From Hymenobacter siberiensis (GTDB taxonomy: Bacteria > Bacteroidota > Bacteroidia > Cytophagales > Hymenobacteraceae): a DNA stretch of 64,000 nucleotides. The notes beneath the pieces were generated by a model. It worked only from the letters and a program-made list of their open reading frames with translations. It did not search any database and had not been told where the DNA came from. A program made the position numbers and the translations under genes. Position 1 is the first letter of the stretch. Each line of letters begins with the position of its first letter. Shown here piece by piece: positions 1 to 64,000 of the stretch. Location of the stretch: positions 3,720,001 through 3,784,000 of the forward strand of contig NZ_JAHLZZ010000001.1 in the NCBI RefSeq assembly GCF_018967845.1, given 5' to 3'.

Positions 1-477
1 GATGGCAAGGACTTCGCCGCCTACATGAAAATGGTAAAGAGTATGGCCGCCGCCGGCCTGAATGGCCCCATGCTCTACCAAACGGCCTTCAACGCCTTCT
101 CGGCCGTGAATGGCGGCACCGTGCCGGCGCTGCTGGCCTCGGCCACCCAGTTTGAGCAAACCCTGGCTGATGACCGCGCAAAAGTGCTGGCCCGCCACCG
201 CGAAAAGATGGGAGAAGGCGCAGCCCCGGGGGCCGCACCGGGCCCGGTGGCGCTGCTCATGGTGCAGGAAAAAAAGCTGGCCGAAGACCTGGCCGAGCTC
301 ACCCGCCAGCTGCAGGCCAAGCAGCAACAGCTGCTGCAAACGCAGCAGCAGCTGGGCGAGGAGCGCCAGAAAACCCAGAGCGCGCTGGCCTCCTACGAGC
401 TGGCCAATGCGGCCGCGATGGCAGAATTGCAGACCCACCACAAGGCTGCTGAAACGTTTCTGAACGGCGCAAAGTAG
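1..477 (+). CDS. Coiled-coil protein, 5'-truncated, unknown function
   Basis: The reading frame is open from the first base of the window, so the true start lies upstream; 158 residues are visible. The first third is Ala/Gly-rich and possibly helical. The second half, from about residue 75, is a Gln/Leu/Glu-rich heptad-like coiled coil (LAEDLAELTRQLQAKQQQ and onward) with no membrane segment. A short Pro/Gly/Ala linker separates the parts. It is followed after 99 bp by the membrane coiled-coil gene at 577 and then by the actin-fold gene at 1753, all on the same strand, so a shared role is plausible. I do not recognise the family. A structural, filament-associated or adaptor role is inference only. 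Confidence 0.75.
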   Translation, partial: DGKDFAAYMKMVKSMAAAGLNGPMLYQTAFNAFSAVNGGTVPALLASATQFEQTLADDRAKVLARHREKMGEGAAPGAAPGPVALLMVQEKKLAEDLAELTRQLQAKQQQLLQTQQQLGEERQKTQSALASYELANAAAMAELQTHHKAAETFLNGAK

Positions 478-576
478 TCTCGTTGCACAAGCTTCCGCTT
501 ATACTTACCAACGATGCGTATGTATGGACAAGCGAAAGCTTAGGCGAAAATTTCCATCTCTTTCTTTTTTCTGCTG

Positions 577-1572
577 ATGAACACTCCGTTACTGGGCCCG
601 CCCTCGCCGGCCGATGGCCTGCCCTCCTGGCAAAAACCTGAGAAAGCTGCCGCTTGGGTCTTCATGGCCGCGCTGGTGGGGGCCGGCATTTATTACTGGG
701 GCAAAATCCTGCCTTTTCTGATTGACATCGTTTTTGATACCGTGAAGCTGGGGGTTGGGCTGGGCGTGCTGTTCGTGCTGTTTCTGCTGGCGACGAACAA
801 GCGGATTCAGACCGGGCTATGGTACATGGGGCAGCGTATTTTCCGGACGGCAGCCAGCATTTTCGTCAACACCAACCCCATCGGCATCATGGAGGACTAC
901 ATCTCGAACACCGAGAAGGAAGCCCGCAACATGGACGCCGAAGTGGGCCACATTGAAGGGGCCAACGAGCTGGTGAAGCGCAAGATAATGACCAATACCG
1001 TTCAGATGAAAGAGTACCTGGCTCTGGCCGCCTCGGCCCAGCGCCAGGGCGAAAAAGACTCGGCCGATTCCTACGCCAGTCGTGCCGCCCAGTTGGAGGA
1101 CTACAACCGCCGCCTGCAGCCCATGGCCACCACCACGGCCAACGTGAGCCTGGTAATGCGCCAGATTCTGAAAGCTGCCCTGCGCCAGATTGACAACTCC
1201 AAATTCAAAGTCAACCTCTTGAAGGATGAGTACGCCCTGGTGAAACGCACCAGCTCGGGCATGCGCGCCGCCATGAACATCCTGCGCGGCGACCCCGACA
1301 AGAAGTACTTCTTCGACCTGGCCACCGACCGCGTGGCCGAGGACATGGCCCAGCAGCTGGGTCAGATTAAGCAGGCCATGCGCTACTCGCAGGAGTTCGT
1401 GAAGGAGATGGACATCCAAAACGGGGTGATGAGCGAGAAGGGCCAGCACCTGCTCGACCAGTACCAGAAGGGCGAGTTCAGCGCCATTATGAACAATGAG
1501 CCGCCCGTACCCATGAGCGCCGCCACCACCCGACAGGCCACTGATGACGCTTATGGCAAGCTGCTGGATTAG
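577..1572 (+). CDS. Membrane-anchored coiled-coil protein, PspA/IM30-like in style
   Basis: The 331-residue product has two adjacent hydrophobic segments at about residues 26-48 and 52-72 and then a long, charged, mostly helical region. That region begins with IFVNTNPIGIMEDYISNTEK, which resembles the start of PspA/Vipp1 proteins, where a short segment is followed by long amphipathic helices. No enzymatic motif is visible. The tail from about residue 295 is Pro/Ala/Thr-rich and probably disordered. The start ATG at 577 is the only one that precedes the membrane segments. It lies between a coiled-coil gene and a membrane-anchored actin-fold gene on the same strand. A membrane-remodelling or membrane-stress role is inferred from shape and neighbours; homology to PspA is not established here. 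Confidence 0.8.
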   Translation: MNTPLLGPPSPADGLPSWQKPEKAAAWVFMAALVGAGIYYWGKILPFLIDIVFDTVKLGVGLGVLFVLFLLATNKRIQTGLWYMGQRIFRTAASIFVNTNPIGIMEDYISNTEKEARNMDAEVGHIEGANELVKRKIMTNTVQMKEYLALAASAQRQGEKDSADSYASRAAQLEDYNRRLQPMATTTANVSLVMRQILKAALRQIDNSKFKVNLLKDEYALVKRTSSGMRAAMNILRGDPDKKYFFDLATDRVAEDMAQQLGQIKQAMRYSQEFVKEMDIQNGVMSEKGQHLLDQYQKGEFSAIMNNEPPVPMSAATTRQATDDAYGKLLD

Positions 1573-1574
1573 CG

Positions 1575-1655
1575 GTTGTCATTCCGCCGCAGGAGGAATC
1601 TGAGTACACCCATTGGACGAATAATATCAGATTCCTCCTGCGGCGGAATGACAAC
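1575..1655. repeat. Perfect 29-bp inverted repeat between genes
   Basis: Arms 1575-1603 and 1627-1655 are perfectly complementary (core ATTCCGCCGCAGGAGGAAT) around a 23-base loop, three bases after the stop of the preceding gene. No T-run follows, so it is a poor intrinsic terminator. It resembles the other dispersed palindromes of the window in position and size but not in sequence. Confidence 0.85.
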
Positions 1656-1752
1656 CCTGCTTTGCGCTGCTTCCAAATTCCCGCCGCGTAACATTGCCTC
1701 GATAAAACCACCCCAGACTCTCCCCCTTTTCATCACCTTAACTGCCCTCACC

Positions 1753-2763
1753 ATGCGGCTCACCTTCGCCAGCAAGGCCATTATCGCGGCCATCATCCTC
1801 ATCGGCCTGTACTTCGGCATTCGCCGCTTCACGGCCACCAATCCGGAGCTGGCCCAATCGGGCCGCTCGGCCATCGACCCCGTTGCCGATACCACCAGCC
1901 GCTCGAATGCCCCTGCGGGCTCTTCCGAAACGTCTGCTACGGGCACCGGCACTCGCCCGGCCTTTGCTTACGAAGCCCCCGCGCCCGTTGATGGCAAACT
2001 GAAGGGCGTGGTGGAACTGGGGGCCAGCGGCTTCAACTCCTTCATCGTCCGCATCGACCAGAACCGCACCTGGAAGCTGGAGAAAGCCGATTTTGGCAAC
2101 AGCCTGGTAATGGAAAACATGGCCACCGACGATGACATTCGCCGGGGGCTTAAGGCCTACATTGCCCAGATGCTGGACTTCGGCGTGGGCGGACGCGACA
2201 TTCATTTCGTGGTGAGCTCGGGCGCGCTAAAGGCCGAAGGCACGGGCAAAATCGTGAAGGTACTGAAGGGCCTGGGCTACGTGGTGAACACCGTGACGCC
2301 GGAGAAGGAAGGCGTGCTGGGCCTGCGCTCGGTGCTGCCGGCTTCTTTTTCCGACCGCGCCTTCGTGGCCGACATCGGCTCGGGCAACACCAAGATTTCG
2401 TGGCTTGACGGCAACCAGCCCCGCTCGGTGGAAACTTACGGGGCCAAATACTTCGAAAAAGGAACCGCTGATGCTGCCGTAGCGGCCGAAGTAAAGCAGA
2501 AAGCCACCCAGGTTCCGGCCGATTTGCGGGCCACCTGCTTCATCATCGGCGGGGTACCGTTTGAGATGGCCAAAAAGGTGCGTAAAGGCAAGGAGCGCTA
2601 CACCGTGCTCGACGCGCCCAGCGCCTACCAACTCGACAACGCCAAGTCGAAAGCCGGCCTGAACATCTATAAGTCAATTGCTGAGGCCACCGGGTGTCAG
2701 CAGTTCGTGTTCGACTGGGACGCTAACTTCACGATTGGCTACCTGCTCACGCTGCCGAAGTAG
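1753..2763 (+). CDS. Membrane-anchored actin-like (ASKHA, Ppx/GppA-like) protein
   Basis: The 336-residue product has one N-terminal membrane helix (about residues 6-24, AIIAAIILIGLYFGI), a Ser/Thr/Pro-rich linker to about residue 80, and then a domain with the phosphate-binding loops of the actin/HSP70/sugar-kinase fold: phosphate-1-like VELGASGFNSFIVRID, phosphate-2-like ADIGSGNTKISWLDG and an adenosine-like FIIGGVPFEMA. This order fits the Ppx/GppA branch, but the domain is short and the usual catalytic Glu after phosphate-1 is not obvious, so enzyme activity is uncertain. The frame is open upstream to 1576, but that extension would translate the palindrome at 1575-1655, so I chose ATG 1753, directly before the membrane helix. 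It is the last gene of the three-gene run starting at the left edge. Confidence 0.8.
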   Translation: MRLTFASKAIIAAIILIGLYFGIRRFTATNPELAQSGRSAIDPVADTTSRSNAPAGSSETSATGTGTRPAFAYEAPAPVDGKLKGVVELGASGFNSFIVRIDQNRTWKLEKADFGNSLVMENMATDDDIRRGLKAYIAQMLDFGVGGRDIHFVVSSGALKAEGTGKIVKVLKGLGYVVNTVTPEKEGVLGLRSVLPASFSDRAFVADIGSGNTKISWLDGNQPRSVETYGAKYFEKGTADAAVAAEVKQKATQVPADLRATCFIIGGVPFEMAKKVRKGKERYTVLDAPSAYQLDNAKSKAGLNIYKSIAEATGCQQFVFDWDANFTIGYLLTLPK

Positions 2764-2778
2764 CGGCGGCAGCGAAAC

Positions 2779-2929
2779 AGCCCCGGTGGGGCACAGGTCG
2801 GTAGCAATATCTGGTTCTATTATAACAAAGCCCCGGCGGGGCGACACTCGTTCACCGAATGTCGCCCCGCCGGGGCTTTGTTGTTCTGTTTATGCCGTTT
2901 ACTACCGATATGTCGCCCCGCCGGGGCTA
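2779..2929. repeat. Cluster of AGCCCCGGCGGGGC-type palindromes
   Basis: A perfect inverted repeat has 22-bp arms at 2825-2846 and 2860-2881. A third copy of the arm lies at 2911-2928 and a variant, AGCCCCGGTGGGGC, at 2779-2792. Each arm is itself near-palindromic. The cluster fills the gap between the actin-fold gene and the hydrolase gene. Confidence 0.85.
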
Positions 2930-3007
2930 CCGTCCCACTATCACCACAAAACACTTGGGCCTTCTACCCGTTTCTTTGGCTCCTCAAGCTTCTCCGATTC
3001 TCGCCTC

Positions 3008-4021
3008 ATGGCCCAACGCATTTCTTATCTCCGCAACGAGGCCCTGCCCACCGTGCGGCCCGGCTACCCCGGCAACAAGCTGTTTGGCAACGAATTCGCC
3101 AACGGCGAGGAATTGTTTGAGCCCAGCTTTGCTAATCTGCTGAGGTGGCAGCTCTCAACCAACCCCCAAAAAGAGGCAAAGAAGCGCGACACCTGGGCCC
3201 CGGAAGTGGTGGACTGCGCGGCGGCGTTCTCCTCGACGGAGGACATGCTGGTGTGGCTGGGGCACTCATGCTTTCTGCTGCGGGTGGCGGGCGTGTCGCT
3301 GCTCTTCGACCCCATGTTGTTTTCGTCGGTTGGGCTGCGGCCGCGCCATGCCCTGCCCTGCCCGCCCGAGGCCATGCGCAGCATCGACTACCTGCTGCTC
3401 TCGCACGGCCACCGCGACCATCTCGACGAGAAATCCATTAAGCTGCTGGCGACCCAGAACCCGCAGATGCAGGTGCTCTCCTCGCTGCGCATGGCCCCAC
3501 TACTGCACGGCATGGTGCCGGGCCTGCCGGTGCAGGAGGCTGGCTGGTGGCAGCAGTACGACCTGGGCCCGGCCGCGCCGCTCGAAATCACCTACCTGCC
3601 GGCCTCCCACTGGCACCGCCGGGGCCTGGCCGACGTGAACCGCGTGCTCTGGGGGAGCTTTATGATTCGGGTACAGGACCGGCTCATCTATTTCGCCGGC
3701 GATACGTCTTACGCCGACCATTTCGAACAAATCGAAGCCCGCTTCGGCCCCATTGACATTGCCCTGATGCCCATCGGAGCCTACAAGCCGGCTTACATGA
3801 TGGCCAAAAGCCACGTCAACCCCCACGAAGCCGCCAAAGCTGCCAACGTGCTGCGCGCCGGCCACGTCGTGCCCATGCACTACGGCACCTTCGCCCTAGC
3901 CGACGAGCCGGCCTCCGAACCCCTGCGCCAGCTACGGGAAGTGGCGGCCGGCGGCATGCTGCGCGGCGAGCTGCACGCCCCCGCCGTGGGCAAAGTACTG
4001 CGCTGGCCGGACTGGGAATAG
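3008..4021 (+). CDS. Metallo-beta-lactamase-fold hydrolase (NAPE-PLD/UlaG-like)
   Basis: The 337-residue protein carries the HxHxDH metal motif in LLLSHGHRDHLD, preceded by the family's first strands (MLVWLGHSCFLLRVAG, LLFDPML), a metal-binding Asp in IYFAGDTSYADHF and a late His in VVPMHYGTF. This is the zinc-dependent metallo-beta-lactamase fold; the WLGHS start and the overall length match the N-acyl-phosphatidylethanolamine phospholipase D-like and UlaG-like branch. No signal peptide is seen, so it is probably cytoplasmic. The frame is open upstream to 2678, but that would overlap the previous gene and translate the palindrome cluster; ATG 3008 gives the normal N-terminus. The substrate cannot be told from sequence; an organophosphate ester or a lactone is possible. 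Confidence 0.9.
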   Translation: MAQRISYLRNEALPTVRPGYPGNKLFGNEFANGEELFEPSFANLLRWQLSTNPQKEAKKRDTWAPEVVDCAAAFSSTEDMLVWLGHSCFLLRVAGVSLLFDPMLFSSVGLRPRHALPCPPEAMRSIDYLLLSHGHRDHLDEKSIKLLATQNPQMQVLSSLRMAPLLHGMVPGLPVQEAGWWQQYDLGPAAPLEITYLPASHWHRRGLADVNRVLWGSFMIRVQDRLIYFAGDTSYADHFEQIEARFGPIDIALMPIGAYKPAYMMAKSHVNPHEAAKAANVLRAGHVVPMHYGTFALADEPASEPLRQLREVAAGGMLRGELHAPAVGKVLRWPDWE

Positions 4022-4030
4022 GGAAGTTTT

Positions 4031-4151
4031 GAGGGTTGAATGTTGAGGGTTGAATGAGGAATGCTTCGTTGCGGGGTAGCTTTGACCCTGATTTCGGATT
4101 GAGAGGAATTTAGCAAGCTCAATCAACCCTCAACATTCAACACTCAACCCT
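4031..4151. repeat. Imperfect inverted repeat upstream of the symporter gene
   Basis: The left arm near 4031-4058 (GTTGAATGTTGAGGGTTGA core) pairs with the right arm near 4117-4151. The loop holds TAGCTTTG at 4077-4084, which fits the Bacteroidota -7 element TAnnTTTG about 72 bp before the symporter start. No good -33 TTG lies at the expected spacing. Confidence 0.6.
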
Positions 4152-4156
4152 TCTGA

Positions 4157-5662
4157 ATGTCGCCAACTTTAGTTCTGAGCCTGGTTGCGGGCTACTTCCT
4201 CGTCCTCATCGTCATTGCCATGCTCACGTCGCGGGGTGCCACCAGCGAAAGCTTTTTCGTGGCCAACCGCAACGCGCCGTGGTACATGGTGGCATTTGCC
4301 ATGATTGGCACCTCGCTGTCGGGCGTCACCTTCATCTCAGTGCCGGGCAACGTGTATGGCAAAAGCTGGAGCTATCTAGCTGTTGCCCTGGGCTTTGTGG
4401 CGGGCTACGTCGTTATCGGCACGGTGCTGCTGCCGCTCTACTACCGGCTGCGACTGGTGAGCATCTATTCGTATCTGGAGCAGCGCTTTGGCTACTGGAG
4501 CTATAAGACGGGGGCGCTGTACTTTTTGATTTCGCGCTCACTAGGCTCGGCCCTGCGGCTGTACCTGGTGGCGGGCGTGCTGCAATTAGCGGTATTTGAT
4601 GCGATGGGCGTGCCTTTTGCCGTGACCGTGGTGGTCAGCATCCTGTTCATCTACCTCTACACCTTCAAGGGCGGGCTGAAAACCATTCTCTGGACCGATA
4701 CCTTCCAGACCCTGGCCATGCTGAGCTGCGTGGCCCTGAGCATCTACTTCATGTCGGATGCGCTGAATTATTCCTTCAAGCAATTGGTCACGTCGGTGCG
4801 CGAAAGCTCCATGTCGCAGGTCTATTTCGCTGATTTTCGGGACGATAAATTCTTCTGGAAGCAGTTCGCCTCGGGCATGTTCATCACTATTGTGATGACC
4901 GGCCTCGACCAAGACCTAATGCAGAAAAACCTGAGCTGCCGCAACCTCGGCGAGGCCCAGAAGAACCTGTTCTGGTTCACGCCGGTCATCGTGGGAGTCA
5001 ACATCCTGTTCCTCACGCTGGGCGTGCTCATGTACCAATACGCCGCCGCTCGCGGCCTCAAGCTGGCCGAGCTGCCCCAGCTCCTCAACCTCAGAGGCAC
5101 CCTCGATACCGACAAGGTTTTCCCTTTCCTGGCTACCACACAGTTCTCGCTCACGGCGGGCATCATCTTCATCCTGGGCATCATTGCCGTTACCTACGCC
5201 TCGGCCGATTCGGCCCTGACGGCCCTCACCACCTCGTTCTGCGTCGACTTTCTGAATATTCAGCAGTACCCCGAAGCCCGGCAGACGCGCCTGCGCCAGC
5301 TCACGCACCTGGGCTGGTCGGTGGTGCTCATCGTCATCATCCTCATCTTCCGCGTCCTCAATGAGCAGAGCCTGATTGATGCGGTGTATAAAGCCGCCGG
5401 CTTCACCTACGGGCCACTTTTAGGCCTGTTCGCCTTCGGCATTCTCACCGGGCGGCAGCTGCGCGACCGCCTGGTGCTGCCTACCTGCACGACGGCCGTA
5501 CTGCTCACACTGCTCATCGTGTCGCACTCCGTGGAGTGGCTGAATGGCTATAAGTTCGGCTTCGAAATCCTGCTGCTGAACGGCGCGCTGGTGTATATCG
5601 GCCTGCTGCTGATTTCGCGCCCTGGCGATACCGTACCCCAAGCCGCGAACCTGACGGCGTAA
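4157..5662 (+). CDS. Sodium:solute symporter family protein (SSS)
   Basis: The 501-residue protein is very hydrophobic, with about 13 predicted membrane helices and the SSS-type start (helix, then SESFFVANRNAPWYMVAFAMIGTSLSGVTF, where the small-residue-rich helix forms part of the Na+ site). The helix YLYTFKGGLKTILWTD matches the well conserved middle of the family (GGxxxVxWTD). Length is normal. SSS proteins use the sodium gradient to import sugars, amino acids, vitamins, organic acids or inorganic ions; the substrate cannot be assigned here. No dedicated metabolic gene is adjacent. The start ATG 4157 lies just after the palindrome ending at 4151. Confidence 0.93.
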   Translation: MSPTLVLSLVAGYFLVLIVIAMLTSRGATSESFFVANRNAPWYMVAFAMIGTSLSGVTFISVPGNVYGKSWSYLAVALGFVAGYVVIGTVLLPLYYRLRLVSIYSYLEQRFGYWSYKTGALYFLISRSLGSALRLYLVAGVLQLAVFDAMGVPFAVTVVVSILFIYLYTFKGGLKTILWTDTFQTLAMLSCVALSIYFMSDALNYSFKQLVTSVRESSMSQVYFADFRDDKFFWKQFASGMFITIVMTGLDQDLMQKNLSCRNLGEAQKNLFWFTPVIVGVNILFLTLGVLMYQYAAARGLKLAELPQLLNLRGTLDTDKVFPFLATTQFSLTAGIIFILGIIAVTYASADSALTALTTSFCVDFLNIQQYPEARQTRLRQLTHLGWSVVLIVIILIFRVLNEQSLIDAVYKAAGFTYGPLLGLFAFGILTGRQLRDRLVLPTCTTAVLLTLLIVSHSVEWLNGYKFGFEILLLNGALVYIGLLLISRPGDTVPQAANLTA

Positions 5663-5758
5663 TCCGGGGTTGAGGTATTCCGGGGGTTGATTCGTCTATC
5701 GCCCAACCGGCGGGCCGCGCCCACGCGCATCCGGCCCCGTCTTTGCATTTCGTCGCTC

Positions 5759-6253
5759 ATGAAGACTTTATTTGTTCCCCTCGCGCTGCTGGCCACCTTC
5801 ACCGCCCACGCCCAAACGCCCGCCGCGCCGGCCACCGGCCAGACCATCATATTGAAGCCCGGCAACATGCAGGTGCAGCGCAACCCCGCCGCCAACCGGC
5901 CCGACCGCGCCCCGGTGTACCCAGGCGGCGAGCAGGCCATGGGCCTGTTTTTCCTCGAACACATCAACTACCCCGCTGCGGCTAAAGCCGCCGGTATCAC
6001 CGGCAAAGTGCTAGTGAATGCCACGGTGAATGAGGATGGCACCACCAGCAACCCCGTAGTAGCCCAGTCGCTATCGCCCGAGTGCGACGCCGAAGCCCTG
6101 CGCGTGGTGAGCCTGCTGGCGGGCTGGCAGCCGGCCATGCGGCGCAGCCGCCCGCTGCCGGTGCTGGTGCAGTTGCCCGTGCCCTTCGGCGCGGCCGGCG
6201 TGATGCACGTGGAGCAGGTGAAGCGCCAGCCGGTGCACGGAAAACGTCAATAA
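5759..6253 (+). CDS. Secreted TonB C-terminal domain protein
   Basis: The 164-residue product starts with a signal peptide (MKTLFVPLALLATFTAHAQ, cleavage after AHA) followed by a Pro/Ala-rich stretch. Residues about 60-145 match the TonB C-terminal fold, with YPGGEQAMGLFFLEHINYP, GKVLVNATVNEDGTTSNPVV and a C-terminal basic/Pro end. Such small stand-alone TonB-domain proteins are frequent in Bacteroidota; unlike real TonB this one has no N-terminal membrane anchor, so it is probably periplasmic and may not power transport. ATG 5759 is chosen because it begins the signal peptide; the frame is open upstream to 5687. Confidence 0.88.
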   Translation: MKTLFVPLALLATFTAHAQTPAAPATGQTIILKPGNMQVQRNPAANRPDRAPVYPGGEQAMGLFFLEHINYPAAAKAAGITGKVLVNATVNEDGTTSNPVVAQSLSPECDAEALRVVSLLAGWQPAMRRSRPLPVLVQLPVPFGAAGVMHVEQVKRQPVHGKRQ

Positions 6254-6260
6254 GTAAATA

Positions 6261-6374
6261 AACGTCATGCCGAGCGCAGCCGAGGCATCTCGCGTGAGGA
6301 AGTAATTCAATCGTGAAAGCGTTATTGATTAGTGATGGCACGCGAGATGCCTCGGCTGCGCTCGGCATGACGTT
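6261..6374. repeat. 36-bp inverted repeat, CGTCATGC(C/T)GAGCGCAG family
   Basis: Perfect 36-bp arms lie at 6261-6296 and 6339-6374, 8 bp after the TonB-domain gene. The same family recurs at 35325-35420 and 43599-43722, with the shared core GTCATGC-GAGCGCAG-CGA-GCATCTC. Confidence 0.9.
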
Positions 6375-6465
6375 CTAGCGTGACTTTCAAGGGGCGCTTC
6401 ACCCGCGCCTCATGCCCGGCGACCGAAATTGCCGTGTTATAATTAGCAGAATTAGATAAGACCCG

Positions 6466-8310
6466 ATGGCCCGTAGTGGACTCAACACCAGCGGCAACGA
6501 CGCAACCGCCGACTTGCCCAAACCGAAAGTAAACAAGGAATCACTCAAGCGCAGCCTGCGGATTTTCCGCTATGTGCTGCCTTATAAGGGCCTGTTCTCC
6601 GTGGGCCTGATGATGTTGCTGCTCAGCAGCAGCACCTTCATGGCGTTTCCGTTTCTGGCCGGCAAGCTCATCGACGCGGCCAACCACAAGCCCGTTATCC
6701 TGCCCAATGGCATCGAGCTGGGCATCGACCGGATTGCCATGCTGCTGTTTGCGATTATCGTATTTCAGGGCTTTTTCTCATTTGGGCGCATCTGGTTCTT
6801 CACGCAGGTGAGCGAGTTCACGGTGCGCGACATCCGCAAAGCGCTCTACGCCAAATTCGTGCAGCTGCCCATCCCCTTCTTCGAGCAGAACCGCGTGGGC
6901 GCCATCACCTCGCGCATTACTTCCGATGTAGGCCAGATTCAGGACACGTTTTCGCTGACGCTCGCCGAGCTGTTCCGCCAGATTTTTACGCTCGTTATTG
7001 GTATCACGGCCATCATGGTGGTGTCGGTGAAGCTCTCGCTGTTCATGTTGCTCACGTTTCCGCCCATCATCCTGGCGGCGGGGCTGTTTGGGCGCAAAAT
7101 CCGCACGCTGGCCCGCAATACGCAGCAGGAGCTGGCCACCACCAACACCATTGTGGAGGAAACCCTGCAGGCCATCAACTCGGTGAAAGCCTTTACCAAC
7201 GAGCAGTTTGAGGCCCAGCGCTACGGCTCGGCGCTCGACCGCGTGGTGGCGGCGGCGCTGCGCAGCAATCTGTTCCGGGGTGGCTTCGTGTCGTTCGTCA
7301 TCATTGGCCTCACCGGCGGCATCATCCTCATTCTGTGGCGCGCTGCCACGCTGGTGTACAACCCCGGCCCTGACCATCTTGAAGTAAGCCAGCTACTTAC
7401 GTTTCTGCTTTACACAGCCTTCATCGGCGCGTCCATCGCCGGTCTGGGCGAGATGTACGGCAAGGTGCAGAGTACGCTGGGCGCATCGGAGCGCATCCTC
7501 GAAATTCTGGATGAAACGCCCGAGCCCACCCACATTGAGCCGGCCCGGGGGCTGGTGCCGGCCCGCATTCAGGGCGATATTCGCTACGAGCACGTAGCTT
7601 TCCGCTACCCCACCCGGCCCGATATCGCGGTGCTCAAGGACATCAACTTCCACATCGCGGCGGGCGAGAAAATTGCCCTCGTAGGCCCCAGCGGCGCGGG
7701 CAAAAGCACCATTGCGGGCCTGCTGATGCAGTTTTACCCGCTCAGCGGCGGCCGCATCATCGTGGACGGCCACGACGTGCAGGACTACGACCTCACCAGC
7801 CTGCGCCGCCACATCGGCATTGTGCCGCAGGAAACACTGCTCTTCGGTGGCACCATCCGCGAGAACATCGCCTACGGCAAGCCCGGCGCGAGTGATGCCG
7901 AAATCATTGAATCGGCCCAGCGGGCCAACGCCTGGCAGTTCATCCAAGCCTTCCCCGAGGCGCTCGATACGGTGGTGGGCGACCGCGGCATCAAGCTTTC
8001 GGGCGGGCAGCGCCAGCGCGTGGCCATTGCCCGCGCCATCCTGAAAAACCCTGCCATCCTCATCCTGGACGAAGCCACCTCCTCCCTCGACAGCGAAAGC
8101 GAAAAGCTGGTGCAGGGCGCCCTCGATGAGCTAATGGAGCACCGCACCAGCCTCATCATCGCCCACCGCCTCTCCACCATCCGGAAGGTTGATAAAATCC
8201 TGGTGATTGACGGTGGCCGAATCGTAGAGGCCGGCACCCACGAGGAGTTGAGCGAGCGCGAAGGCGGGCTGTATGCGAACCTGCTGCGCCTGCAGTTTGA
8301 GCTGACGTAG
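6466..8310 (+). CDS. ABC exporter, fused membrane and ATPase domains (MsbA/multidrug type)
   Basis: The 614-residue half-transporter has six predicted membrane helices in the first 330 residues and one nucleotide-binding domain. Walker A is GPSGAGKST (residues 407-415), the signature is LSGGQRQR (511-518), and Walker B with the catalytic Glu is ILILDEATSSLD (about 531-542), followed by the H-loop IIAHRLSTIR. The layout fits the ABCB-type exporters that act as homodimers, close to MsbA/LmrA/BmrA and mammalian TAP-like transporters. Substrate could be a lipid, peptide or drug; the neighbours do not help. Length is normal and all ATPase motifs are intact. Confidence 0.95.
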   Translation: MARSGLNTSGNDATADLPKPKVNKESLKRSLRIFRYVLPYKGLFSVGLMMLLLSSSTFMAFPFLAGKLIDAANHKPVILPNGIELGIDRIAMLLFAIIVFQGFFSFGRIWFFTQVSEFTVRDIRKALYAKFVQLPIPFFEQNRVGAITSRITSDVGQIQDTFSLTLAELFRQIFTLVIGITAIMVVSVKLSLFMLLTFPPIILAAGLFGRKIRTLARNTQQELATTNTIVEETLQAINSVKAFTNEQFEAQRYGSALDRVVAAALRSNLFRGGFVSFVIIGLTGGIILILWRAATLVYNPGPDHLEVSQLLTFLLYTAFIGASIAGLGEMYGKVQSTLGASERILEILDETPEPTHIEPARGLVPARIQGDIRYEHVAFRYPTRPDIAVLKDINFHIAAGEKIALVGPSGAGKSTIAGLLMQFYPLSGGRIIVDGHDVQDYDLTSLRRHIGIVPQETLLFGGTIRENIAYGKPGASDAEIIESAQRANAWQFIQAFPEALDTVVGDRGIKLSGGQRQRVAIARAILKNPAILILDEATSSLDSESEKLVQGALDELMEHRTSLIIAHRLSTIRKVDKILVIDGGRIVEAGTHEELSEREGGLYANLLRLQFELT

Positions 8311-8819
8311 GGTTTTTCATTGCTATTGAGAATTTAATAGTAAAGCTCTTGAAACATAAGTGGCTCATTGCTTTTGGTTGCTTTTTCTGGTACGCTTCAT
8401 TTTTTTGTGAAGAATCAGGCTTACAACCCTACTCCACCGTTGGACTAGTTATTGCACCTATTCTGATAGTTGTCGGAATATTTGGTTGGGTCCTGCATTA
8501 TTATAAAACCAGAGGACATTACCCCAGAATAGGGCACACTATTAGTATGGTTATCAGCGGCATGACGAAAAACCCATTCTTTGGGATAGGTTTCCTATTT
8601 AGTCATTTACTACAATTCTGGACTCTTATCACCCTTTTCTGGATAGGAATTTCATTCTTAGGGTTTGGCATTTTTGGCAATTCAGATGCATTTATAGCAA
8701 CCCAACAATACTGTGAAACAAACAGTAGTATCCTTTCAAATACTGGAAGAATAAAGTATTATTCTCCTTTAATTGGCGGAAATATTAGAATGCATAATAG
8801 ACTTGTTGCGAGCTATTAA

Positions 8820-9239
8820 TCAAAGATTTAAGCTGAAATTCCACAAGCCCGCACACACTCCCAGCACGTCATTGTACAGGTTCAAATTATGCAAACGTAA
8901 TCGGTCTTCCAAAATTCGATAACGTTTCAATCCGCCAATGCTATGCTCTACGGTAATTCGTTCACTTGCTTGTTTTGTATTTATTTCTCGTTGTTCATCG
9001 GTGAGTTCTTTCCCTTTCGGCTTTTTGATAGGAATAAAAAATTTCCGGCAAATGTAGTCTTTCGCGAAGCCCAAAAACCCCAGGTCCAACCGCACCTTGA
9101 ACTTTTTAAACCACTCTTTATCAACTGGTAAAATGCTTTTTAGTACACTATAGTCGTGGTGTCTTCCGCCGTAACAACGGCTGATAAAACCAATCCAGCG
9201 AATGGTCGTTGAAATAACTATCTCTTTTACGGCGTGCAT
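8820..9239 (-). CDS. IS5-type transposase, C-terminal frame (orfB)
   Basis: This 139-residue frame carries the rest of the nuclease domain: GGRHHDYSVLK, the second Asp in VRLDLGFLGF, and the final Glu in ERITVEHSIGGLKRYRIL. It overlaps orfA by 13 bp in the -1 frame, and its first ATG uses the last A of the A9 run. Production as an orfA-orfB fusion by -1 frameshifting is likely from the layout; independent initiation at the ATG is the alternative. The three acidic residues are all present, so the fused enzyme looks intact. Confidence 0.85.
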   Translation of the reverse strand: MHAVKEIVISTTIRWIGFISRCYGGRHHDYSVLKSILPVDKEWFKKFKVRLDLGFLGFAKDYICRKFFIPIKKPKGKELTDEQREINTKQASERITVEHSIGGLKRYRILEDRLRLHNLNLYNDVLGVCAGLWNFSLNL

Positions 9240-9718
9240 TTTTTTTTACCGCTATAGTAGTCTTTTTGCATCTCTTTATTTCCTGGTCGTTGCTTGCGTT
9301 GCTCCGTTCCATCGACCAATAACGTCTCGTGTTCCTGAAAATAGGCTTCAAATTCGGCCACTGTCGTAAATTCCCGCTTTGGCGCATGCCCGGTTTGCTC
9401 CAGCGCTTCTTGGAGCACCGTAATGCCTAATTCCTGGTTGCGTTTCGCGTTGGAACCGTCCATCCCACTGACCAATCCCAACAAATCATACGTCAAGTTT
9501 GCTTTGAAGCTGAATAGGGTGAAAAGCAGTAATTCTTCTTCTGTTTTAAGGGCTACTTCATACGGCGCAAAAGCCCCACGTTCAATCATATCTGTTCCAT
9601 TCAACCGAAAATACGCCTGCTTAAAATGCGCCAAAAGCTGCGCAAAACGCTCCGCCGTGAGTCCCGTGGCAGCACGCCATTTACGCGAAGTAGTGAGGTT
9701 TTTTACGGAAAAGTTCAT
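9227..9718 (-). CDS. IS5-type transposase, N-terminal frame (orfA)
   Basis: The 163-residue product holds the N-terminal helical/HTH region (about residues 15-110) and the first part of the DDE nuclease domain, with the first catalytic Asp in LLVDGTEQRKQRP and the conserved YYSGKKK. It ends soon after at a TAA, just past a run of nine A (T on the + strand, 9239-9247). A -1 slip on this run joins it to the downstream frame, giving GKKK followed by MHAVKE, which matches how the family normally continues (GKKKRHTLK or similar). The start ATG at 9718 lies about 60 bp inside the right end of the element. Confidence 0.85.
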   Translation of the reverse strand: MNFSVKNLTTSRKWRAATGLTAERFAQLLAHFKQAYFRLNGTDMIERGAFAPYEVALKTEEELLLFTLFSFKANLTYDLLGLVSGMDGSNAKRNQELGITVLQEALEQTGHAPKREFTTVAEFEAYFQEHETLLVDGTEQRKQRPGNKEMQKDYYSGKKKCTP

Positions 9719-9920
9719 GTTCTAAATGTAAGTACAGTTTGTCGAAAATTCCGCACTTCACTCACTTCGCAACAAGTCTAATGATGATGGAAGCACCGAA
9801 TTATTCTTCACAATTATTGGCGCAAAAGGCAATTTCGACGCTGAGTCGAGGCTAATTAAGCAAGATGGAAACTGGATGGTGCAAGAGCTTAAAATGAAGC
9901 AATAGCCATTCTTCCATGCC

Positions 9921-9959
9921 ACGAAACCCGTGCCCCAAGCGCGGGTTTCGTATTTTTAG
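9921..9959 (+). terminator. Intrinsic terminator after the Coa1-like gene
   Basis: ACGAAACCCG (9921-9930) pairs with CGGGTTTCGT (9942-9951) and is followed by ATTTTTAG. Its 28-base right part (9932-9959) is repeated exactly at 10724-10751. Confidence 0.8.
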
Positions 9960-9994
9960 TCTTCCCGACACTTTCAGCTCTGGCACATTCTCCA

Positions 9995-10234
9995 ATGGAC
10001 CTTCACGCCATCATCACCATTGACCCCGAAATCCTCGGCGGTCAGCCCGTTTTTGCCGGTACCCGCGTGCCCATCGAAACGCTGTTTGACCATTTGGAGG
10101 CGGGCGTTTCGCTGGACGAGTTTCTGGATGACTTTCCGAGTGTTTCCAAAGCGCAGGCCATTGCGCTGCTCGAAACCGCAACCAAATTGCTTACCTCCGC
10201 CAATGTAGCCCAACTATATGCGGCTGCTGCTTGA
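9995..10234 (+). CDS. DUF433-family antitoxin
   Basis: The 79-residue protein has the typical DUF433 start ITIDPEILGGQPVFAGTRVPI followed by a short helix-turn-helix (LFDHLEAGVSLDEFLDDFPS and the recognition-like helix). DUF433 proteins are usually encoded just before a DUF5615 PIN-like toxin and act as DNA-binding antitoxins. Here the toxin frame starts inside the end of this gene (10218), which is the standard overlap, but that toxin is broken, so this antitoxin is an orphan. The protein itself looks complete. The start is ATG 9995. Confidence 0.92.
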   Translation: MDLHAIITIDPEILGGQPVFAGTRVPIETLFDHLEAGVSLDEFLDDFPSVSKAQAIALLETATKLLTSANVAQLYAAAA

Positions 10235-10692
10235 TGAAAACCTACCGAAGCGCCTGAAGTCGGATTTTCACACCCATGAAGTATATACAGTGTGGTAGAA
10301 ACAGTGGAATGGCACCAAGGATGGCGAACTGCTGGAACTGATGCTGGCCGATGGTTTCCATGCCCTGCTGACGTTTGATAAAAACCTGCACCCGCCCGCG
10401 AAAATCCCTAATCAATCCGAATAAGGTTTATTGAATGCGCCTATCAATGAAGCTGTTTAGAAAGTCCCCGAACGGTCATGCAGCGCGCAGCGAAGCATCT
10501 TGCTCGCATCGTCAGGCCCGTTCAACGAGGCGAGCAAGATGCTGCGCTCTGCATGACCGTTTGAGTACCTTTTGTGACTTTCTAAACAACTCCAATACCT
10601 ACGCCGAACTAACGAAGCTCTCTGCTCAAATTAATGTGCTGCTGGCAGCGGGCAACCTGCCGCCGGGGCCAATTATTATCAGGGCTACGTAA
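10218..10692 (+). pseudogene. DUF5615 PIN-like toxin gene, broken by stops and a MITE
   Basis: The frame starts MRLLLDENLPKRLKSDF, the normal start of DUF5615 toxins with the acidic metal residues, and continues HEVYTV. It then meets TAG at 10296-10298 where relatives have RDxGW. It reads on as WNGTKDGELLELMLADGF and ALLTFDKNL, meets a second stop at 10422-10424, then LLNAPIN. A 145-bp MITE follows (10449-10593). Taking out the MITE and one AAT duplication joins LLNAPIN to TYAELTKLSAQ and ends IIIRAT at 10692, the normal C-terminus. So the gene carries two nonsense codons and one insertion and cannot make toxin. Confidence 0.88.
10449..10593 (-). mobile_element. MITE, 145 bp, copy 1
   Basis: The element begins GAAGCTGTTTAGAAAGTC and ends GACTTTCTAAACAACTCC, which are near-perfect terminal inverted repeats. 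A 3-bp duplication AAT flanks it (10446-10448, 10594-10596). The interior is itself palindromic and includes the GTCATGC-AGCGCAGCGAAGCATCT motif seen in the dispersed palindromes. It has no coding capacity. A second, shorter copy in the opposite orientation lies at 38058-38146. Confidence 0.88.
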
Positions 10693-10715
10693 TAATGCAG
10701 GTTGCGAATCCCCCA

Positions 10716-10751
10716 AAGCCCGCGCCCCAAGCGCGGGTTTCGTATTTTTAG
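10716..10751 (+). terminator. Intrinsic terminator after the toxin pseudogene
   Basis: AAAGCCCGCG pairs (one mismatch) with GCGCGGGTTT across CCCCAA and is followed by CGTATTTTTAG. The 28 bases 10724-10751 are identical to 9932-9959, so the toxin-antitoxin cassette is bounded by direct repeats. Confidence 0.7.
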
Positions 10752-10786
10752 CCCTTCAACAACTCTCCCTCACTCTCTCCTTACTG

Positions 10787-11671
10787 ATGAGCAAGCACTT
10801 CGCAAGTTTCTCCGTCGCTGTTGCAGCGGCTGCTACCCTGCTGGCCGCCCCGGCCGCCTACGCCCAAATCAAGACGCCCGCTGCCAGCCCCCAAAGCACC
10901 GTTTCGCAGCGCGTGGGCCTCACGGATATCACCATCACCTACTCGCGGCCGGGCGTGAAGGCTCGGCAAATTTTCGGCACAGTGGTGCTGTTTGGCAAGC
11001 GCTGGCGCACGGGCGCAAATGCCACTACCAGCATCAAGTTCTCGGATGATGTGACGATTGAGGGCAAGAAGGTGGCGGCCGGCGAATACGGCATCTACAC
11101 CATCCCGAACAAGACCGAATGGATGGTGGTGCTCAACAAAAACACCAAGCTGGGCGCCGACGTGGACGGCTTTAAGGACGACCAGGATGTGGCCCGCTTC
11201 ACCATCAAGCCCTACAAGCTGGGCAGCAAGGTTGAAACGTTCACCATCAACTTCACCGACCTCACCCCCGCCACTACCAACGTGGCTATGGAGTGGGAAA
11301 TGACCGGGGCCAAGTTCAAGGTAATGGCCGACGTAGAAAGCAAAGTGATGGCCCAGATTGAGGAGAAAGTCACTAAAAACGACAACCCCGCCTCGACGGA
11401 CCTCGCCGCCGCTGCCGTGTACTACTACGAAAACAACAAGGACCTGAAGCAGGCCCTGACCTGGATGGAAAAAGCCAACGCCGCCGAGCCCACCAAGTTC
11501 TGGAACCTGAACACGGAAGCCAAAATTCGCCTGAAAATGAAGGACTACGCCGGCGCTACGAAAGCCGCTGAGGCTTCGAAGAAAGCCGCGCTGGCCGCCA
11601 CGCCGCCCAACGGCGAGTACGTGAAGATGAATGAGGATTTGATGGCAGAGGCGAAGAAAATGGGTAAGTAA
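10787..11671 (+). CDS. DUF2911 domain-containing secreted protein
   Basis: The 294-residue product has a signal peptide (cleavage near AAPAAYAQ, residues 1-26) and then the DUF2911 domain (about residues 30-185) with the hallmark SQRVGLTDITITYSRPGVK, RTGANATTSIKFSDDVTI and AAGEYGIYTIP. The C-terminal third is helical with TPR-like spacing (YYYENNKDLKQALTWMEKA). DUF2911 proteins are common, exported, and of unknown function in Bacteroidota. ATG 10787 is chosen because it starts the signal peptide; the frame is open to 10634, within the toxin pseudogene. Confidence 0.92.
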   Translation: MSKHFASFSVAVAAAATLLAAPAAYAQIKTPAASPQSTVSQRVGLTDITITYSRPGVKARQIFGTVVLFGKRWRTGANATTSIKFSDDVTIEGKKVAAGEYGIYTIPNKTEWMVVLNKNTKLGADVDGFKDDQDVARFTIKPYKLGSKVETFTINFTDLTPATTNVAMEWEMTGAKFKVMADVESKVMAQIEEKVTKNDNPASTDLAAAAVYYYENNKDLKQALTWMEKANAAEPTKFWNLNTEAKIRLKMKDYAGATKAAEASKKAALAATPPNGEYVKMNEDLMAEAKKMGK

Positions 11672-11750
11672 GCATCCCCTCCGCACCCTGATTAGGGCAA
11701 GGGAGCAACTTTCGCGAAAGTTGCAGCCACCCGACTATCAGCGAGCCATG

Positions 11751-11787
11751 GAAGGCCGCAGCACTGGTGCTGCGGCCTTCTTTTTTT
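11751..11787 (+). terminator. Strong intrinsic terminator between convergent genes
   Basis: GAAGGCCGCAGCAC (11751-11764) pairs perfectly with GTGCTGCGGCCTTC (11767-11780), followed by seven T. It ends right before the stop codon of the SDR gene on the other strand. A separate 20-bp perfect palindrome, centred on TTTCGCGAAA, lies upstream at 11705-11724. Confidence 0.9.
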
Positions 11788-12579
11788 CTATTTCTCCGCC
11801 GCATGCAGCTGGTTGTTCATGATAGTAGCCAGCATGGAATCGGGAAGCACGAGGCTGGTGAAGAAGTTGACTTTGGCGCTCATGGTGGGCAGGCTGCGAG
11901 CGTCGCCTTCCATTAAAGCGTCGTAGCCCTCTTCGGCCACGGTGCGTGCCGATACGGTGTGGTTGGCAGCGCGGGTGTTTTCGGCGTGCGCAACCTGGAA
12001 GAAGTTGGTATCGGTGGGGGGCGGGCAGAGCACGGTCATGGTCACGGCCGATTTCTGCTGCTTAAGCTCGTGCTGCACCGCTTCGGTGAAGCTGAGCACA
12101 AAGGCCTTGGTGGCGGCATACACGGCCTGGTACGGACTGGGCGTGAAGGAAGCCAGCGAGCCGACCTGCAAAATCCGCCCGTCGTTGCGGGCCACCATAT
12201 CGCGCAGGTAGAGCTTGGTAAGCTGCACGAGGGCCGCCGCGTTTACCTGAATGATGGCGAGCTCGGTGGTCAGGTCGGTATCGGTGAAGTAGCCGGTTTC
12301 GCCAAAGCCGGCGTCGTTAACCAGCGCGTCAATTTGCAGGCCACGCGCCGTGGTTTCGGCGTAGAGCTGGGCGGGCGTTTCGGGGTGGCTGAGGTCGAAG
12401 GGCAGCAGCAAAATTTCAACTTCTTCAAACTCCTGGTGCAGCAGTCGGGCCGCTTCTTTGAGCTCAGCGAGGTGGCGGGCTACGAGCACTACCCGATAAT
12501 CGTCGCGGGCAAAACAACGGGCCAGTTCGAAACCGATGCCACTTGAGGCACCGGTAATCAGGGCGGTTTGGTCGTTCAT
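11788..12579 (-). CDS. SDR-family NAD(P)-dependent oxidoreductase
   Basis: The 263-residue protein has the classical short-chain dehydrogenase layout: nucleotide-binding TALITGASSGIGFELAR at residues 5-21, an Arg after the second strand (VARHLAE) that suggests NADP(H), NDAGFG in place of NNAGxG, the Ser of VGSLASF and the catalytic YAATK (YxxxK). The closest type is the DltE/YqjQ-like SDRs of unknown substrate. Length is normal. The neighbour on the left is convergent. The AT-rich stretch upstream (12600-12710) probably contains its promoter. Confidence 0.93.
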   Translation of the reverse strand: MNDQTALITGASSGIGFELARCFARDDYRVVLVARHLAELKEAARLLHQEFEEVEILLLPFDLSHPETPAQLYAETTARGLQIDALVNDAGFGETGYFTDTDLTTELAIIQVNAAALVQLTKLYLRDMVARNDGRILQVGSLASFTPSPYQAVYAATKAFVLSFTEAVQHELKQQKSAVTMTVLCPPPTDTNFFQVAHAENTRAANHTVSARTVAEEGYDALMEGDARSLPTMSAKVNFFTSLVLPDSMLATIMNNQLHAAEK

Positions 12580-12763
12580 AGCAGTTGGGGTTAGGTTAGA
12601 TTGATTTACTATGTTAATATAATCATTAAATATTTATTGTTATATATTATTGAAAATCAAACAGTTGAAATTCATAGAGTTTCGCCTATGCAATAGCGCT
12701 GATTTCGTGCAAGTCTTTCATTTCTCCCCCAAAGCAGGGTGTAGCCTGCTTACATAGAAGGCA
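12580..12763. other. AT-rich intergenic stretch upstream of the SDR gene
   Basis: No gene is seen. Bases 12600-12670 are almost pure A/T, sharply different from the GC-rich surroundings, and probably hold the promoter of the minus-strand SDR gene, although I see no clear TAnnTTTG element. The rest of the 397-bp gap contains the hairpin and palindrome listed next. Confidence 0.5.
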
Positions 12764-12795
12764 AAAAGCCCGATTCCATGCGGAATCGGGCTTTT
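12764..12795. terminator. Hairpin with T-runs on both strands
   Basis: AAAAGCCCGATTCC pairs perfectly with GGAATCGGGCTTTT around a 4-base loop, so it can act as a terminator in either direction, most sensibly for the hydrolase gene ending at 12977 on the minus strand. Confidence 0.75.
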
Positions 12796-12808
12796 CCAAA
12801 CCTGGGGT

Positions 12809-12916
12809 CATTGCGCCGGTCTGACCGCCCTAGGCAGTCTGACCGGTTGTCGTTGTTGCGATATCGTGCCCACTTCAACCGGTCGGACCGCCCTAGGCGG
12901 TCAGACCGGCGCAATG
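12809..12916. repeat. Perfect 40-bp inverted repeat with internal palindrome
   Basis: Arms 12809-12848 and 12877-12916 carry the motif GGTCTGACCGCCCTAGGC, and each arm contains its own GGTC/GACC dyad. One or two mismatches exist between the arms around CCTAGGCAGTC. It is not repeated elsewhere in the window. Confidence 0.85.
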
Positions 12917-12976
12917 TATTGCCTCCTCCCCTGGCGGCGCGTGCTGGCTTCGTGAGGGACTCGGGCCGTTGTACCG

Positions 12977-14917
12977 CTAGGGCAGCACCTTCACCACCAG
13001 CTGCGAGGCGTGGGCGGGCGAGTGGTACAACTGGTGCGTGGCAACCTGGAAATCAGCTTCTTCAGCGTTGTAGATATTATCGACGTATTTCTGCGGGTTG
13101 CGGTCGACGAGCGGAAACCAGGTGCTTTGCACCTGCACCATCAGCCGGTGGCCGGGCTGGAAAGTGTGCATGAGGTCCTGCACGGTGAAGGGCACGGCGG
13201 TGACCTGGCCGGGCGTGAAGGGCTCGGGCTTACTGAAGCTATTGCGGAAGCGGCCGCGCATTACTTCGGAGCGCACCATTTGCTGGTAGCCGCCGAGGTG
13301 CACGTTGGGGTTCAGGCGCGGGTTGTCGGGGGTGTTGTCGGGGTACACGTCGATGATTTTCACGACCCAGTCGGCATCGGAGCCGGTAGTGGCCACCTGC
13401 AGCAGCGCCTGGATGGGGCCGGCCAGGGTGAGCGGCGCGGTGAGCACGTCGGTCTGGTAGGTGAGCACGTCGGGGCGGCGGCTGGCGAAGCGCTGGTCGT
13501 CGGTCATGTACTCGCGGGTCATGCCCACGTTGGTGGCTTCGGTGAAGGGCACGGGGTGGGCCGGGTCGCTCAGGAACTGGTCGAACTCGGAGCCGGCGGC
13601 GGGCTGCTCAAAACCGATTTTGCCACCCGGCTGGAAGTAGAGCGTTTTTTCCTGCGTCTGCCGGGGCGGCCAGGCATCGAAGGTGCGCCACTGGTTGGTG
13701 CCGCTTTCGAACACGGTGGCTTCGGGCAGGTTGGCCGTCTGGCCATCCTTCAGGTAGGATTTGAAGAACGGGGCTTCGATGTTCTGCTGATAATAGATGG
13801 ACGGCGCAGCCCCGTAGGCCACATTACCCACTATCTCGCCCGAGCCGCGCGCCCAGCCGCCGTGCACCCAGGGGCCCATCACGAGGCCATTGCGCATGCC
13901 CGGGTTCTGCTTCTCAATGCTCTTGTAGATATTGAGCGCGCCAAACAGGTCCTCGGCATCGTTGAAGCCGCCCACGGTGAGCACGGCGGTGCCTTTTTGC
14001 AGGTTTTTGAGGTGCGGCCGCAGGTCGCGGGCCTGCCAGTACTCGTCGTAATTCGGGTGCTGCATCATCTCGTTCCAGAACGCGACCTGGCCCTTGTAGT
14101 AGCGGGCATCGGCGTTTTTCAGCGGGCCCATCTTCATGAAGAAGTCGTAGCCATCGGGGGTGCCGTGCTGGAAGCCGGGGTTGCCGGTGGGCGTGGGCTC
14201 GGGCCGGGGCAGGCCGAAACTGGCCAGGAAGTTGAACGCGTGGGGCAGAAAGAACGCGCCGTTGTGGTGAAAATCGTCCCAGAACCAGTCGGCGATGGGG
14301 GCCTGGGGCGAAGCGGCTTTCAGGGCCGGGTGGCGGGCCAGCAGACCGGTGGCGGTGTAGTAGCCGGGGTAGCTGATGCCCCACTGGCCCACGCGGCCGT
14401 TGTTTTTGGGGGCCTGCTTGTTCTTGAGCAGCCACTCGATGGTGTCGAAAGTGTCGGTGCCCTCATCGATGTCGGTTTTGCCCTTGTGCACTTCCTTTTC
14501 GGGGCGCACATCCACGAAGGTGCCTTCGCTCATGTAGCGCCCGCGCACGTCCTGATACACAAAGACGTAGCCCTCGTGCATCATCTCGCTGCTCGGCCCC
14601 AGGCTCTTTTTCATGCTGGCCGACTTGTAGGGGCCGATGGCGTAGGGCGTGCGGTTGAGCATGACGGGGTAGCGCACCTTGTCGGCATCGCTGGGCGCGT
14701 ACACGATGGTGTAGAGCTTCACGCCATCGCGCATGGCCACCTGGTGCTCCGTCTTTTTGTAGTGCTGCTGAATATAGGCCGTATCGGCCATCACAGTAGC
14801 ATAGCGGGCCTTTTCGACCTCGGACCATACCGGGTACGCGGGGCCGGGCTGCTGGGCAAGCGCCGGGATGGCCGCCGTCGCGCCAAGCATCAGGGCAAAT
14901 AGAAGAGTTGATTTCAT
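12977..14917 (-). CDS. CocE/NonD-family hydrolase (alpha-amino acid ester hydrolase-like)
   Basis: The 646-residue product has a signal peptide (MKSTLLFALMLGATAAIPALAQ) and the X-Pro dipeptidyl-peptidase S15/CocE fold. The nucleophile is Ser182 in GQWGISYPGYYT. Other family marks are RDGVKLYTIVYAP, the YVFVYQDVRGRYMSEGTF block and the C-terminal jelly-roll from about residue 440. The Asp and His of the triad are expected near residues 310 and 345 (GGFNDAEDLFG and GPWVHGGWARG). This fits secreted serine hydrolases acting on acyl esters or amides of amino acids. It is probably periplasmic. Confidence 0.93.
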   Translation of the reverse strand: MKSTLLFALMLGATAAIPALAQQPGPAYPVWSEVEKARYATVMADTAYIQQHYKKTEHQVAMRDGVKLYTIVYAPSDADKVRYPVMLNRTPYAIGPYKSASMKKSLGPSSEMMHEGYVFVYQDVRGRYMSEGTFVDVRPEKEVHKGKTDIDEGTDTFDTIEWLLKNKQAPKNNGRVGQWGISYPGYYTATGLLARHPALKAASPQAPIADWFWDDFHHNGAFFLPHAFNFLASFGLPRPEPTPTGNPGFQHGTPDGYDFFMKMGPLKNADARYYKGQVAFWNEMMQHPNYDEYWQARDLRPHLKNLQKGTAVLTVGGFNDAEDLFGALNIYKSIEKQNPGMRNGLVMGPWVHGGWARGSGEIVGNVAYGAAPSIYYQQNIEAPFFKSYLKDGQTANLPEATVFESGTNQWRTFDAWPPRQTQEKTLYFQPGGKIGFEQPAAGSEFDQFLSDPAHPVPFTEATNVGMTREYMTDDQRFASRRPDVLTYQTDVLTAPLTLAGPIQALLQVATTGSDADWVVKIIDVYPDNTPDNPRLNPNVHLGGYQQMVRSEVMRGRFRNSFSKPEPFTPGQVTAVPFTVQDLMHTFQPGHRLMVQVQSTWFPLVDRNPQKYVDNIYNAEEADFQVATHQLYHSPAHASQLVVKVLP

Positions 14918-15032
14918 GCAGTGCAGGATTTGAGTGGGAGTACGCCGGTAAAGGTAGAAGCCTCACTCAAATACACAGCTTTAACCCGCGCATTTTTCAG
15001 GTTGATGGCCGGCCTTCTGCAACGCTCCCCTG

Positions 15033-15923
15033 CTACTGGCCCCGACCCTGCATTATCAGCAGGCGCTTCACGTTATCTACCTCAATCTCATCGGGCTGGG
15101 TTTTCAGTACGCGGCGCAGGTCTTTGGGCGAGCGGCCGCCGAACACCACCACTTTCAAGCCGGCGGCGTGAGCCTGGGCACTTTGCTCGGGCGTCACACG
15201 GTCGGCATCGAGCACCACGGTGTGCACCTTTTCCGTTTTAGCCACTTTCAGGCCGAAGGCAAATTCGTCGGAAGCAATTTCGAGGCCGATGCGGACGCCC
15301 GGCATGGCAGCGCGGGCCAGCCGTACGGTGGAGCCTTCCTGGGTGATGAACAGGACTTTGTCCAGCGGTGTGTGGTTGCGGGCGAGGGTGCGGGCAATCT
15401 GGCGCACCAGCAGCGGCACCTGCTCGTGCTGGCGGCCGGGGGGCAGGCAATGGTCGTCCTCGTGCAAATCGAGGTGGATGAATGGGAACGTGGGCCGGCG
15501 GTTGAGGCGGGCCAGCAGGGTATCGAAGGTGATGGGCCGCTCCTTCTGAATGAGGTCGTAGGGAAAGCCGCCTTTGTAGCGCAACTGAGTGATTTCGGCG
15601 GCCGTGCGCTCGCTCACGCAGCCGGTGCCGGTGCTGCCGTCCTGCAAATGCTGGTCGTGGTAGAGCATTACCACGCTATCGCGGCTCATTTGCAGGTCGA
15701 TTTCCACGCCGTCGGCCCCGCGCAGCAGGGCGCGCCGGATGCCGCGCCAGCTGCTCGGCGGCCGGAAATTGAACGGGCTGATGGGTGTGTAGAAACCGGA
15801 GCCGGCGTGGCCCAGCACCACCAGCTTGGGGTTGGCTACGGGTTTGGTAGCGGTGCAGGCCGCCAGCATTGCTATCAGGAAAATCGCCAGGGAAGCAGCG
15901 GGGAGTACGCGAATTTTATTCAT
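15033..15923 (-). CDS. Glycerophosphodiester phosphodiesterase family lipoprotein
   Basis: The 296-residue product starts with a lipoprotein signal (SLAIFLIAMLAACTATKP, lipobox LAAC). It has the GDPD core: GHAGSGFYTP (usual GHRG), GADGVEIDLQMSRDSVVMLYHD with the metal-binding Glu/Asp and the catalytic His, and a late FGGRSPKDLRRVL. GDPDs release glycerol-3-phosphate from glycerophosphodiesters. The GHAGSGF variant differs from canonical GHRG at the Arg position, so substrate use may differ. It is probably anchored in the outer membrane or periplasm. Confidence 0.9.
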   Translation of the reverse strand: MNKIRVLPAASLAIFLIAMLAACTATKPVANPKLVVLGHAGSGFYTPISPFNFRPPSSWRGIRRALLRGADGVEIDLQMSRDSVVMLYHDQHLQDGSTGTGCVSERTAAEITQLRYKGGFPYDLIQKERPITFDTLLARLNRRPTFPFIHLDLHEDDHCLPPGRQHEQVPLLVRQIARTLARNHTPLDKVLFITQEGSTVRLARAAMPGVRIGLEIASDEFAFGLKVAKTEKVHTVVLDADRVTPEQSAQAHAAGLKVVVFGGRSPKDLRRVLKTQPDEIEVDNVKRLLIMQGRGQ

Positions 15924-15981
15924 GCAAAAACGAGGGCCGGCACGCGCCGGTTGGGGCTGAAAGGGAATGGAGTTGGCAGGT

Positions 15982-16078
15982 TGTAGCGACGCATCCTTGC
16001 GTCTTGTCGTTGGACGGAATCATCTGGCTATCCCTTTGCAGGCCGTTCAACGCCGAGACGCAAGGATACGTCGCTACA
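15982..16078. repeat. 23-bp inverted repeat, GTAG(C/A)GACGCAT family
   Basis: Arms 15982-16004 and 16056-16078 differ at two bases. The right arm contains the stop codon of the PAP2 gene (16074-16076). The same family occurs at 18204-18308. Confidence 0.85.
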
Positions 16079-16715
16079 TCGCAGCTGTTTTACGCGGCCG
16101 GTCCAGCAGGCCGAACAAAAACGTGAGCGCCACCACCAGCCAGATGGAGAACCACACGTCGCTCAGGTAGTGCGCGCCCAGCACCAGCCGGCCCAGCGCA
16201 ATGAGGCCCGGCAGTACCAGCAGCGGCCCCCGATACTTCGGAAAAGCCACCGCCAGCGGCCAAAACAGGCTGAAATAAGTAGCAGTGTGCGTAGAAGGGA
16301 ACGAGTCATTGTGCGGGCCGGTGGCCCACAGACCCGTGCCCGCGTAGCCCGTGCCAAACAGCACTTCGGGCCGCAGGCGGTGCACTGTGCCCTTCAGCAC
16401 GTTGGCCAGCACCATGCTGAACTCGTGGGTGAGCAACAGGATGAGAAAGATAGTGGCCCCGCGTCTTTTCAGCCCATAGCGGCCCACTGCGAAGGCCAGC
16501 CCCAGCGCCAGGAAGATGATGGGCAGGCCCACAACGTGCATCATCAGCGCATCGTGGATTTTATCGGCGGTGGCCGTGAGGGTGGCGAAAAACGGGGCCG
16601 CGCCGCCGAAATGCCCGTGAATGAACCGGGCCAGCGGCTGGTCGCCGAACACTATCAGCAGGGCGCAGGCGGGTAGCGTGAGAGCCGTGAAAGCGAGGAA
16701 CTGGCGGAAGGTCAT
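16074..16715 (-). CDS. PAP2-family phosphatase, membrane protein
   Basis: The 213-residue protein has about six membrane helices and the three phosphatase motifs: KGTVHRLRP (KxxxxxxRP), PSTHT (PSGH-like) and GRLVLGAHYLSDV (SRxxxxxHxxxD-like). This is the lipid phosphate phosphatase/undecaprenyl-pyrophosphatase-like fold. Substrate is unknown. The last residues (TAAM) are coded by the right arm of the palindrome at 15982-16078. It stands between the GDPD gene and the aspartate kinase gene, all on the minus strand, but palindromes separate them. Confidence 0.9.
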   Translation of the reverse strand: MTFRQFLAFTALTLPACALLIVFGDQPLARFIHGHFGGAAPFFATLTATADKIHDALMMHVVGLPIIFLALGLAFAVGRYGLKRRGATIFLILLLTHEFSMVLANVLKGTVHRLRPEVLFGTGYAGTGLWATGPHNDSFPSTHTATYFSLFWPLAVAFPKYRGPLLVLPGLIALGRLVLGAHYLSDVWFSIWLVVALTFLFGLLDRPRKTAAM

Positions 16716-16720
16716 AAGTC

Positions 16721-16811
16721 GTAGCGCGGACTTTTAGTCCGCGAATCCAAACGGGCGTGGCAGGAACAATTTTTCACGGCTTGTTACTCGCGGACTAAAA
16801 GTCCGCGCTAC
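16721..16811. repeat. 24-bp inverted repeat, GTAGCGCGGACT family
   Basis: Perfect arms lie at 16721-16744 and 16788-16811, and each contains the smaller dyad GCGGACTTTTAGTCCGC. A single short copy of the same dyad occurs at 36687-36714. Confidence 0.88.
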
Positions 16812-16813
16812 TG

Positions 16814-18190
16814 CTACCCCAGCGCCTGATTCAGGGCGATGATGGCCGTTTTGTAATCCTCGCGGCCCACGATGAACTGGATATTCACCTTGCGCAGGGC
16901 GAAGCCGGCGCTGCGGATGTTGATGCCCGCATCGGCCAGGGCGCCGGCGGCGCGGGCCAGCAGGCCGGGCTCGTCGATGTTGGAGCCGATGAGGCAGACC
17001 AGGGCGGCCGGCTGCACGGTCACGTTCTCGTATTTGGCTTCCAGCGCAGCTACCAGCTGCGGCTTGAGGTCTTTTTCCCAGATAAGCAGCGAAATGCTAT
17101 TGGCACTGGTGGCCTTGAAGATGTAGCTCACCCCGAGGTTGAAAAACACCTGCATCAGGTGCAGGTCGAAGCCGGCCGCGCCCACCATCAGCGGGTCGTG
17201 AATGTCGATTATGACGACTTTCTCGGTGCCCGTGATGACTTCGATGCGCTTGGTGGGCGAGATGTAGTCGCGGGTGATGAGCGTGCCGGGATGCTCGGGC
17301 TCGAAGGTATTTTTGATGCGCAGGTCGATGGCGTTTATCTCCAGCGGCTTCGAGGCTTTGGGGTGAATAGCCTCCATGCCCACGTCGGCGAGCTGGTCGG
17401 CCACGTCGTAGTTGGTGAAGCCGATGGGGTGGCACTGGTCCACGCCCACCAGGTTAGGGTCGGCGGAGCTCAGGTGGTATTCCTTGTGAATAATGGCCTC
17501 CTGGGGCCGCACGGCCACGGCAATCTTGCTGAAGGTGACTTCCGAATAACCCCGGTCAAACTCGCGCATAATGCCCTCGGTACCCTTGGTGTAGCCGGTG
17601 GCAATGCTGATGGTGCGCGGAAAATCAATGTCCGTAAACGCCTGCCGGATGCGCTCGTCAATGGTCAGCGGCTGGGCGTCGTCGAAGCCGCTGAGGTCGA
17701 CCAGGGTGGCGTGCACGCCCCGGTTTTGCAGGATATTCACGGAGTTGAAAGCCGAGTGGGCCTCCCCTATCGAGGCTAGGATTTCACGCGCGGCCTGCAG
17801 GATATTCACGCTGTTGACGTAGCCGGAGGCCAGCACGTTCACCAGGCTTTCGAGGTAGGTCTGGGCCTGGTCGATGCGCTGCTGGATGAAGACATCGGCC
17901 ACGGCCAAATCGAGACCCAGCGGCTCGTACTGCTGGTTCAGCTCTTTGAGTTGGGCAGCCACGTCCTGCAGCGGCCGGCTAAACTCCTGGCCCTGGGTGA
18001 TGTGGTGATACACGCCGGGAGCGCCGGTTTTCTTGTTTTCGAGCAGCCAGTTGGTGACGTTGGCGTAGGCTGACACCACGAAAATGCGGTTGTACAGCTT
18101 CGCGCCCTCGCGGCCGTGGAAGATGATGTTGTCGAGGACGTCGGCGAAGGCGGTCATCGAGGTGCCGCCGATTTTTTCTACTGTGAGCAC
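16814..18190 (-). CDS. Aspartate kinase
   Basis: The 458-residue protein has the aspartokinase start VEKIGGTSMTAF (usual KFGGTS), a central kinase domain with DYD-like and SE-rich motifs (FDRGYSEVTFSKIA) and a C-terminal ACT-type regulatory region (about residues 380-458; ALVCLIGSNIDEPGLLARAA, INIRSAGFALRKVNIQFIV). It makes aspartyl phosphate, the first step of Lys, Met, Thr and diaminopimelate synthesis. The start is GTG 18190; I see no ATG in frame close upstream. It is monofunctional (no homoserine dehydrogenase domain). The ACT domains imply feedback control, which follows from the family and is not visible in sequence. Confidence 0.92.
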   Translation of the reverse strand: MLTVEKIGGTSMTAFADVLDNIIFHGREGAKLYNRIFVVSAYANVTNWLLENKKTGAPGVYHHITQGQEFSRPLQDVAAQLKELNQQYEPLGLDLAVADVFIQQRIDQAQTYLESLVNVLASGYVNSVNILQAAREILASIGEAHSAFNSVNILQNRGVHATLVDLSGFDDAQPLTIDERIRQAFTDIDFPRTISIATGYTKGTEGIMREFDRGYSEVTFSKIAVAVRPQEAIIHKEYHLSSADPNLVGVDQCHPIGFTNYDVADQLADVGMEAIHPKASKPLEINAIDLRIKNTFEPEHPGTLITRDYISPTKRIEVITGTEKVVIIDIHDPLMVGAAGFDLHLMQVFFNLGVSYIFKATSANSISLLIWEKDLKPQLVAALEAKYENVTVQPAALVCLIGSNIDEPGLLARAAGALADAGINIRSAGFALRKVNIQFIVGREDYKTAIIALNQALG

Positions 18191-18203
18191 GGGTGTGTTG
18201 CAT

Positions 18204-18308
18204 GTAGAGACGCATACTTGCGTCTCGTCGTTGCTGATGTTGTTAAGTCTGTGGGTTGTCGGCGCAGTTCCGCTCGTTCAACGACGAGACGCAAATATGC
18301 GTCTCTAC
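18204..18308. repeat. 30-bp inverted repeat, GTAG(C/A)GACGCAT family
   Basis: Arms 18204-18233 and 18279-18308 differ at one base (core GACGCATACTTGCGTCTC). It is the second copy of the family at 15982-16078. Confidence 0.88.
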
Positions 18309-18312
18309 TGCG

Positions 18313-20937
18313 CTACTTCCCGTACGAAATCATGTTCGTAATCAGCCGGTACGCCCCCGGCACGCCCGCCGGTAGCTCCCGGAACAGCGACAGGCCCGTG
18401 TAGATGTAGTGGCCCTTGCCGTAATCCGTGACCAGAATGGCGCTTTCCTTGGCCGCCTCGCCGGGGTCGCTGCTCGAAATGACGGTCTGGTATTTCGGGT
18501 CCCACTTCGAGGGGTAGTACAGGCCCTGCTCCTGCACCCAGCCTTTGAAATCCTGCTCGGTAATTTTGTTGGGCGCGGCCAGCAGCGGGTGCTTCGTCAG
18601 GGTCACGGGGGCGTCTTCCACGGTTACCCGGTCGCGGGAAAGCGTCATGGGATAGGGGCCGATTTCGGGCAGCACCGTGCCCCGGTCCACCACGTACTGC
18701 ACCACCACGTTGCCGCCGGCCTCGATGTATTTCAGGATTTCGGGCTGCTTGGTTTTCAGGGCCTCGACGGTGTTGTAGGCGCGGATGCCGACCACCAGCG
18801 CATCGAACTCCTTGAGGCGAGCGGCGCTGATTTCCTCGGGCTTGAGCAGGGTGACGGTGTAGCCGATTTGGCGCAGGGCGTCGGGCACTTCGTCGCCGGC
18901 ACCCATGAGGTAGGCCACGTTCTGGCCGCGCCGCTTCAGGTCGAGCTTCACCAGCGGGGCCACGGCCTCGGGGAAGAGGAACTGCGTGGGGATGTGCGGG
19001 TATTCAATTTTCTGGATGCCGCGGGTGTAGGCCTGCCCGGCCACGGTGGCGGTGGCGCGCAGCTCGGCGCGGCCGGGCGCGGCCCCGGCCAGGGGCTGCA
19101 CCTGGAAGTTCACGGTCAGCTCCTCGTCTTTGGCGGCGAGGGCGAAGTCGGCGGTGGCGGGCTCGCACTTCCAGCCGGCGGGCAGGGCCAGGGCCAGGCT
19201 GCCGCTCACCCCGACGCGCCCGGCCCGCAGCGTGACGGGCACGGTCTTGGGCTGGGCATCGGCGAAGATGTAGGAACGGGCGGGCGGCAGGTTCACCAGC
19301 ACGGGCGGCACCACGGCCAGCGGCTGGTAGAGTTCGCCCAGCACGGGGTCGGTGTGCTTGTATTGCACGGGGATGGTGAATGTTAATTTCTCAGTCCCCA
19401 TTTGCACATCGAAATACACCTCGCATGGCGGCGCATTTTGTGCTTCGCCAACTGACAATTGTTCCTGAACAGAATACATCCCAATCGTGCCGGATTTACG
19501 AAGCCAATATGGTTGTGTTATCTGTTCTTTGCTAAAATCGGTAATAGCAAAATTCCCAACTACCTTTTTATTCTGTGATAAAACAGTTTTCTGAAATGCC
19601 GCTCCATTTACTTGTAATGTGTTTGGTTGGATAGCTTGGAAAATTGGAAGTCGGGTTTCGTTTTGATGATTTGCTGCTATCGATAGCAATGTTATAGGCG
19701 CAGACGACCGATTTACAACTTCAAAATCAACCTTAATAGGAACGTTGTTGCCTTCAGAAGTAGCGACAGAATTAGTGGCTGCGGTTGCTTCAATAGCAAG
19801 TCCTGATGCTGCTTGCAGCAGTTGATTCGTTTCCGCAATTTTCTCTTTTAGCCAAAAGACATTCCTGGGATTATTATCTAAATGGGTGTACATCGTTTGG
19901 TCTGACGAGTTTTTATCAGACTTATTTGATAAGGCCATTAGTTGCTCCCGCACCTTCAGCAGCCCCGCCACGCTGGCGCTGGGGTTGCTCGCGTCGTACT
20001 TGCGAATCACCTCCTCGATGAGCTTGCCCACGGCCGCGCCGCCGGGCACCCGGTTCCAGGTCTGGTCCACGCCTTCGAACAGGTCTTTGGTGGCTTTGTC
20101 GCCTTTCACGGGCTGGAAATACTCCAGCGCCTCGCCCCGCTGGGCGGCCGAGCCGAAGCCCTGGCTGCGGTGGTTGGAGCGGCTGCGGGCCGCGATTTCG
20201 CCGTAGCTCTGGCCCAGCAGGGGGTTGTAGCCGCCGGCATCGAGCCGGAGGTAGCCGTCCATGTTTTCGCCGGGCTTCACGAAGAAGCTGCCGGTGTTCC
20301 AAAGCAGGCGCTTGGGCTGCCAGGCTTGCACGTACTGGAGCTGTTCGGGGAAGCGCTTGGGGTCGCCGGCGGCGTCGAAGGCTTCGGCAGCGAGGATGGC
20401 GCTGGCCTGGTGGTGGCCGTGGCCGGCGCGGGCATCGGGCGGAAAGCGGGTGATGAGCACATCGGGCCGGCGCTGGCGGATGACCCACACCATGTCGGCG
20501 AGCACCTGCTCCTTGTCCCAGATGCGAAAGGTTTCGTCGGAGGTTTTGGAGAAGCCGAAGTCGTTGGCGCGGGTGAAGAACTGCCGGCCGCCGTCGAGCC
20601 GCCGGGCCGCCAGCAGCTCCTGCGTGCGAATCACGCCCAGGCCCTCGCGCAGCTCGGGGCCGATGAGGTTCTGGCCGCCGTCGCCGCGGGTGGCGCTCAG
20701 GTAGCTGGTTTCGAGCAGGCGCTCGTTGGCCATGTAGGCGATGAGGCGGGTGTTTTCGTCGTCGGGGTGGGCGGCGATGTACATCACCGAACCGAGGACG
20801 TTGAGCTTCTTGAGACCCAGCAGGATTTCGGAGGAAGTGTAGGACTTCGGCGTTTGGGCCTTCGTCTCAATGAAGAATGAGGAATGAAGAGTGAGGAATG
20901 CCGTGAGGACGGCAATGGGGCGGAGGAGTCGGAACAT
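18313..20937 (-). CDS. Large secreted PIG-L/LmbE-family deacetylase-like protein
   Basis: The 874-residue product has an N-terminal signal, then the PIG-L domain (residues about 45-260) with the zinc motif AHPDDENTRLIAYMA and the RAGHGHHQASAI block. A middle beta-rich part follows, and from about residue 650 a class-I glutamine amidotransferase-like domain (DALVVGIRAYN, GGNVVVQYVVD). PIG-L enzymes hydrolyse N-acetyl groups from sugars. The middle segment (about residues 330-520, DNA 19376-19945) is distinctly more AT-rich than both sides while remaining in frame. The frame is intact, so a chimera or recombinant patch is possible. Confidence 0.9.
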   Translation of the reverse strand: MFRLLRPIAVLTAFLTLHSSFFIETKAQTPKSYTSSEILLGLKKLNVLGSVMYIAAHPDDENTRLIAYMANERLLETSYLSATRGDGGQNLIGPELREGLGVIRTQELLAARRLDGGRQFFTRANDFGFSKTSDETFRIWDKEQVLADMVWVIRQRRPDVLITRFPPDARAGHGHHQASAILAAEAFDAAGDPKRFPEQLQYVQAWQPKRLLWNTGSFFVKPGENMDGYLRLDAGGYNPLLGQSYGEIAARSRSNHRSQGFGSAAQRGEALEYFQPVKGDKATKDLFEGVDQTWNRVPGGAAVGKLIEEVIRKYDASNPSASVAGLLKVREQLMALSNKSDKNSSDQTMYTHLDNNPRNVFWLKEKIAETNQLLQAASGLAIEATAATNSVATSEGNNVPIKVDFEVVNRSSAPITLLSIAANHQNETRLPIFQAIQPNTLQVNGAAFQKTVLSQNKKVVGNFAITDFSKEQITQPYWLRKSGTIGMYSVQEQLSVGEAQNAPPCEVYFDVQMGTEKLTFTIPVQYKHTDPVLGELYQPLAVVPPVLVNLPPARSYIFADAQPKTVPVTLRAGRVGVSGSLALALPAGWKCEPATADFALAAKDEELTVNFQVQPLAGAAPGRAELRATATVAGQAYTRGIQKIEYPHIPTQFLFPEAVAPLVKLDLKRRGQNVAYLMGAGDEVPDALRQIGYTVTLLKPEEISAARLKEFDALVVGIRAYNTVEALKTKQPEILKYIEAGGNVVVQYVVDRGTVLPEIGPYPMTLSRDRVTVEDAPVTLTKHPLLAAPNKITEQDFKGWVQEQGLYYPSKWDPKYQTVISSSDPGEAAKESAILVTDYGKGHYIYTGLSLFRELPAGVPGAYRLITNMISYGK

Positions 20938-20987
20938 GCGCGGGAAACCGGGGTTGAGGGCGTGAAGTTACCAGCCGCCGGCCCTCC

Positions 20988-21130
20988 CGTTGCTGGCGCA
21001 CGTCTGCGACACGTGCTGACTGGCGGTGAGCCTGTGGCTCGGGCAATGAAGACGCTGCCATACGTAACCCCTTACCCGAGCCAGAGGCTCGGGGCCGGTC
21101 GGCACGTGTCGCAGACGCGCGCCAGCAACG
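20988..21130. repeat. 33-bp inverted repeat with nested GAGCC/GGCTC hairpins
   Basis: Arms 20988-21020 and 21098-21130 differ at two bases (core CTGCGACACGTGC). The loop contains an additional dyad (AGCCTGTGGCTCGGG and CCCGAGCCAGAGGCTCGGG). It stands in the divergent gap between the PIG-L gene and the winged-helix gene, directly before the 21-bp array. Confidence 0.85.
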
Positions 21131-21161
21131 GGGCGCACGGTCGCGCAACAGTACGGGAGCA

Positions 21162-21405
21162 GTTATTTAGCCAGGTGTTGTGGTTAGTTAGCCAAACATT
21201 GTAGTTAATTAGCCAGACATTTTGGCTAGTTAACCAGATATTGCGGCTAGTTAGCCAGGCATTGCAATTAATCAGCTTGGTTTAGTAGTTATTCAGCCAG
21301 ATTCTGCGATTAATTAGCCAGGTATTTTAACTAATTAGCCGGTTTATGTAGTTAATTAGCCAGGTGTTGCAATTACTTAGCCTGAAATTGAATTAAATTA
21401 GCCCG
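21162..21405. repeat. Array of about 11.6 degenerate 21-bp direct repeats
   Basis: Eleven full units start at 21162, 21183, 21204, 21225, 21246, 21267, 21288, 21309, 21330, 21351 and 21372, plus a partial unit at 21393-21405, with no spacers. The consensus is about GTTAATTAGCCAGG-ATTGTA. The core TTAGCCAG is the best kept part. The repeat is AT-rich in a GC-rich region and runs up to the winged-helix gene (start 21432). The exact 21-bp period equals two helical turns, so the cores lie on one face of the DNA. No unique spacers exist, so this is not CRISPR. Confidence 0.9.
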
Positions 21406-21431
21406 TGGATTTACATTTCCATCAATACGCT

Positions 21432-21830
21432 ATGCCCGAAACCCTACCCGCCGCCTTTGCCCGCCGCGTAGCCGAGCGCGACAACCCGCCGCCACCGCCC
21501 CCACTCAGCCAGGAGCCCGCCGCCGTGCAGGCCCGCCTCGAAAACTGGCTGCTGAAGACCTATAAAGTGCGCGACAAGCGCGGCCGTCTGCGCCAAAGCC
21601 TGATGCTGCTGGCCCTGATGCAGCACCCCGAGCGCACCACCGCCGAGCTGGCCGAAGCATCCGGACTGCCCGCCCGGGCCGCCGCCCGCGTGGCCGTGCG
21701 CCTCGGCGAATTTGACCTGCTCACCTGGGAATACCGCAGCCTCTGGCGCTACTGGCACCTCACCCGCGCCGCCGAAGATGCCCTGTTGCTGGTGGTGGTG
21801 GGGCTGCCCACGCCCGCGCCGGTCGCCTAG
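21432..21830 (+). CDS. Small winged-helix (MarR/ArsR-like) DNA-binding protein
   Basis: The 132-residue protein has a Pro-rich linker (NPPPPPPLSQE) and then a winged-helix-like domain from about residue 35: NWLLKTYKVRDKRGRLRQS, helix LMLLALMQHPERTTAELAEASG, recognition helix ARAAARVAVRLGEFDLLTWE and wing YRSLWRYWHLT. No ligand domain is seen. A GTG at 21405 would add nine residues but lies at the end of the 21-bp array; I prefer ATG 21432. The repeat array is immediately upstream, which suggests this protein may bind it, a hypothesis only. The family is not recognised beyond the fold. Confidence 0.75.
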   Translation: MPETLPAAFARRVAERDNPPPPPPLSQEPAAVQARLENWLLKTYKVRDKRGRLRQSLMLLALMQHPERTTAELAEASGLPARAAARVAVRLGEFDLLTWEYRSLWRYWHLTRAAEDALLLVVVGLPTPAPVA

Positions 21831-21942
21831 CGGCGCAACATCGGGCCGGGCGGGTGCGTCTTTGGCGCGGCTGAACTTCATTTGTGTGAAAATCGGTTTA
21901 TCACCCACACCGGCTGCCCACTTGCGGCCACTTCCTTTGTTT

Positions 21943-23598
21943 ATGACGATTCTTCCCTTCCGCCGCTGGTCGCTTTCGCTGGCCTTATTGGCGCTGCCCG
22001 CCTTGGTCCAGGCCCAGGCGGTGAATGCACCCTCCCCCACTCCCGCCACCCCCACCGGCGATATGAGCGCCGCCCAGTGGTACCTCAAAGACCCGCAGCT
22101 CGACAACGTGCCCGGCGTGGGGGCCACCCGCGCCTACGCCGAAATTCTGAAAAACCTGATTCCAACGCCCGTTATCGTGGCCGTCATTGACTCCGGGATT
22201 GACACGGCCCACGTCGACCTCAAGCCCGTGCTGTGGGTGAACCGGGGTGAAATTCCCGGCAACGGCATCGACGACGATAAGAACGGCTACATCGACGACG
22301 TGCACGGCTGGAACTTCCTCGGCGGGGCCGACGGCCGCAACGTGAACGCCGAAACCCTGGAGATGACGCGCATCGTGGCCGCCGGCCGCAAGCGCTTTAA
22401 AACTATCACGGCCAAAACCGTGAAGCCCGCCGATAAGGCTGACTACGCGCTGTATAAGAAAGCCGAGAAAGCGTATTCGGCCCGCCTCAAGGAGGAAACC
22501 GAGCGCAGCAAGCAGGTCGAAGAAATGTCGGGGCCTCTCACCATGATGGTGACAAACATGAAGCAGGCGCTGGGCACCGACAAGCTCGACACCACCGCCC
22601 TCAAAAATGCCAACACCAGCGACCCCAACCTGAAACGCGCCGTGGCCGGCATGCTCGACATGATGCGCCAGACCGGGGCCGCCGATGCCGATGCCCTGCT
22701 CAAGGAACTGAACGAGGGCATGAAGCAGGAGCGCAGCATGCTGGACAATTCGCTGAACCTGAGCTTTAATCCCCGGGCCGACATCATCAAGGACGACCCC
22801 GAGGACGTGAGTCAGCGCTTCTACGGCAACAACGACCTCCACGGCCCCGACCCCATGCACGGTACCCACGTTTCGGGCATTATCGCGGCGGTGCGGACCA
22901 ACAACCTCGGCATCATGGGCCTCGCCCCCGACCCGGTGCGCATCATGATGGTGCGGGCCGTGCCCGACGGCGACGAGCGCGACAAGGACATTGCCAACGC
23001 CATCCGCTACGCCGTAGACAACGGCGCGCAGATTATCAACATGAGCTTCGGCAAGGAATTCTCGCCCCAGCGCCCGGCCGTGGAGGCCGCCTACAAGTAC
23101 GCCGCCCAGAAAGGCGTGCTGCTGGTACACGCCGCCGGCAACGAAAACCACAACCTCGACGTGGCCGACAACTACCCGGCCTCGTTCTACCTGAACAACA
23201 CCACCATCCCGAACCTGCTCACGGTGGGCGCATCCGGCCCGAAGGACAACGTGAACCTGACCGCCGATTTCTCGAACTACAGCAAAAAGGGCGTTGATGT
23301 GTTCGCGCCCGGCGTGGGCATCTACAGCACGCTGCCCGGCAGCACCTACGGCAACGAAAGCGGCACCAGCATGGCCTCGCCCGTCACGGCCGGCGTGGCA
23401 GCAGTCCTGAAATCATACTTCCCCAAGCTCACGGCGGTCGATTTGAAGCGCATCATCATGCAGTCGGCCCAGGTGCACCACACCAAAGTGCAGACGCCCG
23501 GCGGCGAGAAGCAGGTCGATTTCTCGACGCTGTCCGTAACCGGCGGCGTGGTGGATATGTACGAAGCCGTGAAGCTGGCGCAGAAGGCATCACTATAA
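21943..23598 (+). CDS. Secreted S8 (subtilisin-like) serine protease
   Basis: The 551-residue product has a signal peptide (WSLSLALLALPALVQAQA). The catalytic triad is Asp83 (VAVIDSGIDTAH), His309 (MHGTHVSGI) and Ser476 (GTSMASPVTAGVAA), with the oxyanion Asn in HAAGNE. An insertion of about 200 residues, charged and helical, lies between Asp and His and is typical of S8 proteins of Bacteroidota. There is no obvious T9SS sorting tail, so it is probably periplasmic. ATG 21943 starts the signal peptide. Confidence 0.95.
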   Translation: MTILPFRRWSLSLALLALPALVQAQAVNAPSPTPATPTGDMSAAQWYLKDPQLDNVPGVGATRAYAEILKNLIPTPVIVAVIDSGIDTAHVDLKPVLWVNRGEIPGNGIDDDKNGYIDDVHGWNFLGGADGRNVNAETLEMTRIVAAGRKRFKTITAKTVKPADKADYALYKKAEKAYSARLKEETERSKQVEEMSGPLTMMVTNMKQALGTDKLDTTALKNANTSDPNLKRAVAGMLDMMRQTGAADADALLKELNEGMKQERSMLDNSLNLSFNPRADIIKDDPEDVSQRFYGNNDLHGPDPMHGTHVSGIIAAVRTNNLGIMGLAPDPVRIMMVRAVPDGDERDKDIANAIRYAVDNGAQIINMSFGKEFSPQRPAVEAAYKYAAQKGVLLVHAAGNENHNLDVADNYPASFYLNNTTIPNLLTVGASGPKDNVNLTADFSNYSKKGVDVFAPGVGIYSTLPGSTYGNESGTSMASPVTAGVAAVLKSYFPKLTAVDLKRIIMQSAQVHHTKVQTPGGEKQVDFSTLSVTGGVVDMYEAVKLAQKASL

Positions 23599-23600
23599 AG

Positions 23601-23703
23601 GAGTTAAGAGTTAAAGGTTAGGAGTTAAGAGTTGAAAAAGCCCGCCAGGATTCACCGGGCGGGCTTTTTCAACTCTTAACTCCTAACCTTTAACTCTTAA
23701 CTC
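23601..23703. terminator. 46-bp perfect hairpin terminator between convergent genes
   Basis: Arms 23601-23646 and 23658-23703 are perfectly complementary around an 11-base loop. The inner part (AAAAAGCCCGCC and GGCGGGCTTTTT) is a classical bidirectional terminator. The outer part (GAGTTAAGAGTTAAAGG and so on) extends the stem by about 34 bp. Confidence 0.92.
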
Positions 23704-23706
23704 AAA

Positions 23707-24516
23707 TCACCCCACATCCACCCCTTTTTCCTCTTTCTGGAAGCTGCTTAGCACCAGCCGGTCCGTCAGACCGGGCAGCCATTTGTTGAGAAAAACCACC
23801 AGCTTGCCCTGGCCGGTGAGCACCAGCGTGCGCTTGCGCTGCTGCACGGCTTTGAGGATTTCCTGGGCCACGGCTTCGCTGCTCATCATAGCGCCTTCGT
23901 CGCGCGGCGACTCGCCCTGCGAGGAGCCGTCGGCGGCCAGCGCGGTCTGGCGGATATTGGAGGCGGTGAAGCCGGGCGCGGCCGTGAGCACGTTCACGCC
24001 CTGGTCGAGCAATTCGGTGCGCAGGGCTTCGAGGAAGCCGTTCATGGCGAATTTGGAGGCCGAGTAGCCGGTGCGCCCCGGCAGGCCCCGGTAGCCCGCA
24101 ATGCTACTGATGCCCACGATGCTGCCCTTGCTGGCCAGCAAATGCGGCAGGGCAAACTTGGTAGTGAACACGGTGCCGAAGAAGTTGGTCTGCATCAGGC
24201 GCTTGATGACTTCGAGGTCGGCATCCTGAAAGCGGGCGCGCATGCTGATGCCCGCGTTGTTGAGCAGCACGCTGAGGCCGCCGAAGCGGGCCACGGTTTC
24301 GGCCACGGCGCGCTCGGCGGCGGCCTCGTCGCCTACATCGGCCCGGATGGTGAGGTGGGCCACGCCGGCAGCGGCCAGCGCGGCGGCGGTATCGGCGAGT
24401 TTAGCTTCGTCGCGGCCGGTGACGGCCACCTGGTAGCCGGCCCGGCCAAAGGCCAGCGCGCAGGCCCGGCCAATGCCCGAAGTGCCGCCGGTGATAAGAA
24501 CAGTAGGAGTTGCCAT
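23707..24516 (-). CDS. SDR-family oxidoreductase
   Basis: The 269-residue protein has the classical SDR motifs: TVLITGGTSGIGRACALAF at the start, NNAGIS, SSIAGYRG with the catalytic Ser, and YSASKFAM (YxxxK). The C-terminal part ends in a hydrophobic/basic stretch (KRTLVLTGQGKLVVFLNKWL), similar to the DltE/dehydrogenase-reductase DHRS7-like group that attaches to membranes. Arg in VTGRDEAKL suggests NADP(H). Substrate is unknown. It is not close in sequence to the SDR at 11788. Confidence 0.93.
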   Translation of the reverse strand: MATPTVLITGGTSGIGRACALAFGRAGYQVAVTGRDEAKLADTAAALAAAGVAHLTIRADVGDEAAAERAVAETVARFGGLSVLLNNAGISMRARFQDADLEVIKRLMQTNFFGTVFTTKFALPHLLASKGSIVGISSIAGYRGLPGRTGYSASKFAMNGFLEALRTELLDQGVNVLTAAPGFTASNIRQTALAADGSSQGESPRDEGAMMSSEAVAQEILKAVQQRKRTLVLTGQGKLVVFLNKWLPGLTDRLVLSSFQKEEKGVDVG

Positions 24517-24570
24517 AAACTAAAAGGAGTGGCCCGGTCGGACCGGGAGAAGACGGGCAAATAATATTGG

Positions 24571-24578
24571 CAAATTTA
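24571..24578 (-). promoter_or_regulatory. Bacteroidota -7 element (TAAATTTG) for the SDR gene
   Basis: TAAATTTG on the minus strand fits TAnnTTTG, 55 bp before the start of the SDR gene. No TTG lies at the ideal -33 distance. Confidence 0.4.
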
Positions 24579-24789
24579 CGGGTGGCTGGTGCGATTTTTG
24601 CACCGCCCGATTAAACCTGTTTCCCGGGTTCTGGTCAGGTAGTTGCCGGGCGGGCGGTGGTGGGCAGTAGGCGAACCGGTGGGTTGAGTGGGCGACTCAT
24701 AGCGGGCAGCGGCCGATTGTGGGCAGGCCATCCCCGCTTTCTGCTTACATTTATCCGTTGAATTCAATTGCTTTATTTCAAAGTACCGC

Positions 24790-27060
24790 ATGCATCCACA
24801 CCTACGTTCCTGGTCCCGGTTCACGCCGGGTTTTATTGCTGTTTTGCTGGGACTGGGCGTGAGCTCAGAGGCCGCCGCCCAAACCACCTGCCCCATTGCG
24901 GCCGTGTGCACGCCGGGCAGTGCCACCAACGGCCAGGCCAACCTCTACGGTATGGGTATTCTCAACGTTACCGTTGGGAACAACCTCATTAATAACACCA
25001 CCAGCAACTACATCGACGGCTACCGCGACTACGGCTGCACCTTCAACGCCGCCCTGACGGTGGGCCAGATCTACACCATCAGCGTGCGCACCGGCCCGAA
25101 CACGAACGAGAACGTGAAGGTCTGGATTGACTACAACAACGACGGGGCCTTCACCGGCACCAGCGAGCTGGTGTTTGATGGGCCAAACAGCATCCTGCAC
25201 ACGGGCACGTTTGCGCCGCCCGCCACGGCCGTACTCAGCACCAACCTGCGCATGCGGGTGGCGTCGGACTACGCGCTGGGCACCGTGCCCACGTCGTGCT
25301 CCACGCCCCAGTACTCGCAGGTTGAAGACTACAGCGTGCGGCTGTCGTCGAACGTGAGCGCCCCGGTGGCGGCCTTCACCACCAATGGCACCACCACCTG
25401 CTCCGGCACCGTGCAGTTCACCGATGCCAGCCAGAACCTGCCCACCGCCTGGCTCTGGGCCTTTGGCGACGGCACCACCAGCACCCTACAAAGCCCCTCG
25501 CACACCTACACCACGGCCGGCACCTATGCCGTGACCCTGCGCGCTACCAACGCCGTGGGCAACAACACCAGCGCCGCCACCAGCATTGTTTATAACGCCT
25601 CGGTGCCGCTGGCGGCCGGCTGCTCGCCTCAGACCACCAATTACTTCGCCAACTACGGCATCACCCGCTTCCGGCTGGGCAGCATCGATAATACCTCGGC
25701 CGACGGCAGCGCCGGCTACCAGGACTTCACCTGCCCGCAGCGCACCGATTTGATTGTGGGCGTGAATAACCCGATGATTATCACCACGGGCGGCGTGAAC
25801 CCGCACGACATCCGGGTGTACCTGGACCTGGACAACAACGGCGTTTTTGCTACGTCCGAGCTGATTTATACCGGCCTGAACACGGCCAGCCCCGGAGCCA
25901 CCACCACCCTCACCCTGCCCACCAGCACCGTGCTCAACCAGCCCCTGCGCCTGCGCGTGATTGCCGACGCCATTGGCAACACGGCCGGTCCCTGCGTGAG
26001 CCCCGTGAGCGGCCAGGTAGAAGACTACACCATCATTGCCCGGCCCAATACGCTGCCGCCCATCATCAACTTCAGCACCAACTACGTGGTTGGCGGCTGC
26101 GTGAATCCCATTCAGTTCACCGACCTCACCACCAACGTACCCATTTCCTGGCTGTGGAGCTTCGGCGATGGTACTACCAGCACCCTGCAAAACCCCACGC
26201 ACACCTACACCGCCTCGGGCACCTACAACATCACCCTCTCGGCCACCAATACAAACGCCTCGGCCAGCGTGACGCGCCTGAACGCGGTAACCATTCAGGT
26301 GCCCTGCCTCACGTATTGCGCGTCGAACGGCACGGGGGGCACCGGTCCCGGCGGGCAGCAGATGCCCAGTCCGTTCTTCATCGCCACCGTAGGCATTGCC
26401 AATGCCACCCCGGCTTTCATCAATAACAGCAGCGTTGCCACGGGTGGCTACGCCAACTACACAAGCCTGACCCTGTCGGCCAGCGTGGGTAACTCCCTTA
26501 GCCTGACGGTGGGCACCAACCTGGCCGCGCAGCACCGCACCTCGGCCTGGGTAGACTGGAACATGAACGGCACGTTTGATGCCTCCGAGCTGGTGGTGAA
26601 TGGCACGGCTAACGCCAACACCTTCACCGCGCCCTTCACGGTGCCCGCCGGCATGGCGGGCAGCACGCCCCGCATGCGGGTGATGGTGGTGGCCAACGCC
26701 ACCGGCGGCACGCCCAACCCCTGCGCCACCAATCTCATCAACGCCGAAGTGGAGGACTACCAGCTGCGGATACTGCCCCTGGCCACCCGCGATGCCCAGG
26801 CCCTCCCCACGCTCAGCCTCTTCCCCAACCCTACCCTTGACGGGCGGGTGAGCCTGCGTCTGCCCGATGCCAGCGCCGCCGGCCTCTACACCACCGAGGT
26901 GCAGAACCTGCTGGGCACCACGGTGCTGCGCACAGCCCTGCGCCTGGGCCCGGCCGCCGATGCCCAGCTGGACCTGAGCGCCCTGCCGGCCGGCGTGTAT
27001 GTGCTGCGCCTGCGCGACGCGCAAGGCCAGACCGCCCGGCGCCGCGTGGTACGCGAGTAA
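24790..27060 (+). CDS. Secreted GEVED/PKD-domain protein with T9SS type A sorting tail
   Basis: The 756-residue product has a signal peptide (about residues 1-33, SSEAAAQ). It carries three GEVED-type modules (each ends with QVEDY or EVEDY, as at YSQVEDYSVRL, GQVEDYTII and AEVEDYQLRI), interleaved with two PKD modules (WLWAFGDGTTSTLQ and WLWSFGDGTTSTLQ). The tail of about 80 residues (LSLFPNPTLDGRVSLRL ... GVYVLRLRDAQGQ) is the type A T9SS sorting domain, cleaved on export. It is a surface-attached or secreted adhesin-like protein; the PKD/GEVED repeats give no enzymatic activity. It is followed by a terminator and the type B cargo gene. Confidence 0.93.
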   Translation: MHPHLRSWSRFTPGFIAVLLGLGVSSEAAAQTTCPIAAVCTPGSATNGQANLYGMGILNVTVGNNLINNTTSNYIDGYRDYGCTFNAALTVGQIYTISVRTGPNTNENVKVWIDYNNDGAFTGTSELVFDGPNSILHTGTFAPPATAVLSTNLRMRVASDYALGTVPTSCSTPQYSQVEDYSVRLSSNVSAPVAAFTTNGTTTCSGTVQFTDASQNLPTAWLWAFGDGTTSTLQSPSHTYTTAGTYAVTLRATNAVGNNTSAATSIVYNASVPLAAGCSPQTTNYFANYGITRFRLGSIDNTSADGSAGYQDFTCPQRTDLIVGVNNPMIITTGGVNPHDIRVYLDLDNNGVFATSELIYTGLNTASPGATTTLTLPTSTVLNQPLRLRVIADAIGNTAGPCVSPVSGQVEDYTIIARPNTLPPIINFSTNYVVGGCVNPIQFTDLTTNVPISWLWSFGDGTTSTLQNPTHTYTASGTYNITLSATNTNASASVTRLNAVTIQVPCLTYCASNGTGGTGPGGQQMPSPFFIATVGIANATPAFINNSSVATGGYANYTSLTLSASVGNSLSLTVGTNLAAQHRTSAWVDWNMNGTFDASELVVNGTANANTFTAPFTVPAGMAGSTPRMRVMVVANATGGTPNPCATNLINAEVEDYQLRILPLATRDAQALPTLSLFPNPTLDGRVSLRLPDASAAGLYTTEVQNLLGTTVLRTALRLGPAADAQLDLSALPAGVYVLRLRDAQGQTARRRVVRE

Positions 27061-27109
27061 CCGACAATTTCTGGCGAGCCGACACCCGGCCCGCCCTCAA
27101 TTTCCAGCC

Positions 27110-27144
27110 GCCCCGGCCGCCTTCTGGTGGCCGGGGCAGTTTTT
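27110..27144 (+). terminator. Terminator after the GEVED/PKD gene
   Basis: GCCCCGGCC (27110-27118) pairs with GGCCGGGGC (27129-27137), followed by AGTTTTT. Confidence 0.7.
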
Positions 27145-27149
27145 CAGCT

Positions 27150-27160
27150 CCCCCCCCCCC
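27150..27160 (+). other. C11 homopolymer 13 bp before the 1847-aa cargo gene
   Basis: Eleven C in a row (27150-27160) lie between the terminator above and ATG 27174. Such tracts are prone to slipped-strand change; placed in the 5' region they could alter the distance from promoter to start and so expression. Confidence 0.7.
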
Positions 27161-27173
27161 TTCATTTTATTGT

Positions 27174-30100
27174 ATGCCTACAACCTTACTACGGCGTTTT
27201 TTTGGGCCGATGCTACTCCTGGCGCTGCTGGTGCTGGGCACGCGCCCGGCGCAGGCCTCGCACCTATTGGGCGGCGAGATGAGCTACCGCTACCTCGACG
27301 CCACCGGACCGGCCGCCACGCCCTTTCGCTATGAGATAACCCTGACGGTGTACAGCAACGGCCTGTATACCAATGCCAACCCCAACGGCATCGCGGCTCC
27401 CCCGGTGAGCGCGCCGATTGAAATATACAATCGCACCACCGGGGTGCGCATTGCCAACTATACTTTCAGCCGTACCTCACCCACGGCTACCAACGCCAAC
27501 CTGCCGCCGCCCATTGCCCCGCCCGTGCCGCAGGGCTGCGCCGTGAGCGGCCCCAGTCAGCCGTTTTACCTGTGCAAATACGTGCAGACGGTGAACCTGC
27601 CGGTGTCCTTCGATGGCTACTACGCCGTGTACTCGGTGGGTGCCCGCAACAACACCCTGACCAACGTGAACAACCCCGGCGGGGGTACCGGCGGCAACGT
27701 GCCCCTGACGCTGTACGTGAGCATGGCCCCGCCGCTGATTTACAACCGCTCGCCCGTATTTTCGGATACGGCCGTGGCCATCGTGTGCCAGAACGATACC
27801 ACCATTTCGCTCAACAATGCCTTTGACCCCGACGGCGACCGCCTGGTGTACTCTTTTGGTACGCCCTACGGCTTCCCAACCCCCGGCGGCACTTTCCCAC
27901 CCTTTCCCCAAGCGGTACCCTATTACCCGGCTTACAGCGCGGCCAACCCCTTTGGGACGGGCGCGGGCAACTTTGCGACCATCAATGCCAGTACGGGCAT
28001 CGCCAAATATGGGGCCCGCACCAACGGCCTCTACGTAGTAGCGGTGGATGTGGCAGAATACCGCACCATCAACGGCGTGGAAGTGCTGATTGGCACCACT
28101 CGACGAGACTTGCAGCTGGTGGTATCGACCTGCCCGCCCACCACGGCGCCGGTGCTGCCGGCCCCTACCCTCACTCCCCGCAGCTATACCATTGAGGAAG
28201 GCCAGTCGCTGACCATTCCGATTACGGCCACGCAGGCCAGCGGCAACCACCCGCTGGTGCTCACCGTGAACAGTGCCCTGCTCGATGGCAGCGGACCGTT
28301 CAACACCACCTTTAATGGCAGTACGGGCACGGTGCAGCCCGGCAACCTCACCGGCACGGCTACCGCCACCGGCACCGGCACGGTATCGGGCACGTTCATC
28401 TACAGCTCCGGCTGCGGCCAGGCCCGCACCACACCCTACGACCTGGGCGTGACCGTAAAGGATAACGGCTGCGGCGGCAAGCTGGCTTCCGATATTTTCC
28501 GGGTGACGGTGACCCGCGCTGCCGGCCCCAACGCCATTACCGGCCCCACCACGGTGTGCGACCCCGCCACGGTGCGTACCTACACCGCTGCCGGCCCCGT
28601 GCCGGCCTCCTACCGCTGGCGCATCACGGGCGGCACCATCACGAGCGGCCAGGGCACCAATGCGGTGCAGGTAACCTGGGCCAACGCCAATACCACCGGC
28701 CTGCTCTCGCTCAAGGGCATTTCGACCTACGGCTGCCTGTCGGACTCGGTGGTTAAATCCGTGGACATCCGGCCCCTGCCGGCCCTCACGGCCACGGCCC
28801 TCGCGCCCAGCATCTGCCTGGGCACCTCAACAACGCTGACTGTGACGGGCCTGGCGGGCCTTACCTACGTGTGGTCCGGTGGCGGTATTAGCTCCACCAG
28901 CACCACCGTTACGGTAATACCCACCGCCACCACCACCTACACCGTGACCGGCACCGACGGCACCTGCTCCGTAACGGCTACCGTGACGGTGACCGTGACG
29001 CCTCCGCCCGTGGCCAACGCCGGCCCTGCCCGCACCGTGTGCCCCAACGTGGCTTCTACGCCGCTGGGCGTGGCAGCTGTCACCAGCTTTACCTATGCCT
29101 GGACGCCGGCTCTGGGCCTGAGCAGCACTACCGTGGCCCAGCCCACTGTGACGCTGCCCAACCTGACCGGCGCCCCCATCACCCAGACCTACACGCTCAC
29201 CGTATCCTCCGGCCCGAGCTGCTCCAGCACCTCTTCGGTGGTGGTGACGGTGAGCCCCGCCGCCGTAGCCGATGCCGGCCCGGTCCGTACGACCTGCTCG
29301 GGAGTGGCTTCGGCCGCCATTGGCACCCCGGCGCTGGCCGGCTACACCTATAGCTGGAGCCCGGCCACCGGCCTGAGCAGCGCCACCGTGGCCCAGCCCA
29401 CCGTGACGCTGCCCAACCTGACCGGCACGCCCATCACCCAGAGCTATACCGTGACGGCTACTAACAGTACGGGCTGCACCGCGACTTCGACGGTCATCAT
29501 CACCATCAACCCTGCGGCCGTGGCCATTCCCGGCCCGGCCATTAGCTTCTGCTCGGGTACGGTTTCGGCCCCACTGGGCAGCACGACTACGCCCGTGGCC
29601 GGCACTACCTATAGCTGGAGCCCGACCACTGGCCTGAGTGACCCGACTATTGCCAACCCCACGGTAACGGGCACTAACACGACGGGCGTGCCCATCGTGA
29701 GGACTTATACCCTGATTACCACTTCGCCCCTCGGCTGTCCCTCGGCCCCTGCCACCGTGGTGGTAACCATCAACCCCGCCGCCGTGGCCGATGCCGGCCT
29801 GGCCAAGGCGACCTGCTCGAACGTGCCCGTGGCCATTGGCAACGGCACGGCCGTGGCCGGCACCACCTACGCCTGGAGCCCGGCCACCGGCCTGAGCAGC
29901 ACGTCGGTGCTGAACCCGACCGTGACCCTGCCCAACCTAACGGCCGCCCCCATCACCCAGACCTACACCCTGACGGCCACCACCGCCAACGGCTGCACCG
30001 CCACCAACACGGTGGCAGTAACCATCAACCCCGCCGCCGTGGCCGATGCCGGCCTGGCCAAGGCGACCTGCTCGAACGTGCCCGTGGCCATCGGCAACGG

Positions 30101-32717
30101 CGCAGCCGTGGCCGGCACCACCTACGCCTGGAGCCCGGCCACCGGCCTCAGCAGTGCCTCGGTGCTGAACCCGACCGTGACCCTGCCCAACCTGACCGGC
30201 GCCCCCATCACCCAGACCTACACCCTGACGGCCACCACCGCCAACGGCTGCACCGCCACCAACACCGTGGTGGTAACCATCAACCCGGCCGCCGTGGCCG
30301 TGACGGGAGCCAACCAGGCCGTGTGCTCGGGTTCGACCATTACGCTGGGCGCCGCCCCGGTAACGGGCTACACCTACAGCTGGAGCCCGGCCACCGGCCT
30401 GAGCAGCGCCACCGTGGCCAACCCCACCTTCACGCTAACCAACACCACGGCCACCCCGACCCCCATCATCTTCACCCTGACCGCCACTACCGCCAACGGC
30501 TGCGTGGCCGCCAGCCCCGTGACCGTGACCGTGAACCCCGCCGCCGTGGCCGATGCCGGCCCCGCCGCCGCCGTCTGCGACCTCAAAACTATTACCCTGG
30601 GTACCCCGGCCCGCACCGGCTACACCTATAGCTGGGCCCCGGCTACGGGCCTGAGCAGCAGCACTGCCGCCCAGCCCGTGTTCACGGCCTCGAACACCAC
30701 GGCCCTACCCACTACCCGCACTTATACCGTGACGGCCACCACCGCCAATGGCTGCGTGAGCACCAGTGCCGTAGTTATCACCATCAACCCGCGCCCGCTG
30801 CCTTCCGCTATTGTGGGGCCGGCTTCGGTGTGCCCCACGGTTACGGGCATTGCCTATTCGGTGGCCAACCCCGTGGGCACGGCCTTTACCTGGCTGATTC
30901 GTGGCGGTACCATTGCCAGCGGCCAGGGCACCCCGGCCATCGCCGTGGACTGGGGCGTGGCCAGCACCGGCGGCTACCTCAAGGTATTCAGCTTGAATGC
31001 CCAGGGTTGCTCGTCCGATACTACTACCCTGCCCATCATCATCAATCCCCGCCTGCAAACGGTGCGGCCCACCGGCCCCGGCGACATTGTGGCCGTAGCC
31101 CCGCTGCCGCGCGCCGTGTGCCAGGCTGATGGTCCCTATCGCTACGTGAGCGGCATTTTCGCCAACGGCTCCAGCTATGCCTGGACCATCATCGGCGGTA
31201 CGCAGGTGAGTACCCTACAGAATACGGTGACCGTGAACTGGGCTCCGGTGACGGTGCCCACCATCGGCAAAATCGTGGTGACGGAAACCAGCAACCCCGC
31301 CAGCGGCGTACGCTGCCTGGGCACTTCCGATACCCTCAAGGTGCTCATCAACCCCTCGCCGCGCCCCACCCTGGCCATCACCGCCCCGGTGCGCGTGTGC
31401 CAGACCAACGGCCCCGTGACCTTCGGCCTGCCCGGCGGCTTCACCGGCTCGACCTACGTGTTCCAGCTGGCGGGCGCTACCCTGGCCGGCACCGGCAATA
31501 CCCGCGTGCTCGCCACGCTGCCCGCCCCCGGCACCTACACTCTTACGGTGCAGGAAACCACTTCGGCCGGCTGCACCGGCCCGGTGTACACTACGCCATT
31601 CACGGTGGCTCCTACGCCCACCGCGCCCACTATTTCGGGCTCGGGCTTCGTGTGCAATGTGGCTACGCCGCAGCAATACGCCATTGCCAACCCCACGGCC
31701 GGCGCCAGCTACCAGTGGACCATTGTGGGTGGCACCGTCACAGCCGGCGGCACCAGCAGCCAGGTTACGGTGCGCTTCAACGCCACCGGACCCTACACGG
31801 TGAGCGCTGCTGAAATCAGCGCCGCGCCTGCGTCCTGCACCGGCCCGGCCACCATCCGCACCATCCTCTTCGATAGCCCGACGCTGACCCTGACCAACGC
31901 CTCGGTAGATGCCGCCAGCAACAGCCGCGTCATCATCTCGCTGGGCACGCTCAACAGCGCCAACACGCCCAACCCGGTGCAGGTACTGCGCCGCGTGGCG
32001 GGCGCGGGCAGCTTCGCGCCGGTGGGTACGGTTGCGGCTTCGGCCACCACTTTCACCGACAATAGCGCGGTAGATGCCAACGCTAATTCCTACGAGTACC
32101 AGCTCAGCCTCACCAACGGCTGCGGCACAGTTACTACTACCGGCGTGGCCCAGACCATCCGCCTGCAAGCCACTGCTACCGCCACCGCCGGCGGCCGCGA
32201 CCAAGGCAGCACGGCCCTCACCTGGAATGCCTTCGTGGGCTTCGCGGTGAAGGAGTACCGCATCTACCGGCGCACCGACGCCGGCGCGCCGGTGCTTATT
32301 GCCACGGTGAGCCCGACCACGCTGCAATACACGGCCACCAACACCGACCCCAACAGCACGGCCACCGGTCTGGGCTTCAGCCAGAACTTCCGGGTAGTGG
32401 CCGCCAGCACCGATGCCACCCCGCTGCTCTCGAACTCGAACGAAACCAGCGTGAGCTTCGCCAACGCCGTGAAGACCTACAACGTCATTACCCCGAACCG
32501 CGACGGCCAGAACGATGTGCTCGTCATCGACAACATCGGCCTCTACCCCGGCAACACCTTCACCATCTTCAACCGCTGGGGCCGCGAGGTGTACAAAACC
32601 ACCAACTACCAGAACAACTGGGGTGGCGACGACAACACGCCCGCCGGAAACTACTTCTACATCCTCACCCTGCCCAACGGCACGAGCGTAAAGAACTGGT
32701 TCGAGGTGGTAAAGTAA
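27174..32717 (+). CDS. Giant secreted repeat protein with T9SS type B sorting tail
   Basis: The 1847-residue product has a signal peptide (LLALLVLGTRPAQA) followed by SHLLGGEMSYRYLD, the usual N-terminus of a large Bacteroidota surface-protein family. From about residue 430 on it is built of Ig-like/PKD-like beta modules, including seven consecutive modules of about 85 residues with the pattern YTYSWSPATGLSS ... NPTVTLPNLT ... TYTLTATTANGC ... TINPAAVADAG. The C-terminus (YNVITPNRDGQNDV ... NRWGREVYKT ... WGGDDNTPAGNYFYIL) is the gliding-motility-associated type B T9SS sorting domain. It is probably an adhesin on the cell surface. A C11 tract lies just upstream. Confidence 0.94.
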   Translation: MPTTLLRRFFGPMLLLALLVLGTRPAQASHLLGGEMSYRYLDATGPAATPFRYEITLTVYSNGLYTNANPNGIAAPPVSAPIEIYNRTTGVRIANYTFSRTSPTATNANLPPPIAPPVPQGCAVSGPSQPFYLCKYVQTVNLPVSFDGYYAVYSVGARNNTLTNVNNPGGGTGGNVPLTLYVSMAPPLIYNRSPVFSDTAVAIVCQNDTTISLNNAFDPDGDRLVYSFGTPYGFPTPGGTFPPFPQAVPYYPAYSAANPFGTGAGNFATINASTGIAKYGARTNGLYVVAVDVAEYRTINGVEVLIGTTRRDLQLVVSTCPPTTAPVLPAPTLTPRSYTIEEGQSLTIPITATQASGNHPLVLTVNSALLDGSGPFNTTFNGSTGTVQPGNLTGTATATGTGTVSGTFIYSSGCGQARTTPYDLGVTVKDNGCGGKLASDIFRVTVTRAAGPNAITGPTTVCDPATVRTYTAAGPVPASYRWRITGGTITSGQGTNAVQVTWANANTTGLLSLKGISTYGCLSDSVVKSVDIRPLPALTATALAPSICLGTSTTLTVTGLAGLTYVWSGGGISSTSTTVTVIPTATTTYTVTGTDGTCSVTATVTVTVTPPPVANAGPARTVCPNVASTPLGVAAVTSFTYAWTPALGLSSTTVAQPTVTLPNLTGAPITQTYTLTVSSGPSCSSTSSVVVTVSPAAVADAGPVRTTCSGVASAAIGTPALAGYTYSWSPATGLSSATVAQPTVTLPNLTGTPITQSYTVTATNSTGCTATSTVIITINPAAVAIPGPAISFCSGTVSAPLGSTTTPVAGTTYSWSPTTGLSDPTIANPTVTGTNTTGVPIVRTYTLITTSPLGCPSAPATVVVTINPAAVADAGLAKATCSNVPVAIGNGTAVAGTTYAWSPATGLSSTSVLNPTVTLPNLTAAPITQTYTLTATTANGCTATNTVAVTINPAAVADAGLAKATCSNVPVAIGNGAAVAGTTYAWSPATGLSSASVLNPTVTLPNLTGAPITQTYTLTATTANGCTATNTVVVTINPAAVAVTGANQAVCSGSTITLGAAPVTGYTYSWSPATGLSSATVANPTFTLTNTTATPTPIIFTLTATTANGCVAASPVTVTVNPAAVADAGPAAAVCDLKTITLGTPARTGYTYSWAPATGLSSSTAAQPVFTASNTTALPTTRTYTVTATTANGCVSTSAVVITINPRPLPSAIVGPASVCPTVTGIAYSVANPVGTAFTWLIRGGTIASGQGTPAIAVDWGVASTGGYLKVFSLNAQGCSSDTTTLPIIINPRLQTVRPTGPGDIVAVAPLPRAVCQADGPYRYVSGIFANGSSYAWTIIGGTQVSTLQNTVTVNWAPVTVPTIGKIVVTETSNPASGVRCLGTSDTLKVLINPSPRPTLAITAPVRVCQTNGPVTFGLPGGFTGSTYVFQLAGATLAGTGNTRVLATLPAPGTYTLTVQETTSAGCTGPVYTTPFTVAPTPTAPTISGSGFVCNVATPQQYAIANPTAGASYQWTIVGGTVTAGGTSSQVTVRFNATGPYTVSAAEISAAPASCTGPATIRTILFDSPTLTLTNASVDAASNSRVIISLGTLNSANTPNPVQVLRRVAGAGSFAPVGTVAASATTFTDNSAVDANANSYEYQLSLTNGCGTVTTTGVAQTIRLQATATATAGGRDQGSTALTWNAFVGFAVKEYRIYRRTDAGAPVLIATVSPTTLQYTATNTDPNSTATGLGFSQNFRVVAASTDATPLLSNSNETSVSFANAVKTYNVITPNRDGQNDVLVIDNIGLYPGNTFTIFNRWGREVYKTTNYQNNWGGDDNTPAGNYFYILTLPNGTSVKNWFEVVK
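29766..30275 (+). repeat. Two near-identical 255-bp tandem units inside the giant gene
   Basis: Units 29766-30020 and 30021-30275 (85 codons each) differ at only a few bases (for example GGCACGGCC versus GGCGCAGCC). Three more diverged units precede (about 29010-29765) and two follow (about 30276-30790). The near-identity points to recent duplication or gene conversion; copy number may vary between strains. Confidence 0.88.
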
Positions 32718-32718
32718 T

Positions 32719-32943
32719 GTCTGAACTGCGGATTTATCGGATTGGTCGGATTTTGTAGCCGTACTCCGTTGCGTTAGCCAACAAGAAAGGCCACCCAATC
32801 GGGTGGCCTTTCTTGTTGGCTAACGCAACGGCAACTTCGTTTCCACGGTGTGCAAGCTCGTTTCCATCGTATGCGATTCCGGATTGCATACCGCCCACAA
32901 AATCCGATAATTCCGACCAATCCGATAAATCCGCGGTTCAGAC
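32719..32943. repeat. Nested inverted repeat, outer arms CGGATTTATCGGATTGG type
   Basis: The outer left arm 32719-32756 pairs with the outer right arm 32897-32943, which contains a 9-bp insertion. The outer pair encloses an independent perfect hairpin at 32767-32830. The outer family resembles the arms at 45720-45887. Confidence 0.85.
32767..32830. terminator. Perfect 30-bp hairpin inside the nested repeat
   Basis: Arms 32767-32796 and 32801-32830 pair perfectly around AATC. The inner part AAGAAAGGCCACCC and GGGTGGCCTTTCTT has short A/T ends, so a terminator role for the giant cargo gene is likely. Confidence 0.7.
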
Positions 32944-32945
32944 AG

Positions 32946-32953
32946 TAGTTTTG
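32946..32953 (+). promoter_or_regulatory. -7 element TAGTTTTG for rlmD
   Basis: TAGTTTTG fits TAnnTTTG, 8 bp before ATG 32961, and implies a very short leader. It sits directly at the right end of the nested repeat. No -33 TTG is seen at the ideal spacing. Confidence 0.45.
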
Positions 32954-32960
32954 CACCCTT

Positions 32961-34373
32961 ATGAGCCGAGCCAAAAAAATAGCCCCCGAGTTACTCCGCA
33001 ACGTCACCATTCAGGACATGGTGGCCGAAGGCAAATGCCTGGTGCGCGTCGAGAACCTCGTCATTTTCGTGTCGCAGGTCGCCCCCGGCGATGTCGTGGA
33101 TTTGCACGTCACCAAAGCCAAGAAGACCTTTTTGGAAGCCGTGCCGGTGAAGTTTCACCAGTATTCCGAGCTGCGCGTGACGCCGTTTTGCCAGCACTTC
33201 GGCACCTGCGGGGGCTGCAAGTGGCAGCACATCGGCTACGATACCCAGCTGCATTTCAAGCAGCAGCAGGTCATCGACCAGCTCACCCGCATCGGCAAAG
33301 TTGAGCTGCCCGAGATTCCGTTCATCCTCGCCTCGCCCCAGCGCACCTACTACCGCAACAAGCTCGAATACACCTTCTCGGACAACGGCTGGCTCACCAC
33401 CGAGCAAATCAACGACGACACCCAGACCTTCGACCGCAACGTGCTGGGCTTCCACACCCCCGCCCGCTTCGATAAGATTATCGACGTGCAGCACTGCCAC
33501 CTCCAGGCCGAGCCCAGCAACGAAATCCGCCTTTTCATCCGCGACTACGGCCGCGAGCACGGCCTCGAATTCGGCAACATGGTGCGCCAGACCGGCAACC
33601 TGCGCAACCTCATCATCCGCACCGCCCAGAGCACCGGCGAAATCATGGTGATTCTGCAGTGCTACCGCCCCCACGAGAGCATCGAGCCCCTGCTCGACGC
33701 CCTCTACGCCAAGTTCCCCAGCATCACCTCCCTCAACTACGTCCTCAACAGCAAGGGCAACGAAACTTTCCACGACCTGGAAGTGGTGACCTACAAAGGC
33801 AAGCCCTACATCGAGGAAGAGATGGAAGGCCTGCGCTTCCGCATCGGCCCCAAGTCCTTCTACCAAACCAACTCCGAAGGCGCCCACCAGCTCTACAAAG
33901 TAGCCCGCGATTTCGCCGCCCTCAAAGGCGATGAGCTCGTGTACGACCTCTACACGGGGGCCGGCACCATCGCCAGCTTCGTGGCCCACCAGGCCCGCAA
34001 AGTCATCGGCGTCGAGTACGTGGAGCAGGCCGTGGCTGATGCCCACGTCAACGCCGAAATCAACAATATCACCAACATGGAGTTCTATGCCGGCGACATG
34101 AAGGACATCCTCACGGCCGACTTCACCGCCCGCCACGGCCGCCCCGATGTCCTCATCACCGACCCGCCCCGCGCCGGCATGCACCCCGACGTGGTGGCCC
34201 GCCTCCTGGAGCTGCGCGCCCCTCGCATCGTCTACATCAGCTGCAACCCCGCCACCCAGGCCCGCGATTTGGAACTGCTCGATGCCGCGTATCGCGTGAC
34301 GCGCGTGCAGCCGGTAGATATGTTCCCGCACACGCACCATGTGGAGAATGTGGTGGCGCTGGAGTTGAAATGA
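32961..34373 (+). CDS. rlmD: 23S rRNA (uracil-C5)-methyltransferase RlmD
   Basis: The 470-residue protein has an N-terminal TRAM-like RNA-binding domain (residues 1-65), iron-sulfur ligands Cys77, Cys83, Cys86 and Cys179 (FCQHFGTCGGCKWQH and VQHCHLQ), SAM-binding VYDLYTGAGTIASFVA, DPPRAGMHPDVV, and the catalytic Cys428 in IVYISCNPATQARDL. This is the RumA/RlmD type that makes m5U in 23S rRNA; one relative, RlmCD, does two sites, and the two cannot be told apart here. The frame overlaps the next gene by 4 bp (ATGA). Confidence 0.94.
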   Translation: MSRAKKIAPELLRNVTIQDMVAEGKCLVRVENLVIFVSQVAPGDVVDLHVTKAKKTFLEAVPVKFHQYSELRVTPFCQHFGTCGGCKWQHIGYDTQLHFKQQQVIDQLTRIGKVELPEIPFILASPQRTYYRNKLEYTFSDNGWLTTEQINDDTQTFDRNVLGFHTPARFDKIIDVQHCHLQAEPSNEIRLFIRDYGREHGLEFGNMVRQTGNLRNLIIRTAQSTGEIMVILQCYRPHESIEPLLDALYAKFPSITSLNYVLNSKGNETFHDLEVVTYKGKPYIEEEMEGLRFRIGPKSFYQTNSEGAHQLYKVARDFAALKGDELVYDLYTGAGTIASFVAHQARKVIGVEYVEQAVADAHVNAEINNITNMEFYAGDMKDILTADFTARHGRPDVLITDPPRAGMHPDVVARLLELRAPRIVYISCNPATQARDLELLDAAYRVTRVQPVDMFPHTHHVENVVALELK

Positions 34374-34912
34374 TTATGTGGCTGAATCAGAAGAAAGTTG
34401 CTAAAGCAATTCAAGAAGGTATGTTACCTAAGTCCGTTGATTGGTATGGCGGCTTTGTAGGTGTGTTTATCTGCTTCCTTCTCTGGATAGCTTGCGGCTC
34501 AATTCTCTTCTTCGATTCTTTTACTCCAGCTCAGGTCTTGTTTATAATGGTTTTTGCAGGGCTTAGCTGCCTCTCTTATTATGGAGTATATAACCTGCTC
34601 CATGAGCGAAAATTATTTCAAATTCAAACTGGCTTGAGCGCAGCCAATAATCACCAGTTGTTGACAACCACATTTAAACAACTGGACTGGAGTACTTCAC
34701 AGAATAATCTAACGATTATTCAAGCCTCCGTTTCGAATAAATGGACTGAATTGAACCGGGAGGCAATTGCGCTAATTTCAGATAACACTGTGCATTTGGC
34801 TATAGTGGAAATTAGCAGTACCAAAGGCAGATTTCCATTTTTCCGAAGAGGCGATAACGAGAAATTGAGTCTGCTGGTGAATAAGATTAATGAGCAACTG
34901 AATAAGCTTTAG
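34370..34912 (+). CDS. Small membrane protein of unknown family, AT-rich
   Basis: The 180-residue product has two membrane helices (about residues 29-50 and 57-77), then a cytoplasmic-type helical/beta tail (LLTTTFKQLDWSTSQNNLTI, VSNKWTELNREAIALISDN). No motif is recognised. Its base composition is far more AT-rich than rlmD and than the next gene, so it may be a recent acquisition. It starts at ATG 34370 inside the rlmD stop overlap (ATGA), which suggests translational coupling, and ends next to the following gene. Confidence 0.75.
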   Translation: MIMWLNQKKVAKAIQEGMLPKSVDWYGGFVGVFICFLLWIACGSILFFDSFTPAQVLFIMVFAGLSCLSYYGVYNLLHERKLFQIQTGLSAANNHQLLTTTFKQLDWSTSQNNLTIIQASVSNKWTELNREAIALISDNTVHLAIVEISSTKGRFPFFRRGDNEKLSLLVNKINEQLNKL

Positions 34913-34923
34913 TGACCACTATT

Positions 34924-35298
34924 ATGGACTACTTCAACGACCCCGAACTCAACGGCAAATACCTCGGCACCATCACCAAGGATTTCGTCGTCGTGTGCGA
35001 CACCCTGCTCGAAGCCTCTTCCCAGATTCGCAAGGGCGACTTCAGCCAATACCCCATTTTCGTCTTTGCCAAGCAGGAAGTGCCCCTCGGCGGCCTCCTC
35101 GTCAACGCCGACGACCTGAACCTGGACTGGCACGTCTTCGCCAGCTACCTGGAGCTCTTCATGCAGCAAGGCATCATTGAACCCGACGGCTTGGCCTATT
35201 TCCAGGCTAATTACAAAGACCCCGACGAGTTCTGCTGCCTCTTCGTGCTCGATAAGGAGTTCACGAAGTTTGTCTTCGTGCCCTACCCGGAGGATTAA
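34924..35298 (+). CDS. Conserved-looking protein of unknown function
   Basis: The 124-residue product is soluble, acidic and aromatic-rich (MDYFNDPELNGKYLGTITKD, FVVVCDTLLEASSQIRKG, FCCLFVLDKEFTKFVFVPYP). No signal, no membrane helix and no catalytic motif are seen. A GTG at 34912 could add four residues but overlaps the previous stop; ATG 34924 gives the better N-terminus. GC content is normal, in contrast with its upstream neighbour. I do not recognise the family. Confidence 0.75.
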   Translation: MDYFNDPELNGKYLGTITKDFVVVCDTLLEASSQIRKGDFSQYPIFVFAKQEVPLGGLLVNADDLNLDWHVFASYLELFMQQGIIEPDGLAYFQANYKDPDEFCCLFVLDKEFTKFVFVPYPED

Positions 35299-35324
35299 CC
35301 GAAACCAAGCAGTCGAACAAAAAA

Positions 35325-35420
35325 GAACGTCATGCTAAGCGCAACCGAAGCATCTCTACCGCGAGAGTAATTATTTACTACTGCGGTAGAGATGCTTCGG
35401 CTGCGCTCAGCATGACGTTC
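35325..35420. repeat. 38-bp inverted repeat, CGTCATGC(C/T)GAGCGCAG family
   Basis: Arms 35325-35362 and 35383-35420 have two mismatches. It is a second copy of the family at 6261-6374. Confidence 0.9.
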
Positions 35421-35443
35421 TGGTTTTAATATTCCGGCGGGCT

Positions 35444-36487
35444 TTAGCCCACCAGCTGCTGCTCACTCTGCGGCTGCAGAATCCCCCGCAGCGCCTCCGC
35501 CAGCAGCTGATAGGAATACACCCGCGCCTCGTGGCTGAAAATGTTGGATACCACCATGATTTCATTCACCTGCGTCTCGTCCACAAACGCCTGCAGGTCC
35601 TGCTCAACGGTGGCCTTGCTACCGATGAAGGCACAGGCCAGCATCTGCTCCACGGCGTATTGCTGCGCCGGCTCCCACAGCCCGGCCATCGACTCGACGG
35701 GCGGTTGCAACGGCGCGGGCCGCCCCTTGATGACGCCCAGCATAAACTGCTTGAGCGAGGTGGCCAGGTGCTGCGCCTCGGCATCGGTATCGGCGGCCAC
35801 CACGTTCACGCAGGCAATAACATAGGGCGCGGCCAGCGCGGCCGACGGCCGGAAGTTCTGGCGGTAAATCTCTAGCGCCGCAAACAGCTGGCCCGGCGCA
35901 AAGTGGCTGGCAAACGCATAAGGCAGCCCCAGCGCGGCGGCCAGGTAGGCGCTATCAGTGCTGGAACCCAGAATCCAGATGGGCACCTCCAGCCCCTCGC
36001 CCGGAATGGCGCGCACGGTGGCGGTGCTGTTGGCGGCCGAGAAATAGGCCTGCAGCTGCTGAATGTCGCGGGGGAAATCCTGCGGGCCACCGAAGCGGCT
36101 GCCCCGAATGGCTTGGGCCGTCACCTGGTCGGAACCAGGCGCGCGGCCCAGCCCCAAATCAATGCGGCCCGGATAGAGCGAGGCCAGCGTGCCCAGCTGC
36201 TCGGCCACCACCAGCGGTGCATGGTTGGGCAGCATGATGCCGCCCGAGCCCACCCGCAACGTGCTGGTGCCGCCCGCGATGTAGCCAATCAGCACTACCG
36301 GCGCCGAGCTGGCCACGCTCGCCATGTTGTGATGCTCGGAAAGCCAGTATCGGGTATAGCCCAGCTTCTCAACCTGCTGCGCCAGGTCCAGGCTGTGGTG
36401 GAAAGTATCGGCCGGCGTGCTGCCGGCATTTATAGGGGCCAAATCCAGCACGGAGTAGGCCAGGGGAGCAAACGAATCAGTTGTCAT
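35444..36487 (-). CDS. LLM-class (luciferase-like) flavin-dependent monooxygenase
   Basis: The 347-residue protein has the luciferase-like TIM-barrel pattern: YSVLDLAPINAG at the start, KLGYTRYWLSEHHNM (conserved YWxxEHH), GGIMLPNHAPLVVAEQLGTLASLYPGRIDLGLGRAPG and WILGSSTDSAYLAA. It fits the alkanal-monooxygenase-like YhbW group that uses FMNH2; the oxidised substrate is unknown. Upstream in-frame ATGs exist to 36646, but the start MTTDSFAPLAYSVLDL at 36487 agrees with the family's N-terminus, and the extension would run into the palindrome at 36611-36668. Confidence 0.92.
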   Translation of the reverse strand: MTTDSFAPLAYSVLDLAPINAGSTPADTFHHSLDLAQQVEKLGYTRYWLSEHHNMASVASSAPVVLIGYIAGGTSTLRVGSGGIMLPNHAPLVVAEQLGTLASLYPGRIDLGLGRAPGSDQVTAQAIRGSRFGGPQDFPRDIQQLQAYFSAANSTATVRAIPGEGLEVPIWILGSSTDSAYLAAALGLPYAFASHFAPGQLFAALEIYRQNFRPSAALAAPYVIACVNVVAADTDAEAQHLATSLKQFMLGVIKGRPAPLQPPVESMAGLWEPAQQYAVEQMLACAFIGSKATVEQDLQAFVDETQVNEIMVVSNIFSHEARVYSYQLLAEALRGILQPQSEQQLVG

Positions 36488-36610
36488 GAACGGAGAATTA
36501 GAAGGAAGAGGCCGCCGGCCAGCAGCTACAAGCCGCAAAGGGGCCGTGGCGGACGATGTATAACGCTTCAAGCGGGCAATTGATTCTTTTGCTTCTGTTA
36601 TCAAAGCCAA

Positions 36611-36668
36611 AAAGCCCCAACGGGCACCCCAGACGTTGGCGAACATCTGGGGTGCCCGTTGGGGCTTT
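36611..36668. terminator. 23-bp perfect hairpin AAAGCCCC...GGGGCTTT
   Basis: Arms 36611-36633 and 36646-36668 are complementary. The A/T ends suit a bidirectional terminator, most useful for the NTF2-like gene ending at 36717 on the minus strand. Confidence 0.75.
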
Positions 36669-36686
36669 CACTTAGTGGGTAGCGTA

Positions 36687-36714
36687 GTAGCGCGGACTTT
36701 GTAGTCCGCGCTAC
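36687..36714. repeat. Single hairpin of the GTAGCGCGGACT family
   Basis: GTAGCGCGGACT pairs with AGTCCGCGCTAC around TTGT. It is a short copy of the family at 16721-16811. Confidence 0.85.
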
Positions 36715-36716
36715 TT

Positions 36717-37181
36717 TTAATTGCGGCGCTGTACCGGCAGGTCTTCCAGCTGCGCGTAGCTCAGCTTCCAGGTATTATCGGCGGCTTTTTTCCAGAAGAA
36801 AATATAGTTGCCTTCGCCAAAGCCGGCGGGCTCGCCGGGGGCGGTGGGCTGCACATCTACCGAGAACGTGCCGGCCTCGTAGGTGCTGTTGTCGTCGGTA
36901 TTGCTGCTGCTCACGCTGGTTTTCAGGTTGGCGATGGTCGGAATCGTGGCGCTCACCCATTTCTGGCCTACTTCATCCTTGCCCTTCCAGTGGGCATTGC
37001 CCTGCACAAAGGTGATGTCATCGGCCATCATGCCGGTAATTTTACCCGTGTCGCGGCTATTCCAGGCCGTGACAAAGTCGCGGTTCAGGTTCTGCACGTT
37101 GGCCGTGTCGGCGGGCGCTTTCGAACAGGAAGAAGTGAGGGCGGCGGCGGCCAGCAACAGGCTACAAACGAGGGATTTCAT
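36717..37181 (-). CDS. SnoaL/DUF4440-like (NTF2-fold) lipoprotein
   Basis: The 154-residue product has a lipoprotein signal (SLLLAAAALTSSCSKAP, lipobox TSSC). The domain (about residues 35-150) reads VQNLNRDFVTAWNSRDTGKITGMMADDITFV, GKDEVGQKWVS and NTWKLSYAQLEDLPV, the pattern of DUF4440/SnoaL NTF2-like domains that bind small ligands or catalyse simple steps. Function is unknown; the fold call is from pattern only. ATG 37181 is chosen as the start of the signal; upstream codons to 37229 lie before the lipoprotein signal and are unlikely. Confidence 0.85.
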   Translation of the reverse strand: MKSLVCSLLLAAAALTSSCSKAPADTANVQNLNRDFVTAWNSRDTGKITGMMADDITFVQGNAHWKGKDEVGQKWVSATIPTIANLKTSVSSSNTDDNSTYEAGTFSVDVQPTAPGEPAGFGEGNYIFFWKKAADNTWKLSYAQLEDLPVQRRN

Positions 37182-37303
37182 ACATCCGGGGAATTGGTGA
37201 AAGAAATAGTGGCGGGCAGCTGTGCCCACCGCGGCAACTGGTCAGAAACAATCAACCCCCGGGCGCGGGCGCCCAGGGGTTGCAAAATAATGCGAAGTGG
37301 CAA

Positions 37304-37825
37304 TTACCAGCTTTTCCGGCGATACTCGGAAGTGCCATAGGGGTGCGAAGCATCGCCGTAGGCAGGGTTGGGCAGGTAAGCGGCGTTTGAGGGAGCCGGC
37401 TGCGCGGCGGGCTGCATGCCGCCCACCATGGTGCTGGAAGCCGTCAGGCTATTGGCGGGCACCAGGGCCGTTTGCGTGGTGCGGGTAGTGGTAACGGTCG
37501 GGCGGTTGCGGGCCAGGGCCAGCTCGCGGCGATAGTTAGCTTCGCGGGCGGCCACGGCGCGCTGCTGGGCGGCGGCGGCGGCACGCTGCTTGCGCTTGTT
37601 GTCGATGTGCTTACCAATACCGTAGCCAATAGCACCACCGGCCACGCCACCTACCACGCCACCCACAACCCGATTGCGCTTGTTGATGATGGCTCCGGCA
37701 GCAGCCCCGCCCAGGCCACCGATAACGGCACCTTTGGCCTGTGGGCTCCATTGCGCATGGGCAGCCGGAGCATGAAACGAGGTGAGCAGGATAATGAAAG
37801 CGAAGAGATACGGGAGCTTATTCAT
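37304..37825 (-). CDS. Exported glycine-zipper protein
   Basis: The 173-residue product has a signal peptide (about residues 1-25, SFHAPAAHAQ), then a glycine zipper (GAVIGGLGGAAAGAIINKRN and VVGGVVGGVAGGAIGYGIG) of the type found in outer membrane or membrane-inserting helices, and a basic stretch (HIDNKRKQRAAAAAQQRAV). The C-terminal third is disordered and Pro/Ala/Asn-rich. Similar proteins in Bacteroidota are labelled YMGG-like Gly-zipper. Function is unknown. MTSAMNK gives another possible start at 37837. Confidence 0.82.
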   Translation of the reverse strand: MNKLPYLFAFIILLTSFHAPAAHAQWSPQAKGAVIGGLGGAAAGAIINKRNRVVGGVVGGVAGGAIGYGIGKHIDNKRKQRAAAAAQQRAVAAREANYRRELALARNRPTVTTTRTTQTALVPANSLTASSTMVGGMQPAAQPAPSNAAYLPNPAYGDASHPYGTSEYRRKSW

Positions 37826-38057
37826 GGCCGAAGTCATTAGGGAATGAGAGATTTACTCGGAACGTAAGAGTCGGCTTGACAAGGAGTGTGCCAGTTCCGA
37901 AAGGGGCAGTTGCCGGGCTAAACGGTAGCGGGCCCTAAAAGTTTATTATCGGACCCGTTATCTAAATTTAAAAACGGATGTTACGCCGGCAGCTCTTGTG
38001 CCCGGTGTTTCAACGAGCAATCAGAAACAGCCGCTACATAAGCCACTGCATAGCATT
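37826..38057. other. Intergenic, no gene seen
   Basis: Between the Gly-zipper gene and the MITE I see no gene or clear hairpin. The segment is moderately AT-rich around 37960 and probably contains the promoter of the Gly-zipper gene. Confidence 0.5.
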
Positions 38058-38146
38058 GGAGTTGTTTAGAAAGTCACAAAAGGTCCCCGAACGGTCATGC
38101 AGCGCTGCGCGCTGCATGACCGTTCGGGGACTTTCTAAACAGCTTC
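38058..38146 (+). mobile_element. MITE, 89 bp, copy 2 (internally deleted)
   Basis: It begins GGAGTTGTTTAGAAAGTC and ends GACTTTCTAAACAGCTTC, the reverse orientation of the copy at 10449-10593. ATT is duplicated at 38055-38057 and 38147-38149. About 56 bp of the central palindrome are missing relative to copy 1. It lies a few bases after the end of thiL (38152). Confidence 0.88.
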
Positions 38147-38151
38147 ATTAG

Positions 38152-39183
38152 TTAAAAACTAGTCCAGCCCTGCGCCTGCAACGGCACTGCCTGCCCGGCC
38201 TTGGTCACCAGGTTGGTCCCGTCAGATTTGTCCGTGAGGTGGCCGATGATAGTGATATCGGGGTGGTTCTTGATTTTTTCGTGGTCCGTAACCGGTACCG
38301 TGAACAGCAGCTCGTAGTCCTCGCCGCCATTGAGGGCGCAGGTGAGCGGGTCGAGGTTGAACTCGGCCGCCGCCTCCAGCGTGGGGTTGGCCAGGGGCAG
38401 GAATTCGGTGAACACCCGCGCGCCCGTGCCGCTGGCCGTGCACAGGTGCAGCACTTCCGAAGCCAGCCCATCCGAAATATCAATCATGCTGGTGGGCCGG
38501 ATGCCGCGCTCGCGCAGCTCGTGCACAATGTCGAGGCGGGCCTCGGGGCGCAGCTGGCGCTGCACGATGTACTCGTAACTAGCCAGCTCGGGCTGGGTTT
38601 CGGGGTCGGCCAGGTAGGCTTGCTTTTCGCGCTCCAGTACCTGCAGGCCCAGAAAAGCGCCGCCCAGGTCGCCGGTCACGCAGAGCAGGTCGGTGGGCTG
38701 ACCGCCGCTGCGGCGCACGGCCTCGCCGGTAGCCACTTCGCCCAGTACCGTGATGGCCAGCGTGAGACCGCCCCGGCTGGCGGTGGTGTCGCCGCCCACC
38801 AGGTCTACGTTGTAGGCCTCGCAGGCCAGGCGCATGCCGGCATACAGCTCCTCAATGGCCTCCACGGTAAAGCGCGGGCCGGCCGAAAGGGCCACCACCA
38901 GCTGCGTGGGCAGGGCATTCATGGCGGCCACGTCCGACACGTTCACGGCCACGGCCTTGTAGCCCAGGTGGCGCAACGGGCTGAACGAGAGGTCGAAGTG
39001 AATACCCTCCACCAGCAGGTCGGTGGTCATCACGGTATCGGTGCCGGCGGTGGGCCGGATGATGGCCGCGTCGTCGCCGATGCCGAGCACGGTGCCGGGC
39101 TGGCGGGCCGTGATATTGGCCTGCAGGCGGCGGATAAGGGCAAATTCGCCAATGGCGGAAAGGGGCGTGAGGTTATCGGACAT
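38152..39183 (-). CDS. thiL: Thiamine-monophosphate kinase
   Basis: The 343-residue protein has the ThiL/PurM-like layout: the GIGDDAAIIRP metal/ATP loop (residues 34-44), TDLLVEGIHFDLSF, the GYKAVAVNVSDVAAMNA ATP segment, VGGDTTAS and the DISDGLASEVLHL block, and NGGEDYELLFTV near the end. It converts thiamine monophosphate to the diphosphate cofactor with ATP. ATG 39183 gives the usual N-terminus (MSDNLTPLSAIGEFALI); the upstream extension to 39297 runs through an intergenic repeat. The MITE copy at 38058-38146 abuts the end. Confidence 0.95.
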   Translation of the reverse strand: MSDNLTPLSAIGEFALIRRLQANITARQPGTVLGIGDDAAIIRPTAGTDTVMTTDLLVEGIHFDLSFSPLRHLGYKAVAVNVSDVAAMNALPTQLVVALSAGPRFTVEAIEELYAGMRLACEAYNVDLVGGDTTASRGGLTLAITVLGEVATGEAVRRSGGQPTDLLCVTGDLGGAFLGLQVLEREKQAYLADPETQPELASYEYIVQRQLRPEARLDIVHELRERGIRPTSMIDISDGLASEVLHLCTASGTGARVFTEFLPLANPTLEAAAEFNLDPLTCALNGGEDYELLFTVPVTDHEKIKNHPDITIIGHLTDKSDGTNLVTKAGQAVPLQAQGWTSF

Positions 39184-39280
39184 AGGTTGTTGGTGGTCAG
39201 TTGCTCGGGGGCAGTTGTCAGCATCAACCCACCCGCCAAACAGCCGGACAACCGGCCACGAGCAGCTGACAACTACCGCA

Positions 39281-39288
39281 CAAAAGTA
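39281..39288 (-). promoter_or_regulatory. -7 element TACTTTTG for thiL
   Basis: TACTTTTG on the minus strand fits TAnnTTTG, about 98 bp upstream of the thiL start, right beside the terminator of the preceding gene. Confidence 0.4.
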
Positions 39289-39297
39289 CGCCCACAA

Positions 39298-39327
39298 AAA
39301 AAGGAGAGAATTGCTTCCCTCCTTTTT
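39298..39327 (-). terminator. Terminator of the lamin-tail gene
   Basis: On the minus strand AAAAAGGAG pairs with CTCCTTTTT (39319-39327 with 39298-39306), followed by T residues, 22 bp after the stop of the gene at 39349. Confidence 0.7.
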
Positions 39328-39348
39328 CGCTTTCAGATAACCGGCCGT

Positions 39349-40500
39349 TTATTCAACCACCAGCTCTTTATAGATTTTGGTCTGGCCGTCGGCGCTCAGA
39401 ATCTGCACGAAGTACAGGCCGGGCTTCAGGGCCGAGATGTCGAGCTGGAGCTTTTCCTGGCCCTGGCCTTTGGCCTCGGCGCTGATGGCCTGGCCCAGGT
39501 TGTTCAGCACGGTAACGCGGCCCACTTTGGCATCTTTGATTTCAACCGTAGCAAAGCCATGGGCCGGGTTGGGGTACACGCTGATGTTTTTGTCGAACTT
39601 ACCCAGCGTGCTCAGCACGGCCTGGTAAGTGCCGAAGGGACCTACGTAGTCGTTGTGGCTGCCCAGCTGGTCGTAGAGCTGGCCGGCGGGGTTTGAAGTC
39701 CCATTTGGACCGTTGAAGGCCGTAGAGTACATCACCCACTCGTCGGCAATGTTATAGCCGCCCGCGGCACGGGTGGGTGGGCAGGTAGCGGGAACAACGT
39801 TCTGAGGAGATGGGTTAACCCGGAGGCCGCGCGATACGGTAGCCCGACGGGTGATGGACTGGTTGGCCGAAGCCACGAAAACCGCGTTGGTGCCGGTACC
39901 GTCCAGGGGGTTGGTGCCGCTCCAGTTGCCGCCCGTTGCGCAGGTCTGCAACACAGGTCTTTCACCAATCACGCCAATCAGGTCCACAATCACGCCATTG
40001 CCGGAGCCCGCCGTGCCGCTGGGGTAGCGCACCAGGGCCATTGCGTCGTCGCCGTTGAAATAAATAGGGCCACCACCAAGGATTACCGTGGGAAGGGTGG
40101 TCACGCCGTATTCGGCGCTGAACTGGTTTGCGACGTTCACAATAGCCGGAATGGTCGCTTGACCGCAGGCCAGCACGAAGGTTGTGCGGGCATTCATACT
40201 GTTTATCCCCACAGCGGCATGTGCCTGGTTACTGCGGAACAATTTCTCTTCCTCCACTACCGTTAAACTGCCGTTGGAGTAGCGCCGCACCGAGTATGGG
40301 TTCAGGCTGACGGTGTTATTGGTCGGGTTGAAAATCTCCAGGGCTCGCTCGTTGCCGGTCGAGGGAGCCGTACCGCCATAGGTTACGCCCATCTGGTGGG
40401 CTCCCTCGTTGTATTCCGAGAAAAACAGTTCCGTACCTTGGGCATGGGCAGCTCCGGCCAGCAGCAAAGCAGCAGAGAGCATTAAGTATTGCTTTTTCAT
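39349..40500 (-). CDS. Lamin-tail-domain protein with T9SS type A sorting tail
   Basis: The 383-residue product has a signal peptide (LMLSAALLLAGAAHAQ). Residues about 22-170 form a lamin-tail (LTD)-like domain (ELFFSEYNEGA, NERALEIFNPTNNTVSLNPYSVRRYSNG, GGPIYFNGDDAMALV). The last 80 residues (ISVYPNPAHGFATVEI ... GLYFVQILSADGQTKIYKELVVE) form the type A T9SS sorting tail. It is probably exported and surface-attached. LTD domains of bacteria often accompany nucleases, but no nuclease is seen here. A promoter element lies upstream at 40533-40540. Confidence 0.9.
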   Translation of the reverse strand: MKKQYLMLSAALLLAGAAHAQGTELFFSEYNEGAHQMGVTYGGTAPSTGNERALEIFNPTNNTVSLNPYSVRRYSNGSLTVVEEEKLFRSNQAHAAVGINSMNARTTFVLACGQATIPAIVNVANQFSAEYGVTTLPTVILGGGPIYFNGDDAMALVRYPSGTAGSGNGVIVDLIGVIGERPVLQTCATGGNWSGTNPLDGTGTNAVFVASANQSITRRATVSRGLRVNPSPQNVVPATCPPTRAAGGYNIADEWVMYSTAFNGPNGTSNPAGQLYDQLGSHNDYVGPFGTYQAVLSTLGKFDKNISVYPNPAHGFATVEIKDAKVGRVTVLNNLGQAISAEAKGQGQEKLQLDISALKPGLYFVQILSADGQTKIYKELVVE

Positions 40501-40532
40501 ATTTTTTGGAATGTGTAATGTCAGTGCAACGG

Positions 40533-40540
40533 CAAAGATA
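40533..40540 (-). promoter_or_regulatory. -7 element TATCTTTG for the lamin-tail gene
   Basis: TATCTTTG on the minus strand fits TAnnTTTG, 33 bp before ATG 40500. No -33 TTG is seen at the ideal distance. Confidence 0.5.
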
Positions 40541-40738
40541 CAAGCTTTTTATAGCTGGGTTGATTACGATACGGTGTACACAAAAATCACTTTTACTCTA
40601 CATAACCCGAGTGAGATGAGCCGATGGGCATGCCGCACATACCGAATAGCCTCGTTTGGGCGTTGCAGCCCGCATTGCCCCATCGGCATCGGGGCTGCCC
40701 CCGTTTGGCCCGGCCACGCATTTTTTCACCTGGCCCCG

Positions 40739-40746
40739 TAGCTTTG
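40739..40746 (+). promoter_or_regulatory. -7 element TAGCTTTG for the lipoprotein gene
   Basis: TAGCTTTG fits TAnnTTTG, 39 bp before ATG 40785. The rest of the gap 40541-40738 shows no gene. Confidence 0.45.
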
Positions 40747-40784
40747 CCATGTCGGGGCTTTTTCCTTCCAGGCTTTTTTCTTTT

Positions 40785-41405
40785 ATGCGCACTTTCTTTT
40801 CTTCCCCGGTTAAAACCGCTGTGCTTTCGCTGTTGATTTTTGCGGGCTGCGCGGCTTCCTGCAAGCGCGATGGGGCCAAAACGGCGTCCTTCGACCCGGC
40901 TTCGGCGGCAGCGGCCAAAGCGCAGTTCGATGTGCTGCGCGATTCCGTTGACATCAAATGGCGCAACATGACGGAAAGCGACGACCAGAAAATCGGCATC
41001 ACCCGCCTGCTGCTGCGCGAGCTGAAGGGCCAGCCCGGCATCACTGCCACCCAGCTGCAGGACCTCGACCGCGCCAATACCCACCTCAAGGCCCGCCGCT
41101 ACACCCAGCAAACCATGGCCAGCTCCGACCTGATTGACCAGTACGACACCGCCCAGGACTCGCTACTGAAAGCCGTGTACCCCGTGGCCGCCCCCAACGG
41201 CAACGCGCCCACCGAAAATGCTCGCAACTTCGTGGAGGGCATTCAGCAGCTCGATGCGGGCGTGGTGGCATTTCGGGTGCAGTACGACCGCGCCGTGCAC
41301 CAGTACAACGACTACCTCAAGCTGCACCGCGCCGAGCTGGAATCGCTCGGCAGCAAGTACGCCAACCTGCAGCCGCTGTCGTTTTTCACCATCGGGGACA
41401 AGTAA
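40785..41405 (+). CDS. Lipoprotein, weakly LemA-like, unknown function
   Basis: The 206-residue product has a lipoprotein signal (AVLSLLIFAGCAASC, lipobox near FAGC). The mature part is all-helical: FDVLRDSVDIKWRNMTESDD, QLQDLDRANTHLKARRYTQQ and a C-terminal VQYDRAVHQYNDYLKLHR. The tail YDRAVHQYNDYL ... LQPLSFF resembles the end of LemA proteins (YNxxVxxYN ... F), but that is tentative. ATG 40785 starts the signal; the frame is open upstream to 40656. Confidence 0.8.
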   Translation: MRTFFSSPVKTAVLSLLIFAGCAASCKRDGAKTASFDPASAAAAKAQFDVLRDSVDIKWRNMTESDDQKIGITRLLLRELKGQPGITATQLQDLDRANTHLKARRYTQQTMASSDLIDQYDTAQDSLLKAVYPVAAPNGNAPTENARNFVEGIQQLDAGVVAFRVQYDRAVHQYNDYLKLHRAELESLGSKYANLQPLSFFTIGDK

Positions 41406-41508
41406 GCCGGAGGCTCACTATTCAAGTGGAGCAGCATTGATATAGAGCGGCAATCAGGTATCTTCAAGCCTCAGGCAATCAATACAATTCATCAAACGCC
41501 CCGCCTAT

Positions 41509-41676
41509 ATGCACACCGCTACTTTCTTCCGCCGGCTGCTGCCGGCCCTGCTCCTCAGCAGCCTCGCACTGGCTTCGTGCGAGGGCTGCAAAGACCACGA
41601 CCCACGCCCCAGAGGCAAGTGCGGCTCAAAAACCCCGACTACTACTTCCGGCACGACGCCAGGCGGTAATTCGTAA
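41509..41676 (+). CDS. Small lipoprotein, 55 residues
   Basis: ATG 41509 begins MHTATFFRRLLPALLLSSLA, followed by LASCEGCK, a good lipobox with the Cys at position 24. The mature part of about 32 residues is polar with two more Cys and a Thr/Gly/Pro-rich tail, ending at TAA 41676. It sits between the LemA-like lipoprotein gene and a strong terminator. The family is not recognised; the signal and lipobox support that it is a real gene. Confidence 0.6.
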   Translation: MHTATFFRRLLPALLLSSLALASCEGCKDHDPRPRGKCGSKTPTTTSGTTPGGNS

Positions 41677-41680
41677 GAAT

Positions 41681-41746
41681 AGCATTTGGTTTAAAACAGA
41701 GAAGGCCGGCGTAATTGCCGGCCTTCTCTGTTTTAAACCAAATGCT
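41681..41746. terminator. Perfect 30-bp hairpin between convergent genes
   Basis: Arms 41681-41710 and 41717-41746 are perfectly complementary around GTAATT, with AGAGAAGGCCGGC and GCCGGCCTTCTCT at the core. Confidence 0.85.
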
Positions 41747-41753
41747 GACTGGA

Positions 41754-43496
41754 TTACAGCGCGGCCATTTCCTCGCGCACGAAGTCGGCCAGGGTGCGCA
41801 GGTACTCAGTGCTGAAATCGAAGCGGATGCCGGCGGCGGCATAAATCTGGCCGATGGGCGCGGTGTAGCCCAGGGACAGGGCGCGCTTGTAGGCGGCCAG
41901 GCCCTCGATGGGGTTCTGGCGGAAGTTGCGCCATACGGCAATGGCCCCGAGCTGCGCCATGGCATACTCGATGTAGTAGAACGGCACTTCGTAGAGGTGC
42001 AGTTGCTTCTGCCAGAGGTAGGGCTTGAAGTTATCGAGCCCGGCCCAGTCCACGGTGCGCTGGTTGAACTCGTCAAAAATCTCGACCCAACGCTGGTGGC
42101 GCTCGGTTTCGGTGTGCGTGGGGTGCTCGTACACCCAGTGCTGAAACTTGTCGATGGTGGCTACCCACGGGAAGGTTTCCAGTACACTTTCGAGGTGGGT
42201 TTTCTTGGCGCGACGCAGGTCTTCCGGGTTGGGGAAGAAAACGTGCCACTGGTCCATGCTCATCAGCTCCATGCTCATTGAGGCCAGCTCAGCCACTTCG
42301 GACGGCGGGTGCTTATCGGCTCCCAGTGGCAGGCCGCGCGTGAGGAAGCTGTGCACGGCGTGGCCGCCTTCGTGCAGCATGGTCACCACGTCGCGCAGCG
42401 AGCTCGTGGCGTTCATGAAGATGAAGGGTACGCCGGTTTCATCCAGCGGGTAGTTGTAGCCGCCGGGGGCTTTGCCCTTGCGGCTTTCCAGGTCGAGGTG
42501 GCCCATCTGGCGCATGGTGCGCAGGCAGTTGCCGAGGTAGCTATCGAGCGTTTCGAAGACGGTGATGGTCTTTTCCAGCAGCTCCGCGCCAGTGCCGAAG
42601 GGGCGCAGCGGGGGCTGGCCGCTGGGGTCCACGTCGAGGTCCCAGGGGCGCAGGGCAGGCAGGTTCAGGTCCTGGCGGCGCTCCAGGTCGAAATCGTCAA
42701 TCAGCGGCACCACCGTTTCGCGGATGGCGGCGTGGAAGTTGAAACAGTCCTGCGGCGTGTAGTCGAACCGGCCCAGGGCGGCAAACATATAGTCGCGGAA
42801 GTTGGCGAAACCGGCATTCAGTGCCACCTGGTGGCGCAGGCCGATGAGTTCGGTGAAGAGCTGGTCGAGGGGCTTGGCGTCCTGCAGGCGGCGGGCCTGA
42901 ATGGCGCGCCAGGCCGTTTCGCGCACGGCCCGGTCGGGGTTCTTGAGGCGGTCGGCGGCCTGGGGCAGGGTCAGGTCGTAGCCGTCGAGGGTCACGTTCA
43001 TGGCCCCCACCGTGGCGGCGTACTGCTGCTGCTTGGTGCTGATGTCGGTTTTGAGCGGGATGTTTTCGGCCCGATAAATTTCCGAAGCGCGGCGTACCGA
43101 GCGCAGAAACACGCCGTAGCGGCCTTCATCCAGCCCGGCCAGGTGCGGCGAGGCCAGCATCTTTTCGTTGAGGGCGTGGTCGTAGGGAGCCACCAGCGGC
43201 TCCACTTCGTTCACGAAATACTGAAAGGCTTCGGAGCGCGCCGGGTCCTGCGTGTCGCAGGTCATGTGGATGTAGCGCCAGGCGAGGTCTTCGCTCAACG
43301 CCGATTCCAGCTCGGAGCGGTCGAGCAGCCAGCGCTCCAGCTCGGCGGGCGTGTGCACCGGCCGAGCCTGCAATTCCTGGAAGAAGGGCTCAATCGTGGC
43401 CCAGTCGGTCACGATAAAGTCCTCGGGCAAATAGTGGCGGGGCGGCCGGCTCGTATTGGTAGCCGACTCGGCGGTAGGTTCAGCAAGAAGCATCAT
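41754..43496 (-). CDS. M3-family oligoendopeptidase (PepF-like)
   Basis: The 580-residue protein is a zinc metallopeptidase: the HEXXH motif is HEGGH at residues 375-379 (TMLHEGGHAVHSFL), with the third ligand Glu in the following helix (SEVAELASMSMELM). Earlier YTPQDCFNFHAAI and later YIEYAMAQLGAIAVWRNF are typical of M3B oligoendopeptidase F proteins. It hydrolyses short peptides in the cytoplasm; no signal peptide is seen. Length matches the family. Confidence 0.94.
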   Translation of the reverse strand: MMLLAEPTAESATNTSRPPRHYLPEDFIVTDWATIEPFFQELQARPVHTPAELERWLLDRSELESALSEDLAWRYIHMTCDTQDPARSEAFQYFVNEVEPLVAPYDHALNEKMLASPHLAGLDEGRYGVFLRSVRRASEIYRAENIPLKTDISTKQQQYAATVGAMNVTLDGYDLTLPQAADRLKNPDRAVRETAWRAIQARRLQDAKPLDQLFTELIGLRHQVALNAGFANFRDYMFAALGRFDYTPQDCFNFHAAIRETVVPLIDDFDLERRQDLNLPALRPWDLDVDPSGQPPLRPFGTGAELLEKTITVFETLDSYLGNCLRTMRQMGHLDLESRKGKAPGGYNYPLDETGVPFIFMNATSSLRDVVTMLHEGGHAVHSFLTRGLPLGADKHPPSEVAELASMSMELMSMDQWHVFFPNPEDLRRAKKTHLESVLETFPWVATIDKFQHWVYEHPTHTETERHQRWVEIFDEFNQRTVDWAGLDNFKPYLWQKQLHLYEVPFYYIEYAMAQLGAIAVWRNFRQNPIEGLAAYKRALSLGYTAPIGQIYAAAGIRFDFSTEYLRTLADFVREEMAAL

Positions 43497-43598
43497 ATTA
43501 CAAGTATAGTAGAACGAAATCCAGGATAAGCTTTAGTAACCTTCACTTGCGGCAACAAACGCCGGGCCGGACTATTTTTTTAAGGGTGGCTCGCGTCT

Positions 43599-43722
43599 GT
43601 CATGCTGAGCGCAGTCGAAGCATCTCGCGTGGGAGTAGTAATTCAATTGTTGGCTATGCCGACCTTCGGTTAAAAAGGATTAGTGGTGGCACGCAAGATG
43701 CTTCGACTGCGCTCAGCATGAC
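43599..43722. repeat. 33-bp inverted repeat, CGTCATGC(C/T)GAGCGCAG family
   Basis: Arms 43599-43631 and 43690-43722 (one mismatch) form the third copy of the family at 6261 and 35325. The loop is 58 bp. Confidence 0.9.
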
Positions 43723-43738
43723 GTTCCTACTTTGCCTT

Positions 43739-44839
43739 CTACCCTATTTCAATCACCACATCATCCGTCATTGGGTGGCCTACGCAGGTGAGCACGTAGC
43801 CCTGCTTCAGCTCCGAATCGGAGAGGCCTTCGCGCTCGTCGAGGTGTACTTTGCCACTCAGGCACTTGCCCCGGCAGGCGGTGCAAAGGCCGGCCTGGCA
43901 CGAATACGGCAAGTCAATATCCTGGTCGAGAGCAGTATCGAGAATGGTTTTGCCGGCGGGCACTTCGATGAGGTACTCGCTGCCTTCGTACTGAATGGTG
44001 ACGGTGCGGGTGTTCTTTATCTTATCATCGGGGCGGGCCGATACGTCGCCGTGGCCGCTGGGCTGGGCGGCGGCCAGCTCGGCAGTGTCGGCGCTGGCCA
44101 CGAAGCTTTCGCGGCGAATGCGGGCCTCAGGCACGTTCAGCAGGCTGAGGGCGGCCTGGGCCTCGGCCATCAGGCCCTCGGGGCCGCACATGAAGTATTC
44201 GGCCTGCTCGGCCGGAAACTGGTGGCGCTGCTCCAGAATGCGCAGGAGCATGGTGCGGTTTACCCGGCCGGTGTGGCGGTGCGGCGCCATGGGCTGCAGG
44301 GGCTGGCTATACACGTGCTCTACCTGCAGGTGGCCATTGGAGCGGGCTTCGAGTTCGGCAAGCTGCTGCTGAAAAATCACGGATTCCTCGTTGCGGTTGC
44401 CATAAATCAGCAGCACGTAGCTCTGGGGCTCGGCCGCTACCACGGCTTTCAGCATCGACATGAGTGGCGTGATGCCCGAGCCGGCCCCGATGAGCACCAG
44501 CGAGCGGGCCGCCTTGGGGCTGGGGCTGAGGGTGAAATTGCCGAGCGGTTCCATTACCTCTATTTCCTGGCCTACTTTCACGGTATCAAGCAAATAGTTA
44601 CTCACCAGGCCGCCCACCACGCGCTTCACCGTCACGGACAGGCGCGGGGCCTCCGTGGGCGTGCTGCTGAGCGAGTAGGCCCGGCGCTCCTTTTTGCCGC
44701 CCGGCCCGCAGGGCACGATAAGCGTCAGAAACTGGCCGGGACGGCTGGCGATGGGCGCCCGGTCGGGCCGCTCCAGGTGAATGGTGACAGAATCGGCGGT
44801 TTCCTGGGTGAGGGCAACGACGGTGAGGGTATGGTACAT
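43739..44839 (-). CDS. FNR-type flavodoxin/ferredoxin reductase with C-terminal [2Fe-2S] (PaaE/HmpX type)
   Basis: The 366-residue protein has an FAD-binding barrel (RRAYSLSSTP, about residues 53-62; GGLVSNYLLD), an NAD(P) domain (VLIGAGSGITPLMSML at about 120-135; EYFMCGPEGLM) and a C-terminal plant-type ferredoxin (LPYSCQAGLCTACRGKCLSG ... VLTCVGHP) with the four Cys. This order (FAD, NAD, 2Fe-2S) is that of PaaE and the nitric oxide/hybrid-cluster reductases. It passes electrons from NAD(P)H to a partner oxygenase or reductase; the partner is not next to it. ATG 44839 gives the standard start. Confidence 0.93.
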   Translation of the reverse strand: MYHTLTVVALTQETADSVTIHLERPDRAPIASRPGQFLTLIVPCGPGGKKERRAYSLSSTPTEAPRLSVTVKRVVGGLVSNYLLDTVKVGQEIEVMEPLGNFTLSPSPKAARSLVLIGAGSGITPLMSMLKAVVAAEPQSYVLLIYGNRNEESVIFQQQLAELEARSNGHLQVEHVYSQPLQPMAPHRHTGRVNRTMLLRILEQRHQFPAEQAEYFMCGPEGLMAEAQAALSLLNVPEARIRRESFVASADTAELAAAQPSGHGDVSARPDDKIKNTRTVTIQYEGSEYLIEVPAGKTILDTALDQDIDLPYSCQAGLCTACRGKCLSGKVHLDEREGLSDSELKQGYVLTCVGHPMTDDVVIEIG

Positions 44840-44952
44840 TGAGCGAGATGAGCGAATGGAAACGAGGGGCCACGGGGCGGCGCGCTCGTTCGCGGTAAAG
44901 CGGTAACAGAAATGCGGACCGGATGATAAAAACATTCCCACCGGCCCACCGG

Positions 44953-44960
44953 CAAAGGTA
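44953..44960 (-). promoter_or_regulatory. -7 element TACCTTTG for the reductase gene
   Basis: TACCTTTG on the minus strand fits TAnnTTTG, about 114 bp before ATG 44839. No -33 TTG is seen at the ideal spacing. Confidence 0.4.
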
Positions 44961-45035
44961 ACTTGCCAGCCATATTACGGGTTTGCGGACGGGCCGTTTT
45001 CCTTTGTTGTTTCACGTTTTTTAGTCTTTCAGCGC

Positions 45036-45722
45036 TTGCTCTCCACCCTGCTCCAACGTCACCAGGCCAGCTTTGGCCCTGTACTGCCCGTCGACCTCAA
45101 CGACCCCGCCGTCGCCCGCCTCGATTTCACCGCCAATAACCCCCAGATAACCAGCGCCGACCTGCGCGACACTGCCGCCTTCGACCAGCTCGTGAATACC
45201 ATACTGGCCGAGAAAAACGCCACCATTGGCATCGGTGGCTACCTCGAAAACCGGGTTATCTACCGCCGCAGCACCCATTTTGGGCCGGGTGCGGCCGAGG
45301 AGCCCCGCTCCCTGCACCTGGGCGTGGATGTATGGCTACCGGCCGGCACACCAGTACTGGCCCCGCTACCAGCCACGGTCCACAGCCTGGCCGACAACGA
45401 TAATTTCGGCGACTACGGCCCCACCGTCATCCTGCAGCACGAACTGGAAGGGACGGTTTTCTACAGCCTCTACGGCCACCTCAGCCGCGCCGAGTGGCAG
45501 GCGCTGCGCGTGGGCCAGGTACTGCAAAAAGGCGAAGCATTTGCCATCGTCGGCCCTTTCCCGGAGAATGGCGACTGGCCGGCGCACCTGCACTTTCAGC
45601 TCATGGCCGATATGCAGGGCCGGGTGGGCGACTTTCCCGGCGTGGCGCGGCCTAGCGAGCGCGAGGCGTGGGCAGCCCTGTGCCCTGACCCGAATCTGGT
45701 GCTGCGCAGCCGGTATATCTGA
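45036..45722 (+). CDS. M23-family peptidase-like protein
   Basis: The 228-residue protein has the M23/LytM pattern: HLGVDVWLPAGTPVLAPLPATVHS (HxxxD metal site), VILQHELEGTVFYSLYGHLSRAEW and PAHLHFQL (HxH). The first 70 residues are helical with no signal peptide, unlike most M23 peptidoglycan endopeptidases, so export is uncertain. I see no ATG in the frame; TTG 45036 is the first usable start codon. The last base triplet is the stop TGA at 45720-45722, which is also the end of the palindrome. Confidence 0.82.
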   Translation: MLSTLLQRHQASFGPVLPVDLNDPAVARLDFTANNPQITSADLRDTAAFDQLVNTILAEKNATIGIGGYLENRVIYRRSTHFGPGAAEEPRSLHLGVDVWLPAGTPVLAPLPATVHSLADNDNFGDYGPTVILQHELEGTVFYSLYGHLSRAEWQALRVGQVLQKGEAFAIVGPFPENGDWPAHLHFQLMADMQGRVGDFPGVARPSEREAWAALCPDPNLVLRSRYI

Positions 45723-45887
45723 CCACGGATTGGCACGGATTTAAACGGATTTTGTAGCCAATCAAATAGCCAGCCAAAACCAACAGGAACCCAACAGAAA
45801 AGGCTTGCCGGGTGGCAAGCCTTTTCTGTTGGGCAGCAGCCAATAATCGACTACAAAATCCGTGAAATCCGTGCCAATCCGTGGTCA
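45720..45887. repeat. Nested inverted repeat bounded by both stop codons
   Basis: The outer arms 45720-45757 and 45851-45887 (core CACGGATTGGCACGGATTT) start with TGA and end with TCA. TGA is the stop of the M23 gene, and TCA is the stop (TGA on the minus strand) of the permease gene. A locus-specific hairpin lies inside at 45790-45833. Confidence 0.92.
45790..45833. terminator. Perfect 20-bp hairpin inside the nested repeat
   Basis: CCCAACAGAAAAGGCTTGCC pairs perfectly with the arm at 45814-45833. The A4/T4 stretches make it a plausible bidirectional terminator. Confidence 0.75.
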
Positions 45888-47108
45888 GTCGAACTTAATG
45901 GCCACCACGGGCTTAATCCGCGAAATCAAGTACGTGGGAATCAGCACGGCCAGCAGCGAGGCGGCGAAGGTGGCCACGTTCAACAGGATGAGCATTTTGG
46001 GGTCCCAGGAAATCGGCACGCGGTCCATGTAGTAGTTCTCGGGGTCGAGGGGAATGACTTTGAAATAATACTGGATGGCGCAGAAGCCCACGGCCACAAG
46101 GTTGCCGATGAGCATGCCGCGTACCGTGAGCGAGATGCCCCGGAAGAAGAACATCCGCCGAATCTGGTTGTCCGTGGCCCCCAGCGCTTTCAGGATGCCA
46201 ATCATGTTGGTGCGCTCCAGAATCATGATAAAAATGGTGGCCACCATATTGAATGTGGCCACGAAAATGATTAGGAGCAGGAAGATAATAACGTTGCGGT
46301 TGAGCAACTGCAGCCAGTCGAAAAGCTGGGCGTACTGCTCCGTTATTTTGTCGATTTTGAGGTCGTAGGGCAGGCGCTCGTAGAAATTATCAGCGGTTTT
46401 ATCGAGTGTTTTGAAGTCCTTGAGCACCACTTCCATACCGCCCACCAGCGAGTCGGGCCAGGCCGGCGAGTTCAACTCCCGAATCTGGCGAATGTCGCCG
46501 ATGACGTACACCTCGTCAAACTCATCGAGGCCGGTGGAATAGATGCCGCTGACGCGAAACTGCCGGATGCGGGGCGGATTCTGAATGAAGTAGAACAGCG
46601 CTTTTTCACCCACCGCGAGACGCAGCTTATCGGCCACTTTGCGCGAAATCAGCACATCATCGCTGGCCGCAGAGTCGGGAAAGCTGAGGAATTTGCCGGC
46701 CACCAAGTTCTCGCGCATGGGCGACAGGCCGTCGGTTTCGGCAATGCCCTTGAGCACCACGCCCAGCACTTCATCTTTGGTTTTGATGATGGCCGTTTTG
46801 ACGGCGTAGGGCTGCGTGAATTTTACCTCGGGAAACGCGTGGAGCTGCTTCACCAGCTTGGGGCCGGCGATGGGGGCTACTTCGAGCGAGTTGTTGGTGT
46901 CGTAGCGCGAAATCTGGAGGTGCGCGCCGAAGGAGAAGATTTTATTCTGAATTTCGTTGCGAAACCCTTGCAGGATGGCAAACGACACCACCATCACCGC
47001 CAAGCCCATGGCAATGCTGATGATGGCTATTTTTGTGACCGACGCGGTGAAGGAGCCGGAATCGGCTCCCCCGTCAATCTTCTGCGAAATGTAGCGGGAG
47101 ACATTCAT
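45885..47108 (-). CDS. FtsX-like ABC transporter permease (LolC/LolE-like)
   Basis: The 407-residue protein has an N-terminal helix (AIISIAMGLAVMVVSFAILQ), a periplasmic domain of about 200 residues, and three C-terminal helices with the FtsX/MacB-like domain (FLLLIIFVATFNMVATIFIM, GILKALGATDNQIRRMFFF). This is the LolC/E-type permease of the lipoprotein release system or a related envelope exporter; the ATPase partner is not in this window. The stop codon TGA is supplied by the repeat arm. Confidence 0.9.
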   Translation of the reverse strand: MNVSRYISQKIDGGADSGSFTASVTKIAIISIAMGLAVMVVSFAILQGFRNEIQNKIFSFGAHLQISRYDTNNSLEVAPIAGPKLVKQLHAFPEVKFTQPYAVKTAIIKTKDEVLGVVLKGIAETDGLSPMRENLVAGKFLSFPDSAASDDVLISRKVADKLRLAVGEKALFYFIQNPPRIRQFRVSGIYSTGLDEFDEVYVIGDIRQIRELNSPAWPDSLVGGMEVVLKDFKTLDKTADNFYERLPYDLKIDKITEQYAQLFDWLQLLNRNVIIFLLLIIFVATFNMVATIFIMILERTNMIGILKALGATDNQIRRMFFFRGISLTVRGMLIGNLVAVGFCAIQYYFKVIPLDPENYYMDRVPISWDPKMLILLNVATFAASLLAVLIPTYLISRIKPVVAIKFD

Positions 47109-47218
47109 TGTTCGGCCGTAAAGCTACGTTTTGAACCGGTACCAGCCGCGCTCCCGGCTTCAAGGCCCGGCCGGGTCCCAAACCGGGTTCTGTTTTTTCG
47201 CCTTTTTCGTACTGTTTA

Positions 47219-48442
47219 ATGATTGGGTTATCCGTTAAAATCACCTTGTCGATGCTGCTGGCCCTGCCGGCTTGCAGCACCGCCCGCCCGGCAGCACCGG
47301 CCACGCCGCATACGTTGAGCACCCCGCCCCGCGTTGCCGCGCTCACCGTGGGAGCCGAGCGCCTGGAAAAATACCTCCCGCAGCTGCAGGGCAAGCGCGT
47401 GGGCCTGGTCATCAACCAGACCTCGCGCGTGGGCCGCGCCTACCTCGTGGATACGCTGCGGGCCCGGGGCATAAATGTGACGGCCATCTTCGCCCCCGAG
47501 CACGGCTTCCGGGGCGAGGAGGCCGATGGGGCCACCATCACCGACGGCCGCGATGCCCGCAGCGGTGTGCCCGTACGCTCGGTATACGGCAAAACCAAGA
47601 AGCCCACTCCCGAAATGCTGGCCGACGTGGACGTGCTAATTTTCGATATTCAGGACGTGGGGGCGCGTTTCTACACCTTCATCAGCACACTGCACTACGT
47701 GATGGAAGCAGCCGCCGAGCAGGGTAAAACCGTCATCGTGCTCGACCGCCCCAACCCCAACGCCGACCTCGTGGACGGCCCCATCCTGGAGCCGGCCCAC
47801 AAATCCTTTGTCGGCCTCGACCCGCTGCCCATTGCCCACGGCCTCACGGTGGGCGAATTGGCCACGATGATTAACGGCGAAAAATGGCTGGCCGGAGGCA
47901 AAAAGTGCGCCCTCACGGTGGTACCGCTGGCGGCCGGCTACACCCACGCCACGGCCTACGCGCTACCCATTGCCCCGTCGCCCAACCTGCCCACCGCCCA
48001 CGCCGTGGCCCTCTACCCCAGCATCTGCCTGTTTGAGGGCACCAACGTGAGCGTGGGGCGCGGCACCAGCACGCCGTTTGAGGTGATTGGCAGCCCCACG
48101 CAACCGGCCACGCGGCCCTACACCTTCACGCCCGCTCCCAATGCCGGCTCGCCCAGCCCGCCCCTAAAGGGCCAGGTCTGCCACGGCCTCAACCTGGCCG
48201 GTGTGCCCACCCGCGCCGCGTCGGGCGGCCTGGTGCTGAGCTATCTGCTCGATTTTTATCAGCAGAGTACTGACAAGGCCCATTTTTTCGGAAAGTATTT
48301 CGAGGAGTTATCCGGCACGAATAGCATGCGCGAGCAGATTATCGCGGGTAAGACGGAGGCAGAAATCCGCGCCTCATGGGCACCGGGGCTGAACAAGTTC
48401 AAGGCGCTGCGCAAGAAATACCTGCTGTACCCGGAGCGGTAG
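47219..48442 (+). CDS. DUF1343 protein, exo-beta-N-acetylmuramidase NamZ-like
   Basis: The 407-residue product has a lipoprotein-type signal (SMLLALPACSTARP, lipobox LPAC). It carries the DUF1343 block: GKRVGLVINQTSRVGRAYLVD, FAPEHGFRGEEADGATITDG, VLIFDIQDVGARFYTFISTL, VLDRPNPNADLVDGPIL and LPIAHGLTVGELATMING. DUF1343 members from Bacillus and Tannerella remove N-acetylmuramic acid from the end of peptidoglycan chains (NamZ activity), so a role in cell-wall recycling is likely. That activity is family knowledge and is not shown here. Confidence 0.9.
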   Translation: MIGLSVKITLSMLLALPACSTARPAAPATPHTLSTPPRVAALTVGAERLEKYLPQLQGKRVGLVINQTSRVGRAYLVDTLRARGINVTAIFAPEHGFRGEEADGATITDGRDARSGVPVRSVYGKTKKPTPEMLADVDVLIFDIQDVGARFYTFISTLHYVMEAAAEQGKTVIVLDRPNPNADLVDGPILEPAHKSFVGLDPLPIAHGLTVGELATMINGEKWLAGGKKCALTVVPLAAGYTHATAYALPIAPSPNLPTAHAVALYPSICLFEGTNVSVGRGTSTPFEVIGSPTQPATRPYTFTPAPNAGSPSPPLKGQVCHGLNLAGVPTRAASGGLVLSYLLDFYQQSTDKAHFFGKYFEELSGTNSMREQIIAGKTEAEIRASWAPGLNKFKALRKKYLLYPER

Positions 48443-48487
48443 GAATGGCTCCTGCGCGTTGTGGCCATTCGGCGTTTTCTTTGCACC

Positions 48488-49429
48488 ATGAATACTCCCC
48501 TGCGCCTGGTTTTCATGGGCACCCCTGATTTTGCCGTGCCCACCCTCGAAAGCCTGCTGGCCTGGCCCGGCGGGCAGGTGGTGGCCATCGTCACGGCTCC
48601 CGACCGGCCGGCCGGGCGCGGGCGGCAGCTGCAGGCCTCGGCCGTGAAACAGGCCGCCGAAGCCCACGGCCTGCCCGTGCTCCAGCCCACCAACCTGAAA
48701 GCACCCGAGTTTCAGGCCGAGCTGAAATCCTACACCGCCGATTTACAGGTGGTGGTGGCCTTCCGCATGCTGCCCGAAGCCGTGTGGGATATGCCCCGGC
48801 TGGGTTCCATCAACATTCACGGCTCGCTGCTGCCGCAGTACCGGGGCGCGGCCCCCATCAACTGGGCGCTGATGCACGGCGACCAGGAAACGGGCGTCAC
48901 GTCCTTCTTCCTTCGCCACGAAATTGATACCGGCGACCTCATTTTCCAGGATAAAATAGCCATCGCGCCAGAGGACGACTTCGGCAGCGTGTACGACAAG
49001 CTCAAACTGGTGGGCGCCGCCCTGGCCCGCCGCTCGGTGGAGGCCATCGCGGCCGGTACCGCGCCCAGCATCCCGCAAGCGTACAGCACCGACCTGCGCC
49101 CCGCGCCCAAGCTCCAGAAGGAAACCGGCCGCCTTGATTTCAATCGCCCCGCCGCTGAGCTGGTGAACTGGGTGCGCGGCCTCTCCCCCATCCCCACTGC
49201 CTTCGCCGCCCTGGCCGATGGCCGGATAATCAAGATTTTCCGCGCCGCCACGCTGCCTTTCGGTGATGAAAACCCCGCCGCCCCGGCCGGCACCTGGGCT
49301 TCGGACGGCAAAAAATATCTGCGCGTAGCCGCCGCCGATGCCTGGCTTGATTTGTTGGATGTGCAGCTGGAGGGCAAGAAGCGGATGCCTGTTCAGGAGC
49401 TGCTGCGTGGCTTTAAGCTGCCGGCATAA
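48488..49429 (+). CDS. fmt: Methionyl-tRNA formyltransferase
   Basis: The 313-residue protein starts LRLVFMGTPDFAVPTLESLL and has the formyl-transfer site SINIHGSLLPQYRGAAPINWA with GDQETGVTSF and the C-terminal tRNA-binding domain (VNWVRGLSPIPTAFAAL). It formylates Met-tRNAi with 10-formyl-THF. Upstream codons to 48461 are in frame but MNTPLRLVFMG is the usual start. It follows the NamZ-like gene by 45 bp. Confidence 0.95.
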   Translation: MNTPLRLVFMGTPDFAVPTLESLLAWPGGQVVAIVTAPDRPAGRGRQLQASAVKQAAEAHGLPVLQPTNLKAPEFQAELKSYTADLQVVVAFRMLPEAVWDMPRLGSINIHGSLLPQYRGAAPINWALMHGDQETGVTSFFLRHEIDTGDLIFQDKIAIAPEDDFGSVYDKLKLVGAALARRSVEAIAAGTAPSIPQAYSTDLRPAPKLQKETGRLDFNRPAAELVNWVRGLSPIPTAFAALADGRIIKIFRAATLPFGDENPAAPAGTWASDGKKYLRVAAADAWLDLLDVQLEGKKRMPVQELLRGFKLPA

Positions 49430-49433
49430 GTAT

Positions 49434-49515
49434 GTAGGGGCGGAGCGACGCTCCGCCGTCCGCTCCATTTCAACGATTCCCTTCAGCGACGGGCGGAGCG
49501 TCGCTCCGCCCCTAC
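49434..49515. repeat. 24-bp inverted repeat GGGCGGAGCG(A/T)CGCTCCGCC
   Basis: Perfect arms lie at 49434-49457 and 49492-49515, each with its own internal dyad. It sits between fmt and folA. Confidence 0.88.
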
Positions 49516-49547
49516 ACCGTTCAATTCTAACTCCTCCCCCAAAACTA

Positions 49548-50036
49548 ATGGTTTCCTTCGTCGTAGCCGTAGCCGAAAACAATGCCATCGGAAAAGATGG
49601 TGAGCTGCCCTGGGGCCACCTGCCCGATGATTTACAGCACTTCAAGCGCCTCACCCTGGGCCACCCCGTGGTGATGGGCCGCCGTACCTTCGACAGCCTC
49701 GGGCGGGCCCTGCCCAAGCGCCCTAACATCGTGGTGACGCGCCAGCCCGGCTGGGCCGCCCCCGGCTGCGAAACGGCCGGCTCGGTGCCCGCCGCCCTGG
49801 CCCGCGCCCACGAGCTGGACGAGGAAGTATGCGTGATTGGCGGCGGCGAAATCTACCGCGAAGCCCTACCCGCCGCCGATGTCATCTACCTCACCGAAGT
49901 GCACCACAGCTTCGAGGGCGATGCCTTTTTCCCCGTCCTCAGCCCCACCGACTGGCGCGAAGAAACCCGCGAGCGCCACGAAGCCGACGAGCGCCACGCC
50001 TATGCCTTCAGCTTCGTAACACTGCGGCGGCGGTGA
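49548..50036 (+). CDS. folA: Dihydrofolate reductase
   Basis: The 162-residue protein has the DHFR marks: VVAVAENNAIGKDGELPWGHLPDDLQHFKRLT with the catalytic Asp, HPVVMGRRTFDSLGRALPKRPNIVVTR (NADPH loop), VCVIGGGEIYREALP and the conserved C-terminal beta strands. It makes tetrahydrofolate for thymidylate and purine synthesis and for the Fmt donor, which is encoded next to it. Length matches the family. ATG 49548 gives the normal start; the open frame upstream to 49338 overlaps fmt. Confidence 0.95.
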   Translation: MVSFVVAVAENNAIGKDGELPWGHLPDDLQHFKRLTLGHPVVMGRRTFDSLGRALPKRPNIVVTRQPGWAAPGCETAGSVPAALARAHELDEEVCVIGGGEIYREALPAADVIYLTEVHHSFEGDAFFPVLSPTDWREETRERHEADERHAYAFSFVTLRRR

Positions 50037-50037
50037 G

Positions 50038-50097
50038 GTGAACTGGTGAGTTTGATGTTCCATTAGCGCTAATGGAACATCAAACTCACCAGTTCAC
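50038..50097. terminator. 29-bp near-perfect hairpin after folA
   Basis: Arms 50038-50066 and 50069-50097 (core GTGAGTTTGATGTTCCATTAG) pair around CG. Another partial copy of the right arm (CTCACCAGTTCACC) follows. There is no T-run; it lies between convergent folA and porU2. Confidence 0.7.
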
Positions 50098-50116
50098 TAC
50101 CTCACCAGTTCACCAT

Positions 50117-53100
50117 TTACCGCATGAGCACCAGCTTGCCCCAGTCGTTTTTGAAAGCTTTGTCGCCGCCCGTGGCGCGGTGGCCAAACTGGGCACCGGG
50201 GTCGTCGAGGGCCACGCGGTAGAGGTAGGTGCCATTGGCGAGGCGGTCGCCGTAGGTGTCGGTGCCGTCCCAAGCGAAATCGGTGATGTTGTTGCCGATG
50301 TGCAGCGGGCCGAGCTCGTTCATGAAAATCTCGCGCACCACCTTGCCCGTGAGGGTCACAATCTGGATTTTCATGTTGCGGGGCAGCTCCTGGCCCGTCA
50401 GGGTGAATACGAAGCGGGCCTTGCTCACCACCGGGTTGGGGTACGGGTACACGTTGGAGATTTGCGAGGCGTTCACCACTTCAAACTTCACCTGGAAGTT
50501 TTGCGCTCCGGCGCTGGTATTGCTGGCGTCGCGGCCCTGCACTTCCAGGGTGTACATGCCATCGGGTAGCGGGCCGGTTTTGCCAGGCTCATAGGTGAGC
50601 TTGGCCACGCTGCCGTTGGTTTGGTCGACGCTAAAATGGAAGCTGTTGCTGTTCACATCCAGCACGGCGGGCACCGTCTGGCCAGGGCGTTGCAGCAATA
50701 CCGTGAAGAACGAGGCATCGGTGATATGGCGAAACTTGTCCTCGTCGTTGAGCTGAATGTTGATGATGGGCATCGCCGATACCAGCTCGCCGTTGAGGAT
50801 GTGGCGGCCATCGAAAGCCACGTCGAGGGTCGGGGGCACGTTGCGGTCTGTTACCGTGAAGGCGGGCAGCGACAGCTCGTTGTTGGCGTAGTTCTGCTCG
50901 CGCTGGAGGCGGGGGTTCACTACCACTTCCGTCACGAAGGTGCCGAACTGGTTGGTCATGTCAAGCTTGACGGGGATGGTCAGCGTCTGGCCCGGTAGCA
51001 GCACCGTGCGCGTGGTCAGATCTATCGACTTGGCTATCGGCTGGCCCGTACCGGTTGAGCGCAGGTTCACACGGGTGATGAGCGGCGCGGCAAAGGGCGC
51101 ATCCGAAATATTCTCAAATTTCACCGGAAAGCTGATGTAGGCCGAGTCGGCGGCCTGCCGCGCAAATTTGGCCGGGTCGTAGTCGGCGGCAGTGGCCAGG
51201 TCGCGCCGCACCACGCCTTCGGGCACACCCTGCGAGGTGACGAGCCACTGCTCCAGTTGCGGCGGAATGCGGGTCACGGCGTCGGACAGGGCCAACTCCA
51301 GGCGCAGGTAGGGATAGGCTTTGGCCGAAACCAGGGTGGTCAGCGGCTGCACGGCGGCCGTCACATTGGGTAGCACCACAGTTTCGTGGCCCAGCGAGTC
51401 GATACCCACCACTCTCAGCGTGTGCTGGCCATTGGGCGTGAGGTTGCGAATGGTGCTGTAAAGGTTGGTCCACTGCTTGGCCGGGCCAATACGCATCGAA
51501 AGGATGCGGCCCGAAGAGCTGGCCAGCTGCAAGGTGTCGCGCAACACAATGGTCTGAATATTTTTGGCAATGGTGCTGCTGGCATCCGGTCCAATTTCGT
51601 GCACCAGGCGGCCGGTAGTGGCCGTGAGCTTCTGGCCGAGCAGGGCCAGAGGTTCCCCATCGGCCAGCCGGCCGATGAGCTGCGAGCCCAGCAGGGTTTG
51701 CAGACGGGTTTTGAGGGCCGCCGGAAGCAAGGTGTAGCGCAGGCGGTTGGCCGATACCACGGCCACATAGGAGCCCGCCGGAATATCCGTCAGGAAAGCA
51801 CTGAGCTGCTGCTGACGAATAGCGCTGTAGTTCAGGTTGTCGAGGGTATCGACCGGCGTGTTGCCGTTGGCCGGGTCGGCCGCCGAGAAGTAGTAGAAAT
51901 TATCCGGAGCCTGCCCGCACCGCTGGTAGCTGGCCGGCATGGCCACCGGCAGCAGCGAAGCCCCGTTGTACACGGCAATCAGCAGGTTGGGCGAGCGCAC
52001 ACCACACCCGTACACGGAGGGCAGCCCCGCCGCCGTGCGAATGTAAATACCCGCCCCGCTCAGGGAAACAAAGTTGGGCAGGCTGCGGAGAGGGCCGCCA
52101 CCCTGCGTGCGCAACACCAGCGGCACCCGCGTGGCGGCAAACTCCCAACGCTTGGTGGGGGCCTTCACTTCTACGCCGATGCGCGTATCCTGCCGGAACT
52201 GCGTGTAGTGGCTCTGCGACCAGCCGCCGGGGCTACCCGGAATTACGCGCAGCGAGGACGTGGCCCAATCACCGCTTTCGCCGGTCCCCGGGGTGTGGAA
52301 ACGGGCGCGCCAGTACCATACCAAGCTGTCGCGCTGGCCCAGGCGGGCGGGCAGCGTGGGCGTCCACTCCGCCAGCAGGCCCGCCGTTATGGTGGTGCGC
52401 TGCACGGCTCCATTGAAGGTGGCCACGGTATCAATCTCGAAATCGTAGTCGCGCTGTGCGCCCAGCAGGTTGTTCGATTGCACCACCAGCCGGGGCTGGT
52501 TCGAGCCGGCGATGGCAAACTCCGTGGGGTTCAGTATCGAAACGCCCCCGCTCAGAAAAGTATAATCGATTTGGGCAGAGTTGTTGTTTTCGTTGGATTC
52601 CGCAATCCGGTTGTTCGGGTCCAGCATCACCACAAACGTGCTGCCACCGCTGGTTCCCACGCTGTTGCGCATGGGCAGGGCGTAGGTAGTATCGGGACCC
52701 CAGGCGGCCCGCCGGGTGAAGCTAAACACCGAGTCGGCTCGGTTCAGGGCGGCGGGAAACTTCCGCGTTACCCGAATTTCCAACGGCTCGTAGGGAATTT
52801 TGCCGGGGTTGGCTACACCTACGTTCAGCACAAAGTCGTGCGAATCAGCCCGCACTACGGTCTGGCCCGGAGCGGGCACAATGGACAGCCTGGCCGCACT
52901 GGCAATGAAATCGGGCAGTGGCGGCGCGTACAGGCTCAGGGTAGGGTCACCCTGCCAGCCGGTACACAGCAGCTGTTCTTTTTCGTAGTCCTGCGTGAAA
53001 GAGCTTTGCAGGCGGCGCACCACCTCGTCGTGTACTACCGTAATAGGCTTACCGTACCAGGCCGGGTCGTTGAAAAGGAGTTTATAAAGCGTGTCCTGGG

Positions 53101-55309
53101 CAATACTCAAGGGAGTAGCGTAGCTGAAACCCGATTCTGCCAGCGAGCCCAGTGCGCCCTTGCGGTCGGCAAACAGCCAGTCTTCTACCACTGTAGCGGA
53201 CCTGGTGAAGGTGGCATTGGCAAAGCAACCAGTCAGAAATAAAAATGGATACTTGCGGTAATTGGTAAAAGCTGGCATAGTGGACGGCATGCCAAAGTTC
53301 AACGTAAAAGCGGTGGAACCCGCGTGCCCGAAATAAGAAATCAATGAAACGCCAGCATTTAGCTGGGACGAAATATCAACGGCAACCGGCAGCGGCGTGT
53401 TCCGGACCTCCGTTTCGACGTGCCCTCCGAACAGCGGCCGCTCGACCCGGGCCTTCGCAGCGTCCATATACGATTTGTATTCAATTGCTTCACCGGCATC
53501 CTTAGCTCCCACCAAGTGCAGCACATTTTTGCGCCACGGCTGGGACCCCAGGGGCTCCAGATTCTGCGCATTTTGGTCGATTACCTTATTCAGGTAGTTC
53601 ATTATCTGCTGCGGAGTGGTCACGGTGAGGCGGCCAGTGTGCAGCCGGGCCACAAAATCGTTGTTGAAGTAGTCGGCCGTCAGCAGGTTATCCGATACGG
53701 AACGGGAACTGGTGGGAACGAGGTCCAGACCAAACTCCCCGCTTCGGGCCACGTAGTTCAGGACACTGCCCCCGCCTACAGGTTCGCTGGGTACTATTCC
53801 TTTGCCTAATAGCATCAAAAAGCGGTTGCTACCAGCTGGACTAGCGGCGGCCAGCCACCGCGAAAAATGGCGCAGGGCCAGCCAATTTTTCTCACCATAA
53901 AAAAACTGATCATACAGTTGCTGGCTAGTCACCATCAGCGTATCATAATGACCGCCAGCAGTCGAAGCACGATATTTGGCATATTCAAGAGCCGCGTTGG
54001 GCACTGTGCCTGCTGGCCGCATCAGTTGCGGGTGGGTGATGATAACGAAGTTGGCCAGTGCAGGGTTTATAACCCGGAACCGTACGCGGCGGGCGGCCGA
54101 CGGCACCAGCAGGTAGGCCTCGTCGCTCATCAGTAGCCGGTGCGTGGCCGAGGCATTGGCCCCGGGAAAAATAAAGCGGCTAAGGCTGGCGCTAGACCCA
54201 ACTGTGCTGGTCACACGCTGCACGTTGTACAAATCCTGAATATCGAAACCCGCCACTGTGGCCGGTACGCCGAGTAGTTCGTACGTGGCCGGGCCTGTTA
54301 GCAACGAGTCGTTTTCAAAAGCAAGACTGCGCCCACCGGCTGGCCAGGCATTAGCCTGAGGTACCACCGTGCGGATGTAGTTCAGGAAAAAGTAGTCATT
54401 CGCGGCCAGCGGCAGTTGCGCTTTCAGCTTGATGGTAATCTTGCCCCGGTTACTAATGTCGGAAGCCTGGATTTGAAAGATGCGCCGGATACGCACCAAG
54501 CCGCTATAGCTCATGGTGCCCAGTAGGCGCGGGGTACCGCTCGGGGGCACCACATATACCTGCGTATTGTGTTGTACGCCCCCGCCCCCGGAACGGATGG
54601 CATTGTCAAAAGCGCCAAACAGCGATACCTCCACCCGCGGCGCAGTCGTACTCGCTACTGGGTTCACCGAGGCTACAATGGTATCGGTGACTTCGTCGTG
54701 CACATAATCCATCACGAAGCCTTCGCCTGCTTCAAACCATGGCAGATAAGTATACTGTTCGTGGGGCAGGTCGACGAAATATTTCTGCTTCAAATCCAGC
54801 GTATTCAGCATCCTGGTGGGATGCACGGTGCCGCCGGCTGCTACCGGCTCCTGCATGTGGCGACCGGCGGTGCCGGCGCGCCAGGTCAGGAAGTAGCTGG
54901 CCGTATCGGTGTACAGGCTGAAGTATTGATGCGGCTGGTCAGCGGGGTTTTTATAGAGCTCCGCATCGAGCCGGCCATCGTTGTGCACGGCGTAGAATTC
55001 GATGAAAGAAGTGGCATCCAGCGTGGTGCGACTGCCGCCCACGTAGGTGGCAATTTCCCGGCCGCGCCGCCAGATTTGGAGCTCGTTGGGCACCACGCCG
55101 GTAATACCGGCTTGGGTCAGGTACTGATAATCAATTTTATATAATCCATCCCGCACTATTTTCATTTTATAGTACGTCTGGCCGGGCACAATCCACTCAT
55201 TGCCCACCGGGCCGGACTGGGCCTGGGCGGTAGTACTGCTCAGCCACAATCCCACCCACATCAACAGCACTACCCATCGCCGCGTCGAATACGTGTACTT
55301 TTTATTCAT
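50117..55309 (-). CDS. porU2: C25-family peptidase, PorU2-like T9SS sortase
   Basis: The 1730-residue protein has a signal segment (VVLLMWVGLWLSSTTAQAQ). A caspase-like C25 (gingipain) peptidase domain lies near residues 420-760, with His662 in SYFGHAGSTAF and Cys695 in FLTGCFANATF. Long beta-rich modules follow. The C-terminus (YPYPNPVVSKARFVF ... FAWDGTDTYGDRLANGTYLYRV) is a FlgD/sorting-like domain. PorU itself is shorter (about 1100-1300 aa); the length, layout and partner gene match what is named PorU2. It would cleave the C-terminal tail of T9SS cargo, or act in its own right. ATG 55309 or the in-frame 55327 are both possible starts. Confidence 0.85.
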   Translation of the reverse strand: MNKKYTYSTRRWVVLLMWVGLWLSSTTAQAQSGPVGNEWIVPGQTYYKMKIVRDGLYKIDYQYLTQAGITGVVPNELQIWRRGREIATYVGGSRTTLDATSFIEFYAVHNDGRLDAELYKNPADQPHQYFSLYTDTASYFLTWRAGTAGRHMQEPVAAGGTVHPTRMLNTLDLKQKYFVDLPHEQYTYLPWFEAGEGFVMDYVHDEVTDTIVASVNPVASTTAPRVEVSLFGAFDNAIRSGGGGVQHNTQVYVVPPSGTPRLLGTMSYSGLVRIRRIFQIQASDISNRGKITIKLKAQLPLAANDYFFLNYIRTVVPQANAWPAGGRSLAFENDSLLTGPATYELLGVPATVAGFDIQDLYNVQRVTSTVGSSASLSRFIFPGANASATHRLLMSDEAYLLVPSAARRVRFRVINPALANFVIITHPQLMRPAGTVPNAALEYAKYRASTAGGHYDTLMVTSQQLYDQFFYGEKNWLALRHFSRWLAAASPAGSNRFLMLLGKGIVPSEPVGGGSVLNYVARSGEFGLDLVPTSSRSVSDNLLTADYFNNDFVARLHTGRLTVTTPQQIMNYLNKVIDQNAQNLEPLGSQPWRKNVLHLVGAKDAGEAIEYKSYMDAAKARVERPLFGGHVETEVRNTPLPVAVDISSQLNAGVSLISYFGHAGSTAFTLNFGMPSTMPAFTNYRKYPFLFLTGCFANATFTRSATVVEDWLFADRKGALGSLAESGFSYATPLSIAQDTLYKLLFNDPAWYGKPITVVHDEVVRRLQSSFTQDYEKEQLLCTGWQGDPTLSLYAPPLPDFIASAARLSIVPAPGQTVVRADSHDFVLNVGVANPGKIPYEPLEIRVTRKFPAALNRADSVFSFTRRAAWGPDTTYALPMRNSVGTSGGSTFVVMLDPNNRIAESNENNNSAQIDYTFLSGGVSILNPTEFAIAGSNQPRLVVQSNNLLGAQRDYDFEIDTVATFNGAVQRTTITAGLLAEWTPTLPARLGQRDSLVWYWRARFHTPGTGESGDWATSSLRVIPGSPGGWSQSHYTQFRQDTRIGVEVKAPTKRWEFAATRVPLVLRTQGGGPLRSLPNFVSLSGAGIYIRTAAGLPSVYGCGVRSPNLLIAVYNGASLLPVAMPASYQRCGQAPDNFYYFSAADPANGNTPVDTLDNLNYSAIRQQQLSAFLTDIPAGSYVAVVSANRLRYTLLPAALKTRLQTLLGSQLIGRLADGEPLALLGQKLTATTGRLVHEIGPDASSTIAKNIQTIVLRDTLQLASSSGRILSMRIGPAKQWTNLYSTIRNLTPNGQHTLRVVGIDSLGHETVVLPNVTAAVQPLTTLVSAKAYPYLRLELALSDAVTRIPPQLEQWLVTSQGVPEGVVRRDLATAADYDPAKFARQAADSAYISFPVKFENISDAPFAAPLITRVNLRSTGTGQPIAKSIDLTTRTVLLPGQTLTIPVKLDMTNQFGTFVTEVVVNPRLQREQNYANNELSLPAFTVTDRNVPPTLDVAFDGRHILNGELVSAMPIINIQLNDEDKFRHITDASFFTVLLQRPGQTVPAVLDVNSNSFHFSVDQTNGSVAKLTYEPGKTGPLPDGMYTLEVQGRDASNTSAGAQNFQVKFEVVNASQISNVYPYPNPVVSKARFVFTLTGQELPRNMKIQIVTLTGKVVREIFMNELGPLHIGNNITDFAWDGTDTYGDRLANGTYLYRVALDDPGAQFGHRATGGDKAFKNDWGKLVLMR

Positions 55310-55382
55310 TCTATTTTGAAAATTCATCTATTTACAATACTATCCATCAGGCACCTATGCAGCTATTTACCAACCTGGGCTG

Positions 55383-56498
55383 CTATTTGAAGCCGTAGCC
55401 CAGTGATACAATCAGGGAGTTGGTCTGGGACGCGCTGCCCAGTTTCTCTACGGCCAGGCGCGAGAGCGCCAGGTCGATGCGCAGTCCGCTCACGGCTACG
55501 CCGGCCCCAAGGCTGTACTGGCCCTTCCACTGCAGGGACTGGTCAACCACACTGCTGATTTTCTGGAAGTTGCCAGCCCCACCACGCAGGAACACGAGGT
55601 TCTTGTAGCCCAACTCCACGCCCAGGCGCGGGTCCACGCTCACGGTTTTGCTGGAAACCAGGGTGTTGCGCTGGCCATCGGTAGTGGCCTCCAGGTCGAC
55701 GGCGACGAGAGCGGAGAACTGCTTGGGGAGGTCGAAGCGACGGCCCACACCCAGCACGAAGCGCGGCAGTGTGATTTCGGTGCTGTTTTTCGGGATGGAA
55801 TCCGACTTGATAGCCACGTTGCTGTTCAGCCCCTTCACGTACTCGGCCGAGTTGATGTTCCAGGAATTGAACGTGGTGGTGATGTCGCGGGCCATCAGGG
55901 CCATGTTCCAGCCCTTGTGGTTGTACTGCACCCCGGCATCAATACCAAAGCCGTAGCCGTGGGCAAACTTGCCGATGTTGCGGTAGATGATTTTGCCGCT
56001 GCCGCCCACGCTCAGGCCTTCCACGCCCAGCTTGCGGGCGTAGGAAAGCAGCAGCGCGTAGTCGGCCACCGAGAAGTACTCAATCTTGCTGTAGTCGACG
56101 TAACCGTACTCGTTTACCAGGGCGCGGGTATCGGCGATGTTGTCTACGCCAAGGCGCAACACACTCACACCCAAGGCACTCTTATCATCGATGGGCATGG
56201 AGAAAGCGGCGTAGTCGTTTTTCACCACCCCCGAAAACAGTTCGGAATGCATCAGTACGCCGTCGTACTTGTGGGTTTGGTTGGTGAGGCCGGCGGGGTT
56301 CCAGTAGCCGGCGGTGGCGTCGGTGGCCAGGCTCACCTGCACTTTGCCCATGCCCAGGGCCCGGGCCCCCACGCCAATGTTCAGAAATTCGTTGCTGTAC
56401 TTGGGCGTTTTGGTAGACTGCGCGGCGGCCGGCAGGGCCAGCGCGGCGGTGGCTCCCACGAGGGCCAGCCCGCGGGCAACAGAGGAAAATTGGGACAT
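55383..56498 (-). CDS. porV2: PorV/PorQ-family outer-membrane barrel, PorV2-like
   Basis: The 371-residue product has a signal peptide (LALVGATAALALPAAAQ). The mature part begins EFLNIGVGARALGMGKVQVS, close to the PorV/PorQ family but without the TAVPFLTITPDAR start of true PorV, so PorV2 is the better name. GYWNPAGL is conserved in the family. The C-terminus is beta-strand rich and ends in an aromatic/hydrophobic strand (VSLGYGFK). It is 73 bp upstream of the PorU2-like gene on the same strand, and the two are probably co-transcribed. ATG 56498 gives the signal peptide. Confidence 0.87.
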   Translation of the reverse strand: MSQFSSVARGLALVGATAALALPAAAQSTKTPKYSNEFLNIGVGARALGMGKVQVSLATDATAGYWNPAGLTNQTHKYDGVLMHSELFSGVVKNDYAAFSMPIDDKSALGVSVLRLGVDNIADTRALVNEYGYVDYSKIEYFSVADYALLLSYARKLGVEGLSVGGSGKIIYRNIGKFAHGYGFGIDAGVQYNHKGWNMALMARDITTTFNSWNINSAEYVKGLNSNVAIKSDSIPKNSTEITLPRFVLGVGRRFDLPKQFSALVAVDLEATTDGQRNTLVSSKTVSVDPRLGVELGYKNLVFLRGGAGNFQKISSVVDQSLQWKGQYSLGAGVAVSGLRIDLALSRLAVEKLGSASQTNSLIVSLGYGFK

Positions 56499-56808
56499 AG
56501 AAAGGCGACTAGTAAAGTTTGCGCGGACGGAACGCAAGTTACTTCATTATAGTGCGTCCGGCCCTGCGAATTTCGGGCCAAACCGCCGGATACGCGCTGT
56601 TCGGCCAACGGCAGAAGTGGCGTTGCCCGGCTTTTGACGGCCCGCAACGCCGAGGTTCGGGCAAGGCACGGACCATTTTACCCACTCATAGCCAGGCAAA
56701 AGCAGGTATTTTGGGGGGGCACCGCCTTAATTATCGAAATTTTATCGCTGATAATCAATACGTAATATCATATTCAATTGGATTTGATGGAATTATTTAT
56801 CCAGTACC
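56499..56808. other. Divergent intergenic region
   Basis: No gene is seen between the PorV2-like gene and the PadR promoter. It holds a G7 run near 56713-56719 and an AT-rich stretch at 56730-56800. A TATAAT-like sequence at about 56545-56550 on the minus strand could serve the porV2 side, but it does not fit the Bacteroidota consensus well. Confidence 0.5.
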
Positions 56809-56838
56809 TTGCGTTACAAAGTACCTACCATACATTTG
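56809..56838 (+). promoter_or_regulatory. Bacteroidota promoter TTG-N19-TACATTTG
   Basis: TTG at 56809-56811, 19 bp spacer, then TACATTTG at 56831-56838, the full sigma-ABfr consensus, 36 bp before the PadR-type gene. It is the best promoter in the window. Confidence 0.8.
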
Positions 56839-56873
56839 TACTGTTCGTCACCCACTAGTCAACCTACTCGCCC

Positions 56874-57221
56874 ATGAAACTCGAGAACACCCAGGTTCAG
56901 ATGCGCAAGGGAATCCTTGAGTTCTGCATCCTGGAAATTATCGCCCGCGGCGAAGCCTACGCCTCCGACATGCTGGAGGAGCTGACTTCGGCCCGCATGA
57001 TAGTGGTGGAGGGTACGCTCTACCCGCTGCTCACTCGCCTCAAAAATGCTGCTCTGCTCGACTACGTGTGGAAGGAGAGCACCAGCGGCCCGCCCCGCAA
57101 ATACTACACCCTCACCGAGGAGGGCCGTAAGTTCCTGGCGGAGCTGCGCGACACCTGGGAGGAAATGGCTGCTTCGGTGGGCATCATCCGCCACAGCCGG
57201 CCACCCGGCGACAGCCGCTAA
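56874..57221 (+). CDS. PadR-family transcriptional regulator
   Basis: The 115-residue protein starts VQMRKGILEFCILEIIARGEAYASDMLEEL with the winged helix and DNA-contact VVEGTLYPLLTRLKNAALLDYVWKESTSGPPRKYYTLTEEGRKFL, the PadR pattern. It is probably the transcriptional partner of the following PspC-domain gene (62 bp later, same strand), a pairing seen repeatedly in Bacteroidota. Ligand unknown. Confidence 0.93.
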   Translation: MKLENTQVQMRKGILEFCILEIIARGEAYASDMLEELTSARMIVVEGTLYPLLTRLKNAALLDYVWKESTSGPPRKYYTLTEEGRKFLAELRDTWEEMAASVGIIRHSRPPGDSR

Positions 57222-57282
57222 CCCTACCTCTTTTTCTGCTTCACTCACCAGCATCCAATTGGCCCGTTCGGCCTTCTTTCAC

Positions 57283-59958
57283 ATGAAAAAGAACATCAGT
57301 ATCAACTTGCAAGGCATCATCTTCCACATCGAGGAAGACGGTTTCGACGTTCTGAGTCGCTATCTGGCCGAGGTGAAAGCTCACTTTGCCAGCTACCGCG
57401 GCCACCAGGACATCGTGACCGACATCGAAGGCCGCGTCGCGGAGCTTTTCGCCGCCCGCCTCTCGCCCATGCAGCAGGTCATCAGCCTCGATGACGTGAA
57501 TGCCATGACGGCTAAAATGGGCCGTGTGAGCGACTTCGCTCCCGATGCCGATGAGGACGACGAGGTAGAAGCCACTGCTCCCTCAAGCGATACTGTCGGC
57601 CCCGAAGGCGCTTTTGGTCGCAAGGGCCCGTTTAGTCCCGAAGGTGCGTTTGCCAACAGCAGCGAGCCCTCGGCTCCCGGCGAAACCAAGCGCCTGTACC
57701 GCGACATGGCCAACCGCAAGGTGGCGGGCGTGGCGGCCGGCATCGCGCAGTACTTCATGGTGAACCCGCTGTGGATTCGGCTGGCGCTGATATTCGGCAC
57801 CGTGTTTTCGCCCGCTATCAGTATCTGGTCGCGCCACAACATGCGCGTCGATTTTGGCGGCTGGCTGGTGGTTGCCTACGTGGTGCTCTGGATTTTGCTG
57901 CCCAAGCGCTACGATGCCCCCGCCCCTACCGAGGCGCTGCTGAGCACGGGCCCGCTGGCCGGCCGCCGCCTGTTTCGCGACACCGGCACGGGCAAGGTAG
58001 CCGGGGTGGCCTCTGGCCTGGCCGCCTACTTCAGCATTGATGTGACGCTGGTGCGCGTGATTTTGCTGGCTGGCCTCTTTGCCGGAGGTTTCACCTTCCT
58101 GCTCTACATTATTCTCTGGATAGTATTGCCCGAGGCCAAAACGGTCTCGGACAAGCTGCGGATGCGCGGCGGCGCGATGACGCTGGAAAGCTTCGACAGC
58201 AGCCTGCGTGACCCGGCTTTTACGGAAGGGGCGGCCACCACTAACCGCCCCGTAGGTGCCTTTGTGGAAGATGCGGCCCGTGGGCTGCGGCCTTTGGTGA
58301 ACTTCGCGGGCTCGGCCATTCGGGTTTCGGCGGGCGTGCTGCTCAGCATCATAGGGTTTGGCCTGCTGCTGGCCGTGGTTGTATGCACCGGGGCGGGCAT
58401 TGGCCTGCTGCCCGCTTCGCAGAACATTGTGATGGGCGATGCCCCGGCCTACGTCATGCTGCACGGTATTCCCGGCTGGGCGCTGCTGGCAGGCTTTTTA
58501 GCCGCAGGCATTCCGGCCCTGTGGCTGCTGCTGGGCGGGCTGAACCTGCTGTTCCGCCACACGATTCTGACGCGGACCGTAGGCTTGTCGCTGCTGGGCC
58601 TGTGGCTGCTGAGCATTGTGGGCGTGGTAGCCGGCGTGGCCCAGCAGAGCCGCCAGTACCAGTACGATGCCGAAGTAGAGCAGCTGGAGCAGTTTCCCAA
58701 GCTCACCTCGCCCGTGCTCATGTTCGACTCGCGCCGCGTAGACCGCCAGTGGGAGCAGCACGTCGACCTGCGCCTCGCCGCCGTCGACAGCGGCAAAGTG
58801 GTGGAAGTGCTGCGCACCCTGAGTGCCAAAGGCCCCAGCGAAGAAGTGGCCCGTAACACGGCCCTCACCACCATCAACTACACGGTGCGCCCCAGCGGCG
58901 ACTCCTCGCTGGTGTTCGACGACCATTTCTCCTTCCTGCCCGAGGCAGCCTACCGCAAGCAGGAGCTGAGCCTAACCCTGCGCCTGCCCCGCGACCGCAC
59001 ATTCCGCATCAGCCGCAACTTTGCCAACGACCTGCTTGATGAGGATGATTTTGTGGGCAACCGCCGACCCCGCGACCCCGAGCAGCACCGCTACCGCCTG
59101 CGCGGCAACAAGCTGGAGTGCATCAGCTGCACCAACGAGCAGCTGGGCCGCGACGAAAACAACGACGACTCGAACGTGAACATCAATATCGACAGCGACG
59201 ACAGCGACAGCGCCGACGACAACAGCGACGATAATAACGACAACAGCGATGGCAACAGCCGCGGTGGCCTATCGCTGAACTACGGCGGCGCACCCAGCTT
59301 CAATACCGATTTGAGCAGCTATGGTAGCGGCCGCCGCACCTTCGACGAAACCGGTTTCACCCGCGTTTCGGTGGCCGGGGGCTACCGGGTGGTGGTGCGC
59401 CACGGCAATAGCTTCAAGATTGAGACCGGCGGCGATGACAGCGCCCTCGATAACCTGCGCGTGGAGCGCAACGGCGGCGAGTTGGTGGTGAAACCCTCCC
59501 GCAGCCGCAAGTTTTTTGGCGATGCCGACCACAAAGTCCTCATTCGCATCGAGATGCCTACCATCGACCATCTTGAGCTAGCCGGCGCGGTGCAGGGCGA
59601 CCTCGGCGGCTTCGACCGCCAGGAGAATATGCGCATCGAGCAGGCCGGCGCCAGCCACCTGCGCCTGAACGGCAACTACGCCAACCTGAAAATTGACCTC
59701 GCCGGGGCCTGCCGCACCACCGCCACCGGCCAGGCCGACAACCTGACCCTCAACGCGGCCGTGGCCTGCGAGCTGGCCGGGGCCAACCTGAAAACGCGCG
59801 TTGCCAAAGTTTCGCTCGTCGGGGCCTGCAAAGCCCGCCTCAACGTGACGGAAAGCCTGAAGGGCGACGCCGTGGGTGCCAGCGAAATAGCCTACAGTGG
59901 CCAGCCCGCAACCGTGAAAGTGGACGCGGTGGGTGCGTCCAGCATCAAACGTTTGTAG
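57283..59958 (+). CDS. PspC-domain protein, two PspC domains and C-terminal DUF2807
   Basis: The 891-residue protein starts MKKNISINLQGIIFHIEEDG, a short domain conserved in Bacteroidota PspC proteins. Two PspC domains follow (about residues 145-210 and 225-290, KRLYRDMANRKVAGVAAGIAQ and RRLFRDTGTGKVAGVASGLAA), then three or four membrane helices (about 345-460), an Asp/Asn/Ser-rich low-complexity stretch at about 622-662, and a DUF2807-type beta-helical repeat domain from about 690 (VEAGASHLRLNGNYANLKID and related turns). It is an envelope-stress type membrane protein. Start ATG 57283. Confidence 0.93.
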   Translation: MKKNISINLQGIIFHIEEDGFDVLSRYLAEVKAHFASYRGHQDIVTDIEGRVAELFAARLSPMQQVISLDDVNAMTAKMGRVSDFAPDADEDDEVEATAPSSDTVGPEGAFGRKGPFSPEGAFANSSEPSAPGETKRLYRDMANRKVAGVAAGIAQYFMVNPLWIRLALIFGTVFSPAISIWSRHNMRVDFGGWLVVAYVVLWILLPKRYDAPAPTEALLSTGPLAGRRLFRDTGTGKVAGVASGLAAYFSIDVTLVRVILLAGLFAGGFTFLLYIILWIVLPEAKTVSDKLRMRGGAMTLESFDSSLRDPAFTEGAATTNRPVGAFVEDAARGLRPLVNFAGSAIRVSAGVLLSIIGFGLLLAVVVCTGAGIGLLPASQNIVMGDAPAYVMLHGIPGWALLAGFLAAGIPALWLLLGGLNLLFRHTILTRTVGLSLLGLWLLSIVGVVAGVAQQSRQYQYDAEVEQLEQFPKLTSPVLMFDSRRVDRQWEQHVDLRLAAVDSGKVVEVLRTLSAKGPSEEVARNTALTTINYTVRPSGDSSLVFDDHFSFLPEAAYRKQELSLTLRLPRDRTFRISRNFANDLLDEDDFVGNRRPRDPEQHRYRLRGNKLECISCTNEQLGRDENNDDSNVNINIDSDDSDSADDNSDDNNDNSDGNSRGGLSLNYGGAPSFNTDLSSYGSGRRTFDETGFTRVSVAGGYRVVVRHGNSFKIETGGDDSALDNLRVERNGGELVVKPSRSRKFFGDADHKVLIRIEMPTIDHLELAGAVQGDLGGFDRQENMRIEQAGASHLRLNGNYANLKIDLAGACRTTATGQADNLTLNAAVACELAGANLKTRVAKVSLVGACKARLNVTESLKGDAVGASEIAYSGQPATVKVDAVGASSIKRL

Positions 59959-60056
59959 CCCACCGAAGATTTAGGCCGGGTTATAGCTATCGAGGCAACT
60001 TTACCCGTACTATTAACATCTATTCCCCCGACGAAAAACAGAAAACGAAGTCAGGC

Positions 60057-61496
60057 TTAGTTTGGTGAGTGAACGAGGCCTCCTTCCGGAGCCAGTCCTT
60101 TGGCCGCCCCCTGCTGCAACAGGAAGGCCAGGGCTGGCTCCATTTCGTTTTTAATAATGCCGTCGAGAATGGCTTCCATCACGGCTTCTTTCAGCTCGCC
60201 CACGGCTCGCGAAGGTTTCAGCCCGAAGGTTTCCATGATAATCTCGCCGGTGATGACCGGCCGGAAGCTGCGCAGGTGGTCCTTTTCCTCCACCTCCTTC
60301 AGCTTCTCTTCCACCTCCGTAAAGTTGCGCAGGTATCGCTCCTTACGGGTGTGGTCCTTGCTGGTGATATCGGCCCGGCACAGCAGCATCAGCCGGTCAA
60401 TGTCCTCGCCAGCCTCGAACAGCAGGCGGCGCACGGCCGAGTCGGTCACAGTTTCCTTTACCAGGGCGATGGGGCGCAGGTGCAGCTTCACCAGCTTCTG
60501 CACCATGCGCATCTCCTCGCCCAGCGGCAGTTTCAGGTCGGTGAAGATGCCCGGCACCCAGCGTGCGCCCTTGTCCTCGTGGCCGTGAAACGTCCAGCCC
60601 ACTTTGGGGAAGTAGCGCTTGGTAGCGGGCTTGGCGATGTCGTGCAGCACGGCAGCCCAGCGCAACCACAGGTCGCCGCCGGCGGCGGCCACGTTGTCAA
60701 GCACTTGCAGAGTATGGTAAAAATTGTCTTTGTGGGCGTGGGCACCCACTTTTTCCACGCCGTACAACAGCGCCATCTTCGGGAAAATGAGCTGCAAAAG
60801 GCCCGTCTGAAACAGCAGCTTGAACCCGTAGCTCGGCGTGGGCGACTCAATAATCTTATTCAGCTCGGTGGTAATCCGCTCCTGCGACACAATCTTTATC
60901 CGCTCCTTATTCCGAATAATGGCATCGAACGTATCGGGCTCAATATCAAAGTTTAGCTGCGAGGCGAAGCGCACGGCGCGCATCATCCGCAGCGGGTCGT
61001 CGGAGAACGTCACGTCCGGCCCCAGCGGCGTGCGAATAGTTTTGCCGGCCAGGTCCTTCATGCCGTCGTAGCGGTCCACTAGCTCGCCAAAATTTCCGGG
61101 ATTCAGGCTCAGGCCGAGAGCGTTGATGGTAAAATCGCGGCGGGCCAGGTCCTCTTCCAAAGTCCCGGCCTGCACTTCCGGCTTGCGGCTTTCGGTGCGG
61201 TAGCTCTCCTTGCGGGCCCCCACAAACTCAATGTCGCCGGCCTCTTTGGTGGGCAGCATGGCCGTGCCGAAGTTCTTGAATACCTGCACTCGGCCCCGAC
61301 CTTTCAGCTTATTGCCCACGGCCTGGGCCAGGGCAATGCCATCGCCCACGGTCACCACGTCAATATCCTTGCTCTCGCGGCCCAGCGCCAAATCGCGCAC
61401 ATAGCCGCCGATAACGTAGGCCGGCTGGCCCAGTTCGGCCGCCGCTTCGGCAATGGTGTGGAAAATGGGCAGGTCGGGCAGTTTAGGCATATTCAT
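60057..61496 (-). CDS. CCA tRNA nucleotidyltransferase (HD-domain type)
   Basis: The 479-residue protein has the class II nucleotidyltransferase head: YVIGGYVRDLALGRESKDIDVVTVGDG, RRDFTINALGLSLNP, and the flexible-loop and neck regions (DDPLRMMRAVRFASQLNFDI). A C-terminal HD domain follows (WAAVLHDIAKPATKRYFPKVGWTFHGHEDKGARWV). This is the bacterial CCA-adding or poly(A) polymerase-like family; the enzyme either adds CCA to tRNA or has a related activity. Start ATG 61496 or 61490. Confidence 0.93.
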   Translation of the reverse strand: MNMPKLPDLPIFHTIAEAAAELGQPAYVIGGYVRDLALGRESKDIDVVTVGDGIALAQAVGNKLKGRGRVQVFKNFGTAMLPTKEAGDIEFVGARKESYRTESRKPEVQAGTLEEDLARRDFTINALGLSLNPGNFGELVDRYDGMKDLAGKTIRTPLGPDVTFSDDPLRMMRAVRFASQLNFDIEPDTFDAIIRNKERIKIVSQERITTELNKIIESPTPSYGFKLLFQTGLLQLIFPKMALLYGVEKVGAHAHKDNFYHTLQVLDNVAAAGGDLWLRWAAVLHDIAKPATKRYFPKVGWTFHGHEDKGARWVPGIFTDLKLPLGEEMRMVQKLVKLHLRPIALVKETVTDSAVRRLLFEAGEDIDRLMLLCRADITSKDHTRKERYLRNFTEVEEKLKEVEEKDHLRSFRPVITGEIIMETFGLKPSRAVGELKEAVMEAILDGIIKNEMEPALAFLLQQGAAKGLAPEGGLVHSPN

Positions 61497-61501
61497 GGGC
61501 G

Positions 61502-61509
61502 CAAAGGTA
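61502..61509 (-). promoter_or_regulatory. -7 element TACCTTTG for the nucleotidyltransferase gene
   Basis: TACCTTTG on the minus strand fits TAnnTTTG, 5 bp before ATG 61496; the leader would be nearly absent. No ideal -33 TTG. Confidence 0.4.
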
Positions 61510-61520
61510 AAACCCGGCGT

Positions 61521-61603
61521 GTCGCCCTCCGCGTCACCCTCCTCCCCTGACCCCCTCTCCAAAAAAGAGGGGGTCAGGGGAGGAGGGTGACGCGGAGGGC
61601 GAC
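61521..61603. repeat. Perfect 37-bp inverted repeat
   Basis: Arms 61521-61557 and 61567-61603 are perfectly complementary around a 9-base loop. The sequence is pyrimidine-rich on one arm (CCCTCCTCCCCTGACCCCCTC). It begins right after the stop of the tsaC-like gene on the minus strand, with no classical T-run. Confidence 0.88.
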
Positions 61604-62176
61604 TTACGCCCGCACCACCTCCAGCTTGCCATCCGCGCCCAGCCGCACCAGCCGCGAAGGCGTGGTGCGCGTGGCATCGTCCTGCCGCCAGTTCACTACA
61701 TGGTCGGCCCCGCGCACGATGGCGGCATCCACCTCCGTGTACACCGCCGGGGTCGGCTCGCCGGCTTTGTTGGCAGAGGTCGATACCAACCCATGCCCCA
61801 GCCGGCGCACAACCTTAAAGCAGAACTCATCCTTCACCACGCGCAGGCCCACGGTGCCATCCGGGGCCACCAGCTCCTTGGCCACCGCCCGGCCAGCAGG
61901 CAGGATGTAAGTGGTCGGCCGCGTATCGGCGGCCAGCATGGCTTCCAGCTCGGCCGGCACTTCGGCAGCGTAGCGCTTCAGCATGTCAAAATCGGCCACC
62001 AGCACGATGCTGGGCTTGCCGGCCTCGCGGCCCTTCAGCTTATAAAGCTGCTGCACGGCGGGCAGGGCTTCGGCATCGCAGCCCAGGCCCCACACGGTAT
62101 CGGTGGGGTACAGAATAACCTGCTGGAGCAGCAGCGCGTCAACGGCAGCATCGACTTCTTGTTGGAAACGGTTCAT
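61604..62176 (-). CDS. L-threonylcarbamoyladenylate synthase (TsaC/Sua5/YciO-like)
   Basis: The 190-residue protein matches the YrdC/TsaC domain: LLLQQVILYPTDTVWGLGCDAEALPAVQQLYKLKGREAGKPSIVL near the start and GTVGLRVVKDEFCFKVVRRLGHGLVSTSANKAGEP near the end. It makes L-threonylcarbamoyl-AMP for t6A in tRNA. The C-terminal Sua5 domain of long Sua5 proteins is absent. Some YciO proteins of the same fold have no known role in t6A. Confidence 0.92.
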   Translation of the reverse strand: MNRFQQEVDAAVDALLLQQVILYPTDTVWGLGCDAEALPAVQQLYKLKGREAGKPSIVLVADFDMLKRYAAEVPAELEAMLAADTRPTTYILPAGRAVAKELVAPDGTVGLRVVKDEFCFKVVRRLGHGLVSTSANKAGEPTPAVYTEVDAAIVRGADHVVNWRQDDATRTTPSRLVRLGADGKLEVVRA

Positions 62177-62180
62177 ATTA

Positions 62181-62344
62181 CTGATTTACACTGATTAACC
62201 GTGATTTCACCGGGTTTTTATTGCCCGCGAAATCATGGCTTTTTGTTTTTATTAATTTCAATCTCCTAATTCAATTAATGACCAAACCGCAAAGATTACC
62301 GCCGAAAGAAATCAGCGAAATCACGGCTAATCAGCGGCAATCAG
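62181..62344. repeat. 28-bp inverted repeat, CTGATT-N-CCGTGATTTC type
   Basis: Arms 62181-62208 and 62317-62344 have about four mismatches. The right arm contains the stop codon of the epimerase gene (62327-62329). Arm style is like the family at 45720. Confidence 0.75.
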
Positions 62345-62740
62345 TGATTGGCAGAGCTCCACCAACACCCCGGCCGCGCTCTTGGGGTGCACGAAGCACA
62401 CCAGCTTATTATCGGCCCCGCGCTTGGGTTCCTCATTTAATAATACGAACCCCTCCTCTTTCAGCCGCGCCATCTCGGCGCGGATATCATCAACCTCGAA
62501 GGCGACGTGGTGAATGCCCTCGGGCTTTTTAGCCAGGAATTTCGTGATGGCGCTGTCCGGCGAAGTGCCGGCCAGCAACTCAATCTTTGAGCCGCCGACC
62601 TGAAAAAAGACGGTATCAACGGCCTCGCTGGCCACGTGCTCCTTCTTATAGGGAGCCGCGCCGAGCAGTTTGGTGTAGAGTTCGGTGGCGGCTTCGAGGT
62701 CGTGTACGGCCAGGCCGAGATGTTCGAGGTTGATAAGCAT
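62327..62740 (-). CDS. mce: Methylmalonyl-CoA epimerase
   Basis: The 137-residue protein has the VOC/glyoxalase fold with the epimerase pattern: INLEHLGLAVHDLEAATELYTKLLG, SEAVDTVFFQVGGSKIELLAG, GIHHVAFEVDDIRAEMARLKEEGFVLLNEEPKRGADNKLVCFVHPKSAAGVLVELCQ. It interconverts (R)- and (S)-methylmalonyl-CoA in propionate/odd-chain metabolism. The last seven residues (SLIAAD and before) come from the palindrome arm. Start ATG 62740. Confidence 0.92.
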   Translation of the reverse strand: MLINLEHLGLAVHDLEAATELYTKLLGAAPYKKEHVASEAVDTVFFQVGGSKIELLAGTSPDSAITKFLAKKPEGIHHVAFEVDDIRAEMARLKEEGFVLLNEEPKRGADNKLVCFVHPKSAAGVLVELCQSLIAAD

Positions 62741-62849
62741 GAGGTGAGTGTGGAAGAGATAATGCCGCTTACCGGGCAAAAAAGCGGGTTTTACCGCGCA
62801 TTTTGCATCGTTACCGGAAGTCGGCGCATTTCCTTATTTAGATTGTGTC

Positions 62850-62857
62850 TACTTTTG
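62850..62857 (+). promoter_or_regulatory. -7 element TACTTTTG for the cysteine desulfurase gene
   Basis: TACTTTTG fits TAnnTTTG, 93 bp before ATG 62950. The three bases at -33 are ATT instead of TTG. Confidence 0.45.
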
Positions 62858-62949
62858 TGAGACCAAAGAAAACTGATTGCCCCCGAACCGTGTTCTAAGA
62901 GCCGACCAGGCTTTCATTGGTTTATCTTTTTGCTATACCGCTGCGCGCA

Positions 62950-64000
62950 ATGCTGAAGCTCCCTATTTACCTCGACAACAACTCCACCACCCCACTCGAC
63001 CCGCGTGTGCTGGATACCATGATGCCCTACCTGACCGATGTATTCGGCAACGCCGCTTCGCGCAACCACCCCTTCGGCTGGGCCGCTGAGGAAGGCGTGG
63101 ACTACGCCCGCGAGCAGATTTCGAAGCTCATCAACTGCGACTCAAAGGAAATCATCTTCACCTCGGGGGCTACCGAGTCGGACAACCTGGGTATCAAGGG
63201 CGTGTTCGAAATGTATAGCCAGAAAGGCAACCACGTCATTACCACCACCACCGAACACAAAGCAATACTCGATACCTGCAAGCACATCGAGAAGCTGGGC
63301 GGCAAGGTGACCTACCTGCCCGTTGATGAGCAGGGCCTCATCAGCCTCACCGACCTTGAAGCCGCCATGACGCCCGAGACCATTCTCGTGACCATCATGT
63401 ACGGCAACAACGAGACGGGCACCATCAACCCCATCCGCGAAATCGCCAAAATCGCCCACAATCACGGCGCCCTGTTCATGACGGACGGCACCCAGGCCGT
63501 GGGTAAAATCCCGGTTGATGTGATTGCCGAAGGCATCGACATCATGGCCTTCACGGCCCACAAGATGTACGGCCCGAAAGGCGTGGGTGCCCTCTACGTG
63601 CGCCGCAAGAACCCCCGGGTGAAAGTGACCGCCCAGATGGACGGCGGTGGCCACGAGCGCGGTATGCGCTCGGGTACCCTCAACGTACCCGGCATTGTGG
63701 GACTGGGCAAGGCCTGCGAATTGGCCCGCCTCGAAATGGCCGCCGACGCTGCCCGCCTGAGCGTGATGCGCGACCGCCTCGAAAAAGAACTGATGACGAT
63801 GGAGGAAACCTACGTGAACGGCTCGGTAGAACACCGCCTGCCCCACGTTACCAATATCAGCTTCAAATACGTAGAAGGCGAAGGCCTGATGATGGGCGTG
63901 AAGGACCTGGCCGTATCGTCCGGTTCGGCCTGTACTTCGGCCTCGTTGGAGCCCAGCTATGTACTCAAGGCCCTGGGCCTGAGCGACGACCTGGCCCACA
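62950..64000 (+). CDS. Cysteine desulfurase (IscS/NifS), 3'-truncated by the window
   Basis: About 350 residues are visible with no stop before the right edge. The start is MLKLPIYLDNNSTTPLDPRV. PLP-fold marks are FTSGATESDNLGIKG, MTDGTQAVGK and the PLP Lys in MAFTAHKMYGPKGVG, and the active-site Cys lies in SSGSACTSASLEPSYVLKALG, the IscS-type sequence (group I). It takes sulfur from cysteine for Fe-S cluster and thio-cofactor synthesis. The IscU and other partners would lie beyond the window. Confidence 0.95.
   Translation, partial: MLKLPIYLDNNSTTPLDPRVLDTMMPYLTDVFGNAASRNHPFGWAAEEGVDYAREQISKLINCDSKEIIFTSGATESDNLGIKGVFEMYSQKGNHVITTTTEHKAILDTCKHIEKLGGKVTYLPVDEQGLISLTDLEAAMTPETILVTIMYGNNETGTINPIREIAKIAHNHGALFMTDGTQAVGKIPVDVIAEGIDIMAFTAHKMYGPKGVGALYVRRKNPRVKVTAQMDGGGHERGMRSGTLNVPGIVGLGKACELARLEMAADAARLSVMRDRLEKELMTMEETYVNGSVEHRLPHVTNISFKYVEGEGLMMGVKDLAVSSGSACTSASLEPSYVLKALGLSDDLAH

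Follow-up and report, generated by a model that had tools for sequence, protein, structure and literature searches.

What a long array of short direct repeats does in front of a small winged-helix gene, and whether the protein encoded there reads the array, is the question raised by this locus. The window, that is, the whole stretch of 64,000 nucleotides that was analysed (G000:C1:3720001-3784000), lies within a contig of 4,709,305 bp. An earlier note had hypothesized from the letters alone that the adjacent protein binds its own array. The following features of the window are considered.

20978 to 21829, no strand assigned: block of hairpin, array and gene; the part of the PIG-L/subtilase interval that DNA matches to the close relative G009 do not cover
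21161 to 21403, forward strand: direct-repeat array, 11.6 units of 21 bp with core TTAGCCAG in a single register, proposed to be bound cooperatively by the adjacent protein
21412 to 21419, forward strand: putative -7 box TACATTTC (compare TAnnTTTG), 20 bp before the winged-helix ATG
21432 to 21830, forward strand: winged-helix gene (MarR/ArsR-type), 132 aa; conserved extra N-terminal helix predicted

The presence of a 21-bp repeat array before the winged-helix gene was confirmed by TRF, by a repeat search and by a shuffle test. TRF reported 11.6 copies of period 21 at 21161-21403 with 68% matches and 1% indels, and the repeat search found ten 54-nt copies in the array, for which 9 of 9 spacings were exactly 21. 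When the array was folded at 21, TTAGCC occurred in 9 of 12 rows and the full TTAGCCAG in 5 of 12. Identity at lags of 21, 42 and 63 was 0.68, whereas it never exceeded 0.385 in a null set of 1200 family upstream regions shuffled in blocks; a chance tandem repeat was therefore rejected. The array ended 28 bp before the ATG at 21432. No second copy was found elsewhere in the genome, and matches to the paired motif with at most three mismatches were confined to the array in a scan of the whole genome. The single 18-mer, at the same tolerance, matched 26 times, with 8 of these matches inside the array and 18 outside it, versus 9 for the reversed control, and some of the outside matches may be lone binding sites.

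The array is flanked by an inverted repeat that had been described as a 33-bp palindrome. The inverted repeat was indeed present, but it turned out to be part of a larger imperfect one, with 61-nt arms at 20986-21046 and 21072-21132 that were 87% complementary, and six other long and three short copies of it were found elsewhere in the genome. This hairpin (20986-21132) is a member of a dispersed, REP/MITE-like family and is unrelated to the array. Other hairpins were seen by eye near several homologous loci. The PIG-L gene lies upstream of the winged-helix gene in divergent orientation, and a subtilase gene starts at 21946, 115 bp past the winged-helix stop codon; further neighbours encode GDPD, PAP2, an amino-acid kinase with ACT domains, a short-chain dehydrogenase and PKD/GEVED proteins. 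The statement that no replication, partition or CRISPR gene is adjacent was borne out by a Pfam scan of seven window neighbours, none of which was such a gene. A CRISPR array was rejected because the 21-bp units are contiguous, without spacers, and no cas gene occurred among the scanned neighbours. Elsewhere in the window, 255-bp tandem repeats were observed at 29115-30300 within an ORF of 1847 aa (27174-32717).

The ATG at 21432 was taken as the start codon, as homologs align from there, some of them being a few residues longer; a longer ORF from GTG 21405 had no support from homologs. The AlphaFold2 model of the protein had a mean pLDDT of 88.5 and contained an N-terminal helix (residues 5-17), a linker and a winged helix within residues 29-123. 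Foldseek and VIA matched this model to MarR, ScoC and SmtB/CzrA and also to TrmBL2 and AspA; the comparison with pNOB8 AspA (4rs8) gave a Z of 10.8 and an rmsd of 2.9 over 78 residues. The protein is thus predicted to be a winged helix with an extra N-terminal helix. None of the seven Pfam families listed for it was matched at the gathering score (16.7 versus 27 bits for MarR_2), and there was no NCBIfam match at E 0.01. The 60 homologs analysed below gave weak Pfam matches to MarR_2, HVO_A0261_N, HTH_Crp_2, HTH_20, TrmB and others, and MerR was absent from the 22 families listed for them. Weak matches from Pfam, NCBIfam and PADLOC were to HTH-bearing models only, for example, HTH_20, ArsR-type and Csa3. 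The recognition helix was the most variable segment (2.32 bits), compared with 1.50 bits for the N-terminal helix and 1.30 bits for the C-terminal helix. The dN/dS ratio was 0.05-0.30 in 11 of 11 member pairs, which points to purifying selection on the protein.

Homologs were collected at increasing taxonomic depth. A single-sequence search gave 56 matches in 25 of 120 genomes of the genus, and a profile search gave 74 matches in 34 of them, the protein family not being found in the other 86. In the family-level sample, 37 of 204 genomes had matches, including three of the sister genus, and among 390 genomes sampled across the order, matches beyond the family were limited to five genomes and to 56-59 residues of the HTH. 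The analysed set comprised 60 members from 28 genomes, 25 of Hymenobacter and three of the sister genus. It was obtained by leaving out 17 of the 74 matches (fragments, weak matches and duplicates) and adding three sister-genus members. Those left out as fragments or weak were G020, G025, G033, G042, G012, G018, G101, G118, G016:C5, G115:C212, G113:C1 (twice), G045:C36 at 18918 and 19172, and G095:C269; the same-species copy G072 and the contig-end member G093:C56 were also omitted. The maximum was seven members in one genome, G006. The window protein matched nothing in 72,556 plasmids and 50,697 phages, the family profile matched no viral contig, and one 601-bp locus of G198 had no match in plasmids. 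A prior description of this protein-array family was not found in the open-licence literature.

Array and gene were searched together in related genomes, which was one of the checks proposed in the earlier note. Up to 600 bp upstream of each of the 60 members were scanned for periods 12-35 (24 periods). Period 21 was the best in 55 of 60 upstream regions. The five others preferred 14, 20, 28 (twice) and 30 and showed 41-43-bp periodicity with scores of 0.45-0.73 (42 bp in G006:C15, G060:C17 and G113:C94a, 43 bp in G067:C11a and 41 bp in G067:C10); G045:C36a also fitted 43 bp (0.57) better than 21. Hence the claim that the period is exactly two DNA turns held for this array and most of its relatives but not for a subset with 41-43-bp units. 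A score of at least 0.45 was reached by 42 of 60 members versus 18 of 1484 other scan windows of the same loci, and a score of at least 0.50 by 33 members versus 8 such windows, the highest of which scored 0.793. There was no clear array in two members, G105 and G054 (the contig of the latter stops 285 bp upstream), and only a weak one in G019, G067:C22, G104 and G045:C3. Arrays were called in 54 of the 60; the co-variation and register tests used 41 of them (score of at least 20), the 42-bp test 52, the dyad test 49 and the RNA test 37. In the 41 well-called arrays, the median copy number was 11.5 (range 6.0-19.4), and the G+C content spanned 0.33 to 0.61, so AT-richness is not essential.

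The subtilase regions of 40 relatives were then fetched, 24 of which had an adjacent PIG-L gene and lacked the family gene; the 16 without a PIG-L match were excluded from the count of empty sites. None of these 24 empty home sites reached 0.45 when the whole interval was scanned, the maximum being 0.42 at 21 bp and 0.38 at 41-43 bp, and 12 of 15 occupied home sites scored at least 0.45, with G019, G054 and G105 as the exceptions. Two empty sites that preferred 21 (L204 and L206, 0.39-0.42) were rejected as arrays, as by eye they consisted of coding sequence and unrelated DNA. In G033, a weak gene remnant was found upstream of the subtilase gene; PIG-L was not found there, and the array was absent. 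In G009, the subtilase of which is 97% identical, DNA matches to the window stopped at 20977 and restarted at 21830. Arrays lying far from any homolog of the gene had been named as evidence against the hypothesis; at the home site, array and gene were present together and absent together, and the hypothesis was not refuted. Two side observations concern empty sites. That of G009 contained, by eye, two copies of a unit of about 23 bp rather than 21 bp (ATGACAAYCGGGCGTACTTTC, L171:1270-1370). In G046 (L172/L186), other DNA, probably a gene, filled the PIG-L/subtilase interval at the position equivalent to 20978-21829, and by eye it resembled DNA beside the module in G067:C19 and G099:C67.

The unit consensus differed widely among members (TTAGCCAG, TTCCTGACAAG, AGGTCAG, GATACCGG, TTGCATA, CGATCCAC, GCTTGGTATT and others). 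Register 0 nevertheless scored highest for 450 of the 472 units of the 41 well-called arrays, as determined with leave-one-out matrices, and despite this kept register the linker columns agreed in only about half of the cases. Judging from these comparisons, it is the spacing that is guarded and not the unit sequence. The window protein was 84 and 82% identical to those of G067:C19 and G043:C1a (dS 0.41 and 0.37, respectively), and the units of their arrays were about equally similar to those of the window at any in-phase offset (0.62-0.70). Therefore, the positional correspondence of these units is gone or not detectable. The proteins of G008, G043:C1b and G067:C24 differed by a dN of only 0.025-0.040, yet their arrays shared 47-54% at the best offset, one offset being slightly better than the others. 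The best reading of these data is that array and protein co-diverge fast.

A 42-bp super-period was detected in 13 of 52 arrays, the halves of which were little or partly alike (shift-21 similarity 0.04-0.45), so that these arrays look like higher-order repeats. A subclass with 42-bp dimer units was noted at L116, L099, L098, L110 and L155. The unit measured 43 bp in two members of one site and 41 bp in one member of another, and thus the spacing can drift by one base in dimer-unit arrays. A dyad operator in each unit was not supported, since only 4 of 49 arrays showed unit dyad symmetry at p < 0.05, with a combined p of 0.22. The 31-bp motif that characterizes array C283 of G099 had 5 matches in that genome, all of them inside the array.

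Whether unit sequence follows the protein was assessed for the 41 well-called members. Among their 820 pairs, unit similarity exceeded 0.6 on the same strand 46 times and on the reverse strand 10 times. After correction for the remaining protein regions, array similarity was related to HTH helices 2 and 3 (partial correlations of 0.163 and 0.173, attained in 1 and 0 of 500 permutations), and no relation was found for the N-terminal part, helix 1 or the wing. The C-terminal helix showed the strongest relation (0.268, 0 of 500), and because this signal exceeded that of the recognition helix, part of the co-variation is relatedness. Similarity above 0.6 was found in 0 of 38 within-genome array pairs and 46 of 782 between-genome pairs; since about two were expected within genomes, it is only suggestive that paralog arrays in one genome are kept dissimilar. 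These findings suggest a lock-and-key relation in which protein and repeats evolve jointly. Both the joint presence and absence and the tracking of HTH helices by the units lend good comparative support to the adjacent protein as the predicted reader of its own array.

The region between array and gene was searched for promoter-like elements. The Bacteroidota -7 consensus is given as TAnnTTTG in the passages of PMC7366714. A TA[CT][ACT]TT box was present within 130 bp before the start codon in 47 of 60 members, where shuffling expects 13.0 with a maximum of 23, and in 5 of 60 on the other strand. The box lay 0-65 bp past the array end in 21 of the 28 members in which it was picked outside the array pattern; therefore, the array of these 21 members most likely represents a DNA element lying upstream rather than leader RNA. 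Boxes picked inside the array in some members may be due to chance. Rayleigh tests of the box phase against the array gave p values of 0.021 and 0.04 for these 28 related sequences and 0.16 and 0.033 for the 22 near ones, which makes helical phasing of the promoter box suggestive only. A promoter-like box near the start codon fits the autoregulator that the earlier note had considered.

Clustering of neighbours revealed seven recurrent sites and three singletons. Site labels changed 8 times on the protein tree compared with a shuffle mean of 36.3. The PIG-L/subtilase label changed 4 times, 3 of them forced by well-supported branches, and its members fell in three separate parts of the tree. 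This pattern would be explained by one old home site and rare moves of the whole array-gene unit. In representatives of the six other sites, nearest neighbours included MutS2, DUF2400, WG-repeat, TonB-like, AIR synthase, FUSC and thymidylate synthase, with five of these twelve neighbours unmatched in Pfam. Replication, partition, CRISPR and transposase genes were not matched among the seven window neighbours and the twelve elsewhere. Six sites in five genomes with dnaA placed were located 37-94% of the way from dnaA, taken as the origin, to the opposite point.

Considering these data together, the locus is best read, with a probability of roughly 60%, as a self-contained autoregulatory module, the protein of which would bind its own helically phased array cooperatively while the two co-diverge fast. 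Because 21 bp corresponds to two turns of B-DNA, the units lack dyads, the protein has an N-terminal helix and the array lies on the promoter side, a head-to-tail filament of the winged-helix protein on one face of the DNA is proposed. The end of such a filament would reach or overlap the promoter of the gene itself and thereby control its transcription, repression being the likelier sign. Units would probably turn over by duplication of blocks of one, two or three units, and the recognition helix would follow the change, giving each module a private specificity and leaving paralogs of the same genome insulated. Against this explanation stand the stronger C-terminal signal, the weak phasing of the promoter box, the members with a weak or no clear array and the other scan windows with high scores. 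In addition, simple autoregulation would need far fewer operators than the ten or more proposed here, and relatives of the MarR/ArsR type usually bind dyads as dimers, whereas the units here are without general dyad symmetry.

Other explanations were weighed against the autoregulatory module. A tentative possibility, well short of an even chance, is that these are bacterial "satellite plus binder" pairs, in which satellite-like turnover of the array drags the specificity of the binder along, the several insulated nucleoprotein loci of a genome having a structural or selfish role and not one in regulating other genes; the two-unit higher-order repeats, as in eukaryotic satellite DNA, would belong to the same picture. 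If so, these pairs would represent a type of chromosomal element of which no bacterial counterpart was found described in the literature searched. It is unlikely that the protein coats the array as a centromere- or anchor-like mark to position the locus (in segregation, nucleoid anchoring or as a domain boundary), in the manner of the adaptor of a plasmid partition system, with a motor or other partner encoded elsewhere. Such a role would be in line with the layout of TubR/tubC, in which a small winged helix that is also a repressor accompanies an upstream direct-repeat array (according to the passages of PMC5016525), with the match of the model to AspA, and with conserved N- and C-terminal helices beside a variable recognition helix, which would suit a common partner. 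However, ParA, TubZ and ParM were not matched among the seven window and twelve other-site neighbours (five of the latter unmatched), 86 of 120 genus genomes yielded no family match, the structural match is generic for winged helices, and up to seven modules of different specificities in one genome would be odd for a segregation site. Rather improbable is a selfish or mobile module that moves from one chromosomal site to another and persists through self-regulation or addiction and not through any benefit. The patchy presence, the up to seven copies per genome, the fragments, the recurrence at seven sites with PIG-L/subtilase members in separate parts of the tree, and the absence of the whole block from G009 speak for it, but the tested neighbours included no transposase match, the plasmid, phage and viral searches were negative, and the rarity of site changes indicates that modules mostly descend in place.

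The position of the window array between the divergent PIG-L and winged-helix genes would also permit it to serve a different regulator that controls the neighbouring PIG-L or subtilase genes. This is very improbable, considering that neighbours differ at the six other recurrent sites while arrays still precede the winged-helix gene, that the region just upstream of the subtilase gene is conserved in relatives without the module, and that unit type tracks the winged-helix protein. Action of the array as RNA, either a structured leader or a repeat RNA, is hardly credible. The window array with its leader folded better than dinucleotide shuffles (z -3.45), but against a repeat-preserving null the mean z for 37 arrays was -0.17 on the coding strand and -0.28 on the other strand, no Rfam match was found in 20900-22000, and the box follows the array in most members with a box picked outside it. 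An RNA element was therefore rejected as a general explanation.

The autoregulatory module is of interest beyond the single locus. With a common fold and geometry and many specificities, the roughly 60 natural pairs of protein and array constitute a ready set for learning how winged-helix specificity changes, and they are a possible source of orthogonal repressor-operator arrays. They also raise the question of why up to seven private, fast-diverging protein-repeat loci are kept in a genome without another visible target. The core hypothesis of the earlier note, strengthened but unproved, has acquired strong comparative support and a scope larger than one locus.

In plasmid iterons, direct repeats spaced near two helical turns are bound by a winged-helix Rep protein. 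The iteron-like label applies here to the repeat geometry but not to the gene content, as no Rep initiator adjoins the repeats among the tested neighbours, and the element is chromosomal with a single small winged helix. As in MarR/ArsR regulators, the predicted fold is a winged helix, with no curated family match above cut-off. The type III plasmid partition system TubR/tubC, as the passages of PMC5016525 describe it, shares a small winged helix with a repeat array upstream of its own operon; autorepression and a filament are described there, and both would apply to the Hymenobacter module by analogy. It differs in that no TubZ or other motor gene was found beside the array here, and in that the modules are chromosomal and occur in several copies with different arrays per genome. 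The pNOB8 protein AspA has a similar winged-helix fold. It occupies DNA in front of its own gene, spreading over 200 bp with a single 23-bp palindrome as nucleation site, and parB and parA come next (passages of PMC5120986), whereas many direct repeats and no par gene beside them were found here. In layout, a repeat or nucleation site upstream of the gene of its binder, a putative one here, is thus common to TubZRC, AspA-ParBA and the present module; the motor ATPase or GTPase of those cassettes had no match among the seven window and twelve nearest neighbours elsewhere (five unmatched).

BldC of Streptomyces is likewise a small winged-helix protein that forms a cooperative filament on asymmetric direct repeats of varying number (passages of PMC5859096), as the protein here is proposed to do. 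Its direct repeats measure 9 bp, or are placed at intervals of about one helical turn in the filament (passages of PMC11963761), versus 21 bp, with a 41-43-bp subset, in the present arrays; moreover, BldC acts at several targets and is MerR-like, whereas here one private array precedes the gene of a protein with a MarR/ArsR-like predicted fold, for which MerR was not among the Pfam families listed. RdfS, a recombination directionality factor of an ICE, is described in the passages of PMC11963761 as a winged-helix protein that oligomerizes head to tail, carries an additional N-terminal helix and negatively autoregulates its own promoter, but also as being without a consensus motif and as residing in an ICE with an integrase. 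As far as these passages go, none of the precedents unites all three traits of the present modules, namely a private array, the lack of a partner gene and the occurrence of several insulated copies in one genome. By analogy, precedents for each step of the proposed mechanism exist in BldC, RdfS and TubR.
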